The notes beneath the pieces were generated by a model. The model saw only the letters and a list, made by a program, of their open reading frames with translations. It was not told where the DNA came from and ran no database searches. DNA of 64,000 nucleotides from contig JAATGJ010000132.1 of assembly GCA_015654695.1 (NCBI GenBank), positions 1 to 64,000 on the forward strand, read 5' to 3'. The position numbers and the translations under genes are program-made. Source of the stretch: Chitinophagales bacterium. GTDB taxonomy: Bacteria > Bacteroidota > Bacteroidia > Chitinophagales > Chitinophagaceae. Shown here one piece after another: positions 1 to 64,000 of the stretch (positions within the stretch are counted from its first letter, which is position 1; each line of letters begins with the position of its first letter).

Positions 1-1164
1 ACTATAAACAGTTCAACTATTGAATTGCGTAATCCATCCAATGGATTGATTACAGCAACTGTTTCTTACAATGCCGCTACAAGAACAGCAACTTTAACCC
101 CATCAGCTGCGCTGGCTAATTCAACCATCTATACGGCAAAAGTCATAGGCGGAACGTCGGGTGTGAAAGACGCAGCAGGCAATCCTTTGGCAAGTGATTA
201 CAGTTGGTCATTCACTACAGTAGCTGTACCATCTCAGCCCCCCGTATCCATACAGAGTTTTACTACCAGAACAGGAAGGGTGGCTACTGCACATTCCTTA
301 ACAGGAGTGCCGGCAGGAGCATTACTAATACTGGCTACGACATCTGATGCTATCACATCTAATTGCAGCATTTCAAGTTCGCCTTCACTTACCTGGACTA
401 AACGGGCTGATGCCGGAGCCTCCAATAGCGACAACTCAGAAATATGGACCGCTGTTTATTCAGCGGGCGGCTCTATCACTGTCACCAGTAACTGGGGTGC
501 AGTAAGCCAGGCAAGCGTTTGCTATATAGTTTTAAATGCTGAACCTTCATTAGGAGGAGCTTCCGGAACCGCCGTTTCCCAATCCGCGCCTTCCGTCACT
601 ATTACTACCACAAGAAACAACAGTATCATTTTTGGTTGTACGGCAGACTGGAATGCAGTAAACGGAACAACCCGGACATTAAGAGATGCAGCTACTGAAA
701 GATTATATTTTAAAGATTCTTATTTCACTACCTATTATTATACTAAGTCAGCCGCTTCAATAGCGGCCTATACAGAAGGACTAAGTCTTCCAACGGGACA
801 GCAGGCCAGTACCGCATTGCTGGAAATAAGAGGCGCAAGCACGGCATCGTCAAGGCTTGCTAATCCTTCTTTTACTACTTCTAATTTTAATAACTCTAAG
901 ATTTACAGTTATAGCCTCGCGCAAAACTATCCCAATCCATTTACTAAAGCGACTACCCTGCAATTCACAATTCCAAAAGCTGAAAAAGTAAACTTAACAT
1001 TGTTTGATATAAGTGGCAGAGCAGTAAACGTGCTGGTAAATGGTTCAAGAGATGCGGGCACGCATACTGTCAACTTCAATGCCGGGTCACTTGCAAAAGG
1101 GATTTATTATTACAGGATGCAAGCCGGCAATTTCACTGATGTGAAAAAATTAACTATCCGGTAA
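1..1164 (+). CDS. T9SS cargo protein, Ig-like domain and type A sorting domain (5' partial)
   Basis: The reading frame is open from base 1, so the N-terminus lies outside the window; a TTG at 25 is not a convincing start. The visible N-terminal part resembles the end of a bacterial Ig-like (Big_5) domain, with the typical run from KDAAGNPL to WSFTT. A beta-rich middle of about 200 residues follows that I cannot assign. The last 80 residues form a type A T9SS sorting domain, beginning YPNPF and ending in GIYYYRM, an FTDVKKL stretch and a basic final residue. In this family that domain directs export across the outer membrane by the type 9 machinery, followed by cleavage and surface attachment or release. 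A rho-independent terminator follows the stop. The substrate or binding function is unknown. Confidence 0.85.
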   Translation, partial: TINSSTIELRNPSNGLITATVSYNAATRTATLTPSAALANSTIYTAKVIGGTSGVKDAAGNPLASDYSWSFTTVAVPSQPPVSIQSFTTRTGRVATAHSLTGVPAGALLILATTSDAITSNCSISSSPSLTWTKRADAGASNSDNSEIWTAVYSAGGSITVTSNWGAVSQASVCYIVLNAEPSLGGASGTAVSQSAPSVTITTTRNNSIIFGCTADWNAVNGTTRTLRDAATERLYFKDSYFTTYYYTKSAASIAAYTEGLSLPTGQQASTALLEIRGASTASSRLANPSFTTSNFNNSKIYSYSLAQNYPNPFTKATTLQFTIPKAEKVNLTLFDISGRAVNVLVNGSRDAGTHTVNFNAGSLAKGIYYYRMQAGNFTDVKKLTIR

Positions 1165-1191
1165 TTTCTTTTTTTTAGTTGGAAAAACCAG

Positions 1192-1217
1192 GCCCTGCTT
1201 TTTAGCGGGGCTTTTTT
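1192..1217 (+). terminator. Rho-independent terminator
   Basis: GCCCTGC and GCGGGGC form a 7-bp stem with one T-G pair around a TTTTTA loop, followed by six T residues. It lies 28 bases after the stop of the T9SS cargo gene and ends that transcript. The rest of the gap up to 1454 shows nothing I can assign. Confidence 0.85.
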
Positions 1218-1454
1218 ATGCAACCAGGCATGAAGAACGATGGAGAATAGAACGGTTTTACGCCAAATGATAAATGAAGTTCACCACCTGTTTTTAAAAC
1301 CCCGCCCAAAGCAAAGTATCTGGATGAAACAAATAAGAGAACCAGGTATTACACCTTCCTGATAAAAACCATAATTGCTGGTTAAAAAATGAAGACCAGT
1401 AATACGATTTGCTGAAGACTTTCGTTATAGACCAGCTATTACTTATTACCACAC

Positions 1455-2177
1455 ATGAAAAAAATATTTTTCGCTTTATTGTTCATAAGCGCATCTGCCG
1501 CCAGGGCCCAGATCATTGATTCATTGAATACGGCTAAGAACTGTATGTACATGAAGCCGGAAGAAAGAGAAATGATCTACGAGATCAACAGGGTTCGCAG
1601 CAATGCTAAATCATACCTTGTATATGTAGAACCGATGCTGGAGGAGGCTAAGAACATATTAAAGAACTCCGGGAAAGGCACAAAGAATTATAGCGTCACT
1701 TATACAACCAGTACAGTGAATGGCAAGGAATCAAACAGAACTGACACTGCCTGGCATTACAGCAACGTGGAAGAAGTAAAAGCATTGTCCACCCTGGTAA
1801 ATGATCTGAAGAAATTAAAAAAACTGCCGGTACTGCAGCCGGACAGTGGTATTTATAATGCAGCTAAAAAACATGCTGCCGACCAGGATGCACATGAATT
1901 GAAATTGTTGCATACAGGCAGTGATGGTTCCAGCCCCTGGGACAGGATCACGAAATTCTCTCCCCCTATGTCATTTGGCAACGAAAATATAGCAGGCAAA
2001 TACCCGGAACCATCCCCAATGGATATTGTTATCCAGTTATTGATTGATTCGGGTATTCCCGGTTATGGTCACCGGTATAATTTATTGGATCCGCAATGGA
2101 CATACGGAGCCTGCGTATCAGGTGGCAAGCAGCAAGGAATGTACTGGTGGATACAAAATTTTGGTGTAAAGAAATAA
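1455..2177 (+). CDS. Secreted CAP-domain (SCP/YkwD-like) protein
   Basis: The 240-residue product starts with a Sec signal peptide (MKKIFFALLF up to about residue 19, ending ARAQ). The C-terminal 130 residues match the CAP superfamily: a helix with AAKKHAADQDAH, a later His in LLHTGSDG, the NENIAG motif and the signature GHRYNLLDP, then a final strand ending in WWIQNFG. CAP proteins are extracellular or periplasmic; bacterial members are mostly uncharacterised. Residues 60-125 form a helical insertion before the CAP core. It stands alone on the plus strand and converges on the hydrolase gene that ends 6 bases downstream. Confidence 0.85.
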   Translation: MKKIFFALLFISASAARAQIIDSLNTAKNCMYMKPEEREMIYEINRVRSNAKSYLVYVEPMLEEAKNILKNSGKGTKNYSVTYTTSTVNGKESNRTDTAWHYSNVEEVKALSTLVNDLKKLKKLPVLQPDSGIYNAAKKHAADQDAHELKLLHTGSDGSSPWDRITKFSPPMSFGNENIAGKYPEPSPMDIVIQLLIDSGIPGYGHRYNLLDPQWTYGACVSGGKQQGMYWWIQNFGVKK

Positions 2178-2183
2178 TCGTTA

Positions 2184-3464
2184 TCAATCATCCAGTGCGG
2201 CATAAGTCAGCGCCCTGAATTTTTCTACCACATCGCCATGAGTTGATCGCTGCAACTGGCGATAAAAAAGCATCACCATTTTTTCTTTCGGATCAACCCA
2301 GTAAGAAGTACTGAACGCACCACCCCAGCTGTAAGTACCAGCCTGTGCAGGCACATTGCCATTTTTTTCCGAAACGATCTGGAACCCTAAACCGAATTTA
2401 TCATCGCCACGGAAAATAGTATCGCCGACTTGGTTCATGGTCATCATGCGAACTGTATTACGGCTTAAAAGCCTTTTGCCGTTATACTCTCCTCCATTTA
2501 ATAACATCTGCAGAAAGACAGCATAGTCATAAATCGGAGAAGAAAGCCCTGCTCCGCCGGAATAGTAAGTACTCTTCAACAAGGGGTAGTTGGCAAGAGT
2601 AGGGCCATTCAGCATATTGCCATCTGATTTTACCAAACGCCCTGTTGAGTCTTCTGTATATAAATTCACCAGCCGCCCGGTTTTTTCAGGCGGTAACTGG
2701 AAATAAGTATCCTTCATTCCCAGCGGCTCAAATATTTTTGTTTTAAAAAAATCGTATAAGGACATTCCCGAAATGACTTCTACCAGGCAACCCAGCAGGT
2801 CATTATTTAATCCGTACGTCCATTTCTGACCGGGCTGGTGCATCAGCGGTAATGTTCCGAGTTGTGTCATAGCATCCAGCAATGATCTGTCTGTTACGCC
2901 GAGGCCTGCTGTAATATTATTTTTTGCATAGATAGCATTCGCTTCCTTAGATCCTATTTGTGCATAGCCAAGTCCTGATGTATGTGTAAGCAGGTCCTTA
3001 ATAGTAATATCTCTTGTAGCAGGAACAGTGGTATAGGTAGTGTCGGCTGCATTGAATTTATCCAATACAGTTTGCTTTTTAAAAGAAGGCATATACTTTG
3101 AAACAGGATCGTTTATTAAAAGCTTTCCTTCTTCGAACAGCATCATGACGGCGACGCTGACGATAGCTTTCGTTTGTGAAGCAATCCTGAAAATGGCATC
3201 TTTCTGCAAAGGTGCTTTTGTTTCCAGGTCATTGTAGCCTGTTGCTTTATAGTAAACTATTTTACCGTTACGGATGATCAATGCTTCTCCCCCGTTCATC
3301 CATCCGTTCTTCACCCATTCGTTCATGGCATTGTCTATTCTTTTCAAACGTTCAGTTGAAAAACCTGCTGTCTCCGGAACCGCGGCGGTTATTGGTTCAC
3401 TCTTTTGAGCTGTAGTTCCTGCTACCAGCGCAAAGAATAAAAGAATGAATATATATTTTCTCAT
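2184..3464 (-). CDS. Class C beta-lactamase-like serine hydrolase
   Basis: The product has 426 residues with a signal peptide (MRKYIFILLFFALVAGTTAQ). The catalytic SxxK tetrad is seen as SQTK in RIASQTKAIVS, followed by LLTHTSGLGY, and a YGLN stretch occupies the usual YxN position. A GGAFSTSYW segment near the C-terminus takes the place of the KTG strand. This is Pfam Beta-lactamase (PF00144), which includes esterases, D-aminopeptidases and penicillin-binding-like enzymes as well as AmpC. The altered KTG strand points to an esterase or peptidase rather than a true beta-lactamase. It is periplasmic. It probably forms its own transcription unit, since 64 bases separate it from the next minus-strand gene. 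Confidence 0.85.
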   Translation of the reverse strand: MRKYIFILLFFALVAGTTAQKSEPITAAVPETAGFSTERLKRIDNAMNEWVKNGWMNGGEALIIRNGKIVYYKATGYNDLETKAPLQKDAIFRIASQTKAIVSVAVMMLFEEGKLLINDPVSKYMPSFKKQTVLDKFNAADTTYTTVPATRDITIKDLLTHTSGLGYAQIGSKEANAIYAKNNITAGLGVTDRSLLDAMTQLGTLPLMHQPGQKWTYGLNNDLLGCLVEVISGMSLYDFFKTKIFEPLGMKDTYFQLPPEKTGRLVNLYTEDSTGRLVKSDGNMLNGPTLANYPLLKSTYYSGGAGLSSPIYDYAVFLQMLLNGGEYNGKRLLSRNTVRMMTMNQVGDTIFRGDDKFGLGFQIVSEKNGNVPAQAGTYSWGGAFSTSYWVDPKEKMVMLFYRQLQRSTHGDVVEKFRALTYAALDD

Positions 3465-3528
3465 GGAATCCTGCGTTTTTAAAATTAAGATTGAATATTA
3501 GTTTGTGAGGGTAAGATAAGAAAAGATA

Positions 3529-4995
3529 TTATTCTTCGATCCAGATAACCGAATTACCGGTATCGTGTTCATTTTGTTCCCATAGTTTATTATCAGGGTC
3601 AATGATCCATTTTCCGTCCACTACAAATTTATAAGCATGTTTGCCTGCAGTAAGATGAACATTTAATATCCATTCGTTTCCCTCCTTTTTCATAGCGAAA
3701 GTATTCGGCGACCAGTTATTAAAATCACCGGCGAGGTAAACCGTTGCAGCATTATCAAATCCCTTTAGCCTGAACACATGATTGGGTTTAATAACAAAAT
3801 AGAAATTGCCGGAGTTGTTATCCAAGTTTGTATTTCCCGGCGCCGCTGTCCATTTACCATCAATGATAAAATTATATTCATAATTACCCGGGCCAAGAGT
3901 ATAAGGCAGTTCCCACCCTGTTGCCGTTTTTTTCATGATGAGTTCATTGCTGCGCCACCCGTTAAATGACCCTGTCAATACTACCTCTTTGGCATCAGGG
4001 AAACCTTCGAGGTAAAACAAATAAGGTTTACCAATCTTCAATACAGAATTGAATTCACCGAACTCATTCGGGTAACGTTCCGGATTGGCAGGATCTTCGA
4101 ACCAGTGGCGGTCAGCAATAAACCTGTAGGTATAGGTACCTTCAGCAAGATAGAGTGGTTGTTCCCAGCCTGTCGCTGTTTTTACCATCAATAGTTCATC
4201 CGGTTCCCAGTTATTAAAACTACCTGACAGGTAAACTTTTTTTGTATCGCTGTGTTTCTCCAGTTTAAAAACAATATTGGTCTTGAAGAAAACAGAATTG
4301 ACATTGCCTTCCCCGTCATTTTCATTCAGCCTGTTATCCTGGTCAATCATCCAGTTGCCATCAACAATGAATTTATACCAGAATTTACCCGGCCCGAGTT
4401 TTACCCGGGCTATCCAGCCGCTATCGGTTTTGATCATTGCCTGCGCGTCAGGTTTCCAATCATTAAAACTTCCGGCCAACATAACAGTCTTCGCCTTGCT
4501 ATTGTTGCGCAGGTAAAAAGTAACCAGCGAATCCTTTATTGAAAAGGGGTATTTATTTTTGAACTTATTATAACCATATACGACACGGTTACTTACCGAA
4601 GGAAAACGCAGTGCGATGGCTGCCTCTTTCTCTGCAAACAAAATCCTTTCTGCAGGGTCATTGATTTTATCAAGACTGAATAAAGGCTTGCTGATGATAA
4701 ATACTTCTTCGTTATCTATTTCCACTTTCCATCCAAGTATTCGCAGGGAATCAAGCAATACACCCCTGACGAATTTTGTAAGCGCCAGGTCCCGCAGGTT
4801 ATATTGATGACTGAAACTGTCAATAGATGCATCTGAGAGTTGCTTGCCAAGGGCAATGTACATTTTATTATTTTTGACAGTATAGTTCTTTACCTGCGGT
4901 TGCGCATTACTCTCCGTAAAGCCAACCACCAGCAATAGCAACATGCAAAAACAAAAGCGTACCAACTTCTGTATAATATGTATGGTACCCTTCAT
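3529..4995 (-). CDS. Secreted protein with four tandem glycogen-binding (AMPK/CBM48-like) modules
   Basis: A signal peptide ending in SNAQ (about residue 34 from the upper ATG) is followed by an unassigned domain of about 120 residues. Four repeats come next, roughly at 160-240, 244-322, 328-404 and 408-488. Each has the core G-S/D-FN-x-W, then GW or EW, then a Y-x-(F/Y)-x-(F/I)-I/V-(D/A) strand, and most repeats also carry a D-G-x-W turn. This is the fold of AMPK glycogen-binding/CBM48 modules. No catalytic domain is visible, so the protein looks like a pure alpha-glucan-binding or scaffold protein; that role is inferred. Two starts are possible, at 5001 and 4995. The one at 4995 forms an ATGA overlap with the stop of the upstream protease gene, which favours it and suggests translational coupling. 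Confidence 0.85.
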   Translation of the reverse strand: MKGTIHIIQKLVRFCFCMLLLLVVGFTESNAQPQVKNYTVKNNKMYIALGKQLSDASIDSFSHQYNLRDLALTKFVRGVLLDSLRILGWKVEIDNEEVFIISKPLFSLDKINDPAERILFAEKEAAIALRFPSVSNRVVYGYNKFKNKYPFSIKDSLVTFYLRNNSKAKTVMLAGSFNDWKPDAQAMIKTDSGWIARVKLGPGKFWYKFIVDGNWMIDQDNRLNENDGEGNVNSVFFKTNIVFKLEKHSDTKKVYLSGSFNNWEPDELLMVKTATGWEQPLYLAEGTYTYRFIADRHWFEDPANPERYPNEFGEFNSVLKIGKPYLFYLEGFPDAKEVVLTGSFNGWRSNELIMKKTATGWELPYTLGPGNYEYNFIIDGKWTAAPGNTNLDNNSGNFYFVIKPNHVFRLKGFDNAATVYLAGDFNNWSPNTFAMKKEGNEWILNVHLTAGKHAYKFVVDGKWIIDPDNKLWEQNEHDTGNSVIWIEE

Positions 4996-6014
4996 TTCCA
5001 TATATACATTTTAAGATTTACAAAGTTAAACCCAATTTTGTGCAGGGAAAGGAAATCAAATCCCAGCATTCCATCAAGGCACATGTCATCGTAGGCCCTG
5101 CACATCTTTTCCAGGTTAGTGACTACCACAGGCAGGTTACCCATATCCCTGCCACCCATTTTCATATTTCTCATGTCACCAGTCAATGCTTCCACTTTTG
5201 TATTACCGCTGCCGGTAAGCAGTATGCGGTTGGTGATGGATACATTTTCAAATATTTTATTGGGCAGGCGGCTGTCCAGGATATTTGCCTCTGCACCGGT
5301 ATCAAGGATAAACGTTAGTTTCTTGCCCGCCATTTCTCCGTATGTAAAAAGTTTGTTATCCTTTATAGCAATCGGCAACTCATTATAGGCGGATGTATCT
5401 TTCAGCATATCGCTTTTATACGTACGTGCTTCCTTTTTACTGATGAGGTGAAGATGAATAAGGTTGTTCTCATAATCAATGATCATTTCAAAACGTTTAA
5501 AAAGCTGCATACCCAGTAATCCGAGTATCCTGATACCTTTACTATTTTCTATATGTCCCAGGTTGATCCTGTCTGCTTCTATCCGCGAATATTTAATGGG
5601 GCCTACTACCAGGCTGGCTACATCTGCGGGACTGGAAGTGGATACGCTTCCGGTAATCCCTCCTGATTCTTCCCGGGTATGTGAGGATGAGGTGTAATGA
5701 CGGAAATAGGTCATGTTTAATATCAACCCCGGCGCACCGGTATCTAAAATGAAATTACCTTCTGTGGTATCCACTCTTGCTTTTATCACGATCAGGTTAC
5801 CGGCCCGGTTGAATGGGATGGTGCAGGTGGGCGTATCACTGGTAACAACGGGATCATTGTTGAAGCCTGCAGGTAATTGATCAAGGAGTATGGAGTCAGT
5901 GAAAATACTTTTCTCAGCAGGTATATTTTTCAATGCTGCCTCACCATTCCCTATTGTAATTGCAAAGGATAATAATATCCCTATGCAGCTGATCAATGTA
6001 GGAAATGAAAACAT
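4992..6014 (-). CDS. Tandem retropepsin-like aspartic protease, membrane-anchored or secreted
   Basis: The 340-residue product begins with a hydrophobic N-terminal segment (residues 5-22). Two retropepsin-like halves follow, each with a FILDTGA active-site strand: Asp91 in the first and Asp238 in the second. Each half ends with the family's hydrophobic GLLGMQL or GMLGFDFL motif. This matches the Asp_protease_2 (PF13650) group. Viral retropepsins are homodimers; here both halves are in one chain, which suggests an intramolecular pepsin-like active site. The protein probably acts in the periplasm. It is the first gene of a coupled pair with the glycogen-binding protein, so a role in processing that or another envelope protein is plausible but unproven. 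Confidence 0.85.
   Translation of the reverse strand: MFSFPTLISCIGILLSFAITIGNGEAALKNIPAEKSIFTDSILLDQLPAGFNNDPVVTSDTPTCTIPFNRAGNLIVIKARVDTTEGNFILDTGAPGLILNMTYFRHYTSSSHTREESGGITGSVSTSSPADVASLVVGPIKYSRIEADRINLGHIENSKGIRILGLLGMQLFKRFEMIIDYENNLIHLHLISKKEARTYKSDMLKDTSAYNELPIAIKDNKLFTYGEMAGKKLTFILDTGAEANILDSRLPNKIFENVSITNRILLTGSGNTKVEALTGDMRNMKMGGRDMGNLPVVVTNLEKMCRAYDDMCLDGMLGFDFLSLHKIGFNFVNLKMYIWK
5021..5028 (-). promoter_or_regulatory. Possible internal promoter -7 element (TAACTTTG)
   Basis: On the minus strand this reads TAACTTTG, an exact match to the Bacteroidota -7 consensus TAnnTTTG, 20-25 bases before the glycogen-binding gene start and inside the end of the protease gene. It overlaps codons for the conserved protease C-terminus, so the match may be fortuitous. 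If real, it would let the second gene be transcribed alone. Confidence 0.35.
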
Positions 6015-6141
6015 ACTACCGGCTTGGGCTGTAAAAATAAATGATGGCGCTTACAATTCACCCGCTTCATTATATGCGGAACTATTTCAGGACAAAAGGA
6101 AATGACCGCAAAGAAGGCTAACAAATCAGGAGGCCATTAAC

Positions 6142-7377
6142 TCACTCTTCAATAAAATCCATCTCTTTTCCAAATGTTTCTTTGGTATAATAAACAGCTA
6201 TCCATCCGCAGAGCATGACGATTATCCCCACTACCCAGGCGGCAGTAATATAATCATCAAGCACAACGTTACTACGGAGCAACTGAAATAATAATAACAT
6301 GGGCCATAAAAATCCCCTCACCAGGTTTGGGATCGAAATAGCGGCGGTAGCCCGCAGGTTGGTGCCAAATTGCTCGGCGCTCATCGTGATATACAAAACC
6401 GAAATGCCTGCTCCAAATCCCAGGCCCATACAGAGTAAATACATATTGGCAGCACTGCCCCCGCCTTTCAGTAAAAAAAATAAGGCAATAAAAATGCTAA
6501 GTATACTGTAATAGATGTACAGTGTTTTTTTCCTGCTTTTAATATAGTTGGCTAAAATGCCGGCGCTCATATCACCAAAAGCAAGTGCCACGTATTGCAG
6601 CATTAAGGATTTCGGCTGGTCAAACCCAACAATGCCGAACCTTGTTGCAAACTCATTGGAGAAAGTGATCAATACCCCGATCACATACCATACCGGCAAT
6701 CCAATCATGATCGCACGGAAATAACGGACAAACCTTTCCCGGGTAGCAAATATCATCAGCAGGTTTCCCATCTTCACCCCGCCTTTTTTTACAGCATCAT
6801 ACATACCGCTGTCCAGCACTTTCATTCTTAAAAAAAGCAATGCAAGACCCATACCGCCTCCGATAAAATAACACAAACGCCAATTACCATCGCTCAGGTC
6901 ATGCACAAAGTAAGCGACAATAGTTCCCATCACACCACTGGTGGCAATGATAGCAGAAGCAATACCACGTTTTTCTTTTGGAAGCATTTCACTGGTAAGT
7001 GTAATGCTGGCGCCTAACTCGCCGGCCAGTCCAAGTCCTGCGATAAACCGTAATGCAGTATAAGTAGTAATATCCTGGACAAAGCCGTTGGCGATAGTTG
7101 CCAGTGAGTACAATAATATAGAACCGAACAACACACTCTTTCTTCCTTTTTTATCACCCAGAATGCCCCACGCGATTCCTCCAATGACAAGGCCCATCAT
7201 TTGCCACCCGATGATATTTTCACCCACCGTTTTTGCTGCATCTCCTGTTACTCCCAGTTCTTTAAAACTGGCAATCCGGGTAATACCAAATACCTGGAGG
7301 TCGTATATATCTACAAAAAATCCCAGGGCGCCAACTATGACAGGAAAGGAAAAAACACTGTATTGTTTGGGTTGCAT
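6142..7377 (-). CDS. MFS transporter, metabolite:H+ symporter (MHS-like)
   Basis: The product has 411 residues with about 12 predicted membrane segments. The MFS loop 2-3 motif is present as GILGDKKGRK, and the segment 4-5 region contains GELGASITL followed by PKEKRG, typical of the metabolite:proton symporter and sugar-transporter branches. The family imports organic acids, amino acids, betaines or sugars using the proton gradient; the substrate cannot be read from sequence. A soluble 6/7 loop is short. It is transcribed alone; neighbours give no substrate clue. Confidence 0.85.
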   Translation of the reverse strand: MQPKQYSVFSFPVIVGALGFFVDIYDLQVFGITRIASFKELGVTGDAAKTVGENIIGWQMMGLVIGGIAWGILGDKKGRKSVLFGSILLYSLATIANGFVQDITTYTALRFIAGLGLAGELGASITLTSEMLPKEKRGIASAIIATSGVMGTIVAYFVHDLSDGNWRLCYFIGGGMGLALLFLRMKVLDSGMYDAVKKGGVKMGNLLMIFATRERFVRYFRAIMIGLPVWYVIGVLITFSNEFATRFGIVGFDQPKSLMLQYVALAFGDMSAGILANYIKSRKKTLYIYYSILSIFIALFFLLKGGGSAANMYLLCMGLGFGAGISVLYITMSAEQFGTNLRATAAISIPNLVRGFLWPMLLLFQLLRSNVVLDDYITAAWVVGIIVMLCGWIAVYYTKETFGKEMDFIEE

Positions 7378-7455
7378 TCGTTAATGGTTATGGCTGTAGA
7401 GGAAAAAATAAAGATATTCGAAAACTTTAATAAATAAGCAGAAAACATAGACTGG

Positions 7456-7908
7456 TCATTTGTAGATTTTTTTCCAGTCTTCCGCAGTCATTTCAAATTT
7501 TATTTCCCCCTTTCCATGCATACCAGCTTCCCTCCAACCGGCCTTTCGATAAAATTGTTCTGCCCTTGTATTGGGAGAAGTGCCTAACCAAATTGTTTTG
7601 TGAGTTTGACTAAAATACCAATTGATCATATCATCATGGAGTTTTTTTCCTATCCCTCCTTTATCATAACCGGGTTGGATAAATAAAGCCCATACATTGT
7701 TGTCTGCCACTGATACAATGGCAAATCCCACTACCCTGTTATCTGCTATGCACACCCATCCTTTGCCCCGGTTGCTGATATAGTCTTCTACACCTTTATC
7801 GGGTACGAGGTCAGGATTAGAAAGAGTGTTTTCTTTTACTGAATTTCTTACAAATTGTATCTGTGGAATATCTGTTGGCCACGCCTCTCTGAAAATCATA
7901 TATATCAT
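7456..7908 (-). CDS. GNAT family N-acetyltransferase
   Basis: This small acetyltransferase of about 150 residues carries the acetyl-CoA-binding motif A as GYDKGGIGKKL, then the late strand and helix with NTRAEQFYRKAGW, which is the usual GNAT beta-bulge and helix signature. I chose the ATG at 7908: the open frame extends to a TTG at 7938, but that would lie upstream of the apparent -7 promoter element at 7936-7943. A GGAAA stretch precedes the 7908 ATG. An ATG at 7899 is a second candidate. The acceptor substrate is unknown. Confidence 0.85.
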   Translation of the reverse strand: MIYMIFREAWPTDIPQIQFVRNSVKENTLSNPDLVPDKGVEDYISNRGKGWVCIADNRVVGFAIVSVADNNVWALFIQPGYDKGGIGKKLHDDMINWYFSQTHKTIWLGTSPNTRAEQFYRKAGWREAGMHGKGEIKFEMTAEDWKKIYK

Positions 7909-7935
7909 TAAATTTTCCGTTATTAATGTCTGGCG

Positions 7936-7943
7936 CAAATGTA
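7936..7943 (-). promoter_or_regulatory. -7 promoter element (TACATTTG) for the GNAT gene
   Basis: The minus strand reads TACATTTG, an exact TAnnTTTG match, 28 bases before the preferred ATG at 7908. It supports that start over the upstream TTG. Confidence 0.55.
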
Positions 7944-7980
7944 TCTAAAAATAAAACCGCCCAGGAAATCCGGGGCGGTT
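7943..7980 (-). terminator. Rho-independent terminator of the lipoprotein gene
   Basis: AACCGCCC at 7955-7962 pairs with GGGCGGTT at 7973-7980. On the minus strand the stem is followed by TTATTTTT, so it ends transcription from the lipoprotein gene that stops at 8003 and separates it from the GNAT promoter. Confidence 0.8.
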
Positions 7981-8002
7981 GAAAATATTTTCTGTCGGAA
8001 AA

Positions 8003-8920
8003 TTAATATGGGTGTATTACAGTTATCGTATCGCCCCTGAGCCCTGTCCACATAACTTTGTAATAATAACTACCTGTACCGGGGCAGGAAGTTTCGTTCC
8101 CGCTTGCATTCAAGCCAAACGTGACAGAACCATTAACCAGGGGAGTTGTATGCGCTACCCTGCCACTGGTTAAACGAAAACTACAATCCTGGCGAACGAT
8201 CAATGGTGATGTAATAGCAGTAGAAAACGCCCCGCCAAAACGGTTAGTACCCCATTCTGCTATATTCGATGCACTGCCGTCACTATGTGTACCTGTTGTG
8301 GTGATAACCGCTCCGCCGCTATATGAAAACACTCTTTGTTTTGATACCTGCCAGCTTCTCTGCGCTCCATTGTCAAAAGTAACGGAGAGACCATTGCTGG
8401 TTATGCTATGAGTAATACTTCCTAATGCTACCAGGTTGAGCAGGAGGCCACCGCTTACATTCGTATAGGTTTGTGTACCATTAATAGTAATGCTTTTATT
8501 GTCGCTTACCCTTGTGATCTTTAAGTTCTGGAAAGTAACGGTGATAGCTGCGCCTGCGTTTTTCCATTGTGTTCCCTGCGGCGTGGATAACACTACAATA
8601 CCGGTACGGCTACGGTTGCCAAGGCAATTCGTGCCATTATATGTAATGGTAATAGTCATCGGGTTGCTGGTAGTATTCACGGCAATAGTCGCATCGCAAA
8701 TAACGCCCTGAACTCCCATAAAGCGGCCGGTGAAAGTCGGGTATGATTCTATTGCGATATCCGCATCATTCGAAACCGCATCTACTTCTGATGCAAAACG
8801 GGACTGATCATCCGAATGGGTGGCGATCTCGTTGTTGTCTTTGGGAGTGGAATCTTTTTTACAGGCAGCAAAGCCGATCAATAAAGAAAATGCCAAAAGA
8901 TAAAGAAATTGCTTTTTCAT
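8003..8920 (-). CDS. Hypothetical lipoprotein
   Basis: The 305-residue product has a lipoprotein signal peptide (MKKQFLYLLAF up to the lipobox, with Cys20 in FAACKKD). The rest is Thr/Ser/Asn-rich and predicted to be beta-rich. It shows repeated strands such as NPMTITITYNGTNC and SITINGTQTYTN, and two or three widely spaced Cys residues. I recognise no named domain. The motif NGTNCLGNRSRTG resembles a conserved segment of Bacteroidota lipoproteins of unknown function. It should be anchored to the outer membrane, facing the periplasm or the surface. It has its own promoter element upstream and a terminator downstream, so it is a single-gene unit. Confidence 0.75.
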   Translation of the reverse strand: MKKQFLYLLAFSLLIGFAACKKDSTPKDNNEIATHSDDQSRFASEVDAVSNDADIAIESYPTFTGRFMGVQGVICDATIAVNTTSNPMTITITYNGTNCLGNRSRTGIVVLSTPQGTQWKNAGAAITVTFQNLKITRVSDNKSITINGTQTYTNVSGGLLLNLVALGSITHSITSNGLSVTFDNGAQRSWQVSKQRVFSYSGGAVITTTGTHSDGSASNIAEWGTNRFGGAFSTAITSPLIVRQDCSFRLTSGRVAHTTPLVNGSVTFGLNASGNETSCPGTGSYYYKVMWTGLRGDTITVIHPY

Positions 8921-8981
8921 AAAAGTTGATTTTTAATAATTTCAGAGATAGACCGTGATACCGGTTGAAGGTTTAAGGTGG

Positions 8982-8989
8982 CAAAATTA
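8982..8989 (-). promoter_or_regulatory. -7 promoter element (TAATTTTG) for the lipoprotein gene
   Basis: Read on the minus strand this is TAATTTTG, an exact TAnnTTTG match 61 bases before the ATG at 8920. Nothing else is visible in the 200-base gap up to 9120. Confidence 0.5.
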
Positions 8990-9120
8990 TTTTTAAAATC
9001 CATGTCTTCACCTCTTACACAAGCTTAAACGCAGGTATAGCGTGTTTATTACAACAGGAAGGCGGAAAATATACTATGGGGGAAATGGAATGTTACGATT
9101 CATGGGCTGCCTGGCTGAAT

Positions 9121-10017
9121 CTACTTATACCGGCACGTAGAATTATCCGGTTTCAAATAATATGGTTTATAGTTTACAGCATTTTTATCCATACATCCTT
9201 CAAGATTAAGCAGTTCAACTTTTCTAAATTCAAGCGGATGGCTCTCCGCCTGCAAAGCAATAAATCCTGATTTGAGAGACGTTCCCTGTTTTTGTATCCA
9301 TTGCAATGTGTCAGCGCCAAAACCGCCTATAGCCCATCCAAAGTCTTTATTTACAAATCCACCACCAATCTGCGGTTTTTGATACGTAAGCACCGTATCT
9401 CCTTGTATAATATGGTGTATGACTGAATCGCCAAGTACTATCGCTTCAGCGCTTATCCATTTATCAGCGGGGTAGTTCGCTGAACTGGAATTAATACAAT
9501 GATCCAATACCAGCTTGCCATTCATGCTTACTTCTGTACCGGGTGTACATAAATTTCCCGTCGCTCTTTTTTGGTTTTCATCACTGGCCAGAAATTGCAT
9601 CTCCAGTGAAACAGGAAATGCCTGGTCTTTGCCAACTGATGCGGCTGATTGTGAATGAACCATGATCCCGCTGTTGAGATAAGCATAATCCGGACCGCCT
9701 TGCAGTTGCTTACCGTTAAACCGGTATTCCACACGTACCTTATAATAAGAAAAGGGAGCTTTGTAATAAAGATGACCGAATTCCCCGTCAAATTTCTGAA
9801 AGCCGCTGTAATCAACTTTTAAAATACTATCCTTCACATAGAAATTATTGTTGAAGTTCTCATTCAGTTCATGTTTGGCGATCTTGATATCCCAGCCCGC
9901 CAGGTCTTTTTTATTAAAAAGCTGGATCCATTCTTCAGCAGTACCAGGCTTAGCAGTTGATGTACAGGAAAAAATAGTTATGCTGCAGATAAAATAAAAA
10001 ATCACATGGCGTTTCAT
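9121..10017 (-). CDS. DUF1080 / 3-keto-disaccharide hydrolase family lipoprotein with C-terminal Cys motif
   Basis: From the ATG at 10017 the product has 298 residues and a lipobox at Cys18 (IFSCTST). An upstream ATG at 10068 would put a second hydrophobic stretch in front of the signal and is less likely. The body matches DUF1080, a concanavalin-A-like fold: EEWIQLFNKKDLAGWDI at the start, then FYVKDSILKVDY and a GHLYYK strand. Some DUF1080 proteins hydrolyse 3-keto-disaccharides. The C-terminus carries GCMDKNAVNY and a final Cys, close to the GCTDPxAxNYxPxAxxDDGSC motif common at the ends of Bacteroidota surface proteins. It lies downstream of the VOC and DUF1801 genes and may share their transcript. 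Confidence 0.85.
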   Translation of the reverse strand: MKRHVIFYFICSITIFSCTSTAKPGTAEEWIQLFNKKDLAGWDIKIAKHELNENFNNNFYVKDSILKVDYSGFQKFDGEFGHLYYKAPFSYYKVRVEYRFNGKQLQGGPDYAYLNSGIMVHSQSAASVGKDQAFPVSLEMQFLASDENQKRATGNLCTPGTEVSMNGKLVLDHCINSSSANYPADKWISAEAIVLGDSVIHHIIQGDTVLTYQKPQIGGGFVNKDFGWAIGGFGADTLQWIQKQGTSLKSGFIALQAESHPLEFRKVELLNLEGCMDKNAVNYKPYYLKPDNSTCRYK

Positions 10018-10083
10018 GATTGCCTGGTTGAGTAAAATGAAAGTAATAAAAAACCGGGTGTGCCCCAAAATGATTTCTGCATT

Positions 10084-10431
10084 CTATTTATAATGTACCA
10101 GTAATTCTTTTAAGATTTTATTGATCTTCCTCACAGGGATATCTTCCAAAGGATCTACCAGCAATATACTCATCCTGGTTCTTTTTTCTGTGAGCAGATC
10201 AGGATGATTTATTTTCGCTCCGTCCACGATCCCTATATAGGGTTTACGATACTTCTTGCTTACCCACAAATAGCAAAATCTTTTCTCCTTGTAATAATAA
10301 AAGGGCATACCGTATAACCATCTCTCCGAAATATTATTATCCAGTTTAAGAATAAATACCCTCAAAAATCCCAAACAACTTTTGAAAGGTTCTTCATGTT
10401 GTACAAACCAGTTATCTATGGGTCGGAGCAT
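10084..10431 (-). CDS. DUF1801 family protein
   Basis: This 115-residue cytoplasmic protein has the DUF1801 (YdhG-like) pattern: an amphipathic N-terminal helix, ISERWLYGMPFYYYKEKRFCYLWVSKK in pieces (core WLYGMPFYYY, then FCYLWVSKK), and a C-terminal helix with INKILKELL. The biochemical role of the family is not established. It starts 2 bases after the stop of the VOC gene, so the two are almost certainly co-transcribed and probably co-translated. Confidence 0.75.
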   Translation of the reverse strand: MLRPIDNWFVQHEEPFKSCLGFLRVFILKLDNNISERWLYGMPFYYYKEKRFCYLWVSKKYRKPYIGIVDGAKINHPDLLTEKRTRMSILLVDPLEDIPVRKINKILKELLVHYK

Positions 10432-10433
10432 AA

Positions 10434-10850
10434 TTATTGCGGATTATCTTCTGTATTTTGATTGCCCGGTCCGACCAGGTCCCAGAGGTTGCCATACAAA
10501 TCTTTGAACACAGCCACTGTTCCATAGGGTTCAACTACGGGGTTCTTTACAAATGAAACTCCTGCTTTCAGCATATTCTTATAGTCTTTCCAGAAATTAT
10601 CAGTATGAAGAAACAAGAATACCCGCCCACCGGCCTGGTTCCCCACCCTTCTTCGTTGTTCCTCATCAGTGGCTCTAGCCAATAATAAACAACAGCCGGT
10701 TGAATCTTTCGGCGCTACCAATACCCATCGTTTTGTTTCGTCTAATACGGTGTCCTCTACAAGAGTAAAATTGAGTTTTTGTGTATAAAAGGAGATCGCT
10801 TCATCATAGTCATCCACTACTAATGCAATATGCGCTATTTGCTGACTCAT
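10434..10850 (-). CDS. VOC superfamily (glyoxalase/bleomycin resistance-like) protein
   Basis: The 138-residue product has the two-module VOC fold. It starts IAHIALVVDDYDEAISFYTQKLNF with the metal-site His early, and ends with VAVFKDLYGNLWDLVGP, where the second-half FxDxxGNxWDL signature is clear. Members bind a divalent metal and act as lyases, dioxygenases or drug-binding proteins; this one cannot be assigned further. It heads a small operon with the DUF1801 gene and perhaps the DUF1080 gene. The start is supported by a -7 promoter match 22 bases upstream. Confidence 0.85.
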   Translation of the reverse strand: MSQQIAHIALVVDDYDEAISFYTQKLNFTLVEDTVLDETKRWVLVAPKDSTGCCLLLARATDEEQRRRVGNQAGGRVFLFLHTDNFWKDYKNMLKAGVSFVKNPVVEPYGTVAVFKDLYGNLWDLVGPGNQNTEDNPQ

Positions 10851-10871
10851 ATTTTCAGTTGATTCTTATTT

Positions 10872-10879
10872 CAAATCTA
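10872..10879 (-). promoter_or_regulatory. -7 promoter element (TAGATTTG) for the VOC operon
   Basis: The minus strand reads TAGATTTG, an exact TAnnTTTG match about 22 bases before the VOC gene start. Confidence 0.55.
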
Positions 10880-10941
10880 ATTAATTATTTATCGCTGCTT
10901 ATTCCGTGAGGATCTCTTTCAACAGCCAATTTAATCTTACA

Positions 10942-11922
10942 TTATTTAGCAGTAAACTTGTCAATCATTGTCATCACCTTCACTCCTTCTTCACCGCTGC
11001 AGGGATTGGGGCCCTTATCCAGGAAATAGTCAACTATTTTTTCAATCATCGGTTGTTGTACATGCTGCAAAGGTTCAAATGTAAATGATTCTGTTTCTCC
11101 ATTTACAGTTACAAGCACAGGTTTATGCTCAAAAAAACTGAAAACTATTTTTCCTTTATCACCAACGATCTCACAACTTTCTTTTTCATCCCGGTTATTG
11201 ATAGTAAAACACCATACACCGCTGAACAATACTCCTGATTGGAACAGGATGCTTCCTGCTACTATATCGTCTGCATTATATAAGCCTGCCTGGTTTAACG
11301 CAAAGCCGGATATTTTATCCGCTTCACCAAAAAAATAATACATCAGGTCGAGCTGGTGCGGGGAAAGATCATTAAATAATCCGCCTCCGGCTATATCATT
11401 ATCCACCCTCCATGCCCTTCCCGGGTTAGCCATCTCTTCGTCTGAAACAGATCTTTTGTACAGTTCCAGTTTGATAAACCGTGTATCACCGATCACTTTA
11501 TCAGCAAGCAATTGTTTTATCTTTTGATAAAGGGGCTGGGCCCGGCGGTAATGTGCTACGACTAACTTTTGTTTTGCGTCTTTAGCTGCGTTCGCCATAA
11601 CAGCAGCTGATGAGGCGTTAACCGACATAGGCTTTTCAACATACACCGGTTTGCCTGCATTCAATGCCGCCAGTGTATATTCCTCATGCGAAGATGGCGG
11701 AGTAGCCACATAAATAGCATTCACATCGGGGTCATTGATCAGGCTGTTGGCATCACTGTACCATTTAGGAACATTATGCCGCTCTGCATAGTCTTTTGCT
11801 TTCTCCGCATCGCGGCGCATAACCGCCACCAATGCAGAGTTTTTGACTTTATTAAAAGCCGGGCCACTTTTTATTTCTGTTACATCCCCGCAGCCGATGA
11901 TCCCCCAGTTTATTTTTTTCAT
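10942..11922 (-). CDS. Gfo/Idh/MocA family oxidoreductase
   Basis: This 326-residue cytoplasmic enzyme has an N-terminal Rossmann fold with the dinucleotide motif WGIIGCGDVTE, then DVNAIYVATPPSSHEEYTLAA and the catalytic-region motif KPVYVEKPMS, where EKP carries the family Lys. The C-terminal alpha/beta domain contains GGGLFNDLSPHQLDL with the HQLD catalytic His. Members oxidise or reduce sugar and inositol derivatives with NAD(P). The substrate is not identifiable. It is a single gene, divergent from the MpaB-type gene. Confidence 0.88.
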   Translation of the reverse strand: MKKINWGIIGCGDVTEIKSGPAFNKVKNSALVAVMRRDAEKAKDYAERHNVPKWYSDANSLINDPDVNAIYVATPPSSHEEYTLAALNAGKPVYVEKPMSVNASSAAVMANAAKDAKQKLVVAHYRRAQPLYQKIKQLLADKVIGDTRFIKLELYKRSVSDEEMANPGRAWRVDNDIAGGGLFNDLSPHQLDLMYYFFGEADKISGFALNQAGLYNADDIVAGSILFQSGVLFSGVWCFTINNRDEKESCEIVGDKGKIVFSFFEHKPVLVTVNGETESFTFEPLQHVQQPMIEKIVDYFLDKGPNPCSGEEGVKVMTMIDKFTAK

Positions 11923-12052
11923 ACACCAGGCCTGTTTAGTTGGTCATAAGTTATACCGATAGTGCATCCGTAATAGGCTTCCGATATCAATCTGGAGCCT
12001 AAACGTCTGCTACATCGGCATTATACCGGAAAAATTCGAACTAATTTATAAA

Positions 12053-12060
12053 TACATTTG
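12053..12060 (+). promoter_or_regulatory. -7 promoter element (TACATTTG) for the DUF2236 gene
   Basis: TACATTTG matches TAnnTTTG exactly, 62 bases upstream of the ATG at 12123, in the 200-base divergent region between two genes. Confidence 0.5.
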
Positions 12061-12122
12061 GTATTATTTGTAAAAATTAAAGTTAGCAGAATTCTTTTGC
12101 TGTATTATTTTATATTTAGCTC

Positions 12123-12887
12123 ATGGAATTTTTTGTGGATAAGCAATCAATTGTAAGAAAAATATGGGGCAAGGGTGATACAATACTTTTTGTTTTCGCC
12201 GGCGCCTCTGCTGAATTTGCATTGAACAAAGCAGTGGACTGGCTCTATTTTACCGGTCGTCTGCCGGCTGACCCACTAGGCAGGTTATTCTCTACAGTCA
12301 TGTATGCACGACAGATCGTTTTTTCCGAAACAGAAGATGCACATAAGGCGATTGATAAAATCACTGCTATCCACACAGCCGTTGAAAATAACCGGGGAAG
12401 CCAGATACCGGACTGGGCGTACCGGGATGTACTGTTTATGCTCATCCATTATTCCGAGGCTTCTTTTGAGTTATTGGAAAGAAAAATGACCGGTGCGGAG
12501 AAAGAAGACCTGTTTGATGTATTTTACCGGATGGGTACAAGAATGGGCTTAAAGGGGTTGCCTGAAAATTATGCTGAATGGGTGACCATGCGTAGTGAAC
12601 ACATGCAGCAGGATCTGCTAAAAAGTGATTATACCATTGATCTTCACAAACAATACAAAAAACATCTCGGCAGCATCCGTTATAAATTATTAAAGGAATC
12701 GCAGAAACTGGTAGTGCCACAGAGAGTAAACGAATTATTGAACCTGGGGAAATTCTACTGGATCACTCCGTTACTTTTCCTTTATAAATTAAGCCGCAGG
12801 ATCAACATGGAGTGGTTCTTAAAATCCATCATATTACCTGCTGAATACAAAAAACAAATTAAGGAACTGGATATTACACCATCCTGA
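12123..12887 (+). CDS. DUF2236 / MpaB-type oxygenase family protein
   Basis: The 254-residue, mostly helical protein resembles the DUF2236 (ER-bound oxygenase MpaB / rubber oxygenase Lcp catalytic domain) family. It opens with KIWGKGDTILFVFAGASAE, continues with FSTVMYARQIVFSETEDA, and has the conserved IHTAVEN and then IPDWAYRDVLFMLIHY, where a His lies in the helix that binds haem in relatives. The family includes latex-clearing protein and the fungal MpaB oxygenase. Haem binding here is inferred from the family and not proven. No signal peptide is seen. It stands alone on the plus strand. Confidence 0.75.
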   Translation: MEFFVDKQSIVRKIWGKGDTILFVFAGASAEFALNKAVDWLYFTGRLPADPLGRLFSTVMYARQIVFSETEDAHKAIDKITAIHTAVENNRGSQIPDWAYRDVLFMLIHYSEASFELLERKMTGAEKEDLFDVFYRMGTRMGLKGLPENYAEWVTMRSEHMQQDLLKSDYTIDLHKQYKKHLGSIRYKLLKESQKLVVPQRVNELLNLGKFYWITPLLFLYKLSRRINMEWFLKSIILPAEYKKQIKELDITPS

Positions 12888-12925
12888 CGCTTATAATTGC
12901 CGGGAAGCCCCGTGATGAAAAAAAC

Positions 12926-13351
12926 TTACCTCCGAAAATGCGTGACATAAGTATGAAGACCTGAAATGATATTGGCCTTAAAATGGTCGGTGCCGGTGAA
13001 GTTGATGTCATCATAATACTCAGTAAGCACCTGCTGAGCCGTAAAATCAATAGCCGTGACCTGGAGACTCTGGACAGTCTCATCTCCAATAGTCTTTTTT
13101 ACAATATCCCAACTGCCCTGGTAGGTAGCGTTTGCTGAATTGACATACGTCAACGTTCCTCCTTCATGGAAGGTAAAAGTTCCATCTCTGAAAGGAACGT
13201 TGTCCGTGTTGCCTCCGATACCAAATCGTTTGACATCGGTTATAGTCCATGTACCGATAATGCGTTTATCATATTTTTTCAGAAAATCCTTACTGCAACC
13301 TGAAAACATAACAAAAGATAGCAGGAGGCTGGCTATGTAAATATTTCTCAT
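12926..13351 (-). CDS. Small lipocalin-like lipoprotein
   Basis: A lipoprotein signal (lipobox VMFSGCSKD, Cys19) is followed by about 120 residues beginning KRIIGTWTITDVKRFG. That opening is characteristic of lipocalin-like lipoproteins in Bacteroidota, followed by alternating strands (GTFTFHEGGTLTYVN, ATYQGSWDI). A ligand or precise role cannot be stated. It is a stand-alone gene on the minus strand, convergent with the DUF2236 gene. No enzyme motif is visible. Confidence 0.75.
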   Translation of the reverse strand: MRNIYIASLLLSFVMFSGCSKDFLKKYDKRIIGTWTITDVKRFGIGGNTDNVPFRDGTFTFHEGGTLTYVNSANATYQGSWDIVKKTIGDETVQSLQVTAIDFTAQQVLTEYYDDINFTGTDHFKANIISGLHTYVTHFRR

Positions 13352-13566
13352 GTTAAAAGATTTAGTGTAATTCTAAAGTACCAACGTTTGCTGTAATTTG
13401 TAAAGGAGTTCATTTGTATTAACAAAAAATTCAGACCAGTAACACCTGCAAAAAGTACAAAGAGCAAATTACAGAACCGGATATTATAGCTTCTTAAATA
13501 GCTGATAATCTCTCAAGACAGTACTATTAAAAGTGATCGCTGATAATTTGTACCAGTAGCAAAAAT

Positions 13567-14403
13567 CTATCCCTTTGGAAAATCCGCTCCTACTGTTGTT
13601 TCTTCCCAGGCATCAAAATCAGTTTTCAATTCATTCAATTTATTCCTGGCTCCTTTCAATGCTCCGGCACCTAATAGCAAACGCAATGGAGGATGAGCGG
13701 ATTCAACGGCCTTAATAATAGCTTTGGCAGCACGAACAGGGTCGCCGGGCTGATTGCCGCTATAGCCACGGATAGTCTCTTTATTCTGATGGGCTGTTGG
13801 CGCATAATCATCAATCACGATCTTGCTGTTATTGGCAGACCTGCCCGCCCAGTCGGTACGAAAACCACTTGGCGCTACTACCGTTACCTTAATACCAAGA
13901 TGTGTGGTTTCTTTTGACAGCGCTTCCGAATAACCTGTCACTGCATACTTAGTGGCATTATAAAAACCTACTGCCGGAAAAGATACCAGCCCGCCAATAG
14001 ATGATATGTTTATGATATGGCCGCTACGCTGTTTGCGCATGATGGGCAATACTTCTTTTGTCATATTGGCCAGCCCAAAGAAATTGATCTCGAACATACG
14101 GCGTACTTCGTCTTCCTCACTTTCTTCGATGGCGCCGAAATAACCAATACCGGCATTGTTTACCAATATATCTATCCGGGTAAATGCGGTCAGCGCTTTT
14201 TGAACAGCTTCCTTTATCTCCACGGGTTTTGTTACATCCAATTTGATGGGGATAGCCGTATCCGGGTATTGGGCAACTATATCTTTTACATCATCGGTAT
14301 TGCGGGAGGTGACCGCTACTTTATCGCCAAGCTCCAATACCTGTTTAGCCAATTCCCTTCCAAAGCCGGTGGAACAACCCGTTATAAACCATACTTTACT
14401 CAT
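13567..14403 (-). CDS. Short-chain dehydrogenase/reductase
   Basis: This classical SDR of 278 residues has the cofactor motif TGCSTGFG (TGxxxGxG) near residue 8, DILVNNAGIGYFG for the NNAG strand, INISSIGG with the catalytic Ser, and YNATK as the YxxxK active site. A basic residue after the second strand (SRNTDD) suggests NADP preference. Members of this subgroup are typically annotated as oxidoreductases of unknown substrate. It is cytoplasmic and transcribed alone, divergent from the sulfite-oxidase-like gene. Confidence 0.9.
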   Translation of the reverse strand: MSKVWFITGCSTGFGRELAKQVLELGDKVAVTSRNTDDVKDIVAQYPDTAIPIKLDVTKPVEIKEAVQKALTAFTRIDILVNNAGIGYFGAIEESEEDEVRRMFEINFFGLANMTKEVLPIMRKQRSGHIINISSIGGLVSFPAVGFYNATKYAVTGYSEALSKETTHLGIKVTVVAPSGFRTDWAGRSANNSKIVIDDYAPTAHQNKETIRGYSGNQPGDPVRAAKAIIKAVESAHPPLRLLLGAGALKGARNKLNELKTDFDAWEETTVGADFPKG

Positions 14404-14605
14404 CGTAATTATTTAATTTGTTTTAAATGTTATCGCCGGGACGGATAGCATCCGGCAAATAATACTCAATAAAACAGCAAAAGAATGAAATTGTTTTGAG
14501 CAAGTACTGATTTGATATAAACTCTTATTACAAATCTGGAACAGTAACAAAATAATTACGGGTTCCCGGCAGGTTGCTTTTATTTTAATCAGTAATTTCA
14601 GGTAC

Positions 14606-15298
14606 ATGGAAGAATCAGAAAAATTAAAACGGGTGGTTGAAGCGCGGATGAAATTAAAGTCCCGTTTTGAAGAAAAGATAAAACAAACGCCATCCGTTGC
14701 AGACAATAAACCCATGGGCTCGGGAAAACCCAATCGTCATGGAATGCCTGTCATTCCCGTTGGGCAAACGGAAACAAAGAAATGGCCGGTGCTGGACTTG
14801 GGTGTTCAACCCGATATTTCGTTAAAGGAATGGAAATTAGTCGTTGATGGTGCGGTAGAACATCCCTTTGAATTGAACTGGGAAGAGTTTATGGCATTGC
14901 CGCAGACGGAAGATGTTTCGGATTTTCATTGCGTTACTACCTGGTCAAAATTAAATGTTAGCTGGAAAGGTATCCGCTTGCTGGATCTCGCTGCTTTGGC
15001 TATGCCTAAAGAAGCCGCCACGCACATTTTATGTTATGGATATGATGATTATACCACTAATGTTTCATTAGAAGAAGCATTGAAGCCTGACGTATTACTG
15101 GTACATACTGCGCAAGGGCAGCCACTACCCAAAGAACATGGAGGACCTGTACGCATGATCACCCCGCAACTGTATGCATGGAAAGGTTCGAAATGGATAA
15201 ACAGGATAGAATTTTTAACCCGTAACCGATTGGGGTTCTGGGAAGAAAGAGGTTATTCCAATACAGCCTATCCCTGGAGAAATGACAGGTATAGCTGA
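14606..15298 (+). CDS. Sulfite oxidase-like molybdopterin-dependent oxidoreductase
   Basis: The 230-residue product lacks a signal peptide and a haem domain. It matches the SUOX/YedY molybdenum-cofactor fold: WKLVVDGAVEHP at the start of the domain, and DFHCVTTWS, where Cys109 is the expected molybdenum ligand. Further motifs are GIRLLDLAA, HGGPVRMITPQLYAWKGSKW for the pterin-contacting C-terminal part, and GFWEERGY. The N-terminal 40 residues form a charged helix. In vivo substrates of this short subgroup are not known; sulfite or sulfoxides are candidates. It faces a TauE/SafE exporter gene only 10 bases away, and that family includes sulfite exporters. Confidence 0.88.
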   Translation: MEESEKLKRVVEARMKLKSRFEEKIKQTPSVADNKPMGSGKPNRHGMPVIPVGQTETKKWPVLDLGVQPDISLKEWKLVVDGAVEHPFELNWEEFMALPQTEDVSDFHCVTTWSKLNVSWKGIRLLDLAALAMPKEAATHILCYGYDDYTTNVSLEEALKPDVLLVHTAQGQPLPKEHGGPVRMITPQLYAWKGSKWINRIEFLTRNRLGFWEERGYSNTAYPWRNDRYS

Positions 15299-15308
15299 TC
15301 CTTGTTTA

Positions 15309-16061
15309 TTACTTGAAGAAAATAAATACAGCACCCACAAGTGTCAATGCTATTACTACTTTCCTGTAACTGTCATCTTTTATTTTTGAAACAATTTTAA
15401 TACCTGCCCAAAAACCCACCAGCAATGCAGGCAATAATACCAGGTCAGTTTGTAAAACATGCAGGTCAATATTTTTCCAGTAAAAGACCTGGAAAGGAAG
15501 TTTGAAAAGATTGATGACCAAAAACACCCATGCAGCCGTGCCGATAAAATCGTTCTTTGGCATACGCATGGCTAAAAAATAAATATTGGAAAAGGCGCCT
15601 GCGAGGTTGCCCATCATAGTGGTAAAACCCGCGGTCAAGCCTGTAGTAGCTACAAATAATTTATTATCCGGCATCTTGTCGCTTTTACGAACTTCCAGCA
15701 TGATCATAATTATAACAGTCAGTATAATGATCAGCGCCATGATCTTCCTGAACAAAGTTTCATTAATATCTTTCCCCGCAAATACACCAATAAGAATGCC
15801 CGCCATCATCCAGGGTATCAGTTTCCAGAAATGAGGCCATTGTGCGTGGCGGTTATAATAAATAACAGCAAATATATCGGCGACACAAAGCAAAGGCAAT
15901 ACGATCCCCGTGGATGCCTTGCCGCCAAAAACAATGGCCATGATCGTTACGTTCATCATGTCAATACCTTTTAACCCGGCTTTGGAAAGCCCAATGATAA
16001 AAGCGGCCAGTAATATCAACACCCAGTTAGTGACTGAATAAGCGTAGAAAATATCCATCAT
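15309..16061 (-). CDS. TauE/SafE family sulfite/sulfonate exporter-like permease
   Basis: The 250-residue membrane protein has about eight predicted helices. It contains the TauE/SafE signatures AFIIGLSKAGLKGIDM near the N-terminus and TAGFTTMMGNLAGAF in the second half, which repeat the same G-T-M-G/N-A-G motif. The family exports sulfite, sulfoacetate or other organosulfur anions. The gene converges on the sulfite-oxidase-like gene, leaving 10 bases between the stops. The pairing suggests a shared role in sulfur detoxification, but they are not one operon. Confidence 0.85.
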   Translation of the reverse strand: MMDIFYAYSVTNWVLILLAAFIIGLSKAGLKGIDMMNVTIMAIVFGGKASTGIVLPLLCVADIFAVIYYNRHAQWPHFWKLIPWMMAGILIGVFAGKDINETLFRKIMALIIILTVIIMIMLEVRKSDKMPDNKLFVATTGLTAGFTTMMGNLAGAFSNIYFLAMRMPKNDFIGTAAWVFLVINLFKLPFQVFYWKNIDLHVLQTDLVLLPALLVGFWAGIKIVSKIKDDSYRKVVIALTLVGAVFIFFK

Positions 16062-16108
16062 GAATCGCAGTGGCTTTTATTTACTGCTATTATTTGCAGT
16101 GCCGCAAG

Positions 16109-17095
16109 CTAATTATTTATTGCCGCTTCTTGCGCTACGGTATATTCCACTTGTTTTTCGATGGTTTGTCTTTTACCATCCTGGTCAACGTATTCGATCT
16201 TTACAGGGACATAATGTTTTCCGGGCTTAATGGATGCCTTGAATTTATATACGACAAATCCATTATCATTTAGGGGCACGCTTCTGCCTCCAATAATTAT
16301 TTGAGGCAAAGCAGCTTTACTAAAAGCACCCATGCCAGCAGTTATTTCGATCTTTTCACCTTTTCGCAAATAGCTACTGCTTTGTCCAATAATGGCACTA
16401 TAGAATGTAAAGCTATCCCCTCCACCTCCAATTTTCTTGTAGCAAAATTGAATAAACCTGTTCTCTGTATTTTTTATATTATTCTGGAACTGGCTCAGCA
16501 TAGCCAGAGATGCAACTGTAGAACTGTTCATAAAAAACATCTTTCTTAGATCTTGTTGCGTTTCTGGCAGTATATCAAAAGATTGTGTTGTTAATTGTAT
16601 TGTATTTTTGAAAACATAGCTCATCTGTGAATCAATTGACAATATATCTTTTTTATATTGCTTTAATCTCTCATGGAGTTCATTTGCTTTCCTTTTAGTT
16701 CCAAATAGGCGATTAACAGCATCCCTATCATCCTCTTTGAATGACTCCTTATCTTCCCCGGTTATAAGTCCTGCTTCTCTTTTGAGATCAGCTTTCAATC
16801 TATCAATATAGGTATATATGTTTGTAGAAAATTGCTGAATGAGCATGGCTTTGGGTTTCCAGATTTTTGCCCGATTAGTTGTACTTTGTTCCATCATTTT
16901 TTCGTCTATGCCTGCAATCACTGTCAGAGTACCCTCATTAATTGTTTGATTTGAGTTGTTTAAACTTTCATCTAATGCTTTAAAAATTGCAAGCCTGTTA
17001 TCTTTCTTGTTGGAGCATGCGGAAAAAAAGATAGCAAAAAGGATTGAACTGATGAATAAGGCTTTCTTAGTGGTAATACAATGTACATCTGGCAT
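16109..17095 (-). CDS. GldM-like lipoprotein, first two domains only
   Basis: The product has 328 residues, with a lipoprotein signal whose lipobox is FFSAC (Cys27). Residues 40-220 resemble the helical first periplasmic domain of the gliding/T9SS motor protein GldM (PorM): ESLNNSNQTI at the start, an IYTYIDRLKADL helix, and STVASLAMLSQFQNNIKNTEN. That last segment matches the GldM pattern of a helix with QNDIKNAE. Residues 235-320 resemble the second, Ig-like GldM domain (YLRKGEKIEITAG, PGKHYVPVKIEY). Canonical GldM has about 510 residues, an N-terminal transmembrane helix that binds GldL, and four domains. Here the anchor is replaced by a lipid anchor and two domains are missing. No gldK, gldL or gldN is nearby. 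The function is unknown. Confidence 0.7.
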   Translation of the reverse strand: MPDVHCITTKKALFISSILFAIFFSACSNKKDNRLAIFKALDESLNNSNQTINEGTLTVIAGIDEKMMEQSTTNRAKIWKPKAMLIQQFSTNIYTYIDRLKADLKREAGLITGEDKESFKEDDRDAVNRLFGTKRKANELHERLKQYKKDILSIDSQMSYVFKNTIQLTTQSFDILPETQQDLRKMFFMNSSTVASLAMLSQFQNNIKNTENRFIQFCYKKIGGGGDSFTFYSAIIGQSSSYLRKGEKIEITAGMGAFSKAALPQIIIGGRSVPLNDNGFVVYKFKASIKPGKHYVPVKIEYVDQDGKRQTIEKQVEYTVAQEAAINN

Positions 17096-17270
17096 AACTA
17101 AGTTTTTCAGAAGAACGAAAATAACTTCACTTTGTTTTATGCCTATAGATATGAATAACGGAAACTTACTTTTCTCATTTTTTTACTGAGGACGCTAACG
17201 ACGTCCGCAGATACCAGTGAAAGGAAAATTACAGGTTACAAAAGCCATAGTAAACACAGGCGAAGAAACC

Positions 17271-18443
17271 CTACTGCACACCCTGCTGCGAAACAATATT
17301 TTTTTGCTTTATTACCCCGGCGGCTCTTGTATATCCTCCTTCTGCACCATCTACAAAATGAACATGCCTGTCATTGAGGTTGCGGACATAGCAGGACATT
17401 ACCGATTCTTTACTCACGTACAGGCCATACACTATTTCTCCATCACGTTCTATTTTAGTTAATGCAGTTTCCAGCAGTTCCCTTTGCTGTGTAGTACCGG
17501 AGATCACTGTATTAATTTTTCCATCAATAACCAGCGTATCCGACATATCCACAAGGTTATGCAGATAGACTTTTCCTTTTTTTGTTTTAAAATAAAAATA
17601 ACCAAGTGACATTTTTATCCAGTTTGTCAGCAGGTAGAAAAGTCTGAACCCTCCCATACGGGCCCGCATTTCCAACCCTATCTTCGCCAGCGTTGCTTTT
17701 AGTTTCAGCTTTGTTATACTTATTGGCGTCCGGGTTTGCGGTGCGCCGTATATGGCATCCACACTGTCTATTACTTTTTTAAACGCCAGTGAATGTTTCA
17801 CTCCTTCCCGCGGTATCACTAATAAACTAACTACCTCGAAAAAATTTTCCGGTGGCTTTATCCTGTCCCACCGGCATTGCATTCCACTCAGGTCAAGCTC
17901 ATCCACCGAAACGGGCAGAGTCGCCAGCATATAATCAGGACCTTTGATCTTTTTTTCAGCATAGGTTAGCCCATCACCTAATAACACAGGAATGGCAAAC
18001 ATTTCAGAGGTTTTTAATTTGCTGATGTTAAGAGCATGTTCCTGTTCATATATCTCCGCCACCGGTACATGACCCACCCTAAGGTCAAGGTTGAAATTAA
18101 TTCGCGTATTTTCCTTGTGTTGCAGCAGCGCATGGATGATAGTATCCAGCAGCGAAGGCGGTATAATGAAAGTAGCGCCATCACCACCAAAAAAGAAAGG
18201 AACAGTAAGTTTGGATTTATAGGCAATATTAAGCACCGCAACAATACTGCCTGTAGCAACAAGGTTGATTGTTTCATGAAGACCTCCCTGTATAGCCGCA
18301 GTAGAATTTCTTACATCCGTGATCAGCACATGCCAGTTAGCAGGTATTTTAAAAAAAAGGTGCTCCTCTGTCAAAAGATCGCTGAGAGGGATTTCATTTA
18401 CAGGCAACCGGGAATAGAACAGATCATTATTTATTGCCGGCAT
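17271..18443 (-). CDS. DUF3095 protein with cyclase-like motifs
   Basis: This 390-residue protein has no signal peptide. It matches the uncharacterised DUF3095 family. Near the N-terminus, HVLITDVRNSTAA (Asp43) is followed by a helix and then FFFGGDGATFIIP (Asp88). The order of a strand with D-x-x-x-S/T, a helix and a G-D-G hairpin resembles the metal-binding strands of class III nucleotidyl cyclases. The second half has no recognised motif except RARMGGFRLFYLL and a possible amphipathic segment. A cyclase or nucleotide-binding role is inferred from this pattern only. A true class III cyclase lies 3 kb away at 21541-22635. Confidence 0.7.
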   Translation of the reverse strand: MPAINNDLFYSRLPVNEIPLSDLLTEEHLFFKIPANWHVLITDVRNSTAAIQGGLHETINLVATGSIVAVLNIAYKSKLTVPFFFGGDGATFIIPPSLLDTIIHALLQHKENTRINFNLDLRVGHVPVAEIYEQEHALNISKLKTSEMFAIPVLLGDGLTYAEKKIKGPDYMLATLPVSVDELDLSGMQCRWDRIKPPENFFEVVSLLVIPREGVKHSLAFKKVIDSVDAIYGAPQTRTPISITKLKLKATLAKIGLEMRARMGGFRLFYLLTNWIKMSLGYFYFKTKKGKVYLHNLVDMSDTLVIDGKINTVISGTTQQRELLETALTKIERDGEIVYGLYVSKESVMSCYVRNLNDRHVHFVDGAEGGYTRAAGVIKQKNIVSQQGVQ

Positions 18444-18635
18444 ATATTCACTCTTACGTTATTATTATAAGGAAAGTTAAGTTTTAATTTTTATAGATGA
18501 GAGATGATGTACATAACTCTGCGTTAACGGCGGCAGGTTACTGCTACCAGCTTCGTTGGGAACCAGCAACCAGGACTTGCATTTCACAGGTAATATTTCT
18601 ATCTTTCTGCCGTTAATTACTTAAATCCAACACCT

Positions 18636-19718
18636 GTGAGAAACAAACTATTTACAGCCGCACTCCTGTTGCCCCTGCTTTCATTCAGTCAGAAAGTTGA
18701 CCTTGACAAATTTAAATTCACCGCTCAATATCGTTCTCTTCCTGTTTTCGGTTTAGATACCAGTTACCACACTTATAATGTATCGGTGGAAGGAACTAAG
18801 CTGATGCAAAACTATCTTGACGACATGTCACCGGAAAATTCTGTGTTGCTGGAAGGATGGAAAAAACTGGATTACAAGGGGCATATAACCATAGAAGTAA
18901 AATTAGAAGACCTCTTGCCGGAATCTGTTTCCGTAAAAGAAAGAGAAGAGATCATAAAAGACAGGAACGGAAAAGAAACCGGCAGGCGCAAATTATACTG
19001 GCAGGAGGTCGTTTATACTTTTTCTGCTTTTGCCGATATCAATGATTACAAGGGTATGCATATAGAAAACATCGTGCTTGCAGACAGGGGTTATAAGCAA
19101 GTATATAATAGTCCTGAGTTTGCCATAAAGCAACTGGCAGAGGGATATTTTATGGTAAACAGCTTTGCGGTCAGCCGGCAATTGTATAAAAATTGTGTTG
19201 CCCGGGCCATGAATTTTTTAAGCAGCAGGATCACGGATGATTTTGGTTATTCCGAAGTAACTGTAAATGACCAGATGTGGATACTCGATAGTAAAAAACA
19301 TCCCGAATACAGTGCACACCGGCAGGCATTTCTATTGGTAAGCGAAGTGTTGTTTGGTATCAGCGCCAATAAATCGCTGGAAGGTGTTCAGGAAAAATTG
19401 CAACCTGCTATTACTTACTTTGAAAGCATAAAGAAAAAATATACTTCCGGCAGCAAAGCGGACAGGAAGCTCCGCTATGCCAGTTACTATAACCTCGCCG
19501 TATTATATTATTACCTGGACGATCCGCAGGCCATGATAAAAGAAGCGAGCGGGCTTGTACTAAATGACTTCGATGCCAAAGATGGAAAAGCTTTCGAAGC
19601 ATCAGCCCTGCGTTTAAAAAATCTTTTTACTCAATCAAAAATTAATAGCCGTCATTTCGCTATAGATACGGCTGCATTCAAAACACCCGGAGAAAGTTCG
19701 GTGATTGCTGCAAAATAA
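18636..19718 (+). CDS. Hypothetical secreted protein
   Basis: The GTG start gives a 360-residue product with a signal peptide (LFTAALLLPLLSFSQ). The first half is beta-rich: FKFTAQYRSLPVFGLD, HITIEVKLEDL and YTFSAFADI. The second half (about 240-330) is helical with TPR-like character, for example RYASYYNLAVLYYYLDDPQAMIKEA. No enzyme motif is visible. The N-terminal pattern is seen in Bacteroidota periplasmic proteins of unknown function. It is convergent with the beta-barrel gene, leaving 3 bases between stops. Confidence 0.7.
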   Translation: MRNKLFTAALLLPLLSFSQKVDLDKFKFTAQYRSLPVFGLDTSYHTYNVSVEGTKLMQNYLDDMSPENSVLLEGWKKLDYKGHITIEVKLEDLLPESVSVKEREEIIKDRNGKETGRRKLYWQEVVYTFSAFADINDYKGMHIENIVLADRGYKQVYNSPEFAIKQLAEGYFMVNSFAVSRQLYKNCVARAMNFLSSRITDDFGYSEVTVNDQMWILDSKKHPEYSAHRQAFLLVSEVLFGISANKSLEGVQEKLQPAITYFESIKKKYTSGSKADRKLRYASYYNLAVLYYYLDDPQAMIKEASGLVLNDFDAKDGKAFEASALRLKNLFTQSKINSRHFAIDTAAFKTPGESSVIAAK

Positions 19719-19721
19719 ATT

Positions 19722-20570
19722 TTAAAAAATAACCTTTGCTCCCGTGGTAACGTATAGCATGCTTTTACCTCTTTCCGAAATGCCGGGCTTGTTTGCCACA
19801 GTGATTAAGTTTTGAGGCGCAACATAAGCGGGGATCAAAATGACCTGTAGCTTGTTTTTAGCAAGGATAACAGGAACAGAAAATTCATAAGAGAGGATAT
19901 TCAATCGGCTCACTTGTTTGGTTACTGCCTGTTCTGTAGCCGGAAAGATCAGGAAACTGTTTTTCTTATAATAAGTACTTGTGAATTGCTGAGTGCCTGC
20001 ATAGATATATGCGGATGGATCAATGACAAGAACAAACTGTCCCGGGAACTGATGGCGGAAAATATGATCCACTCCGGCGTTAAGACCATAATCAACTTTA
20101 TCACTATGCTTCAGATCTCCGCCAATTGCCATATTCAGGTATTTGTTTTGCCAGCTAAACGAACCGCTTAACTGTTCTTTCAACGCTGATTGCACCAATT
20201 GGCTATTAGATCTATAAAGGGGTTTGGTAAAAAATATATGGGTAATGAATTTTTCATTTTTACTTTTTACCTGGTAACCTGCGGTGGCCACCGTACCTGT
20301 ATATTCAAACCGGCTGATGGCATTGCTGATAAATACAGGGGCCGCATTGATATAAAAGTTCCGGGTGAACCATATTTCTGCCAGTGGGAAAAAGCCAGTG
20401 CTGCGGAGGCTGTCGGTACGGCCATAATAATTCAGGTTACTATTGTAGAAAGCGCCAACCTTGAATTGAACTTTATTTTTGGCTTTAGTGGTATGTGTTG
20501 TCTGGGCATTGAGCGGCTGAACTAATAAAAAATAAACAACGGGCAGCAGGATACAGATCATCTTTTTCAT
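19722..20570 (-). CDS. Putative outer-membrane beta-barrel protein
   Basis: A signal peptide ends in PLNAQ. The remaining 260 residues alternate hydrophobic and polar strands rich in aromatic residues: VQFKVGAFYNSNLNYYGR, NFYINAAPVF, YLNMAIGGDL, FVLVIDPSAYIY. The chain ends in a terminal aromatic, KVIF, as expected for barrels inserted by the BAM machinery. There is no TonB box or plug. I recognise no specific family. It could be a small porin or the barrel partner of a secreted protein. Confidence 0.65.
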   Translation of the reverse strand: MKKMICILLPVVYFLLVQPLNAQTTHTTKAKNKVQFKVGAFYNSNLNYYGRTDSLRSTGFFPLAEIWFTRNFYINAAPVFISNAISRFEYTGTVATAGYQVKSKNEKFITHIFFTKPLYRSNSQLVQSALKEQLSGSFSWQNKYLNMAIGGDLKHSDKVDYGLNAGVDHIFRHQFPGQFVLVIDPSAYIYAGTQQFTSTYYKKNSFLIFPATEQAVTKQVSRLNILSYEFSVPVILAKNKLQVILIPAYVAPQNLITVANKPGISERGKSMLYVTTGAKVIF

Positions 20571-20593
20571 ACGTATGATTATTTAAGTTAAAA

Positions 20594-20630
20594 AAAGGGA
20601 TGTAATATGGTTTATTATATACATCCCTTT
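20594..20630 (-). terminator. Rho-independent terminator of the low-complexity gene
   Basis: AAAGGGATGTA at 20594-20604 and its perfect complement at 20620-20630 form an 11-bp stem. On the minus strand the T-run formed by 20591-20596 follows. It ends the transcript of the gene stopping at 20683 and insulates the barrel gene. Confidence 0.85.
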
Positions 20631-20682
20631 ATGTTACACTGGCGGAGAATAAGACCTTTCATTCCAGCATATACAGGAAAAT

Positions 20683-21318
20683 TTATTGCTGGCTGGCAGA
20701 AACTGAAGTACTTGATTTTGTTTCAGATGATACTTTTGCTTCAGGTTTTGCTGATGCAGCAGTCTTCGTGACAGATTTTACATCCGATTTTATTTCTGTC
20801 TTTACTTCTTTTGATCTTACTATTGCCGCATCGGTTTTGTTTTTAACGGTTGTAGTTGTTTTGTCAGTTACAGCCTGGGCGGCATCCACTGGTTTTTTAC
20901 CATTGATATCAGCGCCTGCCTGTACTGATGCAACGGCCCCGTTATCAGTACTGGCGGCATCGTTAGAAGCAGTAGTATTACTTTGTGTACTAAGCGATGT
21001 ATTTGTATTTACATCAGCGCTGTTTTTAATAGTGTTACCGGTTTTGGCAACAGTTGCGGAAGTTTTTTCACTTGCTATTCCTGCTGCGGCTGTTGCTTTT
21101 GTTTTCAGATTGGTCACATTGCTAGCCGATGTTTTTAAAGTGCTTTTTGTTGCTTGTGTGGCAGCTCCTGTTGCTTTAGTTACCGCTGCTGTATTAGCTG
21201 TAACGTTGGTGGCGGCCTGCGTCGTTGATTTCAAATCAAGATTTACCTGTGCAAACATGCATAAAGAGGTGAAACTTGCGAGGGTAAGACTTAATACCTT
21301 TTTTGTTGTTGTTTTCAT
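20683..21318 (-). CDS. Low-complexity Ala/Thr/Lys-rich secreted protein
   Basis: A signal peptide (VLSLTLASFTSLCMFAQ) precedes about 185 residues made almost only of Ala, Thr, Ser, Lys, Val and Asn. The sequence has irregular short repeats such as TKATGAATQATKST and KTKATAAAG and almost no aromatic or Cys residues. It is probably disordered or a long amphipathic helix in the periplasm. The pattern resembles LEA-like or filament-like low-complexity proteins, but no family can be named. It is a single-gene unit with a strong terminator. Confidence 0.7.
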   Translation of the reverse strand: MKTTTKKVLSLTLASFTSLCMFAQVNLDLKSTTQAATNVTANTAAVTKATGAATQATKSTLKTSASNVTNLKTKATAAAGIASEKTSATVAKTGNTIKNSADVNTNTSLSTQSNTTASNDAASTDNGAVASVQAGADINGKKPVDAAQAVTDKTTTTVKNKTDAAIVRSKEVKTEIKSDVKSVTKTAASAKPEAKVSSETKSSTSVSASQQ

Positions 21319-21540
21319 AACGTGATTTTAAGTGTTTAAAGAAAAGACAATTAAAAATAACCGGTTATTGTTTCTATGTTGTTCAGGATTGTTCCAACAT
21401 GTTTTCTGAGACATACAGGGGATACGGTTGGTTTAAGAGATGTTAATAAGTTTTTTAATTTGCCATTGTCATGTTTCGGTCAGCACTGGTTCATAAAATT
21501 TCAGGAAGCAAGCTATCATGACCTGGATAAAGGTTTAATT

Positions 21541-22635
21541 TTATACAATAGCCAGTTCCACTGTCATCAGTTCTATGTCTTTTTCTTTTCCACGCAGCTT
21601 ACTTTCTCCCATTGATCTGGCAGTATAACGTAGCGATCCGGGCAACTCATTAGTAAGCTCACCTGATACAAGAACATCAACGCTCAATATTTTGCACATT
21701 CCCTGGATACGTGATGTAGTATTCAATACATCCCCGGAAAAGGTTATGTCTCTTTTTATAACACCTATTTCCCCGGCAATCACATTGCCTGCATGAATAC
21801 CCGCTTTAAAACCGGGGATAAAACCATATTGCACAAGATATTTTTCTTTATTCCGTTCAATACTTTTTATAATATCAAAATAACATTGAATGCATTGCGA
21901 ATTTTCTATGCCGAATTTATAAGGCCAGGAAACTACTGCTTCATCGCCGACGTACTGATAAATTTCTCCCCTGTTGTCCAATACCGGGTTGGTAAGATCA
22001 GCAAAAAAATCTTTCAGCAGGTTATGATATTTTTCATTGCCTAATTTTTCGGCGATGCTCGTAGAAGAATTCAGATCGAGGAACATGAAGATGCGTTTCT
22101 CGCGCTGGGGGTGACGGTATTTGCCCTTTATAAATTGCCAGAGTATTCCATGACCGAATTTCAGGTCAATACTAAGGAGCAATTGTGTAACGCCGACCAC
22201 CATACCCCAGGCAACAATATTTTTCAGATGGATCGTGTTAATGATATTAGCTTCCGCCTGCCTGATAGTTACGGCATCGGTGAGTGATTTGCCGGTGATA
22301 ATCATCGCTGAACCAAACCCCAGTAATACCGTGATCAACCCGATAATAAGTATAAAGGAAACAACAACAGCACCTATAGTAAAGCCATAAGACCGTTCGC
22401 GGTATCTTTCACTGACATAAAAAATGAGAAAGAATCCTCCTGTGGCAGCGCCGAGAAAAGCAGCCGCTTCATTAAATAACAGCGACAGGGTAAAATTATA
22501 ATCCGCTGAATAACCCCTGGAGATGTCTGAATGCAGCAAAAAGTAATCATATACTGTAATCAATATTCCGATGATGAGCCAGCTGATAATGACGACCATC
22601 AATTTTGAAAGTTTGATCTTAAGTCTTCGTTGCAT
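21541..22635 (-). CDS. Membrane-bound class III adenylate/guanylate cyclase
   Basis: The 364-residue product has four predicted membrane helices (about 12-33, 52-74, 86-108, 138-156), followed by a class III cyclase domain. Metal-binding Asp187 lies in FMFLDLNSS and Asp231 in YVGDEAVVSW. GFKAGIHAGNVIAGEIG follows. GDVLNTTSRIQG carries the transition-state Asn and Arg, and GESKLRGKEKDIEL is the terminal strand. All catalytic positions expected of an active enzyme are present. The base specificity, ATP or GTP, is not certain. It should make cyclic nucleotide in response to a signal sensed by the membrane domain. No cyclic-nucleotide receptor is adjacent. Confidence 0.88.
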   Translation of the reverse strand: MQRRLKIKLSKLMVVIISWLIIGILITVYDYFLLHSDISRGYSADYNFTLSLLFNEAAAFLGAATGGFFLIFYVSERYRERSYGFTIGAVVVSFILIIGLITVLLGFGSAMIITGKSLTDAVTIRQAEANIINTIHLKNIVAWGMVVGVTQLLLSIDLKFGHGILWQFIKGKYRHPQREKRIFMFLDLNSSTSIAEKLGNEKYHNLLKDFFADLTNPVLDNRGEIYQYVGDEAVVSWPYKFGIENSQCIQCYFDIIKSIERNKEKYLVQYGFIPGFKAGIHAGNVIAGEIGVIKRDITFSGDVLNTTSRIQGMCKILSVDVLVSGELTNELPGSLRYTARSMGESKLRGKEKDIELMTVELAIV

Positions 22636-22959
22636 GGTAATAGTTTCGGTTAATTGAATTCCTTAAAGGGATAGTTGCAGGTATTGAACCGTCAATAAAA
22701 CGGGACGGGTTTTTGAATTGAGTTAAAAGTTACAATTTAAAATTGAAAACATGAGGTTGCAACCTGCGGGTAAGTTATTGGCTATAAAGTGTGATGCAGT
22801 CTATTTCCTGCATGCTGGCAAACCAAATTGTTCTCCTTTAAACGGTATATATGTTTGGTTTACCTGGCAGTATTCTTATTATTAAATAACGATACTGTAT
22901 TTTTGACCCATTCAAATGGATATTGATTTGGAGTTACCATTCTACAGATAAATTAAAAG
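22636..22959. other. Divergent intergenic region
   Basis: This 324-base, A+T-rich gap lies between the cyclase and the MFS gene. It contains a -7 promoter match for the MFS gene at 22898 and a short palindrome CAATTTTAAATTG-like stretch near 22733. No open reading frame or RNA structure is convincing. Confidence 0.5.
22898..22905 (+). promoter_or_regulatory. -7 promoter element (TATTTTTG) for the MFS exporter gene
   Basis: TATTTTTG is an exact TAnnTTTG match, 54 bases before the ATG at 22960. Confidence 0.5.
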
Positions 22960-24234
22960 ATGAAACAACAGGAAATTATACCGCTGACCCCTTATCAAAA
23001 ATTGGTAATATTCATTTTGGCTGCTTCGCAGTTTACAGTGATTCTTGACTTTATGATCATGTCTCCCCTGGGAGATATGCTGATGAAATCATTGAGCATT
23101 AAGCCGTCCGGATTCGGTATCGCTGTATCTGCCTATGCTTTTAGTGCGGGCCTATCCGGCTTGCTGACAGCGGGCTTTGCCGACAAGTTCGACCGTAAAA
23201 AACTTTTATTGTTTTTTTACTGTGGTTTTATTGCCGGTACCATTTTTTGCGGTTTGGCACATTCTTATGTTGCTTTGGTAGCTGCAAGGATCATTACAGG
23301 TTTGTTCGGCGGTGTGATCGGTTCTGTTTCCATGGCCATCATCAGTGATCTTTTTGCGCTGCAGCAACGTGGCCGCGTGATGGGTTTTGTTCAAATGGGT
23401 TTTGGCGCCAGCCAGGTGCTGGGAGTTCCCATTGGTTTATATTTAGCCAATGCGCTGAACTGGGAAGCCACATTTTTTATGGTGGCAACACTGGCGGTGA
23501 TCATTGCTGTACTCATACTTGTAAAATTAAAACCGGTAACTACGCACCTTGCTGTGCAACAGGATAAAACGGCGTTTACCCATTTGTGGCATACTATTAT
23601 CAAACGTGATTACCGTATTGGGTTTACTGCCACCGCGCTCCTTTCTATTGGCGGTTTTATGATGATGCCCTTCGGGAGTGTCTTTGCAATAAATAACCTT
23701 CATGTCACTTACGCACAGTTACCGATGCTTTTTATGGTTTCTGGTATCAGTTCATTGATCATAATGCCGCTTGTTGGAAAATTAAGCGACAGGATTGATA
23801 AGTTTAAAATATTTGCTGTCGCCTCTGTATGGATGATGATCATGTGCGTTATTTATACCAACTTATCCGTGACGCCGCTCTGGCTGGTTATTATTTTCAA
23901 TGTGTTGATGATGATGGGTATCATGAGCCGCATGATTCCTTCTTCAGCCATGATCAGTGCGGTACCTGAATTACGGGACCGGGGCTCTTTTATGAGTGTC
24001 AATTCCTCCCTGCAGCAAATAGCCGGTGGTATTGCTGCTGCTGTTGCAGGAATGATCGTTGTGCAAAAAGATAAGTTCAGCCCTATTGAACATTATGATA
24101 CCATCGGATATGTAATTATAGGCATTGGCTTTCTAGGCCTTTTCTTTGTGTATAGGGTCAGCAAGATCTTTAACAGGAAACTAAAAACGACACATGTGGT
24201 ACAGAAGGCGGATGTGCTGGTAAGCGAAGAATAA
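22960..24234 (+). CDS. MFS transporter, drug/arabinose-exporter type
   Basis: The 424-residue membrane protein has 12 predicted helices. Loop 2-3 shows AGFADKFDRKK (the MFS A motif GxxxDRxxRK, with F for one G). Helix 4-5 contains ARIITGLFGGVIGSVSMAIISD and a following QQRGR, which is typical of the DHA1 antiporter branch and the sugar efflux group. A GFGASQVLGVPIGLYLA segment is the antiporter motif C region. The substrate is unknown. It is transcribed alone. Confidence 0.85.
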   Translation: MKQQEIIPLTPYQKLVIFILAASQFTVILDFMIMSPLGDMLMKSLSIKPSGFGIAVSAYAFSAGLSGLLTAGFADKFDRKKLLLFFYCGFIAGTIFCGLAHSYVALVAARIITGLFGGVIGSVSMAIISDLFALQQRGRVMGFVQMGFGASQVLGVPIGLYLANALNWEATFFMVATLAVIIAVLILVKLKPVTTHLAVQQDKTAFTHLWHTIIKRDYRIGFTATALLSIGGFMMMPFGSVFAINNLHVTYAQLPMLFMVSGISSLIIMPLVGKLSDRIDKFKIFAVASVWMMIMCVIYTNLSVTPLWLVIIFNVLMMMGIMSRMIPSSAMISAVPELRDRGSFMSVNSSLQQIAGGIAAAVAGMIVVQKDKFSPIEHYDTIGYVIIGIGFLGLFFVYRVSKIFNRKLKTTHVVQKADVLVSEE

Positions 24235-24452
24235 TAGCGCAGAAGGTGCTGGCTGAGGTAATGCTTATGAACGTTATTATTGCACATACATGGGTGAAGA
24301 AAAAGATTGTATCATTTATCTTTCTTTTTCTTTGCTTCTTTCATCACTTTCTTTTCATCACGCAACGAAACTGATAGTAGTAACATAGCCTCGTAAATAT
24401 CATTTTAACTTACCTACCTTTATCTATCCACAATCACTCATATTATCTCACT

Positions 24453-26300
24453 ATGAAAAAACTTTTTACACTTTTAGCTTTTGCCGGCTGTACGGTCAGC
24501 CCTGTATTTGCACAAACAGACACTATAGCTTTTTACAAAAAATCGGAAGTGATGATCCCGATGCGTGACGGGATAAAACTGCATACCGTTATTTTCTCGC
24601 CGGTCAATGCAAAAGTGGTTTTGCCGGTGTTGCTGCAACGTACACCGTATGGTGCGCCCGGCGGCATGGCCAATGATAGTGCGATCAGCCTGTCAAACTT
24701 TAGCAGCGGTATCGCTATGATGCTGAAAGAAGGGTACTATCTCGTAATACAGGACATCCGTGGCAAATATCTAAGCGAAGGAACGATGGAGATACATCAG
24801 CCGCTGCTACATGCCACCAATAAAAACGCTGTGGATGAAAGCACCGATACATGGGATACGATTGACTGGCTGATAAAAAATGTTCCCGGCAGCAACGCCA
24901 AGGTGGGCATCTTCGGGGTTTCTTATCCCGGCTGGCTCGCACTGGTCGGCGCAGTTGATCCGCATACTGCATTAAAAGCATCATCGGAACAGGCCTGCAT
25001 GGGTGATCTTTTTTTGGGAGATGATTTTCATCATAACGGTGCATTCCGGTTGAGCTATGGAATGGAATATACGTACGAAGTGGAATATGATCATACCACC
25101 GATAGTGATTTCCCTTTTCCGCAGTTTGACCTTTTCGACTGGTACCTGCAATTAGGCCCGTTGAAAAACGTGAACGAAAAATATTTTCACGGCAAGATAC
25201 CTACCTGGAACAATTTTGTAAAGCACCCTAACTACGATACGTTCTGGAAAAAGAATTCGCCGCTGAGTTATATTGATTATGCGCAAATACCGCAACTGCA
25301 TGTAGGTGGTTATTACGACCAGGAAGACATCAATGGCCCTCAACTGATGTATGCCCACATGGAAAAAAGAGACAGGTCTAACTATAATTACCTGGTGCTT
25401 GGTCCATGGAACCATGGCCAATGGGCAAGAAATAAAGCCGATAGCCTGGGAAATATTTCCTTTGAAAGTAATACCGCGTCATGGTTCCAGGCATTGCAAA
25501 AAAAATGGTTTGACTATTGGCTGAAAGGAAAAGGCGATGGGAAATTTGAAGAAGCGTATTGCTTTCAAACCGGCAGTAATCAATGGAAGACCTATACCGC
25601 ATGGCCACCAAAGAATGCTAAACCAAAAAGATTGTATGCTGGCGCCGGCAATACTGCTTCGTTTACTAAACCAAAATCCGCTACGGGATATGTAAGTTAT
25701 ACCAGCGATCCCGCGAAGCCTGTTCCTTACCGCCTGCCGCCTATTGAAGCTACTTATGGTACCGGCAGCCGCTGGCGTCCCTGGCATGTGGAAGATCAGC
25801 GTTTTGTTTATAGCAGGCCCGATGTAATAAGTTTTGTGATGGATTCGCTGACAGAAGACCTCGCCGTGACAGGAAAAATAATGGCGCATCTTTTTGCCAG
25901 TACCAGCGGAACGGATGCTGACTGGATCGTAAAACTAATAGATGTGTACCCCGTCATTGATACGAAGAGTTTGACGATGAGTGGCTATCAATTGCCGGTG
26001 GCCATGGAAGTATTCAGGGGCCGGTTCAGAAAAAGTTTTTCTCATCCTTCGCCATTAGTTCCCAATAAGCCGGAAGAGGGTAGCATAGGCGTACACGACA
26101 TCAATCAGGGGGTCAAACAAGGCCATCGCATTATGATACAGGTACAAAGCAGTTGGTTCCCGGTGATTGATCGTAACCCGCAGAAATATGTACCTAATAT
26201 TTTTGAAGCGAAGGAAACAGATTTTATTAAAGCGGAACAAAGGATCTGGTTTTCTTCACAGTATCCAACCTATATTGAATTGCCGGTGATGAAAGAATAG
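24453..26300 (+). CDS. CocE/NonD family alpha/beta hydrolase (X-Pro dipeptidase/ester hydrolase type)
   Basis: The 615-residue product has a signal peptide (LLAFAGCTVSPVFAQ). The N-terminal alpha/beta-hydrolase domain carries the nucleophile in VGIFGVSYPGWLA (GxSYxG), preceded by the oxyanion region PVLLQRTPYG. LGPWNHGQWA near residue 320 has the catalytic-His pattern of the family. The C-terminal jelly-roll (PepX_C) domain covers about 380-600, with YVSYTSDPAKPVPY. The alpha-amino acid ester hydrolases and cocaine esterase share this architecture. The periplasmic substrate is probably a peptide or ester. It is a single gene. Confidence 0.88.
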   Translation: MKKLFTLLAFAGCTVSPVFAQTDTIAFYKKSEVMIPMRDGIKLHTVIFSPVNAKVVLPVLLQRTPYGAPGGMANDSAISLSNFSSGIAMMLKEGYYLVIQDIRGKYLSEGTMEIHQPLLHATNKNAVDESTDTWDTIDWLIKNVPGSNAKVGIFGVSYPGWLALVGAVDPHTALKASSEQACMGDLFLGDDFHHNGAFRLSYGMEYTYEVEYDHTTDSDFPFPQFDLFDWYLQLGPLKNVNEKYFHGKIPTWNNFVKHPNYDTFWKKNSPLSYIDYAQIPQLHVGGYYDQEDINGPQLMYAHMEKRDRSNYNYLVLGPWNHGQWARNKADSLGNISFESNTASWFQALQKKWFDYWLKGKGDGKFEEAYCFQTGSNQWKTYTAWPPKNAKPKRLYAGAGNTASFTKPKSATGYVSYTSDPAKPVPYRLPPIEATYGTGSRWRPWHVEDQRFVYSRPDVISFVMDSLTEDLAVTGKIMAHLFASTSGTDADWIVKLIDVYPVIDTKSLTMSGYQLPVAMEVFRGRFRKSFSHPSPLVPNKPEEGSIGVHDINQGVKQGHRIMIQVQSSWFPVIDRNPQKYVPNIFEAKETDFIKAEQRIWFSSQYPTYIELPVMKE

Positions 26301-26332
26301 CATTAAGTCTTTTCAAAATTGTTTTTCCCACA

Positions 26333-26491
26333 CACAAAGGGCCTACGAAGCTGTCTAAAAATGAAAAATTGGGAACACGGATTGAACGGATCAGATGGAT
26401 TTACACAGATAAATCCGTGGATATCCGTTCAATCCGCATCATCCGTGTTCCATTCCTTGAAATTTAAACAGCTTCCAGGAAATCCTTTGTG
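26333..26491. repeat. Large imperfect palindrome
   Basis: The 338-base gap between the hydrolase and the OmpA gene contains nested inverted arms centred near 26407. CACAAAGG (26333) pairs with CCTTTGTG (26484), and AAGCTGT (26349) with ACAGCTT. The 20-base arm starting GGAACACGGATTGAACG (26372-26391) is matched by ATCCGTTCAATCCG (26423-26436), then a 9-base insertion CATCATCCG, then TGTTCC. GGATTT pairs with AAATCC around the loop. A short frame across it is not a gene. It looks like a dispersed extragenic palindromic or MITE-like element; copy number cannot be seen here. Confidence 0.7.
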
Positions 26492-26638
26492 GACTCTGTG
26501 GCTTAGTAGGACAAGAAATACCGGTAAACGTGGAAGTGCTAAGTATCTCTACTAATCCGTTGCAGAACATACGAAGATGGTTGGGCTAATCCTTATTAAG
26601 CTTTACTATTTTACCTATTTTGGACAAAATCCAGTCTT

Positions 26639-28252
26639 GTGAAAAAAGTTACCACCCTTTTTATCATGGCTGCCTGCATACAGCATGCGACAGCACAACC
26701 CCTCGCCGCTCCCGATACAGCAGGAAAGCTGATCGCTCAAAAAGATAATATCATTACCGCCGAAACGATTCTCAAGATTGAAAATTTAGGAGAGTCCGTT
26801 AATACGGACCTGGCTGAATTAAGGCCTACTGTTTCCGCTGATGGCAATTTATTATTTTTTATTGTGGAGAATCATCGTGCCAACACGAAATATAATTCTA
26901 TCCGCAATTCACAGGATATATGGTATTCCTTTCGCAACGCCGATGGTAGCTGGGATAAAGCGATGCACATGGATTACCCGTTAAATAGTTATTTCTACAA
27001 TGCCGTTTATTGGATATCGCCGGACAACAACAGGATATTAATACGAAATGCGTTTATCCACGGCGACTATGTTGGCAATGGTGTAAGTATGAGTACTCTT
27101 CAGCAAAACGGGATGTGGAGCAAACCGGAAATGCTGAAGATAAAAAATTATTTAAAGTATGACAAGGGCCGGCAGAATGGCGCTACGATGGCGCATGATG
27201 CGCAAACCTTATTACTTTATATGACGGAAGAGAAAGGCGGCACCAATAATGATATCTATGTATGTTTTTTGCAGAAAGACAGTACATGGACAGAGCCAAA
27301 AAGTATCGGTAAAAAAATCAACCTGCCGCAGTATAACGAAATGACACCCTACCTCGCTTCAGATGGTGTGACATTATATTTTAGCAGTAACCGGCCAGGT
27401 GGTTTAGGTGATAATGATATCTGGATGACGAGGCGGCTGGATAAAAGCTGGGAGAAATGGAGCGACCCTATGAATTTGGGCAGCCCGATCAATACACCGG
27501 AATGGGATGCATTCTTTACCCTGGATGCAGGCGGTGAATATGCTTACTTAACCAACAGCACGGATACCTATGGAGAAAGCGATATTGTAAGAGTGAAGCT
27601 ATTGGAAAAAGAGAAACCAGACCCGGTAGTATTAGTAAGTGGTAATGTATATAATAAAAAAACAAATAAACCTCTGACAGCATCACTGGTATATGAAACA
27701 CTGCCGGATGGAGTGGAAGCGGGTAATGCTGTATCCAATTCAGAAGATGGCTCGTTTAAGATAGTATTGCCTTATGATAAGAACTATCTGATCAGGGCTA
27801 CAGCGGATCACTTTTTTGCACAATCAGAAAACCTGAACCTTGATTCATTGGTACAGGCTGGCTATAAAGAGATACATAAAGACCTGTACCTGGTTCCTAT
27901 CGAGATCGGACAGGTAGTCAGGTTGAACAACGTATTCTTTGATTTTGACAAATGGGACCTGCGTTCTGAATCTTTTATAGAACTGGACAGGGTGGTAACA
28001 CTGCTGAAAGAGAATCCTGCCATTGAAATAGAAATGAGCGCCCATACGGATAGCCACGGGTCTGATGAGTACAACATTAAATTAAGTGATAAAAGGGCAA
28101 GATCAGTAATGGAATATATTCTCTCAAAAGGCATAGCTACCAGCAGGATCATATCGCAGGGCTATGGCGAAACAAAACCGGTAGTGCCTAATGATACAGA
28201 TGAGAACAGGCAACTGAACAGAAGGGTGGAGTTTACGATACTAAAGAATTAG
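26639..28252 (+). CDS. PD40 (WD40-like) and OmpA-domain outer-membrane protein
   Basis: The GTG start gives a 537-residue product with a signal peptide. Residues about 60-330 have PD40-like beta-propeller repeats: ELRPTVSADGNLLFF, MTPYLASDGVTLYFSSNRPGG and WDAFFTLDAGGEYAYLTN. A carboxypeptidase-regulatory-like segment (VSGNVYNKKTNKPL) follows, then a C-terminal OmpA peptidoglycan-binding domain with NVFFDFDKWDLR, AHTDSHGSDEYNIKLSDKRA and NRRVEF. The architecture is that of Bacteroidota OmpA/PorE-like proteins, some of which tie T9SS components to the cell wall. Direct T9SS involvement is inferred. It lies upstream of a T9SS type B substrate but about 620 bases away. Confidence 0.85.
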   Translation: MKKVTTLFIMAACIQHATAQPLAAPDTAGKLIAQKDNIITAETILKIENLGESVNTDLAELRPTVSADGNLLFFIVENHRANTKYNSIRNSQDIWYSFRNADGSWDKAMHMDYPLNSYFYNAVYWISPDNNRILIRNAFIHGDYVGNGVSMSTLQQNGMWSKPEMLKIKNYLKYDKGRQNGATMAHDAQTLLLYMTEEKGGTNNDIYVCFLQKDSTWTEPKSIGKKINLPQYNEMTPYLASDGVTLYFSSNRPGGLGDNDIWMTRRLDKSWEKWSDPMNLGSPINTPEWDAFFTLDAGGEYAYLTNSTDTYGESDIVRVKLLEKEKPDPVVLVSGNVYNKKTNKPLTASLVYETLPDGVEAGNAVSNSEDGSFKIVLPYDKNYLIRATADHFFAQSENLNLDSLVQAGYKEIHKDLYLVPIEIGQVVRLNNVFFDFDKWDLRSESFIELDRVVTLLKENPAIEIEMSAHTDSHGSDEYNIKLSDKRARSVMEYILSKGIATSRIISQGYGETKPVVPNDTDENRQLNRRVEFTILKN

Positions 28253-28404
28253 CAATCTTATCATTCCTTTTTCTTTCGTTGTAAATATAAAACATGAATG
28301 CCGGGTAAGTATCTATATGCCTTTATCCCGGAATCCCGGTTTTAGTACTATCACCAGGATCCAACTGTAGCCGATGGCTTCAAGTTAAGAGATTTTGCCC
28401 CATC

Positions 28405-28433
28405 GGCTTGCCCCGATTTTATCGGGGCAAGCC
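28405..28433. repeat. Perfect 13-bp inverted repeat hairpin
   Basis: GGCTTGCCCCGAT, a TTT loop and ATCGGGGCAAGCC form a perfect 13-bp stem. No T-run follows on either strand, so a terminator role is unlikely. It is probably an extragenic palindrome. Confidence 0.75.
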
Positions 28434-28490
28434 CTGTTTATAAAAATATTGTATATACGTCTTTGGCACCATAGGGGCAGCGTCGTTAGG

Positions 28491-28555
28491 TGGCTCCTAT
28501 GGAGCCAGATTACTCAAATGATGATTAACTATAAACACGATGCTCCTAACGGAGC
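28491..28555. repeat. Paired GCTCC/GGAGC hairpins
   Basis: TGGCTCC-TAT-GGAGCCA (28491-28507) and GCTCC-TAAC-GGAGC (28542-28555) are two small hairpins about 35 bases apart. They look like a dispersed-repeat unit rather than a site for a neighbouring gene. Confidence 0.55.
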
Positions 28556-28873
28556 TCATTTAACTACATTGATCTTTCGGGGTTTTTGGTTTCAATCATT
28601 TGCTATATTCTATATTAATCTCCCCTCTTTGAGGTTTCTTCCTACCAATAGAATGAAGAATTTTTATTTACGAGACTAACTGTTTTACTTTCCGGGCAAC
28701 CATGCAAGATTAAAAGCAGATATAATATACGGGAAATCAGTTGCGATTATTTGCATTGTGTTTCGGCAACTATGAATATTGCCCCATGTGAAGATTACTC
28801 ACCAGGCTTCAGAATTATACTTTAACTTTAGATACCTGAGCATGCTATTATTGACTTCAAGTCTTTTTAAACC

Positions 28874-31318
28874 ATGCGTTTTTGCCATTTAACACCAAGA
28901 CTACTTTTCACCGGGTTATGCATAGCCCTGTGCTGTTTTTATGGCAACACACAAACCTGTCCCGCCAATATTGATTTTGAAAATGGCACTTTTGACGCAT
29001 GGACATGTTACTCCGGTTATGTAACCGGTAATGGCCAGAATGTCATTTCACTTACTCCTTCCGGTGGCCCGGTTCCTGGTCAGCATACCATGTTCTCTTC
29101 CTTCCCGGGTGGTGGGTTTGACCCTTATGGCGGCTTTCCGGTCAATTGCCCCAATGGCAGCGGGTATTCTATCAAACTGGGGAATAATTATGGCGGTGGA
29201 CAAGCTGAAGGCATTTCGTATGAATTCACTATTCCTGCTAACGAGGATTATTATACACTTATTTACAATTATGCCGTTGTATTCCAGGATCCCAATCACC
29301 AGGAATACCAGCAACCAAGACTGGAAATTGAAGTGCTGAATGTTACTGATAACAGCGTCATTTATTGTTCTTCGTTTACTTTTATCCCCTTTGGTACTAT
29401 ACTTCCCGGATTTTTCGAATCCCCTGATCCCGGCAGTGATACAAAAGTATGGTGCAAGGACTGGACAGCTGTTTCTATTAACCTGGATGGTCATGCAGGA
29501 AAAACCGTCAGGCTTTTTTTTAAAACAGCGGATTGCACTTTTCAACGACATTTCGGCTATGCCTATATTGATGTAAACTCCGAATGCAGCGGCACATTTA
29601 CAGGCGCCACCTATTGCCCTGATGATACACTGGTAAACATCGTTGCTCCTTACGGATACCAGGGTTATACATGGTATAACAATGCATTTACCCAGGTGTT
29701 GGGTAACCAGCAGATACTTACCCTGCGACCACCGCCGCCGGCAGGAACAAATGTTGCCGTGCAACTACTGCCTTATAGCGGTTACGGTTGTGCTGATACT
29801 TTATATGCCCGGTTAGTGGATACTTTAACCGTAACAGCCCATGCTGGTATTGATGTTTCTTCATGCAATAATAACCCCGTGCCCATCGGCTCTCCTCCAA
29901 AGGCCGGCTTAGTATATAAATGGAGCCCTGCCACGGGATTATCCAACCCCAATATTGCTAATCCTCATGCAGCGCCGGATATCACTACCACTTATATCCT
30001 TACAGTGAACCATGATGGCGGCGGGTGCATTGACACGGATACGGTACTTGTGCGGGCTGCCGCTATCAATAAGTCTTTGCAGTTAATCGGCAAAGCAAAT
30101 TATTGTATAGGCCAGGGTGACAGCGCTATCTTAAAAGTAAATCCCACTGACAGTATTCAATGGTATAAAAATGATATCCCCATTAGCGGAGCCAATGAAA
30201 CTGAACTGAGGATAACAGAGACAGGCGTCTATTATGCCGTACTTTTTAATAATATAGGATGCAGTGTTGCTACAGACAGACAGCCAATTACTATATCGTC
30301 AGTACCTGTTCCGGGTGTCACTTTCGGCATCAGTAACCAATGCCTGGTGGGTAACCGGTTTGTTTTTACCAATACCAGCACCAATGCTGTGGGCGCCATG
30401 CAATACAGGTGGATACTGGGCGATGGTACGACTACCCTATCACGGGATGTAACGCATAGTTATGCGCAGGCAGGTGTATATACAGTGAAAATGATCGTCA
30501 ACAGCAGTTCTGTTTGCATGGATAGTGTCATGTCTGTTATAAAGGTATATCAAAATCCGGTCGCTGCTTTTGATGTTGCGCCGGTTTGTATCAACCTGCC
30601 TTTGCAGGCCGTTAATAAAACAATTGACACAATAGGATCGCCGATAAATTATTTATGGAATTTTGGCAATGGCCAATCCTCAACAGATCGTAATCCACCC
30701 ATACAGGTATATCCTGTCGCAGGAACCTACCCTATCACTTTGTCTGTAAATTCTGTGCAATGCCCTTCTCCATCAGATGTCTTAAAAAGGAATATTGTTA
30801 TTGATAAACCCAGGCCGGGTATTACTTACCCGGTACAATACGCGGTGATAGATTACCCGCTTGTCTTACAGGCGAGGCAATTTGGCGAAACTGCATTATG
30901 GAGTCCCGGCACACATTTAAATACACAGGAAAGTTATACCCCTGTATTCAAAGGGGCTTCCGACCAATTATACAGCATAGAAATAAAAACCATCAGCGGC
31001 TGCCTTACTACAGATATACAGGAGGTGAAAACAGTGAAAGAAGCTGACATATATGTACCTTCAGCTTTTACTCCAAACAATGATGGTTTAAATGATCACT
31101 TACGGCCCATATTAATGGGTATAAAAGAAATCCGCTACTTCAAAGTATTCAACCGGTGGGGGCAGATGGTATATCAATCGAAAAACGAGCTACCCGGCTG
31201 GGATGGCACTATCAATGGGATTCCGCAATCATCAGTGGTGGTCGCCTGGATGATAGAAGGGATCAGCATTGACAACAGGATCATTACCCGAAAAGGCACA
31301 AGTACTTTAGTCAGATAG
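28874..31318 (+). CDS. Large PKD-domain protein with T9SS type B (gliding-associated) sorting domain
   Basis: The 814-residue secreted product has a signal peptide (residues 1-26), then a jelly-roll-like N-terminal region beginning CPANIDFENGTFDAW, which is typical of surface adhesins. PKD-like domains follow (ILGDGTTTLSRDVTHSYAQAGVYTVKMIV; LWNFGNGQSSTDRN). The final 90 residues are the CHU_C/gliding-associated type B sorting domain, with YVPSAFTPNNDGLNDHL, FKVFNRWGQMVYQS and WDGTINGI. Type B cargo is exported by T9SS and usually needs a PorP/SprF-like partner, not seen nearby. An adhesin or matrix role is inferred. Convergent with the amylase gene, 5 bases between stops. Confidence 0.88.
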   Translation: MRFCHLTPRLLFTGLCIALCCFYGNTQTCPANIDFENGTFDAWTCYSGYVTGNGQNVISLTPSGGPVPGQHTMFSSFPGGGFDPYGGFPVNCPNGSGYSIKLGNNYGGGQAEGISYEFTIPANEDYYTLIYNYAVVFQDPNHQEYQQPRLEIEVLNVTDNSVIYCSSFTFIPFGTILPGFFESPDPGSDTKVWCKDWTAVSINLDGHAGKTVRLFFKTADCTFQRHFGYAYIDVNSECSGTFTGATYCPDDTLVNIVAPYGYQGYTWYNNAFTQVLGNQQILTLRPPPPAGTNVAVQLLPYSGYGCADTLYARLVDTLTVTAHAGIDVSSCNNNPVPIGSPPKAGLVYKWSPATGLSNPNIANPHAAPDITTTYILTVNHDGGGCIDTDTVLVRAAAINKSLQLIGKANYCIGQGDSAILKVNPTDSIQWYKNDIPISGANETELRITETGVYYAVLFNNIGCSVATDRQPITISSVPVPGVTFGISNQCLVGNRFVFTNTSTNAVGAMQYRWILGDGTTTLSRDVTHSYAQAGVYTVKMIVNSSSVCMDSVMSVIKVYQNPVAAFDVAPVCINLPLQAVNKTIDTIGSPINYLWNFGNGQSSTDRNPPIQVYPVAGTYPITLSVNSVQCPSPSDVLKRNIVIDKPRPGITYPVQYAVIDYPLVLQARQFGETALWSPGTHLNTQESYTPVFKGASDQLYSIEIKTISGCLTTDIQEVKTVKEADIYVPSAFTPNNDGLNDHLRPILMGIKEIRYFKVFNRWGQMVYQSKNELPGWDGTINGIPQSSVVVAWMIEGISIDNRIITRKGTSTLVR

Positions 31319-31323
31319 AAATT

Positions 31324-33174
31324 TTATCTCAGCTCCAATATCAATGCGGATCGTGGCGCAACAGATAACTCTTTAGTTAAAGATAGCTGATCTCCTGTCA
31401 GTACATTAACCGCTGTCTTCTTATTCTTTATTATTTCACCAAACCGTTCTGTATTAATCACCGTCGCCCCGGTGTTTTTATTCAGCACTACCATTACGGT
31501 TTCTTCTTTACCGTACCTGAAATAAACATATATACCTTTTGCAGGTGCAAAATGCAACGTGTTGCCTTCATGTATAACTTTTTTATTCTTTCGCCAGTTT
31601 AATAATTTTTTCAAAAAAGCTTGTACCCGTACCTGGTCGTTCGATAAACCCGCACCTGTAAATCCATTGACCGCATCTCCTTTCCATCCCCCGGGAAAAT
31701 CAGTACGAATCAATCCATGATCCCCGGGCTTTGCTGTATTTTCTATCAATAATTCCGTACCATAGTAAAGCTGTGGTATTCCCCGTATGGTAAGCAGGTA
31801 ACTGAGTGCCATCTGCACCAGGTCAACATCGTTTTTGAGTTGCGTAAAAAGCCTGTCCATATCATGATTATCCCCAAAAACTAAAAGGTTTTTAGGATTA
31901 GCATATACAAAGTCGTTTGCCAACGCCTCATATAATTTTACTAATCCTTTGTCCCAGTTTTCAGGCTCAGTTAATGCCTGGACCAGGTTTGCTTGTAATG
32001 GAAAGTCCATTGTACTTTTCATACAGCCATTGTAACCGCTATTATTCAGTTTTCCTTTTTGCCAGTAGGCTGCAATCAATGGATTAGTGCTCCACTCCTC
32101 TCCTACAATACTGAAACCCGGATATTCATTCATGATGGTACATGTCCATTGCTCCAAAAATTTCTTTTGCGAATAAGGATAGGTATCCTGTCTTATTCCA
32201 CCAAGACCCAATGTTTCTATCCACCATATACTGTTTTGAACCAGGTACGATGCTAAAAAGGGGTTTTGCTGGTTGAGATCAGGCATGGAACTGACAAACC
32301 ATCCTTTTACCATCAGTTCCTTATCAACCATTGATGCATAGGGATCTTCGTTGACGGTGCGGCGATGATTGGTGATCTGAACAGAATCAGGATAATTGAT
32401 CCAATTATGAAATGGCAGATCCTTCATCCACCAGTAATTTGATCCACTGTGATTGACCACTCCATCAAATATTAATTTAATGCCTTTCTGACGGGCTTTA
32501 TCAGCCAGTTCTTTATACTCTTCCAATGTTCCGAACCGCGGATCAACTTTATAGTAATCAGTGATCGCATATCCATGATAGGATGAACGAGGCATATCAT
32601 TCTCCAGCAAAGGCGTAGGCCAGATAGCCGTATAGCCCATATCAGCCATATAACCGAGTTGATCAATCATACCCCGGATATCACCGCCATGCCTGCCGTA
32701 ATCATTTTTACGGTCAATCTTTTTTTCCTGCATTGTACTTGCTATATCATTACTTATATCACCATTGGCAAAACGATCAGGTGTAATAAGATAAATGACA
32801 TCAGCAGCAGTAAAGCCTTTTACAAGGCTGGCATCTTTTTTACGCTGTTGCAACGTATAATTATATGAGTATGCTGTTTTACCTTCTTTCTTAAACAATA
32901 TGGGGAATACACCGGGTTTTGTACTTTTTGAAATAACCAGATCAATGAAAAGATAGTTCTTACTATCAGCCTTATGGATTCGCCTGACCGTAACACCTGC
33001 ATAGCTGATGACAGGATTTGTCTCCCCGATATTTTCACCATGAACCAGCAACTGCAATTCCTGGTTTTTCATACCCACCCACCAGTTCATGGGTTCTACA
33101 CGGGGCTGTTGTGCAATAAGGGAAACAGAAAAAAGAAATAAAGATAAACTGTACAGTAATTTCCTGGCAAGCAT
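31324..33174 (-). CDS. Periplasmic GH13 cyclomaltodextrinase/neopullulanase-like amylase
   Basis: The 616-residue product has a signal peptide ending in LIAQ. An N-terminal cyclomaltodextrinase-like domain (about 25-110, MNWWVGMKNQELQL) precedes the GH13 barrel. Conserved regions are seen: FDGVVNHSG (region I), GGIRQDTYPY with nucleophile Asp330, SIVGEEWS with acid/base Glu359 and FGDNHDMDR with the third Asp. A C-terminal beta domain ends in SALILELR. The enzyme should hydrolyse alpha-1,4 glucans or cyclodextrins in the periplasm, like SusA of Bacteroides. No susR or glucose transporter is adjacent. Confidence 0.9.
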   Translation of the reverse strand: MLARKLLYSLSLFLFSVSLIAQQPRVEPMNWWVGMKNQELQLLVHGENIGETNPVISYAGVTVRRIHKADSKNYLFIDLVISKSTKPGVFPILFKKEGKTAYSYNYTLQQRKKDASLVKGFTAADVIYLITPDRFANGDISNDIASTMQEKKIDRKNDYGRHGGDIRGMIDQLGYMADMGYTAIWPTPLLENDMPRSSYHGYAITDYYKVDPRFGTLEEYKELADKARQKGIKLIFDGVVNHSGSNYWWMKDLPFHNWINYPDSVQITNHRRTVNEDPYASMVDKELMVKGWFVSSMPDLNQQNPFLASYLVQNSIWWIETLGLGGIRQDTYPYSQKKFLEQWTCTIMNEYPGFSIVGEEWSTNPLIAAYWQKGKLNNSGYNGCMKSTMDFPLQANLVQALTEPENWDKGLVKLYEALANDFVYANPKNLLVFGDNHDMDRLFTQLKNDVDLVQMALSYLLTIRGIPQLYYGTELLIENTAKPGDHGLIRTDFPGGWKGDAVNGFTGAGLSNDQVRVQAFLKKLLNWRKNKKVIHEGNTLHFAPAKGIYVYFRYGKEETVMVVLNKNTGATVINTERFGEIIKNKKTAVNVLTGDQLSLTKELSVAPRSALILELR

Positions 33175-33262
33175 AATCGTATATTATAATGAGAAGGTAA
33201 AGCTATTTTGAAATCTTTTGGAAACAGCCTCCAAAGAATGGTATAACCGGCAGAAAACGAAG

Positions 33263-33595
33263 TTATCTTTCCGCCTCAGCCATCTTCAGTTTCTTGTGTA
33301 TGCGAAAGGTAAGTGTATCTATATACAGCCTGAAAGCGCAAAGAACACAAAGCACAGGTTTGCTTCCCCTGAAACTTTCGTTGTGCTGAAAAAAGCGATG
33401 ACCAATTCCCGGCAATAAATAACCGGTAAAAATGGCGGCGCCTATCAGCCAGTAACCAGGTAAGATAAATGCCAATGCTATCAATGTAAAAAACAAAGTA
33501 GCCCCGATGAAATGCAGAACCTGGTTACCCCTGTTGCTATGCGCCTTCAGGTAAGCAGGATAAAAAGCATTGAGTTCGCTGATAAATTTTTTCAT
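33263..33595 (-). CDS. Mpo1-like (DUF962) membrane protein
   Basis: The 110-residue protein has two predicted helices between residues 35 and 75. It carries the DUF962/Mpo1 His signatures YLKAHSNRGNQVLHFIG at the N-terminus and GIGHRFFQHNESFRGSKPV in the middle. The yeast relative Mpo1 is an Fe(II) dioxygenase that alpha-oxidises 2-hydroxy fatty acids; the same iron-binding His set appears to be present. Substrate in this organism is not known. It lies between the amylase and the DUF6370 gene and appears monocistronic. Confidence 0.8.
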   Translation of the reverse strand: MKKFISELNAFYPAYLKAHSNRGNQVLHFIGATLFFTLIALAFILPGYWLIGAAIFTGYLLPGIGHRFFQHNESFRGSKPVLCVLCAFRLYIDTLTFRIHKKLKMAEAER

Positions 33596-33651
33596 GGCAG
33601 TTGCTTTTGCGATTTAAAATTAAGCAGATGTTTATTCATGAACTTTTGCTC

Positions 33652-34017
33652 TTAATTATTTTTTAGTTGCTTTTTTTCCGGCGATTTGATCAACCTGAAG
33701 TAAGTAGCTTTAAACCGGTTGTCAACTATTTCTCCCTGCACTTCAGCTTTCCTGATGGCGTTGCAAAACCCATCCTTTGCATGTGCATCACCGTGCTTAT
33801 CTATATCAGTGCCGTCAACAAAATAAGACTTTCCATCAATACGGACAGCCAGATCACAACTTTTACCGGCTAAACCTAACTGGCACTGGCCACAGGCTGC
33901 TTCTACAGTGAGCAGTTTTTTTGTCGTATCTGGTTTGGCCGGCTTTACTTCATTGTGTTGTCCAATTGCTGTTGTTGCAAAAAAACTGAAAACCAGCAGC
34001 GTGAATAATGTCTTCAT
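33652..34017 (-). CDS. DUF6370-like secreted protein
   Basis: A signal peptide (up to TAIGQ) is followed by a 100-residue conserved domain with EAACGQCQLGLAGKSCDLAV, then GKSYFVDGT, then HGDAHAKDGFCNAIRKA. The two Cys in CGQC, a third in KSC, the His pair in HGDAHA and the Cys in GFC could bind a metal or form disulfides. The pattern is conserved in Bacteroidota proteins of unknown function. It is periplasmic by inference, and transcribed alone or with the downstream Mpo1-like gene 56 bases away. Confidence 0.75.
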   Translation of the reverse strand: MKTLFTLLVFSFFATTAIGQHNEVKPAKPDTTKKLLTVEAACGQCQLGLAGKSCDLAVRIDGKSYFVDGTDIDKHGDAHAKDGFCNAIRKAEVQGEIVDNRFKATYFRLIKSPEKKQLKNN

Positions 34018-34051
34018 AATATGAAATTTATAAATTAACCAGTATGTTAAC

Positions 34052-35245
34052 CTACCTGAAATTCGCTTTCATTACCCGCATTACATTCCCTCCTAAGATC
34101 TTATACACTGATTTTTTTGAATACCCTCTCCTCAGCAGTTCTTCCGTGATCTTTGGATAAGTGGTTACATCTTCCAATCCTTTTGGCAGAGAAGATACGC
34201 CATCATAATCAGAACCGATACCCACATAATCATCACCGACCAGTTTTACTATGTGATCAATATGGTCAACCATTTGCGCCAGTGTAGGGCGAAATGGTTC
34301 CAGCTCTGCAGAAAACCGCTGCCGCCAAATTTCATTCATTTTAGCGGCATCATAGTATTGCTGTAATGAATCTTTGATCTGTTTTCCTTTGGTTCCTTCC
34401 AGTTCATCCATTTTTTTTGCAAAATTGCTGTCAATAAATCCTGAATAGAAATTGATACAGATAACACCCCCGTTTTTTGCTACCGCTTTTATCTGCTCAT
34501 CTTTTACATTGCGAAAAACAGGGCAGATACTCCAGACAGAACTATGCGAAAGCATTACGGGTTTTGTGACCGTGGCGATAGCATCATAAAAAGTTTGTTC
34601 GCCAACATGGGAAAGGTCAACGATGATACCGAGTTCATTCATTCGTTTTACAACCTGCTTACCGAAACTCGTTAACCCTTTTCTTTTGGTCTCACCCTGA
34701 CCCTCAAAGGAGAAGGATGTTTCATCTTTTGCACTGGTAGCCCAGCTGGTACTATTATTCCATGTTAATGTCATGTAACGCATACCCTGGTTATACAGCG
34801 CCTGTAGTTTATCCATGTCATCTTCGATCATGTGTCCGCCTTCAACACCGATCAGCGCGACTAATTTATCCTGGCGGATGCCTTTCTTTACTTCCTTGTA
34901 ATCCCTGGCCAGTGTTATACGATCGGGGTTTTTAAGAACAAGGATACTCAATGCATCTATTTCCTGCTCTGCATCCTTATAAAATCCTTCTTTATTTCTT
35001 GCCTTCTCTCCTGTCCATACAGAAAAAAATTGCACATCCAGGCCACCTTCTTTCCATCTTACCAGGTCGCTATGCCCTTCTTTCACCCGGTTGGAGATAT
35101 CAATGCCATCAAGCACAGCAGAAGAAAGAATATCATTGTGGGTATCTGCCAGGATAGCTTTGTTGTGAAGTTTGCGTAAAGACTGCGAAGAAGCAATAAA
35201 TATAATGGAGAGAAAAAAAGATAACAGCAACAGTAACTTCTTCAT
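34052..35245 (-). CDS. Membrane dipeptidase, peptidase family M19
   Basis: The product has 397 residues with a signal peptide (LLLLSFFLSIIFIASSQ). M19 dinuclear-zinc motifs are seen in order: LADTHNDIL (His-x-Asp), IGVEGGHM (bridging Glu), DLSHVGEQTF and MLSHSSVW (zinc-binding His residues). The conserved C-terminal VGIGSDYDGV and RGYSKKSVYKILGGNVMRV follow. The enzyme cleaves dipeptides in the periplasm, including peptides derived from cell-wall turnover in relatives. It stands between the DUF6370 gene and the accC gene, separated from accC by a terminator. Confidence 0.92.
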   Translation of the reverse strand: MKKLLLLLSFFLSIIFIASSQSLRKLHNKAILADTHNDILSSAVLDGIDISNRVKEGHSDLVRWKEGGLDVQFFSVWTGEKARNKEGFYKDAEQEIDALSILVLKNPDRITLARDYKEVKKGIRQDKLVALIGVEGGHMIEDDMDKLQALYNQGMRYMTLTWNNSTSWATSAKDETSFSFEGQGETKRKGLTSFGKQVVKRMNELGIIVDLSHVGEQTFYDAIATVTKPVMLSHSSVWSICPVFRNVKDEQIKAVAKNGGVICINFYSGFIDSNFAKKMDELEGTKGKQIKDSLQQYYDAAKMNEIWRQRFSAELEPFRPTLAQMVDHIDHIVKLVGDDYVGIGSDYDGVSSLPKGLEDVTTYPKITEELLRRGYSKKSVYKILGGNVMRVMKANFR

Positions 35246-35267
35246 GCTATGACTTTGGTATGTGAAA

Positions 35268-35297
35268 ATAAAAAATCCCGGCTGTATTAACCGGGAT
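35268..35297 (-). terminator. Rho-independent terminator of the acc operon
   Basis: ATCCCGG at 35275-35281 pairs with CCGGGAT at 35291-35297. On the minus strand a TTTTTTATTTT run follows the stem, 20 bases after the accC stop. Confidence 0.85.
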
Positions 35298-35317
35298 AAA
35301 TTTCTCCAGGCATTTTA

Positions 35318-36655
35318 TTACTTCAGCACAAAACCTTCCAAAAACTTCGTATTAAAATCACCGCTAAGGAAACGTTCATCCTTCATTAACTGCAAATGAA
35401 ATGGAATAGTTGTTTTTACTCCTTCGATAATATATTCGCTGAGCGCCCTGTACATGGTATCAACAGCTTCCTGCCGGGTACGGGCCACCGTGATGAGTTT
35501 TCCAATCATAGAATCATAATACGGTGGAATAACGTAACCCGCATAGGCATGGCTGTCCACCCTTACACCATGACCACCTGGCTGGTGCAAGACGGTGATT
35601 CTTCCCGGCGAAGGACGAAAATCATTGTAAGGATCTTCAGCATTAATCCTGCACTCAATCGAGTGCATTTGTGGTATATAATCTTCCCCGGATATTCTTT
35701 CGCCAACAGCAATTTTGATCTGTTCTTTGATCAGGTCAAAATTGATAACTTCTTCCGTGACACAATGTTCTACCTGGATACGTGTATTCATTTCCATGAA
35801 ATAGAAATTGCGGTGTTTATCTACAAGGAACTCCACTGTACCTACACTTTCATAATTGATAGCCGCTGCAGCTTTCTTGGCAGCTTCTCCCATTTTAAAT
35901 CGTAACTCTTCCGTCATGAACGGAGAAGGAGATTCTTCTACCAGTTTCTGGTGACGTCGTTGTATGGAGCAATCTCTTTCACTCAAATGGCAAACATTTC
36001 CATACTGATCGCCGGCTACCTGTATCTCAATATGTCTTGGCTCTTCTACAAATTTTTCCATGTAAAGGCCATCGTTCTTAAATGAAGCTGCTGCTTCCGC
36101 TTTAGCCGTATTATAGGCTTTCTCCATTTCACTATCTTCCCATACTATACGCATCCCCTTACCGCCGCCACCAGCTGTAGCTTTGATAATAACAGGGTAA
36201 CCCATGCTTTTTGCGAGATCTTTAGCTTCTTCTATACTTTGTAACAAACCTGCTCCCCCTGGTACTACAGGTACACCTGCTTTAATCATCGTTTCTTTGG
36301 CAGTGATCTTATCTCCCATTCCATTGATCATATCCGCTGTGGGCCCGATAAATTTAATACCATGATCATTACAGATCTTAGCAAACCTTGCATTCTCAGC
36401 CAGAAAACCATAGCCCGGATGAATAGCATCTGCATTGGTGATCTCCACGGCAGACATAATATGCGGAATATTCAGGTAGGAGTCGCTGCTTTGTGGCTTG
36501 CCAATACAAACGGCTTCATCAGCAAACCTTACATGCAGGCTATCGCGGTCAGCAGTAGAATATACAGCCACGGTTTTAATACCCATTTCACGACAGGTTC
36601 GTATCACACGAAGGGCTATCTCTCCACGGTTTGCGATCAGTATTTTTTTGAACAC
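35318..36655 (-). CDS. accC: Biotin carboxylase subunit of acetyl-CoA carboxylase
   Basis: This 445-residue ATP-grasp enzyme has the N-terminal [22 protein letters not shown] signature in pieces ([13 protein letters not shown]), the glycine-rich loop [24 protein letters not shown] for the catalytic region, and [12 protein letters not shown] near residue 290. It carboxylates biotin on AccB using bicarbonate and ATP, the first committed step of fatty acid synthesis, in the cytoplasm. It lies downstream of accB, in the efp-accB-accC order common in bacteria. A terminator follows. Confidence 0.97.
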
Positions 36656-36734
36656 AGGAATGAATTAAAAATTTAGAATTAAAAATTCAAACTATTAAGC
36701 AGCAGTCTTTGCTTTTTGAATTTTTACTTTTTAT

Positions 36735-37220
36735 TTAAGCAGGTTCCACCAAAAACAGCGGCTGATCATACTCTACAGGCGAAGCATCTTCTACTAATAC
36801 TTTTACAATTTTACCCTTTATTTCACTTTCAATTTCATTGAAGAGTTTCATGGCCTCTATGATACAAACCACTTTTCCCGGCGCTACTTCATCCCCCACA
36901 TCTGCGAGGTTGGGTTTATCAGGAGAAGACTTGCGGTAGAATGTGCCGATCATCGGGCTTTTGATGGTAATTAAAGTTGAGGATGTTTCGGCTGGTTTTG
37001 ATTTCTCTGCGGAAGTAATACCGGTTGCATCTGATGGCTGCTGGCTGAATGCAGGCTGGGGGGCCGCTGCATAAACCGGGGCGGAAGAAGATACTACCTG
37101 CGTAACATGTTCTTCCTTTTGTTTGATCGTCAACCGGAAATCTTTTTGCTCAATAGTCAGTTCGCCAATATTCGATTTGTTGACCATTTTGATCAACTCC
37201 TGAATTTGTTTGTAGTCCAT
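36735..37220 (-). CDS. accB: Biotin carboxyl carrier protein of acetyl-CoA carboxylase
   Basis: From the ATG at 37220 the protein has 161 residues; the frame extends to a TTG at 37241, less likely. The N-terminal part (MDYKQIQELIKM) and a flexible Ala/Pro/Ser linker lead to the biotinyl domain, where the acceptor lysine is Lys125 in EAMKLFNEIES. It carries carboxybiotin from AccC to the carboxyltransferase. It is co-transcribed with accC, whose start lies 79 bases downstream. The carboxyltransferase genes (accA, accD) are not in this window. Confidence 0.96.
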   Translation of the reverse strand: MDYKQIQELIKMVNKSNIGELTIEQKDFRLTIKQKEEHVTQVVSSSAPVYAAAPQPAFSQQPSDATGITSAEKSKPAETSSTLITIKSPMIGTFYRKSSPDKPNLADVGDEVAPGKVVCIIEAMKLFNEIESEIKGKIVKVLVEDASPVEYDQPLFLVEPA

Positions 37221-37341
37221 GTTTTTCAATTTAACAGACAATTTTTGTTAGAGTAAAAAGGAAGGCTAAGATATGGAAATCAAATGCAGCTTTCCCTATA
37301 TTTTTTACGGGTTTTGGCCGAAAATTGAGCAAAAACAGATG

Positions 37342-37372
37342 AAAAAGGCCAAAAATGAGACGATTTCGGCCT
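37342..37372 (-). terminator. Possible weak terminator between efp and accB
   Basis: On the minus strand a GGCC-containing arm pairs with TTTTTGGCC to give a short, bulged stem, followed by TTTTTC. The stem is weak, so read-through into accB is plausible. Confidence 0.4.
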
Positions 37373-37393
37373 GTTTTAAATAATATCACTAAG

Positions 37394-37960
37394 CTATTCT
37401 TTTACTCTTTCCACGTATTCACCTGTCCTGGTATTAACGCGGACAAGTTCACCTTCATTTACAAATAAAGGAACCCCGATAGTAGCGCCGGTTTCCAGTG
37501 TAGCCTGCTTTAATGTACGGGTAGCGGTATCGCCTCTTAAGCCGGGCTCAGTATACGTAATCTTCAGAACAATTTTATCAGGCAGTTCTGCGGCAAGTAT
37601 CTGGTCATTTTCCGTATTTATAAGAACACCCACTTCCTGGCCTTCTTTCAAGTATTGATGGGCGTCAATGGCATTTTCCTGCAAAGCGATCTGTTCAAAA
37701 GATTCAGTGTCCATAAAGTTGTAGCCGGTATCGTCTTTGTATAAAAACTGGTACGTACGCTTTTCCACACGAACCGGGTAAATTGTATCACCTGAATTCC
37801 ATGTCTTTTCAATAGAACGGCTATTGTCCACCCCTTTCAGTTTCGCCCATACTTTTGCCGCCGCCCTGGCTGTTTTATTTTCACCAAATTCCACTACGGT
37901 ATAAAGACTGCCATCAAGGCTAAGTATCAAACCACGACTGATATCGGCTGTATTTGCCAT
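37394..37960 (-). CDS. efp: Elongation factor P, variant with Arg at the loop tip
   Basis: The ATG at 37960 gives the usual 188-residue EF-P. The frame stays open to 38275, but a consensus promoter at 37985-38015 and the family length reject the longer form. EF-P relieves ribosome stalling at polyproline stretches. Three domains are clear, with YKDDTGYNFMDTESFEQ and TYTEPGLRGDTATRTLKQATLETGA. The domain I loop reads KTARAAAKVW where most EF-Ps have KPGKGxAFxR. The tip residue normally modified (Lys34 in E. coli) is Arg32 here. In Pseudomonas an Arg at this site is rhamnosylated by EarP; no earP or epmA is in the window. The gene heads efp-accB-accC. Confidence 0.96.
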   Translation of the reverse strand: MANTADISRGLILSLDGSLYTVVEFGENKTARAAAKVWAKLKGVDNSRSIEKTWNSGDTIYPVRVEKRTYQFLYKDDTGYNFMDTESFEQIALQENAIDAHQYLKEGQEVGVLINTENDQILAAELPDKIVLKITYTEPGLRGDTATRTLKQATLETGATIGVPLFVNEGELVRVNTRTGEYVERVKE

Positions 37961-37984
37961 AATATTTGATTTTTTTTGAGGCGG

Positions 37985-38015
37985 CAAAGATAAGGCAGTG
38001 ACAGTTGCGGACAAA
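37985..38015 (-). promoter_or_regulatory. Promoter of efp (TTTG-19-TATCTTTG)
   Basis: On the minus strand TATCTTTG (37985-37992) matches the -7 element exactly, with TTTG (38012-38015) as -33 element 19 bases upstream. This is the closest match to the Bacteroidota consensus in the window, 24 bases before the efp ATG. The rest of the 307-base gap up to 38267 shows nothing else on this strand. Confidence 0.7.
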
Positions 38016-38239
38016 AGGTAAATAATGGCCTGCGGGGACGGTATTATATTGCGAATGCGCCAAACCTTTAATGTTTTTCCGGTTCTTAATTGGATTACTG
38101 GCTTCACAGCGATCTTAGTATGCACGGCTTTTGAGCAACTTCTTTTATTATTACTGTTTATTAGCTGAGCCGGGATAAGCAAAAGTGGAATTGTGAAGAT
38201 TGGTGATGTAAAGAATCCGCCGCTATAATCAATTAACTT

Positions 38240-38247
38240 TACTTTTG
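38240..38247 (+). promoter_or_regulatory. -7 promoter element (TACTTTTG) for the thioredoxin-like gene
   Basis: TACTTTTG matches TAnnTTTG, 20 bases before the ATG at 38268. Confidence 0.55.
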
Positions 38248-38267
38248 TGAGATTATAAAATTCCTTT

Positions 38268-38768
38268 ATGCACAAACTTTTTTTGGGGATATTCTTTTTG
38301 ATTATCGCCGGCGGCTTATCGGCTCAGCAAAATTCAATTAATATGCCGCCCTACAAACGATTTCCCGTAGTCCCGCCGTTTAAATTATTAAAATCAGACA
38401 GTGTTTCTTTATTTACGAAAGCTGATCTGAAAAAAAACAAACCAGTATTGGTTATCGTTTTCAGTCCCGAATGTGATCATTGCCAGCATGAAATGGAAGA
38501 AATAATTAAACGCATCAATGATTTCAAAAAAATACAAATAGTGATGACTACTACCTGGCCATTACACATGATGAATGATTTTTATAAAAAAAATGATCTG
38601 CAGCGTTTTACCAATATTACTGTAGGAAAGGACATCAGTAATATGCTTCCCTCTTTTTATAGCATCCGCAATATGCCTTACCTGGCTTTTTATGATAAAA
38701 AAGGCGACCTGATAGATACTTTTGAAGGCTCCCTGCCTGTTGAAAAAGTGCTGGCAAAATTTGAATAA
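38268..38768 (+). CDS. Secreted thioredoxin-like protein
   Basis: The 166-residue product has a signal peptide (LFLGIFFLIIAGGLSAQ). A thioredoxin-fold domain carries the CxxC motif as SPECDHCQHEM (CDHC) after the strand PVLVIVFS, and a cis-Pro region in IRNMPYLAFYDKKG. It belongs with the TlpA/redoxin-like periplasmic proteins that reduce or rearrange disulfides, or deliver haem-maturation reducing power. Partner unknown. It precedes mdh by 105 bases, but mdh has its own promoter. Confidence 0.85.
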   Translation: MHKLFLGIFFLIIAGGLSAQQNSINMPPYKRFPVVPPFKLLKSDSVSLFTKADLKKNKPVLVIVFSPECDHCQHEMEEIIKRINDFKKIQIVMTTTWPLHMMNDFYKKNDLQRFTNITVGKDISNMLPSFYSIRNMPYLAFYDKKGDLIDTFEGSLPVEKVLAKFE

Positions 38769-38805
38769 AACAACAAGCCGCAGTTTTTCCAATACCTGTA
38801 TCTGT

Positions 38806-38813
38806 TACCTTTG
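38806..38813 (+). promoter_or_regulatory. -7 promoter element (TACCTTTG) for mdh
   Basis: TACCTTTG is an exact -7 match, 60 bases before the mdh ATG. Transcription would begin near 38820, at the edge of the palindrome at 38822. Confidence 0.6.
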
Positions 38814-38821
38814 CACCGCAA

Positions 38822-38843
38822 ACCTGCCTACCGGTAGGCAGGT
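38822..38843 (+). repeat. Perfect palindrome at the 5' end of the mdh transcript
   Basis: An 11-base arm (ACCTGCCTACC) is followed directly by its exact complement. It lies just after the predicted transcription start, so the mRNA would begin with a hairpin. CCTGCC-type palindromes are also common dispersed repeats in Bacteroidota. Confidence 0.7.
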
Positions 38844-38873
38844 AATTTTCTCATTCTATAAATTTTTTCGTTC

Positions 38874-39803
38874 ATGAAAGTAACCGTTGTAGGCGCCGGC
38901 GCTGTTGGAGCTACCTGTGCTGATAATATTGCCCGGAAAGAGCTCTGCCACGAATTGGTACTGCTCGATATCAAAGAAGGTATTGCTGAAGGGAAAGCAC
39001 AGGATATGATGCAAACTGCTACATTGCTTGGCTTTGATACTAAGATCACAGGAAGCACTAATGATTACAGTAAAACTGCCGGCAGCGATGTGGTAGTGAT
39101 CACTTCCGGCCTGCCCCGTAAACCCGGCATGACCCGTGAAGAGCTGATTGGGGTTAATGCCGGTATTGTAAAAGGTGTTGCTGAAAATATCCTGAAGCAC
39201 TCTCCTGATGCAATTATCATTGTTATCAGCAACCCGATGGATACAATGACATACTTAGCCTTACAATCAACAGGCCTGCCCAAAAACAGGATCATTGGAA
39301 TGGGTGGTACACTGGATAGTGCACGTTTCAAATACCAATTGAGCCAGCACCTGGGCTGCAGCCCCTCTGATCTTAATGCGGTAGTGGTAGGTGGTCATGG
39401 TGATACTACCATGATCCCGCTGATCCGTTTGGCTACCTGGAACAGCGTACCAGTAACCAATTTCTTAAGCGCTGAACAACAGGAAAAAATTGTAAAGGAT
39501 ACAATGGTTGGCGGCGCTACACTTACTGCGCTCATCGGCACTTCCGCCTGGTATGCACCCGGAGCTGCGGGAGCTGCATTGGTAGAAAGCATTGTTCGTG
39601 ATGAAAAGAAATTATTTACCTGCTGTGTAAAATTAGATGGTGAATACGGGCAAAAAGATATTTGTCTTGGTGTACCTGTTACCATTGGTAAAAATGGCTG
39701 GGAAAAAATTCTTGATTTCAAACTCAATGAATCTGAACAAGCCGCCTTTACTAAAAGTGCAGATGCCGTAAGGAATATGAATGATGTATTGAAGACCCTA
39801 TAA
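38874..39803 (+). CDS. mdh: Malate dehydrogenase
   Basis: The 309-residue NAD-dependent enzyme is of the LDH-like malate dehydrogenase group. It has the Rossmann motif VVGAGAVGATCA, the substrate-binding Arg pair in LPRKPGMTREEL, SNPMDTMTYLA, GMGGTLDSARF and the catalytic His in VVGGHGDTTMIPL. It converts malate to oxaloacetate in the TCA cycle, in the cytoplasm. A strong terminator follows and a clear promoter precedes it, so it is a single-gene unit. Confidence 0.97.
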   Translation: MKVTVVGAGAVGATCADNIARKELCHELVLLDIKEGIAEGKAQDMMQTATLLGFDTKITGSTNDYSKTAGSDVVVITSGLPRKPGMTREELIGVNAGIVKGVAENILKHSPDAIIIVISNPMDTMTYLALQSTGLPKNRIIGMGGTLDSARFKYQLSQHLGCSPSDLNAVVVGGHGDTTMIPLIRLATWNSVPVTNFLSAEQQEKIVKDTMVGGATLTALIGTSAWYAPGAAGAALVESIVRDEKKLFTCCVKLDGEYGQKDICLGVPVTIGKNGWEKILDFKLNESEQAAFTKSADAVRNMNDVLKTL

Positions 39804-39827
39804 CCATTATCATAACCAATAAATTAA

Positions 39828-39864
39828 AAGCGTCAGGTTCAAATTTTGAACCTGACGCTTTTTT
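39828..39864 (+). terminator. Strong rho-independent terminator of mdh
   Basis: A 16-base arm beginning AAGCGTCAGG (39828-39843) is matched by its complement ending in CCTGACGCTT (39845-39860), followed by TTTT. The innermost bases must open into the loop. Confidence 0.92.
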
Positions 39865-39904
39865 ATACAACATACCCGGAAGGATAAAAAAGATTTTTTA
39901 GACA

Positions 39905-39939
39905 GGGACAAATGACGTATATTGGTGGGACAAATGACG
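39905..39939 (+). promoter_or_regulatory. Direct repeats, probable TA operator
   Basis: GGGACAAATGACG occurs at 39905-39917 and again at 39927-39939, exactly 22 bases apart (about two helical turns), ending 4 bases before the antitoxin ATG. Position and spacing fit an operator bound by the antitoxin for autoregulation, as established for many type II modules. No -7 element is obvious. The assignment is inference. Confidence 0.55.
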
Positions 39940-39943
39940 GGTT

Positions 39944-40390
39944 ATGAAAAAGAAAGCAAAACCAAAAAAATATAAACCTAATGACGAAATAAGCAGCGTC
40001 AACGAGCCGCTTCCTATTTATCGCTCTATAAAGATAGTACCCGCGGCAATGGATTTTTCGTACAGGAAATTTGCCAGGATCGCAGAAACAGTTCCTTTCA
40101 GCCAGCGTGAATGGGCTTCTATACTTCATCTTTCCGAAAAAACATTGCAACGATACGCCAAAGACAATAAAAATTTTGAAGGTATCTATGTTGAACGCAT
40201 CCTTCAAATGCAGGAATTGATCAAAACAGGTTTGGAGACTTTTACCAGCGCCCAGGCTTTTTACCAATGGCTGAAAAAAGATAAGCCCCTACTGGGAATA
40301 GTACTTCATTTTTCCGATTTAACTACCAGCAAAGGCATACAGGAACATATTGATGCCATGGAAAGGCTGCAACACGGAATTATTATATGA
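39944..40390 (+). CDS. Antitoxin of RES/Xre module (DUF2384, ParS/MbcA-like)
   Basis: The 148-residue product has a basic N-terminus (KKKAKPKKYK). It then matches Xre-type antitoxins with the MbcA/ParS C-terminal toxin-binding (DUF2384) domain. The middle helices include ARIAETVPFSQREWASILHLSEKTLQRY, which in pieces (SQREWASILHLSEKTLQRY) has the helix-turn-helix look. The C-terminal part has a YQWLKKDKPLLG motif typical of DUF2384. In known RES-Xre pairs the antitoxin blocks the RES toxin and represses the operon. It overlaps the toxin gene by 4 bases (ATGA), which indicates co-translation. Confidence 0.88.
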   Translation: MKKKAKPKKYKPNDEISSVNEPLPIYRSIKIVPAAMDFSYRKFARIAETVPFSQREWASILHLSEKTLQRYAKDNKNFEGIYVERILQMQELIKTGLETFTSAQAFYQWLKKDKPLLGIVLHFSDLTTSKGIQEHIDAMERLQHGIII

Positions 40391-40836
40391 TACTTTACCG
40401 TTTTGCCAGGCAAATTTACAGTAACGATATTTCAGGTGCGGGTGCAAAAAAACTGGGTGGCCGCTGGAATAGCCCGGGACTTTCTGCTGTCTATACAAGT
40501 TCCGCCATTTCATTATCATTACTGGAGATACTGGTTTATCACTCCGCCTATGAAGAAATCAGTACCAATATGCTAATGCGGATTGAAGTGCCTGATACCT
40601 CTCCTCTTACTGTAACTGACAGATCATTAAAACAAAACTGGCAAAATGATATTGATTACTCCCGTTTTATCGGCAACGAGTTTCTGAAAAGCAAAGAGCT
40701 ACTCCTGCTGAAAGTGCCTTCGGCTATAATCCCCGAGGAATACAATATTGTAATCAATCCGGCTCACCCTGATTTTAAAAAAGTAAAAATCCTCAAAGCA
40801 AGCCTTTTCCAGTTCGACGCAAGGCTTTTTAAATAA
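40387..40836 (+). CDS. RES-domain toxin (predicted NAD+-depleting)
   Basis: The 149-residue product shows the RES-domain signature: LYRFARQIYS at the start (first conserved Arg), GAGAKKLGGRWNSPG (GGRWN), AVYTSSAISLSLLEILVY with the conserved Tyr, Ser and Glu, and a C-terminal IIPEEYNIVINPAHPDF. Family members (Res, MbcT) degrade cellular NAD+ by hydrolysis or phosphorolysis and arrest growth. The ATG overlaps the end of the antitoxin. All the usual conserved positions that I can check are present, so the toxin should be active. Confidence 0.9.
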   Translation: MILYRFARQIYSNDISGAGAKKLGGRWNSPGLSAVYTSSAISLSLLEILVYHSAYEEISTNMLMRIEVPDTSPLTVTDRSLKQNWQNDIDYSRFIGNEFLKSKELLLLKVPSAIIPEEYNIVINPAHPDFKKVKILKASLFQFDARLFK

Positions 40837-40839
40837 ATA

Positions 40840-40869
40840 TCCCGAAATTTACTACCCGCTTTTTCGGGA
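40840..40869 (+). promoter_or_regulatory. Hairpin between the toxin gene and the nuclease gene
   Basis: TCCCGAAA (40840-40847) pairs with TTTTCGGGA (40861-40869), an 8-bp stem 15 bases before the next ATG. No T-run follows, so it is not a good terminator; it may tune read-through or translation. Confidence 0.45.
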
Positions 40870-40883
40870 CAAGGATAAAATTT

Positions 40884-42275
40884 ATGTACGCAATAGTTGA
40901 TATAGAAACAACAGGAGGTTATGCCGCTGCTCATGGTATTACGGAAATATCCATTCATATATTTGACGGTAATAAGGTGATTGAAAAATTTGAAACTCTT
41001 ATCAATCCTCAACAACCTATCCCCCGCTATATCCAGGCTATGACAGGCATCACCGATGAGATGGTAGCCGACGCCCCCTTATTTGAAGAAGTAGCAGAGA
41101 ATATCTACGCCCTGCTTACTGATAAAATCTTTGTAGCCCACAATGTCAATTTCGATTATTCATTTGTAAAGAGCCACCTGGAACAAGCTGGTTTCAGTAT
41201 TGATGCAAGGAAATTATGTACGGTGAGGTTAAGCCGGAAGATACTGCCGGGTTTCCCTTCTTATAGCTTAGGCAACCTTTGTCATTCCTTAGGAATTACT
41301 ATGAATAACCGTCACCGTGCCGGTGGTGATACGGAAGCGACAGTAAAAGTATTCAGTCATCTTTTAAAAAATGACAAAGAACAATTCATTCAAAAAAGCC
41401 TGCAGCGGAATTCGAAAGAATTCATTCTGCCCCCCAATGTTCCCAAAGAACATTTTGATCAATTACCTTATACACCCGGCGTCTATTATTTTCATGATGA
41501 GAAAGGCAAGATCATTTATGTAGGTAAAGCCAGAAATGTACGTTACCGTATCAATAGTCATTTCAGTAATAATTCCCAAAGCAGGCAAAAACAGAATTTT
41601 CTACGCCATACTTATTCTATCAGTCACCAGCCCTGCGCTACAGAACTAATGGCTCATATTCTTGAATCAACAGAGATCAAAAAGCTCTGGCCCATTTTTA
41701 ATTACTCACAAAAAGGCTGGGAAGATACATACGGCATTTTCGCTTATGAAGATCAGAATGGTTATATGCGCCTGGCCATTGAAAAGAATAAAAAACACCT
41801 CACCCCTGTTTGTACATTTCACCGGTTAATTGAGGGGCATGATATGATGCGAAAGATGATCCGTGATTTCCAGCTTTGTCCTAAACTATGTTTCATGCAG
41901 ACTGGCCAGGAAAAATGTGAAGGCATCAAAGAAAGTTATTGTAAAGGCGCCTGCGAACAAAATGAAACACCTTTAAGATACAATTACCGTGTGCTGGAAG
42001 CAATTTACTCATTACAAACCAAACCTTCATTCGCCATCATTGAAGAAGGATTAAACGCAGACGAACAATCCTGCATACTCGTAATAAAGGGAAAGTTTTA
42101 CGGTATGGGATATATAAGTACTGAGGTGCAGGTAACCGATTTGGAAACACTCCAAAATTTACTTACACCTTATAAAGAGAATAATTATATCTCTAATCTT
42201 ATAAACAGCTACGCTTTAAAATATCCCGGCAAAGTAAGAATACTTGAAAACGAAACAGTTCAATCCAGCCATTGA
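40884..42275 (+). CDS. DnaQ-like 3'-5' exonuclease fused to a GIY-YIG domain
   Basis: The 463-residue product starts with a DEDDh exonuclease (about 1-170): VDIETTGG (Asp6, Glu8), FVAHNVNFDYSF (Asp91) and HRAGGDTEAT (His144, Asp149). A GIY-YIG nuclease domain follows (about 195-280, GVYYFHDEKGKIIYVGKARNVRYR). A Cys-rich segment, with Cys332, 336, 345, 353 and 357, resembles the Cys cluster of UvrC/Cho proteins that can carry an iron-sulfur cluster. Proteins of this type are annotated as PolIII-epsilon/UvrC-like (Cho) fusions and may act in excision repair; activity is inferred. It overlaps the thioesterase gene by 16 bases tail-to-tail. Confidence 0.9.
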   Translation: MYAIVDIETTGGYAAAHGITEISIHIFDGNKVIEKFETLINPQQPIPRYIQAMTGITDEMVADAPLFEEVAENIYALLTDKIFVAHNVNFDYSFVKSHLEQAGFSIDARKLCTVRLSRKILPGFPSYSLGNLCHSLGITMNNRHRAGGDTEATVKVFSHLLKNDKEQFIQKSLQRNSKEFILPPNVPKEHFDQLPYTPGVYYFHDEKGKIIYVGKARNVRYRINSHFSNNSQSRQKQNFLRHTYSISHQPCATELMAHILESTEIKKLWPIFNYSQKGWEDTYGIFAYEDQNGYMRLAIEKNKKHLTPVCTFHRLIEGHDMMRKMIRDFQLCPKLCFMQTGQEKCEGIKESYCKGACEQNETPLRYNYRVLEAIYSLQTKPSFAIIEEGLNADEQSCILVIKGKFYGMGYISTEVQVTDLETLQNLLTPYKENNYISNLINSYALKYPGKVRILENETVQSSH

Positions 42276-42706
42276 AAATCTTTGGCAAAAGGCATTTGAG
42301 AGAATGTATCTGAAGCTTGTTGTGGTGATGCGACCAGTTTTCTTTGAACCGTATCAAGCCAGGCTCCATCTACAGTGATAATAGCCGAAATAACATCCCC
42401 ATTTTTAATGATTTCATGTTGTATTGTCCAGCGGGAAAAATCTTTCCTGGATTTTAATAGCTTCAGGTCAATCGCTACTTTATCCCCGAAACGAATTTCC
42501 TTTTTGAACACACATTCTTCCCGGAAGATTATTGGCCCAAAATGCAACTGCTGCATCAGGGCCGCTGTAAGGCCATGAGCATATAAGAATTCGATCCGGC
42601 TTAAAGCTCCCCAGTCATAATAAACCGAATGCCTGAGATGAAAATTCGGGTCAAGATCAGACCAGCGAATTTGTATTTCTTTGGGGAAATTCTCCATAAA
42701 GAGCAA
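42260..42706 (-). CDS. Acyl-CoA thioesterase, hot-dog fold (4HBT)
   Basis: This 148-residue protein of the hot-dog fold carries the 4HBT catalytic motif RWSDLDPNFHLRHSVYYDW (Asp in SDLDPNxH). Residues AIITVDGAWLD follow. The family hydrolyses acyl-CoA thioesters; substrate length cannot be deduced. The frame also permits a start two codons upstream (MLF before MEN); the ATG at about 42697 is equally likely. It is convergent with the exonuclease gene and overlaps it by 16 bases. Confidence 0.83.
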   Translation of the reverse strand: MLFMENFPKEIQIRWSDLDPNFHLRHSVYYDWGALSRIEFLYAHGLTAALMQQLHFGPIIFREECVFKKEIRFGDKVAIDLKLLKSRKDFSRWTIQHEIIKNGDVISAIITVDGAWLDTVQRKLVASPQQASDTFSQMPFAKDFQWLD

Positions 42707-42767
42707 ATTAGTGATAAGATTAGGCTAAATTAAATCACTACAGTATAGGAATATCGCTTACAACTTT

Positions 42768-42775
42768 TATTTTTG
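42768..42775 (+). promoter_or_regulatory. -7 promoter element (TATTTTTG) for the FKBP gene
   Basis: TATTTTTG matches the -7 consensus exactly, 20 bases before the ATG at 42795. Confidence 0.55.
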
Positions 42776-42794
42776 CTTTCTAATCAAAAAACTC

Positions 42795-43523
42795 ATGAAA
42801 AAACTGATCTTATTTTCCTGTTTACTGACAATATGCTTTTCACTTACAGCACAACCCGGTAAAACGGCCGTCAAGCCTGCCGCAAAACCCGCGACTAAAC
42901 CAGCCGTAACAGCACCTCAACTAAAGACATTAAATGATTCTGCGAGCTATGCAATTGGCTTTAGCGTAGCGAGTTTTTACAAACAACAAGGTATTACTAA
43001 TATAAATACAGCGCTGGTATCCCGCGCCATCAACGACATATATGGCAATAAAGCTACGCTGTTGACTGATGGCTCTGCCAATGACATTATGAACAAAGTA
43101 ATGGTCAAAATGCAGGAAGAAAAAGTAAAACCGACTATCAATGCATGTAATACTTTCCTCGCCGATAATAAAAAGAAGCCAGGAGTGAAAACAACTGCCA
43201 GCGGTTTGCAATATGAAGTGATTACAGAAGGCACAGGCATACAACCAACAGCCGTTGATACTTTCGTTTGTCACTACAGGGGCACCTTAATTGATGGTAC
43301 AGAAGTTGATGCTTCCTACAACCGGGGCGAGCCGCTTACTATGGCGGTGCGGCAAGTAATACCAGGATGGACAGAAGGGTTACAATTAATGCATGTGGGT
43401 TCAAAATATAAATTTTACATCCCCTACAATCTGGGTTATGGTACATTTGATAACGGCGCTATACCCGGAGGTTCTGCACTGATCTTTGACGTAGAACTAC
43501 TGGATGTAAAAAAACCGAAGTAA
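42795..43523 (+). CDS. FKBP-type peptidyl-prolyl isomerase (FkpA/Mip-like)
   Basis: The 242-residue product has a signal peptide ending in LTAQ, then a Lys/Pro/Ala-rich linker. The N-terminal helical dimerisation domain of Mip-like enzymes has SYAIGFSVASFYKQQG. The C-terminal FKBP domain contains GLQYEVITEGTG, DTFVCHYRGTLIDGTEVDASYNRGEP in pieces, VIPGWTEGLQLMHVGSKYKFYIP and a final GSALIFDVELL. It is expected to help fold periplasmic or outer-membrane proteins. Its stop lies 1 base from the stop of the convergent cmk gene. Confidence 0.93.
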   Translation: MKKLILFSCLLTICFSLTAQPGKTAVKPAAKPATKPAVTAPQLKTLNDSASYAIGFSVASFYKQQGITNINTALVSRAINDIYGNKATLLTDGSANDIMNKVMVKMQEEKVKPTINACNTFLADNKKKPGVKTTASGLQYEVITEGTGIQPTAVDTFVCHYRGTLIDGTEVDASYNRGEPLTMAVRQVIPGWTEGLQLMHVGSKYKFYIPYNLGYGTFDNGAIPGGSALIFDVELLDVKKPK

Positions 43524-43524
43524 G

Positions 43525-44211
43525 TTATTGGGATTTGATCCGCTCTTTGGCCCAGGATAAAGCTTTTTGAAATTGTTCGTCTTCTGTAAGGCTGGTGTTG
43601 TCAAGCTCAATGGCATCATCAGCCTTTTTTAGCGGGCTTATTTCGCGGTGTGAATCCATATAATCCCTCATCTGGATATTGTCCCGTATTTCTTCAATGG
43701 TCACATTAGGTTTCTTCTTATACATTTCTTTAAATCTCCTTTCTACACGTACAGCGCTATCCGCTACCATAAATATCTTCAATTCTGCATGGGGGAAAAC
43801 CACGGTGCCGATGTCCCTCCCATCCATTACTATTCCTTTTTTTGTCCCCAGTTTATGCTGTTGTGTTACAGCAAATGCCCTCACTTCTTTTATAGACGCA
43901 ATTTCACTTACCTTTTCAGCAATGACCAGGTCCCTGATTAAATACTCTACATTCTCGTCATTAAGATGTATCTCACTGCTTCCGGACATTTCATTAAACC
44001 GGAAATCAAGCTGGATATCTTTTAAAGCATTCTGCACTTCCGTTTTATCTGTCCAGTCAATATGATTCCGGAGAAAATACAATGTAACAGCACGGTACAT
44101 AGCCCCGCTGTCCACATAGACATACCCCAGTTCCCTTGCCAATTGTTTTGCCAATGTACTTTTGCCGGCACTTGACCAGCCATCTATTGTTATAATGATC
44201 TTTTTTGCCAT
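43525..44211 (-). CDS. cmk: Cytidylate kinase
   Basis: The 228-residue product has the P-loop GWSSAGKSTLAKQLA, then YVYVDSGAMYRAVTLYFL, which contacts CMP. DGRDIGTVVFPHAELKIF is the characteristic CMP-kinase Asp-Arg-Asp motif. It phosphorylates CMP and dCMP in the cytoplasm. I chose the ATG at 44211, which matches the family N-terminus (MAKKIIITIDG); a start at 44226 five codons upstream is possible. It lies in its own transcription unit, and clpC is upstream but with a terminator between. Confidence 0.95.
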   Translation of the reverse strand: MAKKIIITIDGWSSAGKSTLAKQLARELGYVYVDSGAMYRAVTLYFLRNHIDWTDKTEVQNALKDIQLDFRFNEMSGSSEIHLNDENVEYLIRDLVIAEKVSEIASIKEVRAFAVTQQHKLGTKKGIVMDGRDIGTVVFPHAELKIFMVADSAVRVERRFKEMYKKKPNVTIEEIRDNIQMRDYMDSHREISPLKKADDAIELDNTSLTEDEQFQKALSWAKERIKSQ

Positions 44212-44439
44212 AGCCTGATCCGCCAATCAGCGGAAAATTGTTAAGTAGTTATACAATCATTTACCAGCAGAAAATTTTTCGTTTACGCTATTGAAACATA
44301 TACAGGAAATGCTCCAATAACCGGCCTAATTAAAACATCACACTTCTTTTAGGGGCAAGCTATGAAAAACTACAGGTGGTAACAAAAAATGTATTTATTA
44401 TGCCGATTCCTGTTACCATTAATACACTTCCGCTTCACA

Positions 44440-44475
44440 AAAATAAAAAAGGAGCGCTTATTAAAACACTCCTTT
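44440..44475 (-). terminator. Rho-independent terminator of clpC
   Basis: AAGGAGCG (44449-44456) pairs with CACTCCTT (44467-44474) with one weak pair. On the minus strand a TTTTTTATTTT run follows. It lies 23 bases after the clpC stop. Confidence 0.75.
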
Positions 44476-44497
44476 ATACGTTTATTAAAAATACATT

Positions 44498-47029
44498 TTA
44501 CGCTTTCGACTTTTCTTCCACATCTTTAAATGTAAACTTCAGCTTATTATTCTCTTTGTCAAGATCAGCTTCTAATATATCACCTGCTTTTACATTCATA
44601 TTCAGTATCTCTTCTGCCAGGGGATCTTCCAGGTATTTCTGAATAGCCCTGTGCAAAGGACGGGCGCCAAACTGAACATCGTAACCCTTGTCTGCCAGGA
44701 AAGATTTTGCATCTTCTGTTAATGCCAGGCTGAACCCGAGAGTAGTCAGGCGTTTGGTTACTCCCTTCATCAGGATGTCAATGATGTTGAAGATATTTTC
44801 TTTGGTGAGGCTGTTGAAAATGATCACATCATCAATACGGTTCAAAAACTCCGGTGAAAAAGTACGCTTCAGCGCTTTTTCTATTACGGCTTTATTGGCT
44901 TCATCTTCATGTTCTACCCTTGAAGTAGTAGCGAATCCAACACCGGCCCCAAAATCTTTCAACTGGCGTGCCCCGATATTGGATGTCATAATGATCAGGG
45001 TATTTTTAAAATCCACCTTTCTGCCCAAACCATCCGTCAATTGTCCATCATCCAGCACCTGCAAAAGAATATTATAAATATCCGGGTGGGCTTTTTCTAT
45101 CTCATCCAGCAAAATAACGCTGTATGGTTTCCGGCGAACTTTTTCTGTTAACTGGCCGCCTTCTTCATACCCTACATACCCCGGAGGCGCACCTATCAGC
45201 CTGCTCACCGTGAATTTCTCCATGTATTCACTCATATCAATGCGGATCAGCGCATCTTCTGAATCGAACATATATCTTGCCAGCGCCCTTGCCAACTCTG
45301 TTTTACCGACACCAGTAGGCCCAAGGAAAATAAATGTACCAATCGGCTTCTTGGGATCTTTTAATCCCACACGGTTACGCTGGATCGCCTTTACCACTTT
45401 TGCTATCGCCTCTTCCTGTCCAATCACCATCTCCCGCATATCATCAGACATTTTGCGGAGTTTTTCTGTTTCTGCCTGCACCATCCTCTTCACGGGTATT
45501 CCCGTCATCATACTCACTACTTCCGCAATGGCTTCTTCATCTATCGGGTAACGTTTGTGCTTGCTTTCTTCTTCCCAGTCATTCTTTGCTTTATCCAGGT
45601 CTTCGGCTAGCCTTTTTTCCGTATCACGCAATGAAGCAGCCTCTTCAAACTTCTGGCTCTTTACCACTTTATTCTTCTCGTTCTTCACATCTTCAATCTT
45701 CTTTTCGAGGTCAACTATATTCTGTGGTACATTAATGTTTTTCAAATGCACCCTCGCTCCTACTTCATCCATTACATCTATTGCTTTATCAGGCAATAAA
45801 CGATCTGTAATATAGCGGTCACTCAATTTTACACAGGCATCAATCGCATCTTCACTATAGGTTACGTTATGATAATCCTCGTATTTTGATTTGATGTTAT
45901 TCAGTATCTGGATGGTTTCATCCACTGTAGGCGGTTCAACCATTACTTTCTGGAAACGGCGATCCAATGCGCCATCTTTTTCAATATACATCCTGTATTC
46001 ATCCAATGTGGATGCACCTATGCATTGCAGTTCACCCCTTGCCAATGCTGGTTTGAAGATATTACTTGCATCCAATGAACCACTCGCTCCTCCAGCGCCA
46101 ACAATGGTATGCAACTCATCAATGAAAAGGATCACATCACGATTCTTCTCCAGCTCATTCATGATGGCCTTCATTCTTTCCTCAAACTGACCACGGTATT
46201 TGGTACCAGCCACCAGTGCAGCGAGGTCTAATGAAATAACTCTTTTATCAAATAATACCCTGGAAACTTTTCTTTGAACAATGCGAAGAGCCAGGCCTTC
46301 TACAATGGCTGTCTTACCCACGCCTGGTTCACCGATCAGTATAGGGTTATTCTTTTTGCGGCGGGAAAGTATCTGGGAAACCCTTTCGATTTCTGATTCG
46401 CGGCCAACAATAGGATCCAATGCTCCCATTTCAGCCAGCTTGGTTATATCCCTTCCAAAATTATCCAGTACAGGTGTTTTACTTTTTGCAGTACCCGCCT
46501 GTTTGGAACTCTTTTGCTGAGAGTATTTTTTCTCTTCATCAAAATCGTCATCATTTTCGTCGGTGTATTCCGCCCGTGTTGCAGGGTCACTTGATTTTAC
46601 AATGCCCAGTTCTTGTCTGAAAAGATCGTAGTCCACGTCAAATTGATTTAAAATTTGTGTAGCAATATTTTCTTTATTTTTTAAAATGGAAAGCATCAGG
46701 TGTTCGGTCTCAACAGTTGTACTTTTTAATGCCTTTGCCTCCAAGACTGTCACCCTGATCACTTTTTCCGCCTGCTTCGTTAGCGGGAGGCTGTTAATGT
46801 TTGCAATGTTCTTTCCTGTCTTATCTTTTACGGCCAGTTCTATTTCCTTTCGAAGTTCATAAAGGTCAACATTAAAACTTTTGAGGATACGGACTGCTGT
46901 ATTGTCACCCTCCCGGATCAATCCGAGAAGAAGATGCTCGGTACCAATAAAATCATTTCCCAATCTCAAGGCTTCTTCCCTGCTGAATGAAATGATCTCT
47001 TTAACCTGTGCTGAAAAATTGTTATCCAT
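44498..47029 (-). CDS. clpC: ClpC ATPase subunit of the Clp protease
   Basis: The 843-residue AAA+ unfoldase has two N-terminal Clp repeats (about 5-145, [13 protein letters not shown] and [12 protein letters not shown]), Walker A of the first ATPase domain as GEPGVGKTA and Walker B as [13 protein letters not shown]-like/M-domain region ([18 protein letters not shown]) follows, and a second Walker A is seen as GPTGVGKTE. The C-terminal domain has [18 protein letters not shown]. It unfolds substrates for ClpP in the cytoplasm. No adaptor (mcsA/mcsB) is adjacent. The M domain with UVR motif is typical of ClpC rather than ClpB. Confidence 0.95.
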
Positions 47030-47138
47030 CTGTAGATAATTGGTTGATACAATATTAACGAATATATTTGGTTCCTGTTCCCCCGTATTTATAAACGGAA
47101 TGTTGATAACATTAGTTGTACAAGGGGCTAAGATTTTT

Positions 47139-47162
47139 GACGCTTCGCCTGCGGTCGGCGTC
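47139..47162. repeat. Small GACGC/GCGTC inverted repeat
   Basis: GACGC and GCGTC flank a G+C-rich core just before the STAS gene start. It may be a dispersed palindrome; a regulatory role is not shown. Confidence 0.35.
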
Positions 47163-47176
47163 TAAACATTAGACTT

Positions 47177-47569
47177 ATGCTGGTCAAAATAGATACCAAA
47201 GAAAGATTTCATGCCATCACGCTGCCGGGGCCTTCTATTTCTGCTACTATGACAGAAGAGTTAGCTGAATGTTTGTTGCCTTACCTCCAAAATGACGTTA
47301 AAAACGTAGTGCTGATCCTGAAAGACATTGAAAACATCGATAACGCTGCTGCTGAAAAAATCGCGACCATCCAGCAAAAGTTTTATGAAACCGGCGCCTC
47401 CTTTGTCATTTGCAGGCTGCAAAAATCAGTGGAAGATTTTCTTGATCAGCATGAACTTTTAGAGATGATGAACGTTACGCCGACCGAAAGCGAGGCCTGG
47501 GATATCGTTCAAATGGAAGAAATAGAAAGAGAACTGCTGGATGGAGAGGATGAAACCCCTGTCCCCTAA
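47177..47569 (+). CDS. STAS-domain protein lacking the usual phosphorylated Ser
   Basis: The 130-residue protein has the STAS (SpoIIAA-like, anti-sigma factor antagonist) fold: strand FHAITLPG, a helix, strand NVVLILKDIENID, then helix AAAEKIATIQQKFYETG and strand SFVICRL. The phosphorylation site of partner-switching antagonists, D-S-S-G, is here D55-N-A-A, so regulation by an anti-sigma kinase through Ser phosphorylation is not possible. The C-terminal tail is acidic (EEIERELLDGEDE). Role unknown. It precedes the fructosamine kinase and ribonuclease Z genes on the same strand. Confidence 0.78.
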   Translation: MLVKIDTKERFHAITLPGPSISATMTEELAECLLPYLQNDVKNVVLILKDIENIDNAAAEKIATIQQKFYETGASFVICRLQKSVEDFLDQHELLEMMNVTPTESEAWDIVQMEEIERELLDGEDETPVP

Positions 47570-47754
47570 AGGGTAACTTAGATCCAATAGTTCTTTACCA
47601 TCACAAATAGTTGCTAACGATCAGAGTTGTTTTTGTACACGCCATTAGTACTACTATAAACTTTCGTTGCAATTTTATCCCCGACTTGATATGGGACACT
47701 CTTCGTCGTTCAGTAATTCTACTCCGCAAGACCAGCAAACAAACATTCCGATCA

Positions 47755-48639
47755 ATGAATCTTCATCAAATAAAAGAACTTTTAAAGAAGTCATTAGTAA
47801 AACATCTTACCACTGCAATTAGTTCATTGGAGCTGCTGCCTGTGGGCGGAGGTTCCATCAATGATACTTACAAGGTAATCATTAATGGCAGTAAAAAGTA
47901 TTTTCTGAAGCTGAATTCATTGGTAGCTTTTCCCGGTCTCTTCGAAAAAGAAAAGAATGGTCTTGAATTTCTTGCCCGGCAAAATTGCATTCGTATCCCG
48001 TCCATTATCTTTTATGAAACGGCTGACAATTATCAATTGTTACTCCTGGAATGGATAGAGGTTGGCATACGAAATGAAAGCTTCTGGAAAAAGTTTGGAG
48101 AGCAACTGGCGCAATTGCATATTATCAGCGCTGAACATTTCGGATTCCCCGAAGATAACTATATGGGTTCATTGCCACAAGAGAATACTATCGCGAACAA
48201 CTGGGTTGAGTTTTTTATCCAATATCGCCTGCAGCCGCAAATCAACCTGGCCCGTAACCAGGATCGCCTTGACAAAAGCCATATAGCGTCTTTTGAAATC
48301 CTTTTCAAAAAACTGGATTCAATTTTCAATACGGAAAAATCCTCCCTTCTTCATGGTGATCTCTGGAGCGGTAATTTTATGTGTACCGATCAGTCATTAC
48401 CGGTATTGATTGATCCGGCTGTTTATTTCGGGCACCGCAATATGGACCTAGCCATGACAACTTTGTTTGGTGGATTCGATAAAACCTTTTATGATTCTTA
48501 TCATTATTATTACTCATTACCGCCCAATTACCGGGAACAATGGGAGGTATGTAACCTTTATCCATTATTGATCCATCTCAATCTTTTTGGTAAAAGCTAT
48601 TTACCCGGCATCACAAGCACATTGAAAAAGTTTAGCTGA
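47755..48639 (+). CDS. Fructosamine/ketosamine-3-kinase family protein
   Basis: From the ATG at 47755 the product has 294 residues. An upstream in-frame ATG at 47611 adds 48 residues that do not fit the family. The N-lobe has LLPVGGGSINDTYKVI with the Gly-rich stretch and KKYFLKLN with the ATP-binding Lys. The C-lobe has SLLHGDLWSGNFM (catalytic Asp) and VLIDPAVYFGHRNMDLAM (metal Asp). Family enzymes phosphorylate fructosamines and so repair glycated proteins. It is cytoplasmic, between the STAS and rnz genes. Confidence 0.86.
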   Translation: MNLHQIKELLKKSLVKHLTTAISSLELLPVGGGSINDTYKVIINGSKKYFLKLNSLVAFPGLFEKEKNGLEFLARQNCIRIPSIIFYETADNYQLLLLEWIEVGIRNESFWKKFGEQLAQLHIISAEHFGFPEDNYMGSLPQENTIANNWVEFFIQYRLQPQINLARNQDRLDKSHIASFEILFKKLDSIFNTEKSSLLHGDLWSGNFMCTDQSLPVLIDPAVYFGHRNMDLAMTTLFGGFDKTFYDSYHYYYSLPPNYREQWEVCNLYPLLIHLNLFGKSYLPGITSTLKKFS

Positions 48640-48695
48640 GCAGCCAATAATACCAAAATACCGTCTTTCGCTGGTATTTAATACAATTATATTTC

Positions 48696-48703
48696 TATTT
48701 TTG
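48696..48703 (+). promoter_or_regulatory. -7 promoter element (TATTTTTG) for rnz
   Basis: This exact TAnnTTTG match ends 4 bases before the ATG at 48708. If used, transcription would start at or just after the A of the ATG, giving a leaderless or near-leaderless mRNA. Confidence 0.5.
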
Positions 48704-48707
48704 AACC

Positions 48708-49610
48708 ATGCTCGCTGTCACTATCCTTGGAAATAACTCAGCCGTCCCGGCTTTTGACCGGCACCCTACCAGCCAGGTGGTAACACTGGGCGGTGAAAAT
48801 TTTTTAGTGGACTGCGGCGAAGGCACCCAGATACAAATGATCAATTACAAGATCAGGCGCAGCAAAATATCACATATATTTATTTCCCACCTTCATGGCG
48901 ATCACTATTTCGGCCTGGTAGGATTGATCAATTCATTCAGCCTGCTGAGCCACCAGCAGGAGCTGCATGTTTTTGGACCATCGCCTTTGCAGGAGATCAT
49001 TGAAATGCAGATCAGGGTAGCTGATACAAAACTCTGTTATCCTCTCCATTTTCATACGATCAGTGGCGCCGCTACCCTGGTGAACAATGAAAGGATCGAG
49101 ATCAAATGTTTTCCTACACAGCACCGCATAGAGTGTTATGGCTTTTCCTTTCATGAAAAAAAGAAACCACGCAAACTGATACTCGAAAGTGTAAAAGAGA
49201 ATAACATCCCGCTTTATTTTTATGATAACCTGAAGAATGGTGAAGACTTTATCACCAGCGTTGGGGAAGTGATCAAAAATGAATGGCTGACAATCGAAGC
49301 GCCTAAAGGAAAGACATATGCTTTTTGTGCCGATACCCGCTACAATGAATCCATGATAGAGCATATAAAAGATGCCGACCTGATCTATCATGAAACGACC
49401 TATCTTGACAACTTTCGTGAAAGGGCGACAGAACGTTTTCATTCCACGACTAAACAAGCCGCCCTGATAGCACAGAAAGCAGGTGTAAAAAAATTACTGG
49501 TTGGTCACTTCAGCAGCAAGTATGACACACTGGAAGAATTTGAAGCGGAAGCGAGAGAAATTTTTCCAAATACTGAGTTAGCTCTGGAAGGAGTTACGTA
49601 CAAAGTATAA
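48708..49610 (+). CDS. rnz: Ribonuclease Z
   Basis: The 300-residue metallo-beta-lactamase-fold enzyme has the N-terminal GNNSAVPAFDRHPTSQVV, then FLVDCGEGTQ, then the zinc motif SHLHGDHYFG (His61, His63, Asp65, His66). Later conserved pieces are YAFCADTRYNE, DLIYHETTY and VGHFSSKYD. It cleaves the 3' trailer of tRNA precursors. The start fits the family N-terminus. Confidence 0.95.
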   Translation: MLAVTILGNNSAVPAFDRHPTSQVVTLGGENFLVDCGEGTQIQMINYKIRRSKISHIFISHLHGDHYFGLVGLINSFSLLSHQQELHVFGPSPLQEIIEMQIRVADTKLCYPLHFHTISGAATLVNNERIEIKCFPTQHRIECYGFSFHEKKKPRKLILESVKENNIPLYFYDNLKNGEDFITSVGEVIKNEWLTIEAPKGKTYAFCADTRYNESMIEHIKDADLIYHETTYLDNFRERATERFHSTTKQAALIAQKAGVKKLLVGHFSSKYDTLEEFEAEAREIFPNTELALEGVTYKV

Positions 49611-49664
49611 ACCCGGATTACATTGATTCAATGATTTGATTGAATGTACATTTCCCCTGGTCAC

Positions 49665-50789
49665 TCACCGGAGAATCCAATCGTAAAATAAGGGAAACTC
49701 CACCCTCCACCTTGCCTCATTATGCTTGCCATCATCCCGGATAACAGTGGTCATTTTTGACTTTGACACTTTGAGCATTCCTGAAAACGCTTTCAGCATA
49801 TCAGGCACCATAGTCTCGCCTTCCTGCTTACCACCGTAGAAATAAATCTTAGCACTCACCATTTTCCCTTTCTTTTTTATATCATCAAATATCTTAGTGC
49901 CACTGATCCAGAATGCAGGGGAAAATACACCGGCGCCACCAAATACGTTGGGGTATTTTAAAACAGCGTATAGAGAGATTAAACCACCCATCGAACTACC
50001 AGCAACAAAAGTATATTTCTTATCCGCCAGTGTCCGGTATTTTTTATCAATAAAAGGTTTCAATGTTTTGGCTAAAAAATCTGCATACTGGTTCCCTTCC
50101 CCTTTTCCGAAACGCTCCATATCGTAAGGACAATATTCGTTGATGCGTTTACTACCACCATGATCCACCGCTACCACTATGCATTTCTTTTTCATAGAGT
50201 CAAGACATTCATCCACTCCCCATTCGCCCGAATAAGAAGTAGTATCATCAAAGACATTCTGCCCGTCGTGCATATACAGAACCGGGTATCTTTTTTTGAA
50301 AGAGGCATATCCTTCCGGCAGATAAACCCAGACTCTTCTTGTTCTCTTTAGTTGCGGGATCATAAAAGCTGTATCTATGATCCGTACATTCTTAGTAGCG
50401 GTACTCACTTTCGGTTTCTGTGAAATATGATCCGCCCATTCCTCAATATACAGTTGAACAGAAGTATCTCCCGGCATTACCAACATACGATTAGGGATAC
50501 CAGCGCCCCCTTTTTTACATTCCACTTTATCCCATCCGCCTCGTGTTATCTTGTATTCATAAGTACCTGCATCAAGTTTGAGGCTGAAAGAATATTTCCC
50601 TGTCTCCGTTTGCTGAAAACGATAGTTGGCATCCTGCGGATTCCAGCCATTGAATGAACCGGCGATGTAGATATCATCACCCGATGTATGATACGCCGGA
50701 AGTGTTTTTATTTCTACCCTGACTGAAGGTTGTGAAATAGCCGGTAAAACAAAAAATAAAATTACCAGGGTAAATAGAAATTTGACCAT
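49665..50789 (-). CDS. Esterase with N-terminal CBM48-like module
   Basis: The 374-residue product has a signal peptide (FLFTLVILFFVLPAISQ). Residues 22-115 form a glycogen-binding-like module (IYIAGSFNGWNPQD, YEYKITRGGWDK). The C-terminal esterase-D/Fes-type alpha/beta-hydrolase has RRVWVYLPEGY, YPVLYMHDGQNVF, the nucleophile in FVAGSSMGGLISLY (GxSxGG) and the His in DDGKHNEARW. Family members cleave siderophores or feruloyl and other esters. The module may bind a sugar polymer. It is the last gene in the haloperoxidase/FG-GAP/SusCD locus. Confidence 0.88.
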   Translation of the reverse strand: MVKFLFTLVILFFVLPAISQPSVRVEIKTLPAYHTSGDDIYIAGSFNGWNPQDANYRFQQTETGKYSFSLKLDAGTYEYKITRGGWDKVECKKGGAGIPNRMLVMPGDTSVQLYIEEWADHISQKPKVSTATKNVRIIDTAFMIPQLKRTRRVWVYLPEGYASFKKRYPVLYMHDGQNVFDDTTSYSGEWGVDECLDSMKKKCIVVAVDHGGSKRINEYCPYDMERFGKGEGNQYADFLAKTLKPFIDKKYRTLADKKYTFVAGSSMGGLISLYAVLKYPNVFGGAGVFSPAFWISGTKIFDDIKKKGKMVSAKIYFYGGKQEGETMVPDMLKAFSGMLKVSKSKMTTVIRDDGKHNEARWRVEFPLFYDWILR

Positions 50790-50859
50790 AACCGAAACTA
50801 TGGAAAAAGATAAACTAAATACGAATCACTTAAAAGTAATGTACACTTAACTGTTCGAT

Positions 50860-52176
50860 CTAAAGCCCCAGCTTCCTTATAATTAACTCCCCTACTTTTC
50901 TTCCGGCGTTGGCCCCTTCGTCCACACTAATACGGTAATGTATGCCGCCATATACACGGCTGATAGACGCTTCATCCGCTGCCTGTACAAAAGAATCAAA
51001 ATGACGTTGCAGTCCTATATACCTGAGATCACTGGTGTCTTGGAAGGCAAAATGCTCTCCATATAATTGGGTGAGAACTGTAGCGGCAGAACGGGTAATG
51101 GTACTATGCCCGCTGGTATATTCAGGAAAGGGTGGCGTCTGTAAAAAAGGCGTCCATGTTTGTTCAATGTTTTCATTGATCACTGTGACGGGCCTTATAA
51201 AATTACTACGGTATTTTTCGTCCCAGCACGAGATAAAAGCATCATATAAAGCGATGGCGGTAAGCGCATAGGTTTGAGCGATTTTTACCGGATCTGCATT
51301 TGTTTGCTTTGCGGCAATGGCAGCAATACCCATCCAGTGGCCACCGGGTGTAATTTTTTTATTGGCAAACATCAGGTGACCTGAATGTTCCATTACAAAA
51401 GGGTTATCGTCCCAATAACGGGCAATTAACTTTTGCTCTTCTGTAAGGTTTTTGTTGATGGAATACACTTCCTTTACCTGCTTAAAAAAAACGCTGTTGG
51501 TATCTGTACTGAACAAGGGTGGTCTGGGTGGCATAAATTGCGAGGCGGAATCCAGCGCCATAGGCTTCATCGTGTTCCAGCACCATTCTACTCCATCCAT
51601 ATAATCAGGCGGGGTAGGTCTCCACTTGCCGGGCTCGTTACTACCGAGATGTTTGGCTTTACCCCTTGAGATAAGATAGCCATCTGACTTAGCTCTTGCC
51701 AGGATGACTTTACCGATAGTATCTCCTAAAGCAACGGAACGCTGATAGATTGAATCATCCAGGTTTTCTTTAAAGTTGTTAAATACAGACTCTTCATAGC
51801 TCTTTAATGAATCAACTGAAAAAACCCGTACGTTGCGAACAACAGTAAAGAAAGCTTTGGTGGCGGCAAGTGTATAATTATATTCTTTGCCCTTTTCAGG
51901 TTGTGGCATTTTTCCAAAACCTTTCAGCTTTTCCGCTATGGATACAGCTCCCTCTTTGCTAAACCGTATAGCTTCATAAGACGCTAAAGAAGAATACACA
52001 TAAATTCTGCTGGCAACAGGCGGTGTAAACACATCATAAATAATTACCTGTGTTAACTGGTCCTGGTTTTGATGGAGGATCTCTTTGTCGTCCAATAGGG
52101 GCTCTGCTTTTTGACGACAGCCAATGCATACAATCAATATAGTTATGACCGGAAAAATCCATTTGAAGTATTTCAT
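50860..52176 (-). CDS. Vanadium-dependent haloperoxidase-like lipoprotein
   Basis: The 438-residue product has a lipobox ending CIGC. It resembles the vanadium haloperoxidase/PAP2 helical fold: the first active-site segment PEYTSGHSTITRSAA (Ser-Gly-His) and the second SRVYGGIHYRISVDEG (Arg, His, Asp) are present. An upstream Lys- and Arg-rich segment (GKWRPTPPDY) could supply the remaining vanadate ligand. The family oxidises halides with peroxide, or is a phosphatase, and the two cannot be distinguished by sequence alone. It is a surface or periplasmic lipoprotein. Homologues commonly sit next to FG-GAP/VCBS genes in Bacteroidota. Confidence 0.83.
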   Translation of the reverse strand: MKYFKWIFPVITILIVCIGCRQKAEPLLDDKEILHQNQDQLTQVIIYDVFTPPVASRIYVYSSLASYEAIRFSKEGAVSIAEKLKGFGKMPQPEKGKEYNYTLAATKAFFTVVRNVRVFSVDSLKSYEESVFNNFKENLDDSIYQRSVALGDTIGKVILARAKSDGYLISRGKAKHLGSNEPGKWRPTPPDYMDGVEWCWNTMKPMALDSASQFMPPRPPLFSTDTNSVFFKQVKEVYSINKNLTEEQKLIARYWDDNPFVMEHSGHLMFANKKITPGGHWMGIAAIAAKQTNADPVKIAQTYALTAIALYDAFISCWDEKYRSNFIRPVTVINENIEQTWTPFLQTPPFPEYTSGHSTITRSAATVLTQLYGEHFAFQDTSDLRYIGLQRHFDSFVQAADEASISRVYGGIHYRISVDEGANAGRKVGELIIRKLGL

Positions 52177-52222
52177 CAGGTGTCTTTTTTTAATTGAAGG
52201 CTTTATTTATTATGAAATAAAA

Positions 52223-53842
52223 TCACTTACTTATATTTTTTAAAACAATAAATGGCGGCCCTTTTTGCCAATCAACAATAGGCTTTATAACAGAAGGCCG
52301 GATGGAAAAATTCCCTAATACAATATCTGTCTTACCATCTCCGTCTAAATCCCCGGCATCCATCGTAAGCCACCTCCCTGTTTTACCTTCAGGTATAGTA
52401 AACGGTTTAAATTCAAAATTACCTTCATTTTCCAGGTAAACAAAACCCTCGTCAGGTTGTGAGGCATAATCAGCAAAAAAGGCGATGGTGGCAATATCCA
52501 AATCCCCATCACTGTCAAAATCCCTTGCCATAGCTTTATAACAACCATTTACCGGGAAAAAATATTCCTGTTTAAAATGATTGTTACCTTCATTTAAAAA
52601 AATATACACACCATGGTAAGGTTTTAATACCATGGAATAATCTGCATTATCACCGCATGTATAAACGATATCCTGCAGCCCGTCTTTATTAAAATCAGCA
52701 AATTCAAACCAGGTAGAGCCATATACCGCCGGAAAACGTAACACTTGCTGTTGCTCAAATTTGCCATTCCCTTTGTTGGTGAAAAGAAAAATACCCTCAT
52801 CTCCCTGTGAAAACAAGGCCCATACATCCGGCAACCCATCATGGTTAACATCTTCTATATACGCTTTGATGGCACCCGGTTCAGCCCGCAGAAAATGATG
52901 TGTATATTTATTGTCACGGGTATTTTCCATCCATGACAGTCCCCCGGTCAGATGACCAAACTCACAAACAAGATAATCTGTTCGTTTATCGTTATTGAGG
53001 TCGCAGGAGGTAATTTGAACAGGTCTTGCAAGACTATCGAATAATGCTGTTGCATCTAACCGCAGCCTGCCGTTAGCTTCGCTGTGTAGGTACTGGGCTT
53101 TCCCGAATTTTCCATTAGTAGGATTGATCACATTTATATTACAGGCAAGCATTGTATTATTATGAAAGTCTATATCCGTAATTGTTGCGTCCGATTTAAC
53201 TGAATCGGTTAATTGTAACTGGCTATTATAACGAAAAGTGTATTGACTTGCCAGGTCAAAAAGATACAATTGATACGGAGATGTGGCGGTATCAATTTTG
53301 GTGAGGCATATACCAGGAGAAGGATATGTATATGTCGGTAATTGTACCTTAAAAATGGACAAGCCCATTTTTATAGTTTCGGAGCGTTGCTGTACCGGCA
53401 GCGAATCTGGTGAAAGTGCCGTGTAATAATCAATAATGTTTTGCCATTCCAGGTTATTCAAAACCGGTTTTGAAGGATAGAAATTTGCAGGGAGATGCTC
53501 ATCGCGCCTGAATGAAGGATATTGCTGAAATCCATAACTAAAAATACCCAGCCTTGGACCCATTGAAGGCAACACCCCATTTTCCCAGCTTTTGGAATCA
53601 AGCAAAGAAGGATCGGGAACCAAATGGCAGGATTGACAGTAGGAAGCTACTAATACCCTGCCCTTTTCTATACTTGCATCAGGAATATCCTGGTGTGATT
53701 TATTTTTCCTTAGCTGGTTACAGGAAAAAATGAAAATTAATAAGCCGGTTAATAAAAAAAGAGAGGTAAATTTATCAGCTCTGTTATTTCTGAAAAAAAT
53801 CTTATACACTTTACTCATTTCAAATTTTTTATCCCTCTTCAT
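52223..53842 (-). CDS. FG-GAP/VCBS lipoprotein with N-terminal haem-binding motif
   Basis: The 539-residue product has a hydrophobic signal and lipobox (FIFSCNQ, Cys41). A haem c attachment site CQSCH (Cys69, Cys72, His73) follows directly. Then come FG-GAP/VCBS-type repeats with calcium-like Asp-rich turns: CDLNNDKRTDYLV, VNHDGLPDVW, FNKDGLQDIVY, FDSDGDLDIAT and GDLDGDGKTDIV, which form a beta-propeller. Haem and propeller together suggest a surface electron-transfer or redox protein; this is inference. A second ATG at 53818 is possible. It is upstream of the haloperoxidase gene. Confidence 0.85.
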   Translation of the reverse strand: MKRDKKFEMSKVYKIFFRNNRADKFTSLFLLTGLLIFIFSCNQLRKNKSHQDIPDASIEKGRVLVASYCQSCHLVPDPSLLDSKSWENGVLPSMGPRLGIFSYGFQQYPSFRRDEHLPANFYPSKPVLNNLEWQNIIDYYTALSPDSLPVQQRSETIKMGLSIFKVQLPTYTYPSPGICLTKIDTATSPYQLYLFDLASQYTFRYNSQLQLTDSVKSDATITDIDFHNNTMLACNINVINPTNGKFGKAQYLHSEANGRLRLDATALFDSLARPVQITSCDLNNDKRTDYLVCEFGHLTGGLSWMENTRDNKYTHHFLRAEPGAIKAYIEDVNHDGLPDVWALFSQGDEGIFLFTNKGNGKFEQQQVLRFPAVYGSTWFEFADFNKDGLQDIVYTCGDNADYSMVLKPYHGVYIFLNEGNNHFKQEYFFPVNGCYKAMARDFDSDGDLDIATIAFFADYASQPDEGFVYLENEGNFEFKPFTIPEGKTGRWLTMDAGDLDGDGKTDIVLGNFSIRPSVIKPIVDWQKGPPFIVLKNISK

Positions 53843-53948
53843 TCTGCCGAAAGAATAGTTGCATATAAATAAGCCGGTTATTGATCATTCTTCTGTATCT
53901 CTTCCTGGTATTTTTAAGGTTTACTTTCGTTAATGCCCTGTAAACTAT

Positions 53949-54440
53949 CTACCTATTTACCCGTCCTTCAAATGTTAACAGGTGCTGAACACCATTAGAA
54001 GTATTGGTGGTGACTGAAACTGTTTTATGAACTTCGCTCCCCTGGCCTATGGTATTAAAAATAACTGTCAATTCATCCTCTTCTCCCGGCATTATCGCTT
54101 CTTCACGGTAGTGTGCAACAGTACAGCCACATGATGGCTGCACCCGTGATAAAAATAAAGGGTGAACCCCTGTATTTTTAAACCTGAATTTAATCACAGC
54201 GCTATCCCCATATTTAAGAATACCAAAATTCTGAACAGGGTTGATCCATTCAATAGTAGTAAAATTTATCGTATCAATTTGCGCAAGGCTGGCGGGCTTA
54301 ATCCCTAATTTATTTTCATACGGATGCAGGTTCCTGTTGGTATCCTTGCTTTTACACGAAGTCAAAATGTTTATCCCCATCACCATGCAGGCGCATAAAA
54401 TACATCCATGCCGAAAATATTTGATTACATATAATGTCAT
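53949..54440 (-). CDS. DUF1573 lipoprotein
   Basis: A lipobox (ILTSCKSKD, Cys29) is followed by a DUF1573 domain: FGILKYGDSAVIKFRFKNTG with VQPSCGCTVAHYREEAI and PGEEDELTVIFNT. This is the typical Cys-Gly-Cys-rich Ig-like family found with envelope systems of Bacteroidota. It begins 2 bases after the stop of the large FG-GAP gene, so the two are co-transcribed. Confidence 0.87.
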   Translation of the reverse strand: MTLYVIKYFRHGCILCACMVMGINILTSCKSKDTNRNLHPYENKLGIKPASLAQIDTINFTTIEWINPVQNFGILKYGDSAVIKFRFKNTGVHPLFLSRVQPSCGCTVAHYREEAIMPGEEDELTVIFNTIGQGSEVHKTVSVTTNTSNGVQHLLTFEGRVNR

Positions 54441-54442
54441 TA

Positions 54443-57400
54443 TTATTTGATTTTTCTTACTCTGCCCTTACTATCAGTAATAGTTACAGCAACCACATTA
54501 CTGTCAATGCATAAGGTTCTTGCTGATTGAGACAGAAATGAACAACCATAATAAAATTCCTGCGTTTGGGTAATTCCATTCCTGTATTTTATTTCAGAAC
54601 TTATATCTGCAGGTTCCAGAGGAATAAAACTCATATTTCTTTTTAACTCAAATATTTTAAGTGGCCCTCGATTTTGCCCTGCTGCAATAAGGTACTTCCC
54701 GCTTTTACTTTTCAGCTTTACCAATGCTTTACCATTGCCCGGTATATAAATGCCGCTTTGAAGTATAGACAGTGCAGCAAATTCGCCTTTCCCATTTCCT
54801 TTTAGCAATAAACCATTTAATGCATCGTAACGACCAACATTAACTTCTGTCCCGTAATCATTGCCATTGATCAGCACGTCTAAATTATTATCGCCATCAA
54901 AATCATCTGTAATCATTCCGTTCAATACGGAGAACTGGGCCTGTACCGGCAATGGATATAGTGTAAACTTACCGTTTCCTTCGTTTTTAAGATAAGATGA
55001 TCGCAGGTTATTAGCCTTTAGCACTAAGGCATCCTTTAATTGTTCTTTTGAAAATACCTGGTCAATAGTAGCAGTTGCAAAGGATTTAAAATTCTGAAAT
55101 TTTGCCCGCATACCGATCATTTGCTTTACAATATCCTCCCTTGTCTGGGCGGGGTATTCCCTTTTTGTTAGATCCAACTGGCTGGTGGGAAGGAATTGAG
55201 CCGGAAAGGCATCATAACTTCCATTATTATCAAAATCTTTGGCATATATAGAAACCGGATACTGATCAGTTGCTTTATAAAGAGAGTTCTGGCCCAGGTT
55301 GCCAATTATATAATCCATATCACCGTCATTGTCGAAGTCGCCCGGTGCAATAGTATTCCACCAGCCGGTTTGATTGGCAACTCCTGTTTTGTCAGTCACA
55401 TCTTTATATACTCCCTTTTCATTTTTATAAAATTTCAACGACATCCATTCACCTGCCAAAATAAGGTCGGGCCAACCGTCTTTATCAAAATCTGTAAACA
55501 AAGCATCGCATACAAGACCTATGTTTTTAAAATCTTTAGCGATGTCACTGGTGACATCTGCAAACCTGGGTTGATTTTTCCTGGAATCATTCCTGTAAAT
55601 AAAGCTGGATACCGGTTTAGGATAATTCCACGGATCCACCCTGCCGGCAATAAAAAGATCCAGGTCCCCGTCCTTATCATAATCAACCGCTCTTACACAA
55701 AACTTGCTTGTAAGGTTCGGTGGTAAAGCCAATGAGTCAGATTTATAATTTCCTTTTCCATCATTTACATATAACTTATCCTGGTAGGCATTTGTATTCG
55801 GAGCATTTTCATATCCCCCGCTGGCAATATACAGGTCCAGGTCCCCATCTCCATCAGCATCAAACAGTAATAACCCGGCATCCTCATTAACCTTATTGCC
55901 TGGCATAACACCCGGCAATAATGCTTTTTGTATAAACCGGCTGTTGGGTTGCTGCAAAAATAATTGTGCACTCATGTTGAAAGCGCCACCGCAGATGATA
56001 TCATCTAATCCATTATGATCAATATCTCCCACGGCTAATGCAGGTCCATATTCCGAAAGCTTATGTGGCAACAGTTTCTGGATGTTGAAATCAACAAAAT
56101 CTTTTTCATCGTGAATAAAACGAATATTGACCGAATCAGAAACCTCCCTGAATAAAGCATTTTCTGCAAACACTTCCCGGGTAAATGAATAAGCGGTTTG
56201 CGCATCCTTTATATTCGCCTTCAGCAACCGGTCAGCTTTTATATCCTTCAATAATTGCATTTTGCCATTTGGCCACTTTATGATAATAGAATCAACTGAA
56301 ACTACTTTACCTAACCCAAAATGAGCGATACCCTGGTTGGTGGAAAGATACCCCCGGTACGGGGTGTTTTCCCAAACCTGTTTTTTGGCATGTTCATAAT
56401 ATATTTCTGTCCAGGCCCCCAGTCCGTTTCTATTAAGGGCATCTCCTTCAAACTGTATTTGAATGTAATGACTACTGTCTTTATTTTGCTGCCTTTGCGT
56501 ATTCCTGTAAACAGTCGCTTCGTCGTTAATATTGTTTATTACAAAATCGAGATCACCATCGTTATCTAAATCTGCATAAGCCGCACCATTGGAAAAAGAG
56601 GGAGTAGTAATACCCCAGTCTTTCGATGCGTTGGTAAAAATCAGTTCACCATTATTCTTATATGCGTAGTTTGAAATTTTTACTTCCGGAACCTGGTTCA
56701 AGATCTCTTTCTTGCTGGCGACTGAAAATGCTTTGTTCCTGAAGGATATAAAATCATGGTCTGTTACATCTTTGGGGAACCCGTTTGTAATGATGATATC
56801 ACGATAGCCATTGTTATCAAAATCGGTTACCAGCGGCGTCCAGCTCCAGTCAGTTTCAGCTGTTCCGGACAGGAAACCAATATCACTGAATATGGGTGGT
56901 CCGGCAGAATCATTTTGTAAAACCCGTGGCCCCTGGTTTAGCTGAATTACATTTCTTACATACTGGTACTGGTAGCCATAATGGTCCATATTCATATAGG
57001 TCTGGTAGCTATTAGGCATCAGCATCATTTTTTTACGGTAATTATCTTCCGGATCCATATCCAGTTCAATAATATCTTCCAATCCGTCATTATTGATATC
57101 AATGACGTCCTGGCCCATCGAATTGGCGGAAGTATGTTTAAAATACGTCTTCACCTGGTCTGTAAATGTCCCGTCATGATTATTAATATACAGGATATTA
57201 TCAGGCAAAAAATCATTAGTAACATAAATATCCTTCCAGCCATCTTTATTGAGATCGCAAATGTTTACCCCATGACCATATCCTTCAATGGTAACACCCG
57301 CCTGCCTTGAAACATCAGTAAACACAGGATGGTCCAGGTTTTTATCCCAGTCATTACGGAATAATTTATCGGTATTTGGGTTTTCGCCATTGATCATTAT

Positions 57401-58021
57401 CGGCCGGAATTTGTTGGGATATTCCTCTTTACGGATCTCATTGATCAAAAGATACATGTCCAGGTCACCGTCATTATCATAATCAAAAAATGCAGCCATC
57501 GTTGAATGTGAAGTATCATTCAATCCATATTCTGCTGCTTTGTTTGTAAAATGCGGAATACCTTCTTTATCCATACCCCCGTTGACATACAAGAGGTTTT
57601 CTCTTTTTAAAGGATCCTTTACTAATGTGCCGCAAACATATATATCCATCAGGCCATCATTGTTAATATCAATAATGCTGACACCCCTGCACCATCGTCC
57701 TTCGCCGGTAACGCCTGCGTCGCTGGTAATATCACTGAATTTAAAATCCCCTTTATTAAGGTATAGCTTATTAGATACAGCATTACCTGTAAAATAAATA
57801 TCCTGCAAACCATCATTATTAAAATCAGCTATTCCCACTCCTCCTCCATTGTAAATATTCTCCACATCCAGTACATTGAAAGAGTCGTTATCAACAATCG
57901 TATTATTAAAATGAATACCTGAGTAACCGGATTTTATTTCCCTGAAGAGTTTGGTATCCTTATCCTTACACCCAATAAGTCCACCTATTAATAAAATGAA
58001 AGCTGGCATATATCTTTTCAT
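54443..58021 (-). CDS. Giant FG-GAP/VCBS and ASPIC/UnbV lipoprotein
   Basis: This 1192-residue lipoprotein (lipobox LIGC at Cys18) contains many FG-GAP/VCBS blades: FNNDGLQDIYFTG, FDYDNDGDLDMYL, LNKDGWKDIYVTN, YADLDNDGDLDFV, FDADGDGDLDLYI and more. An ASPIC/UnbV domain (about residues 525-600, GLGAWTEIYYEHAKK and IAHFGLGKVVSVDSI) lies between two propeller regions. I chose ATG 58021 over the TTG at 58030. Each blade should bind calcium. The protein could be a surface adhesin or scaffold. It lies directly below the SusCD terminator. Confidence 0.88.
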   Translation of the reverse strand: MKRYMPAFILLIGGLIGCKDKDTKLFREIKSGYSGIHFNNTIVDNDSFNVLDVENIYNGGGVGIADFNNDGLQDIYFTGNAVSNKLYLNKGDFKFSDITSDAGVTGEGRWCRGVSIIDINNDGLMDIYVCGTLVKDPLKRENLLYVNGGMDKEGIPHFTNKAAEYGLNDTSHSTMAAFFDYDNDGDLDMYLLINEIRKEEYPNKFRPIMINGENPNTDKLFRNDWDKNLDHPVFTDVSRQAGVTIEGYGHGVNICDLNKDGWKDIYVTNDFLPDNILYINNHDGTFTDQVKTYFKHTSANSMGQDVIDINNDGLEDIIELDMDPEDNYRKKMMLMPNSYQTYMNMDHYGYQYQYVRNVIQLNQGPRVLQNDSAGPPIFSDIGFLSGTAETDWSWTPLVTDFDNNGYRDIIITNGFPKDVTDHDFISFRNKAFSVASKKEILNQVPEVKISNYAYKNNGELIFTNASKDWGITTPSFSNGAAYADLDNDGDLDFVINNINDEATVYRNTQRQQNKDSSHYIQIQFEGDALNRNGLGAWTEIYYEHAKKQVWENTPYRGYLSTNQGIAHFGLGKVVSVDSIIIKWPNGKMQLLKDIKADRLLKANIKDAQTAYSFTREVFAENALFREVSDSVNIRFIHDEKDFVDFNIQKLLPHKLSEYGPALAVGDIDHNGLDDIICGGAFNMSAQLFLQQPNSRFIQKALLPGVMPGNKVNEDAGLLLFDADGDGDLDLYIASGGYENAPNTNAYQDKLYVNDGKGNYKSDSLALPPNLTSKFCVRAVDYDKDGDLDLFIAGRVDPWNYPKPVSSFIYRNDSRKNQPRFADVTSDIAKDFKNIGLVCDALFTDFDKDGWPDLILAGEWMSLKFYKNEKGVYKDVTDKTGVANQTGWWNTIAPGDFDNDGDMDYIIGNLGQNSLYKATDQYPVSIYAKDFDNNGSYDAFPAQFLPTSQLDLTKREYPAQTREDIVKQMIGMRAKFQNFKSFATATIDQVFSKEQLKDALVLKANNLRSSYLKNEGNGKFTLYPLPVQAQFSVLNGMITDDFDGDNNLDVLINGNDYGTEVNVGRYDALNGLLLKGNGKGEFAALSILQSGIYIPGNGKALVKLKSKSGKYLIAAGQNRGPLKIFELKRNMSFIPLEPADISSEIKYRNGITQTQEFYYGCSFLSQSARTLCIDSNVVAVTITDSKGRVRKIK

Positions 58022-58204
58022 AACAAACAACGTTTGTAAAATTATTCTTAAAACTAAATGCTCTTCAAATTACGGTTTATGGGTAAAAGAACGCCCGGCA
58101 ATGCAGATAAATAGATTACTGGGCAATTATACTGTATTGTTTCAAAGATAAAAGAATTTAATAACCGTCAATTTGAATTTCAGCGCCAAAGCCTAGTAAA
58201 ATGA

Positions 58205-58239
58205 GAAGAGGCTGCCCAGCATGCTGAGACAGCCTCTTC
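58205..58239 (-). terminator. Terminator hairpin after susCD
   Basis: GAAGAGGCTG (58205-58214) pairs with CAGCCTCTTC (58230-58239), a 10-bp stem whose loop contains a smaller palindrome, CAGCATGCTG. On the minus strand a short T-rich stretch follows. It lies 30 bases beyond the susD stop. The rest of the gap up to the large FG-GAP gene (58031-58204) shows no other feature. Confidence 0.8.
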
Positions 58240-58268
58240 CCAAAGAAATTATACACTATTGATATTAA

Positions 58269-60008
58269 TTAATAACCCGGATTTTGTTTTAAAGTCGGCG
58301 CACCATCCTTAATACTTGCGGTGATGGCAAATTCAGGAATAGGCAGGTACTCATGCTTATTCTTAGTGAACACTGAGCCTCCGAGTGCTTCTACCCTCCT
58401 CAATCCTTCTTTTGGAAAATATTCAGTGTTTAACACAACATCAGCAATTCCCCAGCGCACCAGATCAAAAAACCGGTGACCTTCCATTCCCAGTTCAAGC
58501 TTTCTTTCAAAGCGTACCGCAGTTCTTGCTTCAGCTTTATCAGCAAAATCTACAGGGTATATGCTAATTACATAATTAGCAGCATCAACCCCACCATTCA
58601 ATACCGGTGATGCAGCGGCTCTTGTTCTTACCCTGTTTATATAAGTTCTTGCAGTAGCAAGGCTACCTACTTCAATTTCTGCCTCTGCTGCCATTAATAA
58701 AACATCTGCAAAACGCATAGGAGTATAATTCAGCGCATTATTGGCAAAACCCCAGCCGACAGTACCAGCTAAACTTCCAATATCTGCTTTATAATAAGTA
58801 TTCTTTTTAGGACTATAGGGTCCGCCATAATCCACTTTACGAATCCAGTTTCTTCCCGGGTGTATACCCCAGTCATAATAAGGAATTCCTCTTCTGCCAA
58901 CGGTCCAGTCTAATCTTGGATCAACCGTTCCTGCATAAGGAGTAAAGGCGTCAGTTGAAGCAAGGAGCTCATCGCTTGTAACATTTACGTCATTATAGGT
59001 AGTTGGCATCGGTAACCCTGCAGCAGTGGTTCTGTAGGAATTAACCAGGTTTTGAGATGGTTGAAAAAATCCGCAACATGCTCCGGGCTTTTCTGTTGTG
59101 GCGCTGCCCCCGTGTGGATAATTCAACGTATTATCATAATTACCATTCGTATTAGCTCCATCTCCGTAAGATGCCTGGATAGAAAAAACTGTTTCCTGGT
59201 TGTTTTCCGTAGTTACACGGAAACTTGTATGATAGTTTGGTGTAAGATCGTATTTAACACCCTGGCTATTCTTGCCGTTTGCAATGATCAAATCAAAAAG
59301 GGCTTTGGCTTCAGCAAACTTATTCTGGAACATATATGCTTTAGCCAGAAAAGCCGCACCAGCCCATTTGTTAGCTCTTCCTTTATGTGGTCTGGTTTCA
59401 TCCAAATTATCATAAGCAAATTTCAAATCTGCTTCTATCTGGGGCCAGATATTTACATAGGCTGACCCTGTGAAATTGGGAACTTTAAAATCAGTTACTG
59501 TTTCATCTATATAGGGAATATTACCAAAAGCTTTCTTTCCCTCAAAAAGCATAAATCCCCTGATAAACCTTGCTTCTGCAATAATTTGCTTGGCATCTGC
59601 CGCAGAAATATCTGTAGCAAGGGGTGCTATTTTCAAAACCAGGTTAGCACCACCTACGCCATCCCAGATAGCATTCCATTTATTGGGTATCTGCCCGGTG
59701 CTCGGCAATAATTCAAACCGCATTGTAGGATTAGCATCCACCATATCTGTTGGTTCAGTTCCCTTATACGCATCACCGCCTCTTATACTTCCCCAAAGCC
59801 AGTTACTGGCGCCACCATTCTGCTGGTCCTGTATGCCATCCAGGGTAGCGTACGCATTGATCAACATTCCGTCAACCCCTTTTTTATTGGTTAAACTGGC
59901 CAGGTCATAAACTCCCTGGGGCAACTTTTCCATGAATTTCTTTTTGCAGGAATATACTGTTGCTATTACTGCAACAGCAGATATAATTATTATTAATCTC
60001 TTTTTCAT
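58269..60008 (-). CDS. SusD/RagB-family nutrient-binding lipoprotein
   Basis: The 579-residue lipoprotein has the lipobox VYSCKKK (Cys21). The SusD N-terminal TPR-like domain is seen (AEARFIRGFMLFEGKKAFGNIPYI), then KWAGAAFLAKAYMFQNKFAEA, and the C-terminal RagB/SusD motif with YTPMRFADVLLMAAEAEIEVG and RFERKLELGMEGHRFFDLVRWG. It captures a ligand at the cell surface and feeds its SusC partner. The gene begins 27 bases after the SusC stop, so they are one operon. No regulator of the ECF sigma/anti-sigma type is visible, so the substrate is unknown. Confidence 0.95.
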   Translation of the reverse strand: MKKRLIIIISAVAVIATVYSCKKKFMEKLPQGVYDLASLTNKKGVDGMLINAYATLDGIQDQQNGGASNWLWGSIRGGDAYKGTEPTDMVDANPTMRFELLPSTGQIPNKWNAIWDGVGGANLVLKIAPLATDISAADAKQIIAEARFIRGFMLFEGKKAFGNIPYIDETVTDFKVPNFTGSAYVNIWPQIEADLKFAYDNLDETRPHKGRANKWAGAAFLAKAYMFQNKFAEAKALFDLIIANGKNSQGVKYDLTPNYHTSFRVTTENNQETVFSIQASYGDGANTNGNYDNTLNYPHGGSATTEKPGACCGFFQPSQNLVNSYRTTAAGLPMPTTYNDVNVTSDELLASTDAFTPYAGTVDPRLDWTVGRRGIPYYDWGIHPGRNWIRKVDYGGPYSPKKNTYYKADIGSLAGTVGWGFANNALNYTPMRFADVLLMAAEAEIEVGSLATARTYINRVRTRAAASPVLNGGVDAANYVISIYPVDFADKAEARTAVRFERKLELGMEGHRFFDLVRWGIADVVLNTEYFPKEGLRRVEALGGSVFTKNKHEYLPIPEFAITASIKDGAPTLKQNPGY

Positions 60009-60034
60009 AATTTTTGTTTTCTTGCTGTGTTAAA

Positions 60035-63000
60035 TTAGAATGTTGCGCTTATACCAAACAGATATTGTTTAGGATTGGGAAAGCCTCCAAGATCAACACC
60101 TATATAAAGATCTCTGGCACCAAATGGATCACGTGAAATCAGGTTTAAGTCAGGATCAGATCCCGTATAATTAGTGATAGTAAACAGGTTCTGGGCCTGG
60201 ATATAAACTTTAACGTTCTGAAGCCTTGCTTTGCTTACCAGGCTTTTGGGTAATGTATAACCCAATTGCAGTGTTTTGGCACGCAGGTAAGAACCATCTT
60301 CTACATAATATGAATTAGATGTACTGGATGTGAATGAGGTAAATCCATTGGCGGCACCCGGAGCTAATAAAGGAAGCTTTGCATTTTGATTCGTTGGTGT
60401 CCAGCTATCATTCAATACCCTTGTGCTTACACCCCCAACAAACACACGCATGTCTGTATAATACTTTGTATAATTATAAATCTCATTCCCCTGGTTCCAG
60501 AAGAAAAAGGCAGTGAAGTTAAAACTCTTATAGTTAACGCCGAGGTTCAATCCCATTTGAAAATCAGGGTGAGGGCTTCCTAAAAAGGTTCTGTCGGCAT
60601 CAGTAATTGCTTTATCACCATTCAGGTCTTTATATCTCCAGCTTCCAACAACAGCGCCAGACATAGATGGACCTGCGGTAATCTCTGCAGCGGAATTATA
60701 AAATCCGTCAATAATAAATCCATGGAAAGAAGAAATAGGTTGCCCCTTTTCTGTCCTGAGTGCACTATTAAGTCTTTCAAGGTTTATAACTCTTGGAGCA
60801 TTTTCATCATTTAATTTTGTCATGGTGTTCTTGTAATGAGAGAAAGTAAGACCCACATCGTAAGTCAGGTCCTTATTAACAGTTCCTCTGTAATTGAGAC
60901 CAAGATCAAACCCTCTATTACGCATTGTGCCAATATTTATATTAGGCTTGGTAATTTGTGGCTCTAACCCTATTCTTAATTGGCCATACAGTAAATCTTT
61001 GGTGTCTTTTTGATAAATATCCAGAGTAAAATCCACTTTACCTCCAAACAGCGTGGCGTCAAGACCAAAGTTCGTTGTTTCTGCTGTTTCCCATTTAGTG
61101 TTAAGATTGCCTTCCCTATCCTGCCTGTATCCTTGTGCAGAAGATGTATTATTACCGGCAATATCATAATTAGTGCGGGGAGGATTAGAAATAAATGTAG
61201 AAAATTGGTTTGCCGGGTCAATATTTGCATCGCTACCCATCTGTCCCCATCCGGCACGTAGTTTTAAATCGGTTATCCAGGTAACTGACCGCAGAAAGCT
61301 TTCTTCCGAAATCCTCCATCCCACGCCCAGAGAAGGAAAATTAGCATATCGTACATTAGGGCCAAATCTTGAGTTTCCATCTCTCCTGATTGTTCCGGTT
61401 AAAAGATATTTTCCTTTATATGCATAGTCAAGTCTTCCAATTAGAGAGTATAAAGAACTCCTATTAACATTAAAATTCGAAATGGTCCTGTCACTTAAAC
61501 TACCTGCTGTAGCTGTATTCAAGGACACAAAGTCAGGAGTCTCAAAATCAAAATTTTGGCCAAAAGCCCTTACCCCTCTCGAATTATTCTTTACGGCTTC
61601 AGTACCTACAAGTACTTTTACATCATGGTTATTAAAAAGTGTTTTTTGAAAAGTAAGCGTATTGGTCCATACCCAGCTGGCATAATACCACCCATCTTCT
61701 GTCAATTGTGTCGTTCCCTGGTTTTCTGAGCGTTCATAAGTTTTTCTACCAATATTTCTCGTAAATTGAGAACCTATATCAACCCCAAAGGATGTGCGGG
61801 CAGATAAATAGCTGGTAAATGGTACTTCGGCAAAAACATTTCCGAAAAGCCTTGTAAATCTATTAGTGTTATCAGCTGCACGTGCAAGGTTTGCAATAGG
61901 ATTGCTGCCATTTCCTGATTCACCAACTCCATTACCACCCCAGCCACCTTTTATATCATTAACAGGTACATACGGTACCATACGATAGGCAGACGCCCAT
62001 GCATCGCCCTCTCCCCTGTTAGTACCACCTAAACGGTCTTCATAGCTTAGCTGAAGATTTTCTCCAATGCGAAGAAAACTTACCGGCTTAAATGATGTAT
62101 TAGCTCTCAGGGCATATCGTTTGAAATAGGTGTTGACAAAAGTACCTTTCTGATCAAAGTAATTTAGCCCCACAGAGTACAGCGCTTTGTCTGTTCCCCC
62201 GGATGCAGTGATCTGTTGATTGGTAAATGCGGCAGGTCTTGTCAACTCGTCAAACCACTCTGTACCAGCGCTGGTCTTTGATATCTGGTACAGGCTTGGA
62301 CTTAAAGCATATAGATCAGGATTTGCTCTTGGATCAGTAGCCGCTACTCCTCCTTTAAAGCCTGGGCTTGTAATATAAAAATCAGGAATTCTAAAAGATC
62401 CATTAGCACCAAATACAGGATGGGTATAGGTAGCGCCAGTTGTTTTTTGCAGGTAATCCATGTACTGGGCGGTATTCAGCATATCCGGCATCATCTTGTC
62501 TGTAACAATTTGTGTGGCCACATAACTGTCGTAGCTAAGCGATGACCTCCCCGGTTTCCCCTGCTTGGTAGTTATAATTATAACACCGTTGGACGCTCTC
62601 GAACCATATATAGAAGCAGCGGATGCGTCCTTCAGCACCTGGAGTGATTCTATATCGTTCGGATTGATCTTAGAAGGATCATCAGTTGGTACACCATCTA
62701 TAATGTATAACGGATTATTGTTACCGGCAGAGGCAAAGCCTCTTATCCGGACAACGGCACCTGCGCCTGGCTCGCCAGATGAACTAACAGTAACACCAGC
62801 AGCTCTGCCCTGCAACTGCACAGCAAGATTGGAAGAAGGGGTGTTTTGCAGGTCTTTTGCGCTTACAACAGATACAGCGCCAATGATGTCTTTCTTACGC
62901 TGAGTTGAATAACCCGTTACCACCACTTCATTCAGGTTGGTGGTTTGATTCTTCAAAACAACGTCAACTGATGTGCCGGTCACATTTACTTCTGAGACTT

Positions 63001-63244
63001 CATAGCCGACATAAGTAAAAATAAGAATGTTAGCATTTGGTGGCATTACGATTGAGTAAGTACCCTCGGGTGAAGTACTGGTACCCACGTTGGTACCTTT
63101 TACGGAAACCGAAGCACCGACGACTGGTTTACCATCCGGTCCGGTTACTTTTCCTTCCACCTTTTTTTGAGCAAGAGCTGGCAGCGAAGCGGCCAACAAA
63201 AGGACAAGCAGTAGCCCTTTGAACGTAGTTAGTTTGGCAAGCAT
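60035..63244 (-). CDS. SusC/RagA-type TonB-linked outer-membrane transporter
   Basis: The 1069-residue product has a signal peptide (LLLVLLLAASLPALAQ), then a carboxypeptidase-regulatory-like domain (VEGKVTGPDGKPVVGASVSVKG), then the SusC plug (VVVTGYSTQRKKDIIGAVSVVS; DVNAL-like segment LQVLKDASAASIYGSRASNGVIIITTKQGK in pieces) and a 22-strand barrel ending in YLFGISATF. It imports sugars, peptides or other oligomers with TonB energy and pairs with SusD below. No TonB-dependent sigma regulator is adjacent in the window. Confidence 0.96.
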   Translation of the reverse strand: MLAKLTTFKGLLLVLLLAASLPALAQKKVEGKVTGPDGKPVVGASVSVKGTNVGTSTSPEGTYSIVMPPNANILIFTYVGYEVSEVNVTGTSVDVVLKNQTTNLNEVVVTGYSTQRKKDIIGAVSVVSAKDLQNTPSSNLAVQLQGRAAGVTVSSSGEPGAGAVVRIRGFASAGNNNPLYIIDGVPTDDPSKINPNDIESLQVLKDASAASIYGSRASNGVIIITTKQGKPGRSSLSYDSYVATQIVTDKMMPDMLNTAQYMDYLQKTTGATYTHPVFGANGSFRIPDFYITSPGFKGGVAATDPRANPDLYALSPSLYQISKTSAGTEWFDELTRPAAFTNQQITASGGTDKALYSVGLNYFDQKGTFVNTYFKRYALRANTSFKPVSFLRIGENLQLSYEDRLGGTNRGEGDAWASAYRMVPYVPVNDIKGGWGGNGVGESGNGSNPIANLARAADNTNRFTRLFGNVFAEVPFTSYLSARTSFGVDIGSQFTRNIGRKTYERSENQGTTQLTEDGWYYASWVWTNTLTFQKTLFNNHDVKVLVGTEAVKNNSRGVRAFGQNFDFETPDFVSLNTATAGSLSDRTISNFNVNRSSLYSLIGRLDYAYKGKYLLTGTIRRDGNSRFGPNVRYANFPSLGVGWRISEESFLRSVTWITDLKLRAGWGQMGSDANIDPANQFSTFISNPPRTNYDIAGNNTSSAQGYRQDREGNLNTKWETAETTNFGLDATLFGGKVDFTLDIYQKDTKDLLYGQLRIGLEPQITKPNINIGTMRNRGFDLGLNYRGTVNKDLTYDVGLTFSHYKNTMTKLNDENAPRVINLERLNSALRTEKGQPISSFHGFIIDGFYNSAAEITAGPSMSGAVVGSWRYKDLNGDKAITDADRTFLGSPHPDFQMGLNLGVNYKSFNFTAFFFWNQGNEIYNYTKYYTDMRVFVGGVSTRVLNDSWTPTNQNAKLPLLAPGAANGFTSFTSSTSNSYYVEDGSYLRAKTLQLGYTLPKSLVSKARLQNVKVYIQAQNLFTITNYTGSDPDLNLISRDPFGARDLYIGVDLGGFPNPKQYLFGISATF

Positions 63245-63771
63245 TTTTGTTTAGGATTTTATTTTGTTAATAAAAACTTAAGCAACTTATTTAAAAAAAT
63301 TGATATTCAGATTTTTTTTGATGAAAAAATTTAAAAAAAGATAATATAGTATCAGTTTCAGAACAAGGGTAATGTATTGAGATGTGTTCGATTGTCTGTG
63401 GATAACATGTGAATGGGTAAAAATGATACAATAGCCCAACCACTATAGAAAGCAGCCTGCCTTAAACTTGAACAGGTTAAATTATTGAGGTGAAAGAGCA
63501 GGAGAAGAGCTTTTAAACTCAAAGAAGATAGCAATCAGGCAACAGGTTCTTTGACCTGTATTCTCCATTAAGCCCATATAATTTAAAAAGGGAGATCTCA
63601 TAACTTTTTTGGCTGCCTGTGATCTTGTATAGCGGAAACATTTTCTTCAATGATACTAAGCAAATGGCCCCATCCCCGTTATCGGCGGTACACAAATGTT
63701 TCGCATATTTTTAAAATAATAACGGATGCCATGCAGTTGAATGATGAGTCGCAGAGCTGTGCTGCTTATTA
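63245..63771. other. Upstream region of susC
   Basis: This 527-base A+T-rich region precedes susC on the minus strand and the partial gene at the right edge. No exact TAnnTTTG match, repeat or open reading frame is convincing. A poly(A)-rich stretch at 63285-63350 lies near the susC start. Confidence 0.45.
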
Positions 63772-63999
63772 CTACTTCTTTAAAATTTTCACATTATCAT
63801 AATATACTACCGTAGTTTCCTTTAATGTATTGCCGCTGCCCGGCCACCTGCTTTGTCCGAGTTTCCAGCCAGGTGTACCACCGCTGTCAGTAGTAACGCC
63901 GGTATATGAATAGTATAATTTATTATCTATGTAAAGCTTTATATAGCCTTTCTCATTGTTTGCCCATTTTATTTCCCAGCGCAGGTGATACCATTTATT
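63772..63999 (-). CDS. C-terminal fragment of a polysaccharide-lyase or lectin-like protein (partial)
   Basis: A minus-strand frame enters from the right edge and ends with TAG at 63772-63774, giving 75 residues. It includes WYHLRWEIKWAN, GYIKLYIDNKLYYSYTGV, GWKLGQSRWPGSG and TVVYYDNVKIL. The pattern of W-H-x-x-x-x-I/V-x-W, then D-N-K-L, then a closing D-N-V-K strand is typical of concanavalin-A-like jelly-roll proteins, such as heparin-lyase or alginate-lyase-like polysaccharide lyases. A precise family cannot be fixed from the fragment. Its location above SusC suggests a polysaccharide-utilisation function. Confidence 0.6.
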   Translation of the reverse strand, partial: NKWYHLRWEIKWANNEKGYIKLYIDNKLYYSYTGVTTDSGGTPGWKLGQSRWPGSGNTLKETTVVYYDNVKILKK

Positions 64000-64000
64000 A

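Follow-up and report, generated by a model that had tools for sequence, protein, structure and literature searches.

The T9SS motor is among the few known rotary motors driven by a proton gradient, and to our knowledge the regulation of its output is poorly understood. Its shaft is formed by GldM, or PorM, with domains 1 to 4 (D1-D4). The contact between GldL and GldM has been reported to depend on transmembrane (TM) helices, the GldM TM helix peptide used in that work comprising Leu15-Leu38 (PMC8986121). The D2 domains of GldM exchange their first two strands between partners, and helix 1 mediates the packing of D1 dimers; in two-hybrid assays D2-D3, the construct tested, oligomerises, whereas isolated D1 and isolated D4 do not, and PorM D4 suffices for the interaction with PorN, D2-D3 plus D4 being needed for PorK (PMC5790014). 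Annotated GldM proteins form a single narrow length peak (PMC9389320), and GldJ and GldO are reported as paralogues of GldK and GldN (PMC10202324). We found no description of lipoprotein or D1-D2-only GldM paralogues in the open-access literature searched, and the D1-D2 lipoproteins presented here are a conserved, GldM-derived family that had previously gone unremarked there.

The window, that is, the whole stretch of 64,000 nucleotides that was analysed, carries at 16109..17095 (-) (stop codon included) a 328-aa ORF with an ATG start. Its product matched the Pfam families GldM_1st (residues 36-216, 86.1 bits vs. a cut-off of 25) and GldM_2nd (residues 229-322, 44.4 bits vs. 24.4) above their cut-offs, the sole further Pfam row, Nup49_C, being sub-threshold. 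The NCBIfam model of full GldM/PorM, TIGR03517, gave 116.4 bits, which is below its cut-off of 180, and the match spanned profile positions 35-324 of 524, indicating that just the first two GldM domains are covered. All eight matches with E < 0.001 in a sequence search of the PDB were GldM/PorM, the best being 7saz (7.5e-10). The neighbours of the ORF are TauE/SafE and DUF3095 genes, and no gldL adjoins it. The DUF3095 protein (17271-18443 (-), 327 bits) is encoded directly upstream; the TauE/SafE family exporter gene (15309-16061 (-), Pfam) lies end-to-end with a gene for a molybdopterin oxidoreductase-domain protein (14606-15298 (+), Pfam), and as a guess these two might form a sulfite oxidation/export pair. 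A 211-aa low-complexity ORF rich in Ala/Thr/Lys, with a signal-like N-terminus, is located at 20683-21318 (-).

We modelled the window protein as a monomer with AlphaFold2, using 29 aligned sequences, i.e. 12 lipoproteins (the window protein included) and 17 true GldMs. The model (mean pLDDT 85.3, pTM 0.62) consists of a helical bundle, D1 (residues 30-222, 16430..17008 (-)), with the QNNIKN motif in its last helix and an SN pair at residues 48-49, and of an Ig-like beta domain, D2 (residues 233-320, 16136..16399 (-)). Residues 233-256 (16328-16399 (-)) align with the two strands that are swapped between GldM subunits (PMC5790014), an exchange to which monomer models are blind. In Foldseek the top matches were PorM 7cmg (8.8e-11), GldM 6ey4 and GldM 7sb2, and VIA-align superimposed D1 on GldM 7sau_A with a Z of 21.5 and an rmsd of 2.8 over 187 residues. 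Ig domains came next, but with a Z of 8-10, which is close to what unrelated folds commonly give; D2 is therefore identified by its sequence. A control model of D1-D2 from a true GldM (L159) had the same structures at the head of its list (7sau with a Z of 22.2); as 17 of the 29 input rows were true GldMs, these models are not independent of GldM.

The N-terminus of the window protein has the features of a type II signal peptide (residues 1-26, 17018..17095 (-)), as read from the sequence: a basic n-region, a hydrophobic stretch and an FFSA-C lipobox, from which lipidation of Cys27 (codon 17015..17017 (-)) is predicted. We compared it with 50 of the 52 short ORFs in our first set of loci (alignment A1), leaving aside a 154-aa fragment that lacks the N-terminus and a lipobox-bearing ORF of 243 aa with D1 only. 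In this alignment just two positions, Cys27 and Gly292, are the same in every row. The Cys column corresponds to GldM residue 24 in all but one of the 51 full sequences and to residue 25 in that one, i.e. it lies inside the TM helix. A lipobox pattern occurs within 60 residues in 47 of the 52 short ORFs. At the other end the window ORF stops 10 residues past Tyr318, and all 50 copies end 3-15 residues beyond the Tyr318 column, which closes D2. With E values up to 0.01 Pfam recognised GldM_1st in 35 and GldM_2nd in 29 of the 50 copies and the D3/D4 families in none, three other families being matched by one member each. The sequence-only reading had described a lipoprotein version of GldM restricted to D1 and D2, with a lipobox Cys27 where GldM has its TM helix and with an end before D3 and D4, and every part of this description was borne out: GldM/PorM came first in the profile, sequence and fold searches, the model did match the GldM fold, the matches were not confined to unrelated coiled-coil lipoproteins, and the Cys and the end point recur throughout the aligned copies. 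The GldM D1-D2 observation at 16109-17095 is thus confirmed as real, far beyond chance.

The same genome encodes a true GldM of 511 aa with the usual N-terminal helix. It is located on contig C69, not on the window contig, with GldL (189 bits) immediately upstream, and scores 343.1 bits against TIGR03517 (cut-off 180). Apart from these two proteins the genome has no GldM_1st match, a weaker E limit adding one chance-level protein match. Over residues 28-324 the window protein is 39% identical to this GldM (219.5 bits), which is not its closest one, as the GldM of another genome (G222) reaches 41% and 238.9 bits; this admittedly weak look gave no sign of co-evolution with its own GldM. Several genomes of genera g89 and g97 contain two full-length GldM-like open frames, which suggests a second T9SS motor locus in them.

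Further lipoprotein paralogues of GldM do exist and form a conserved family, often in tandem. We searched 394 Chitinophagaceae genomes with the window protein and then with a family profile and took a closer look at genomes with at least two matches (56 and 15 genomes, respectively). Complete D1-D2 lipoproteins are present in at least 31 of the 394 genomes, from 17 genera, a lower bound because the best candidates per genome alone were scored. The copies, including another complete one found later (L200), are single or stand in rows of two to five, with five in L096 and four each in L073 and L082. Partial lipoprotein relatives occur in four more genomes, with D1 only (G128), D2 only (G051), a D2 cut short (G364) or truncation by a contig end (G201). 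The lipoprotein-like ORF of G128 (L206, 214 aa) and one in G001 (L066:9502-10233, 243 aa) contain D1 only, and in the 134-aa ORF of G051 (L208:1399-1803) the family profile matches the GldM D2 part only. Within the window's genus (seven genomes including its own) copies are found in the window's genome, in G003, where the copy is 44% identical, and in G001, where a D1-D2 copy and one with D1 alone stand side by side; in three of the six other members the only GldM-like match has a long frame, and a fourth, whose genome is 64% complete, gave just one partial match. A short copy in G134 was dropped, as the sequence there is the N-terminal part of a full GldM cut off by the end of its contig.

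Outside Chitinophagaceae a phylum-level search of 395 genomes (E ≤ 1e-10, with the six best candidates scored in each genome) gave only open frames of 506-570 aa among the matches listed. In a search of the order (248 genomes) we examined 37 genomes from other families with at least two matches, and the matches listed included short copies with a TM segment (L150, L153), a short ORF (L152) and a broken lipoprotein-like copy (L151), so that the restriction to one family is not strict. Of six further regions searched with the profile two were true-GldM loci (L154, L155). L150 (G811 contig C119, 36000-55000), from another family of the order, holds five short GldM-like matches of ~300 aa each in a row; the copies that were read have an N-terminal TM segment and no lipobox, and four were flagged by the family profile. 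L153:6877-7488 (G848) encodes a 203-aa protein in which an N-terminal TM segment precedes D1, the only GldM domain present. The copy in L151 (G796, ~7837-8860), from a neighbouring family, is broken by an internal stop.

We calculated three trees, all of them quick ones. In a maximum-likelihood tree that combined 51 short with 51 full sequences a single branch separated the two groups (SH-aLRT 100), and in a second tree of 22 short and 47 full sequences the lipoproteins again formed one branch (SH-aLRT 99). The second tree contained 34 extra GldMs (34 of 42 such sequences, also used in the third tree), 33 of them from other families and one, L112, from Chitinophagaceae; 31 of the 34 grouped together beyond the Chitinophagaceae GldMs, an arrangement compatible with a duplication within the Chitinophagaceae line, provided that the root falls inside that group. 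When four TM-anchored copies from another family, one TM-like copy and L200, a very long and very divergent lipoprotein row, were added in a third tree, the lipoproteins were no longer one branch, lipoprotein and TM-anchored rows lying on one side with a support of 84. A single origin of the lipoproteins is thus likely, not proven.

Sequence constraint is distributed differently in the lipoproteins and in GldM. The window protein and the GldM of its genome share 33% of residues in D1 (62/190) and 54% in D2 (47/87), and strands one and two of D2 reach 62% (15/24). The ratio of mean pairwise identity in D2 to that in D1 is 1.57 for the 50 lipoproteins vs. 1.06 for 51 Chitinophagaceae GldMs and 1.03 for 53 divergent GldMs (one of them, L112, from Chitinophagaceae), and in random subsets of 15 rows it ranged from 1.42 to 1.74 for the lipoproteins and from 0.95 to 1.11 for GldMs. 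Mean identity of the lipoproteins is 0.197 in D1 and 0.308 in D2, compared with 0.288 and 0.296 in the divergent GldMs, and this greater divergence of the lipoproteins, or a harder alignment of D1, may inflate the contrast. From the skew towards D2 we infer that D2 is probably the working part of the lipoprotein. The lack of a known route to GldL or to the PorK/PorN ring likewise leaves D1 as a tethered stalk and makes D2 the likely functional part. Conservation of helix 1 among the lipoproteins is low (0.31 vs. 0.65).

Our best guess for the function is a non-motor accessory that works through D2, either on GldM or on itself. We tentatively favour the possibility that the paralogue was born of a gldM duplication, most likely in the Chitinophagaceae line, and became a lipid-tethered accessory or brake of T9SS. 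The paralogue would have lost the TM helix and D3-D4 and acquired a lipoprotein signal; once mature, the protein would be held by the lipidated Cys27, with D1 as a short helical stalk and D2 as its working tip. Having neither the helix for GldL nor the D4 for the GldK/GldN ring, it would stand outside the GldL-driven motor. Its D2 might exchange strands as GldM does, the most plausible partner being GldM's own D2, and the protein would then be an accessory of the motor or a brake on it; if D2 paired with itself instead, the protein would have a role in the envelope independent of the motor. The partner of D2, the membrane of residence and the direction of the effect are guesses, and the decoy, adaptor or regulator roles suggested in the sequence-only reading are likewise conjectural. 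Several results count against the accessory or brake: helix 1, used by GldM for packing of D1 dimers, is poorly conserved, the window protein is not closest to its own GldM, the third tree breaks up the lipoproteins, neighbouring genes give no link to T9SS, the D2/D1 contrast may be inflated, and oligomerisation has been reported for a D2-D3 construct. A more specific version, in which the lipoproteins insert their D2 strands into GldM D2 to give mixed undriven shafts and serve as tandemly diversified brakes or clutches of the proton-driven T9SS/gliding motor, is unlikely.

That the D1-D2 scaffold was co-opted for an independent periplasmic lipoprotein, whose D2 binds itself or another ligand and which makes no contact with T9SS, is a serious possibility. 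In 34 loci no cluster except the GldM-like one was found in more than six, i.e. the lipoprotein genes are without conserved neighbours, and no neighbouring gene ties the lipoprotein to T9SS. The fast divergence, the tandem copies and the patchy distribution, down to the window's own genus, fit such an independent role as well. Nevertheless, D2 has remained near the GldM sequence, the swapped strands included, and complete copies were seen only alongside GldM, a long GldM frame being present in all 31 genomes with a complete lipoprotein copy. This co-occurrence with T9SS has no power, however, since the window protein as query matches 365 of the 394 family genomes anyway, mostly via GldM itself.

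The Ig-like domain could also be exposed on the cell surface and contact surfaces or other cells, which we regard as rather improbable. Surface-export signals of Bacteroidota are described as acidic (PMC5080379), and two acidic residues at positions +2 to +6 after the Cys are present in 15 of the 50 copies vs. 1 of 36 other lipoproteins of the same loci. None of the 50 copies fits the published surface-export (LES) patterns, but this comparison is uninformative as none of the 36 other lipoproteins and none of six SusD-like proteins of these loci fits them either. The tether is short, which speaks against exposure, with 17-22 residues from the Cys to the S48 column in the 50 copies.

It is very improbable that the window ORF is a decaying gldM fragment or an assembly artefact. 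Some family members are indeed fragmentary (L083:8167-8631; G364, G051, G287), as is the broken copy of the neighbouring family, but the window ORF is complete, the Cys is retained in 50 of 50 copies and their end point is shared. Moreover, dN/dS (NG86) was 0.27, 0.27, 0.22, 0.24 and 0.17 in five close pairs, with dS > 1 in three of them and a sixth pair saturated; as calculated from these sequences, the D1-D2 lipoproteins are maintained by purifying selection. For the family taken together, the complete ORF, the conserved Cys, the common end and the dN/dS values below 0.3 refute decay or artefact. Least probable is that the protein still serves as a motor or shaft subunit, with some other mode of coupling to GldL: the D1-D2 fold is like that of GldM, but the TM helix, on which the GldL-GldM contact depends (PMC8986121), D3 and D4 are all absent, which makes a motor part very unlikely and supports the earlier claim that the paralogue cannot work as a motor subunit.

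Returning to the accessory that we tentatively prefer, the family keeps the base of the shaft and has most of its identity in the dimerising domain of GldM, and it drops the drive helix and the end that meets the outer-membrane ring. The lipoproteins would thus allow a simple test of motor tuning by undriven partners; if they are unrelated to T9SS, they would plainly exemplify the reuse of a motor component as a tethered protein of the envelope.

Among known systems the closest is GldM/PorM itself, which the window protein resembles in D1 and D2, in sequence (39% identity to its own GldM) and in predicted fold, but from which it differs by a lipobox in place of the TM helix, the absence of D3/D4, a TIGR03517 score below the cut-off and a gldL gene that is not adjoining. 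The TM-anchored tandem array (G811, L150) likewise encodes GldM D1-D2-like proteins of ~300 aa in tandem, whereas these have a TM segment at the N-terminus and lack a lipobox. For F. johnsoniae, too, more than one gene of the gldM/porM type is on record, extra PorM orthologues being mentioned in a passage that gives neither their architecture nor a lipoprotein form (PMC5790014). Finally, GldJ and GldO provide a precedent for T9SS core genes with paralogues in gliding species, but those paralogues are reported in an outer-membrane-associated complex (PMC10202324), whereas here it is the motor shaft that is shortened and re-anchored.
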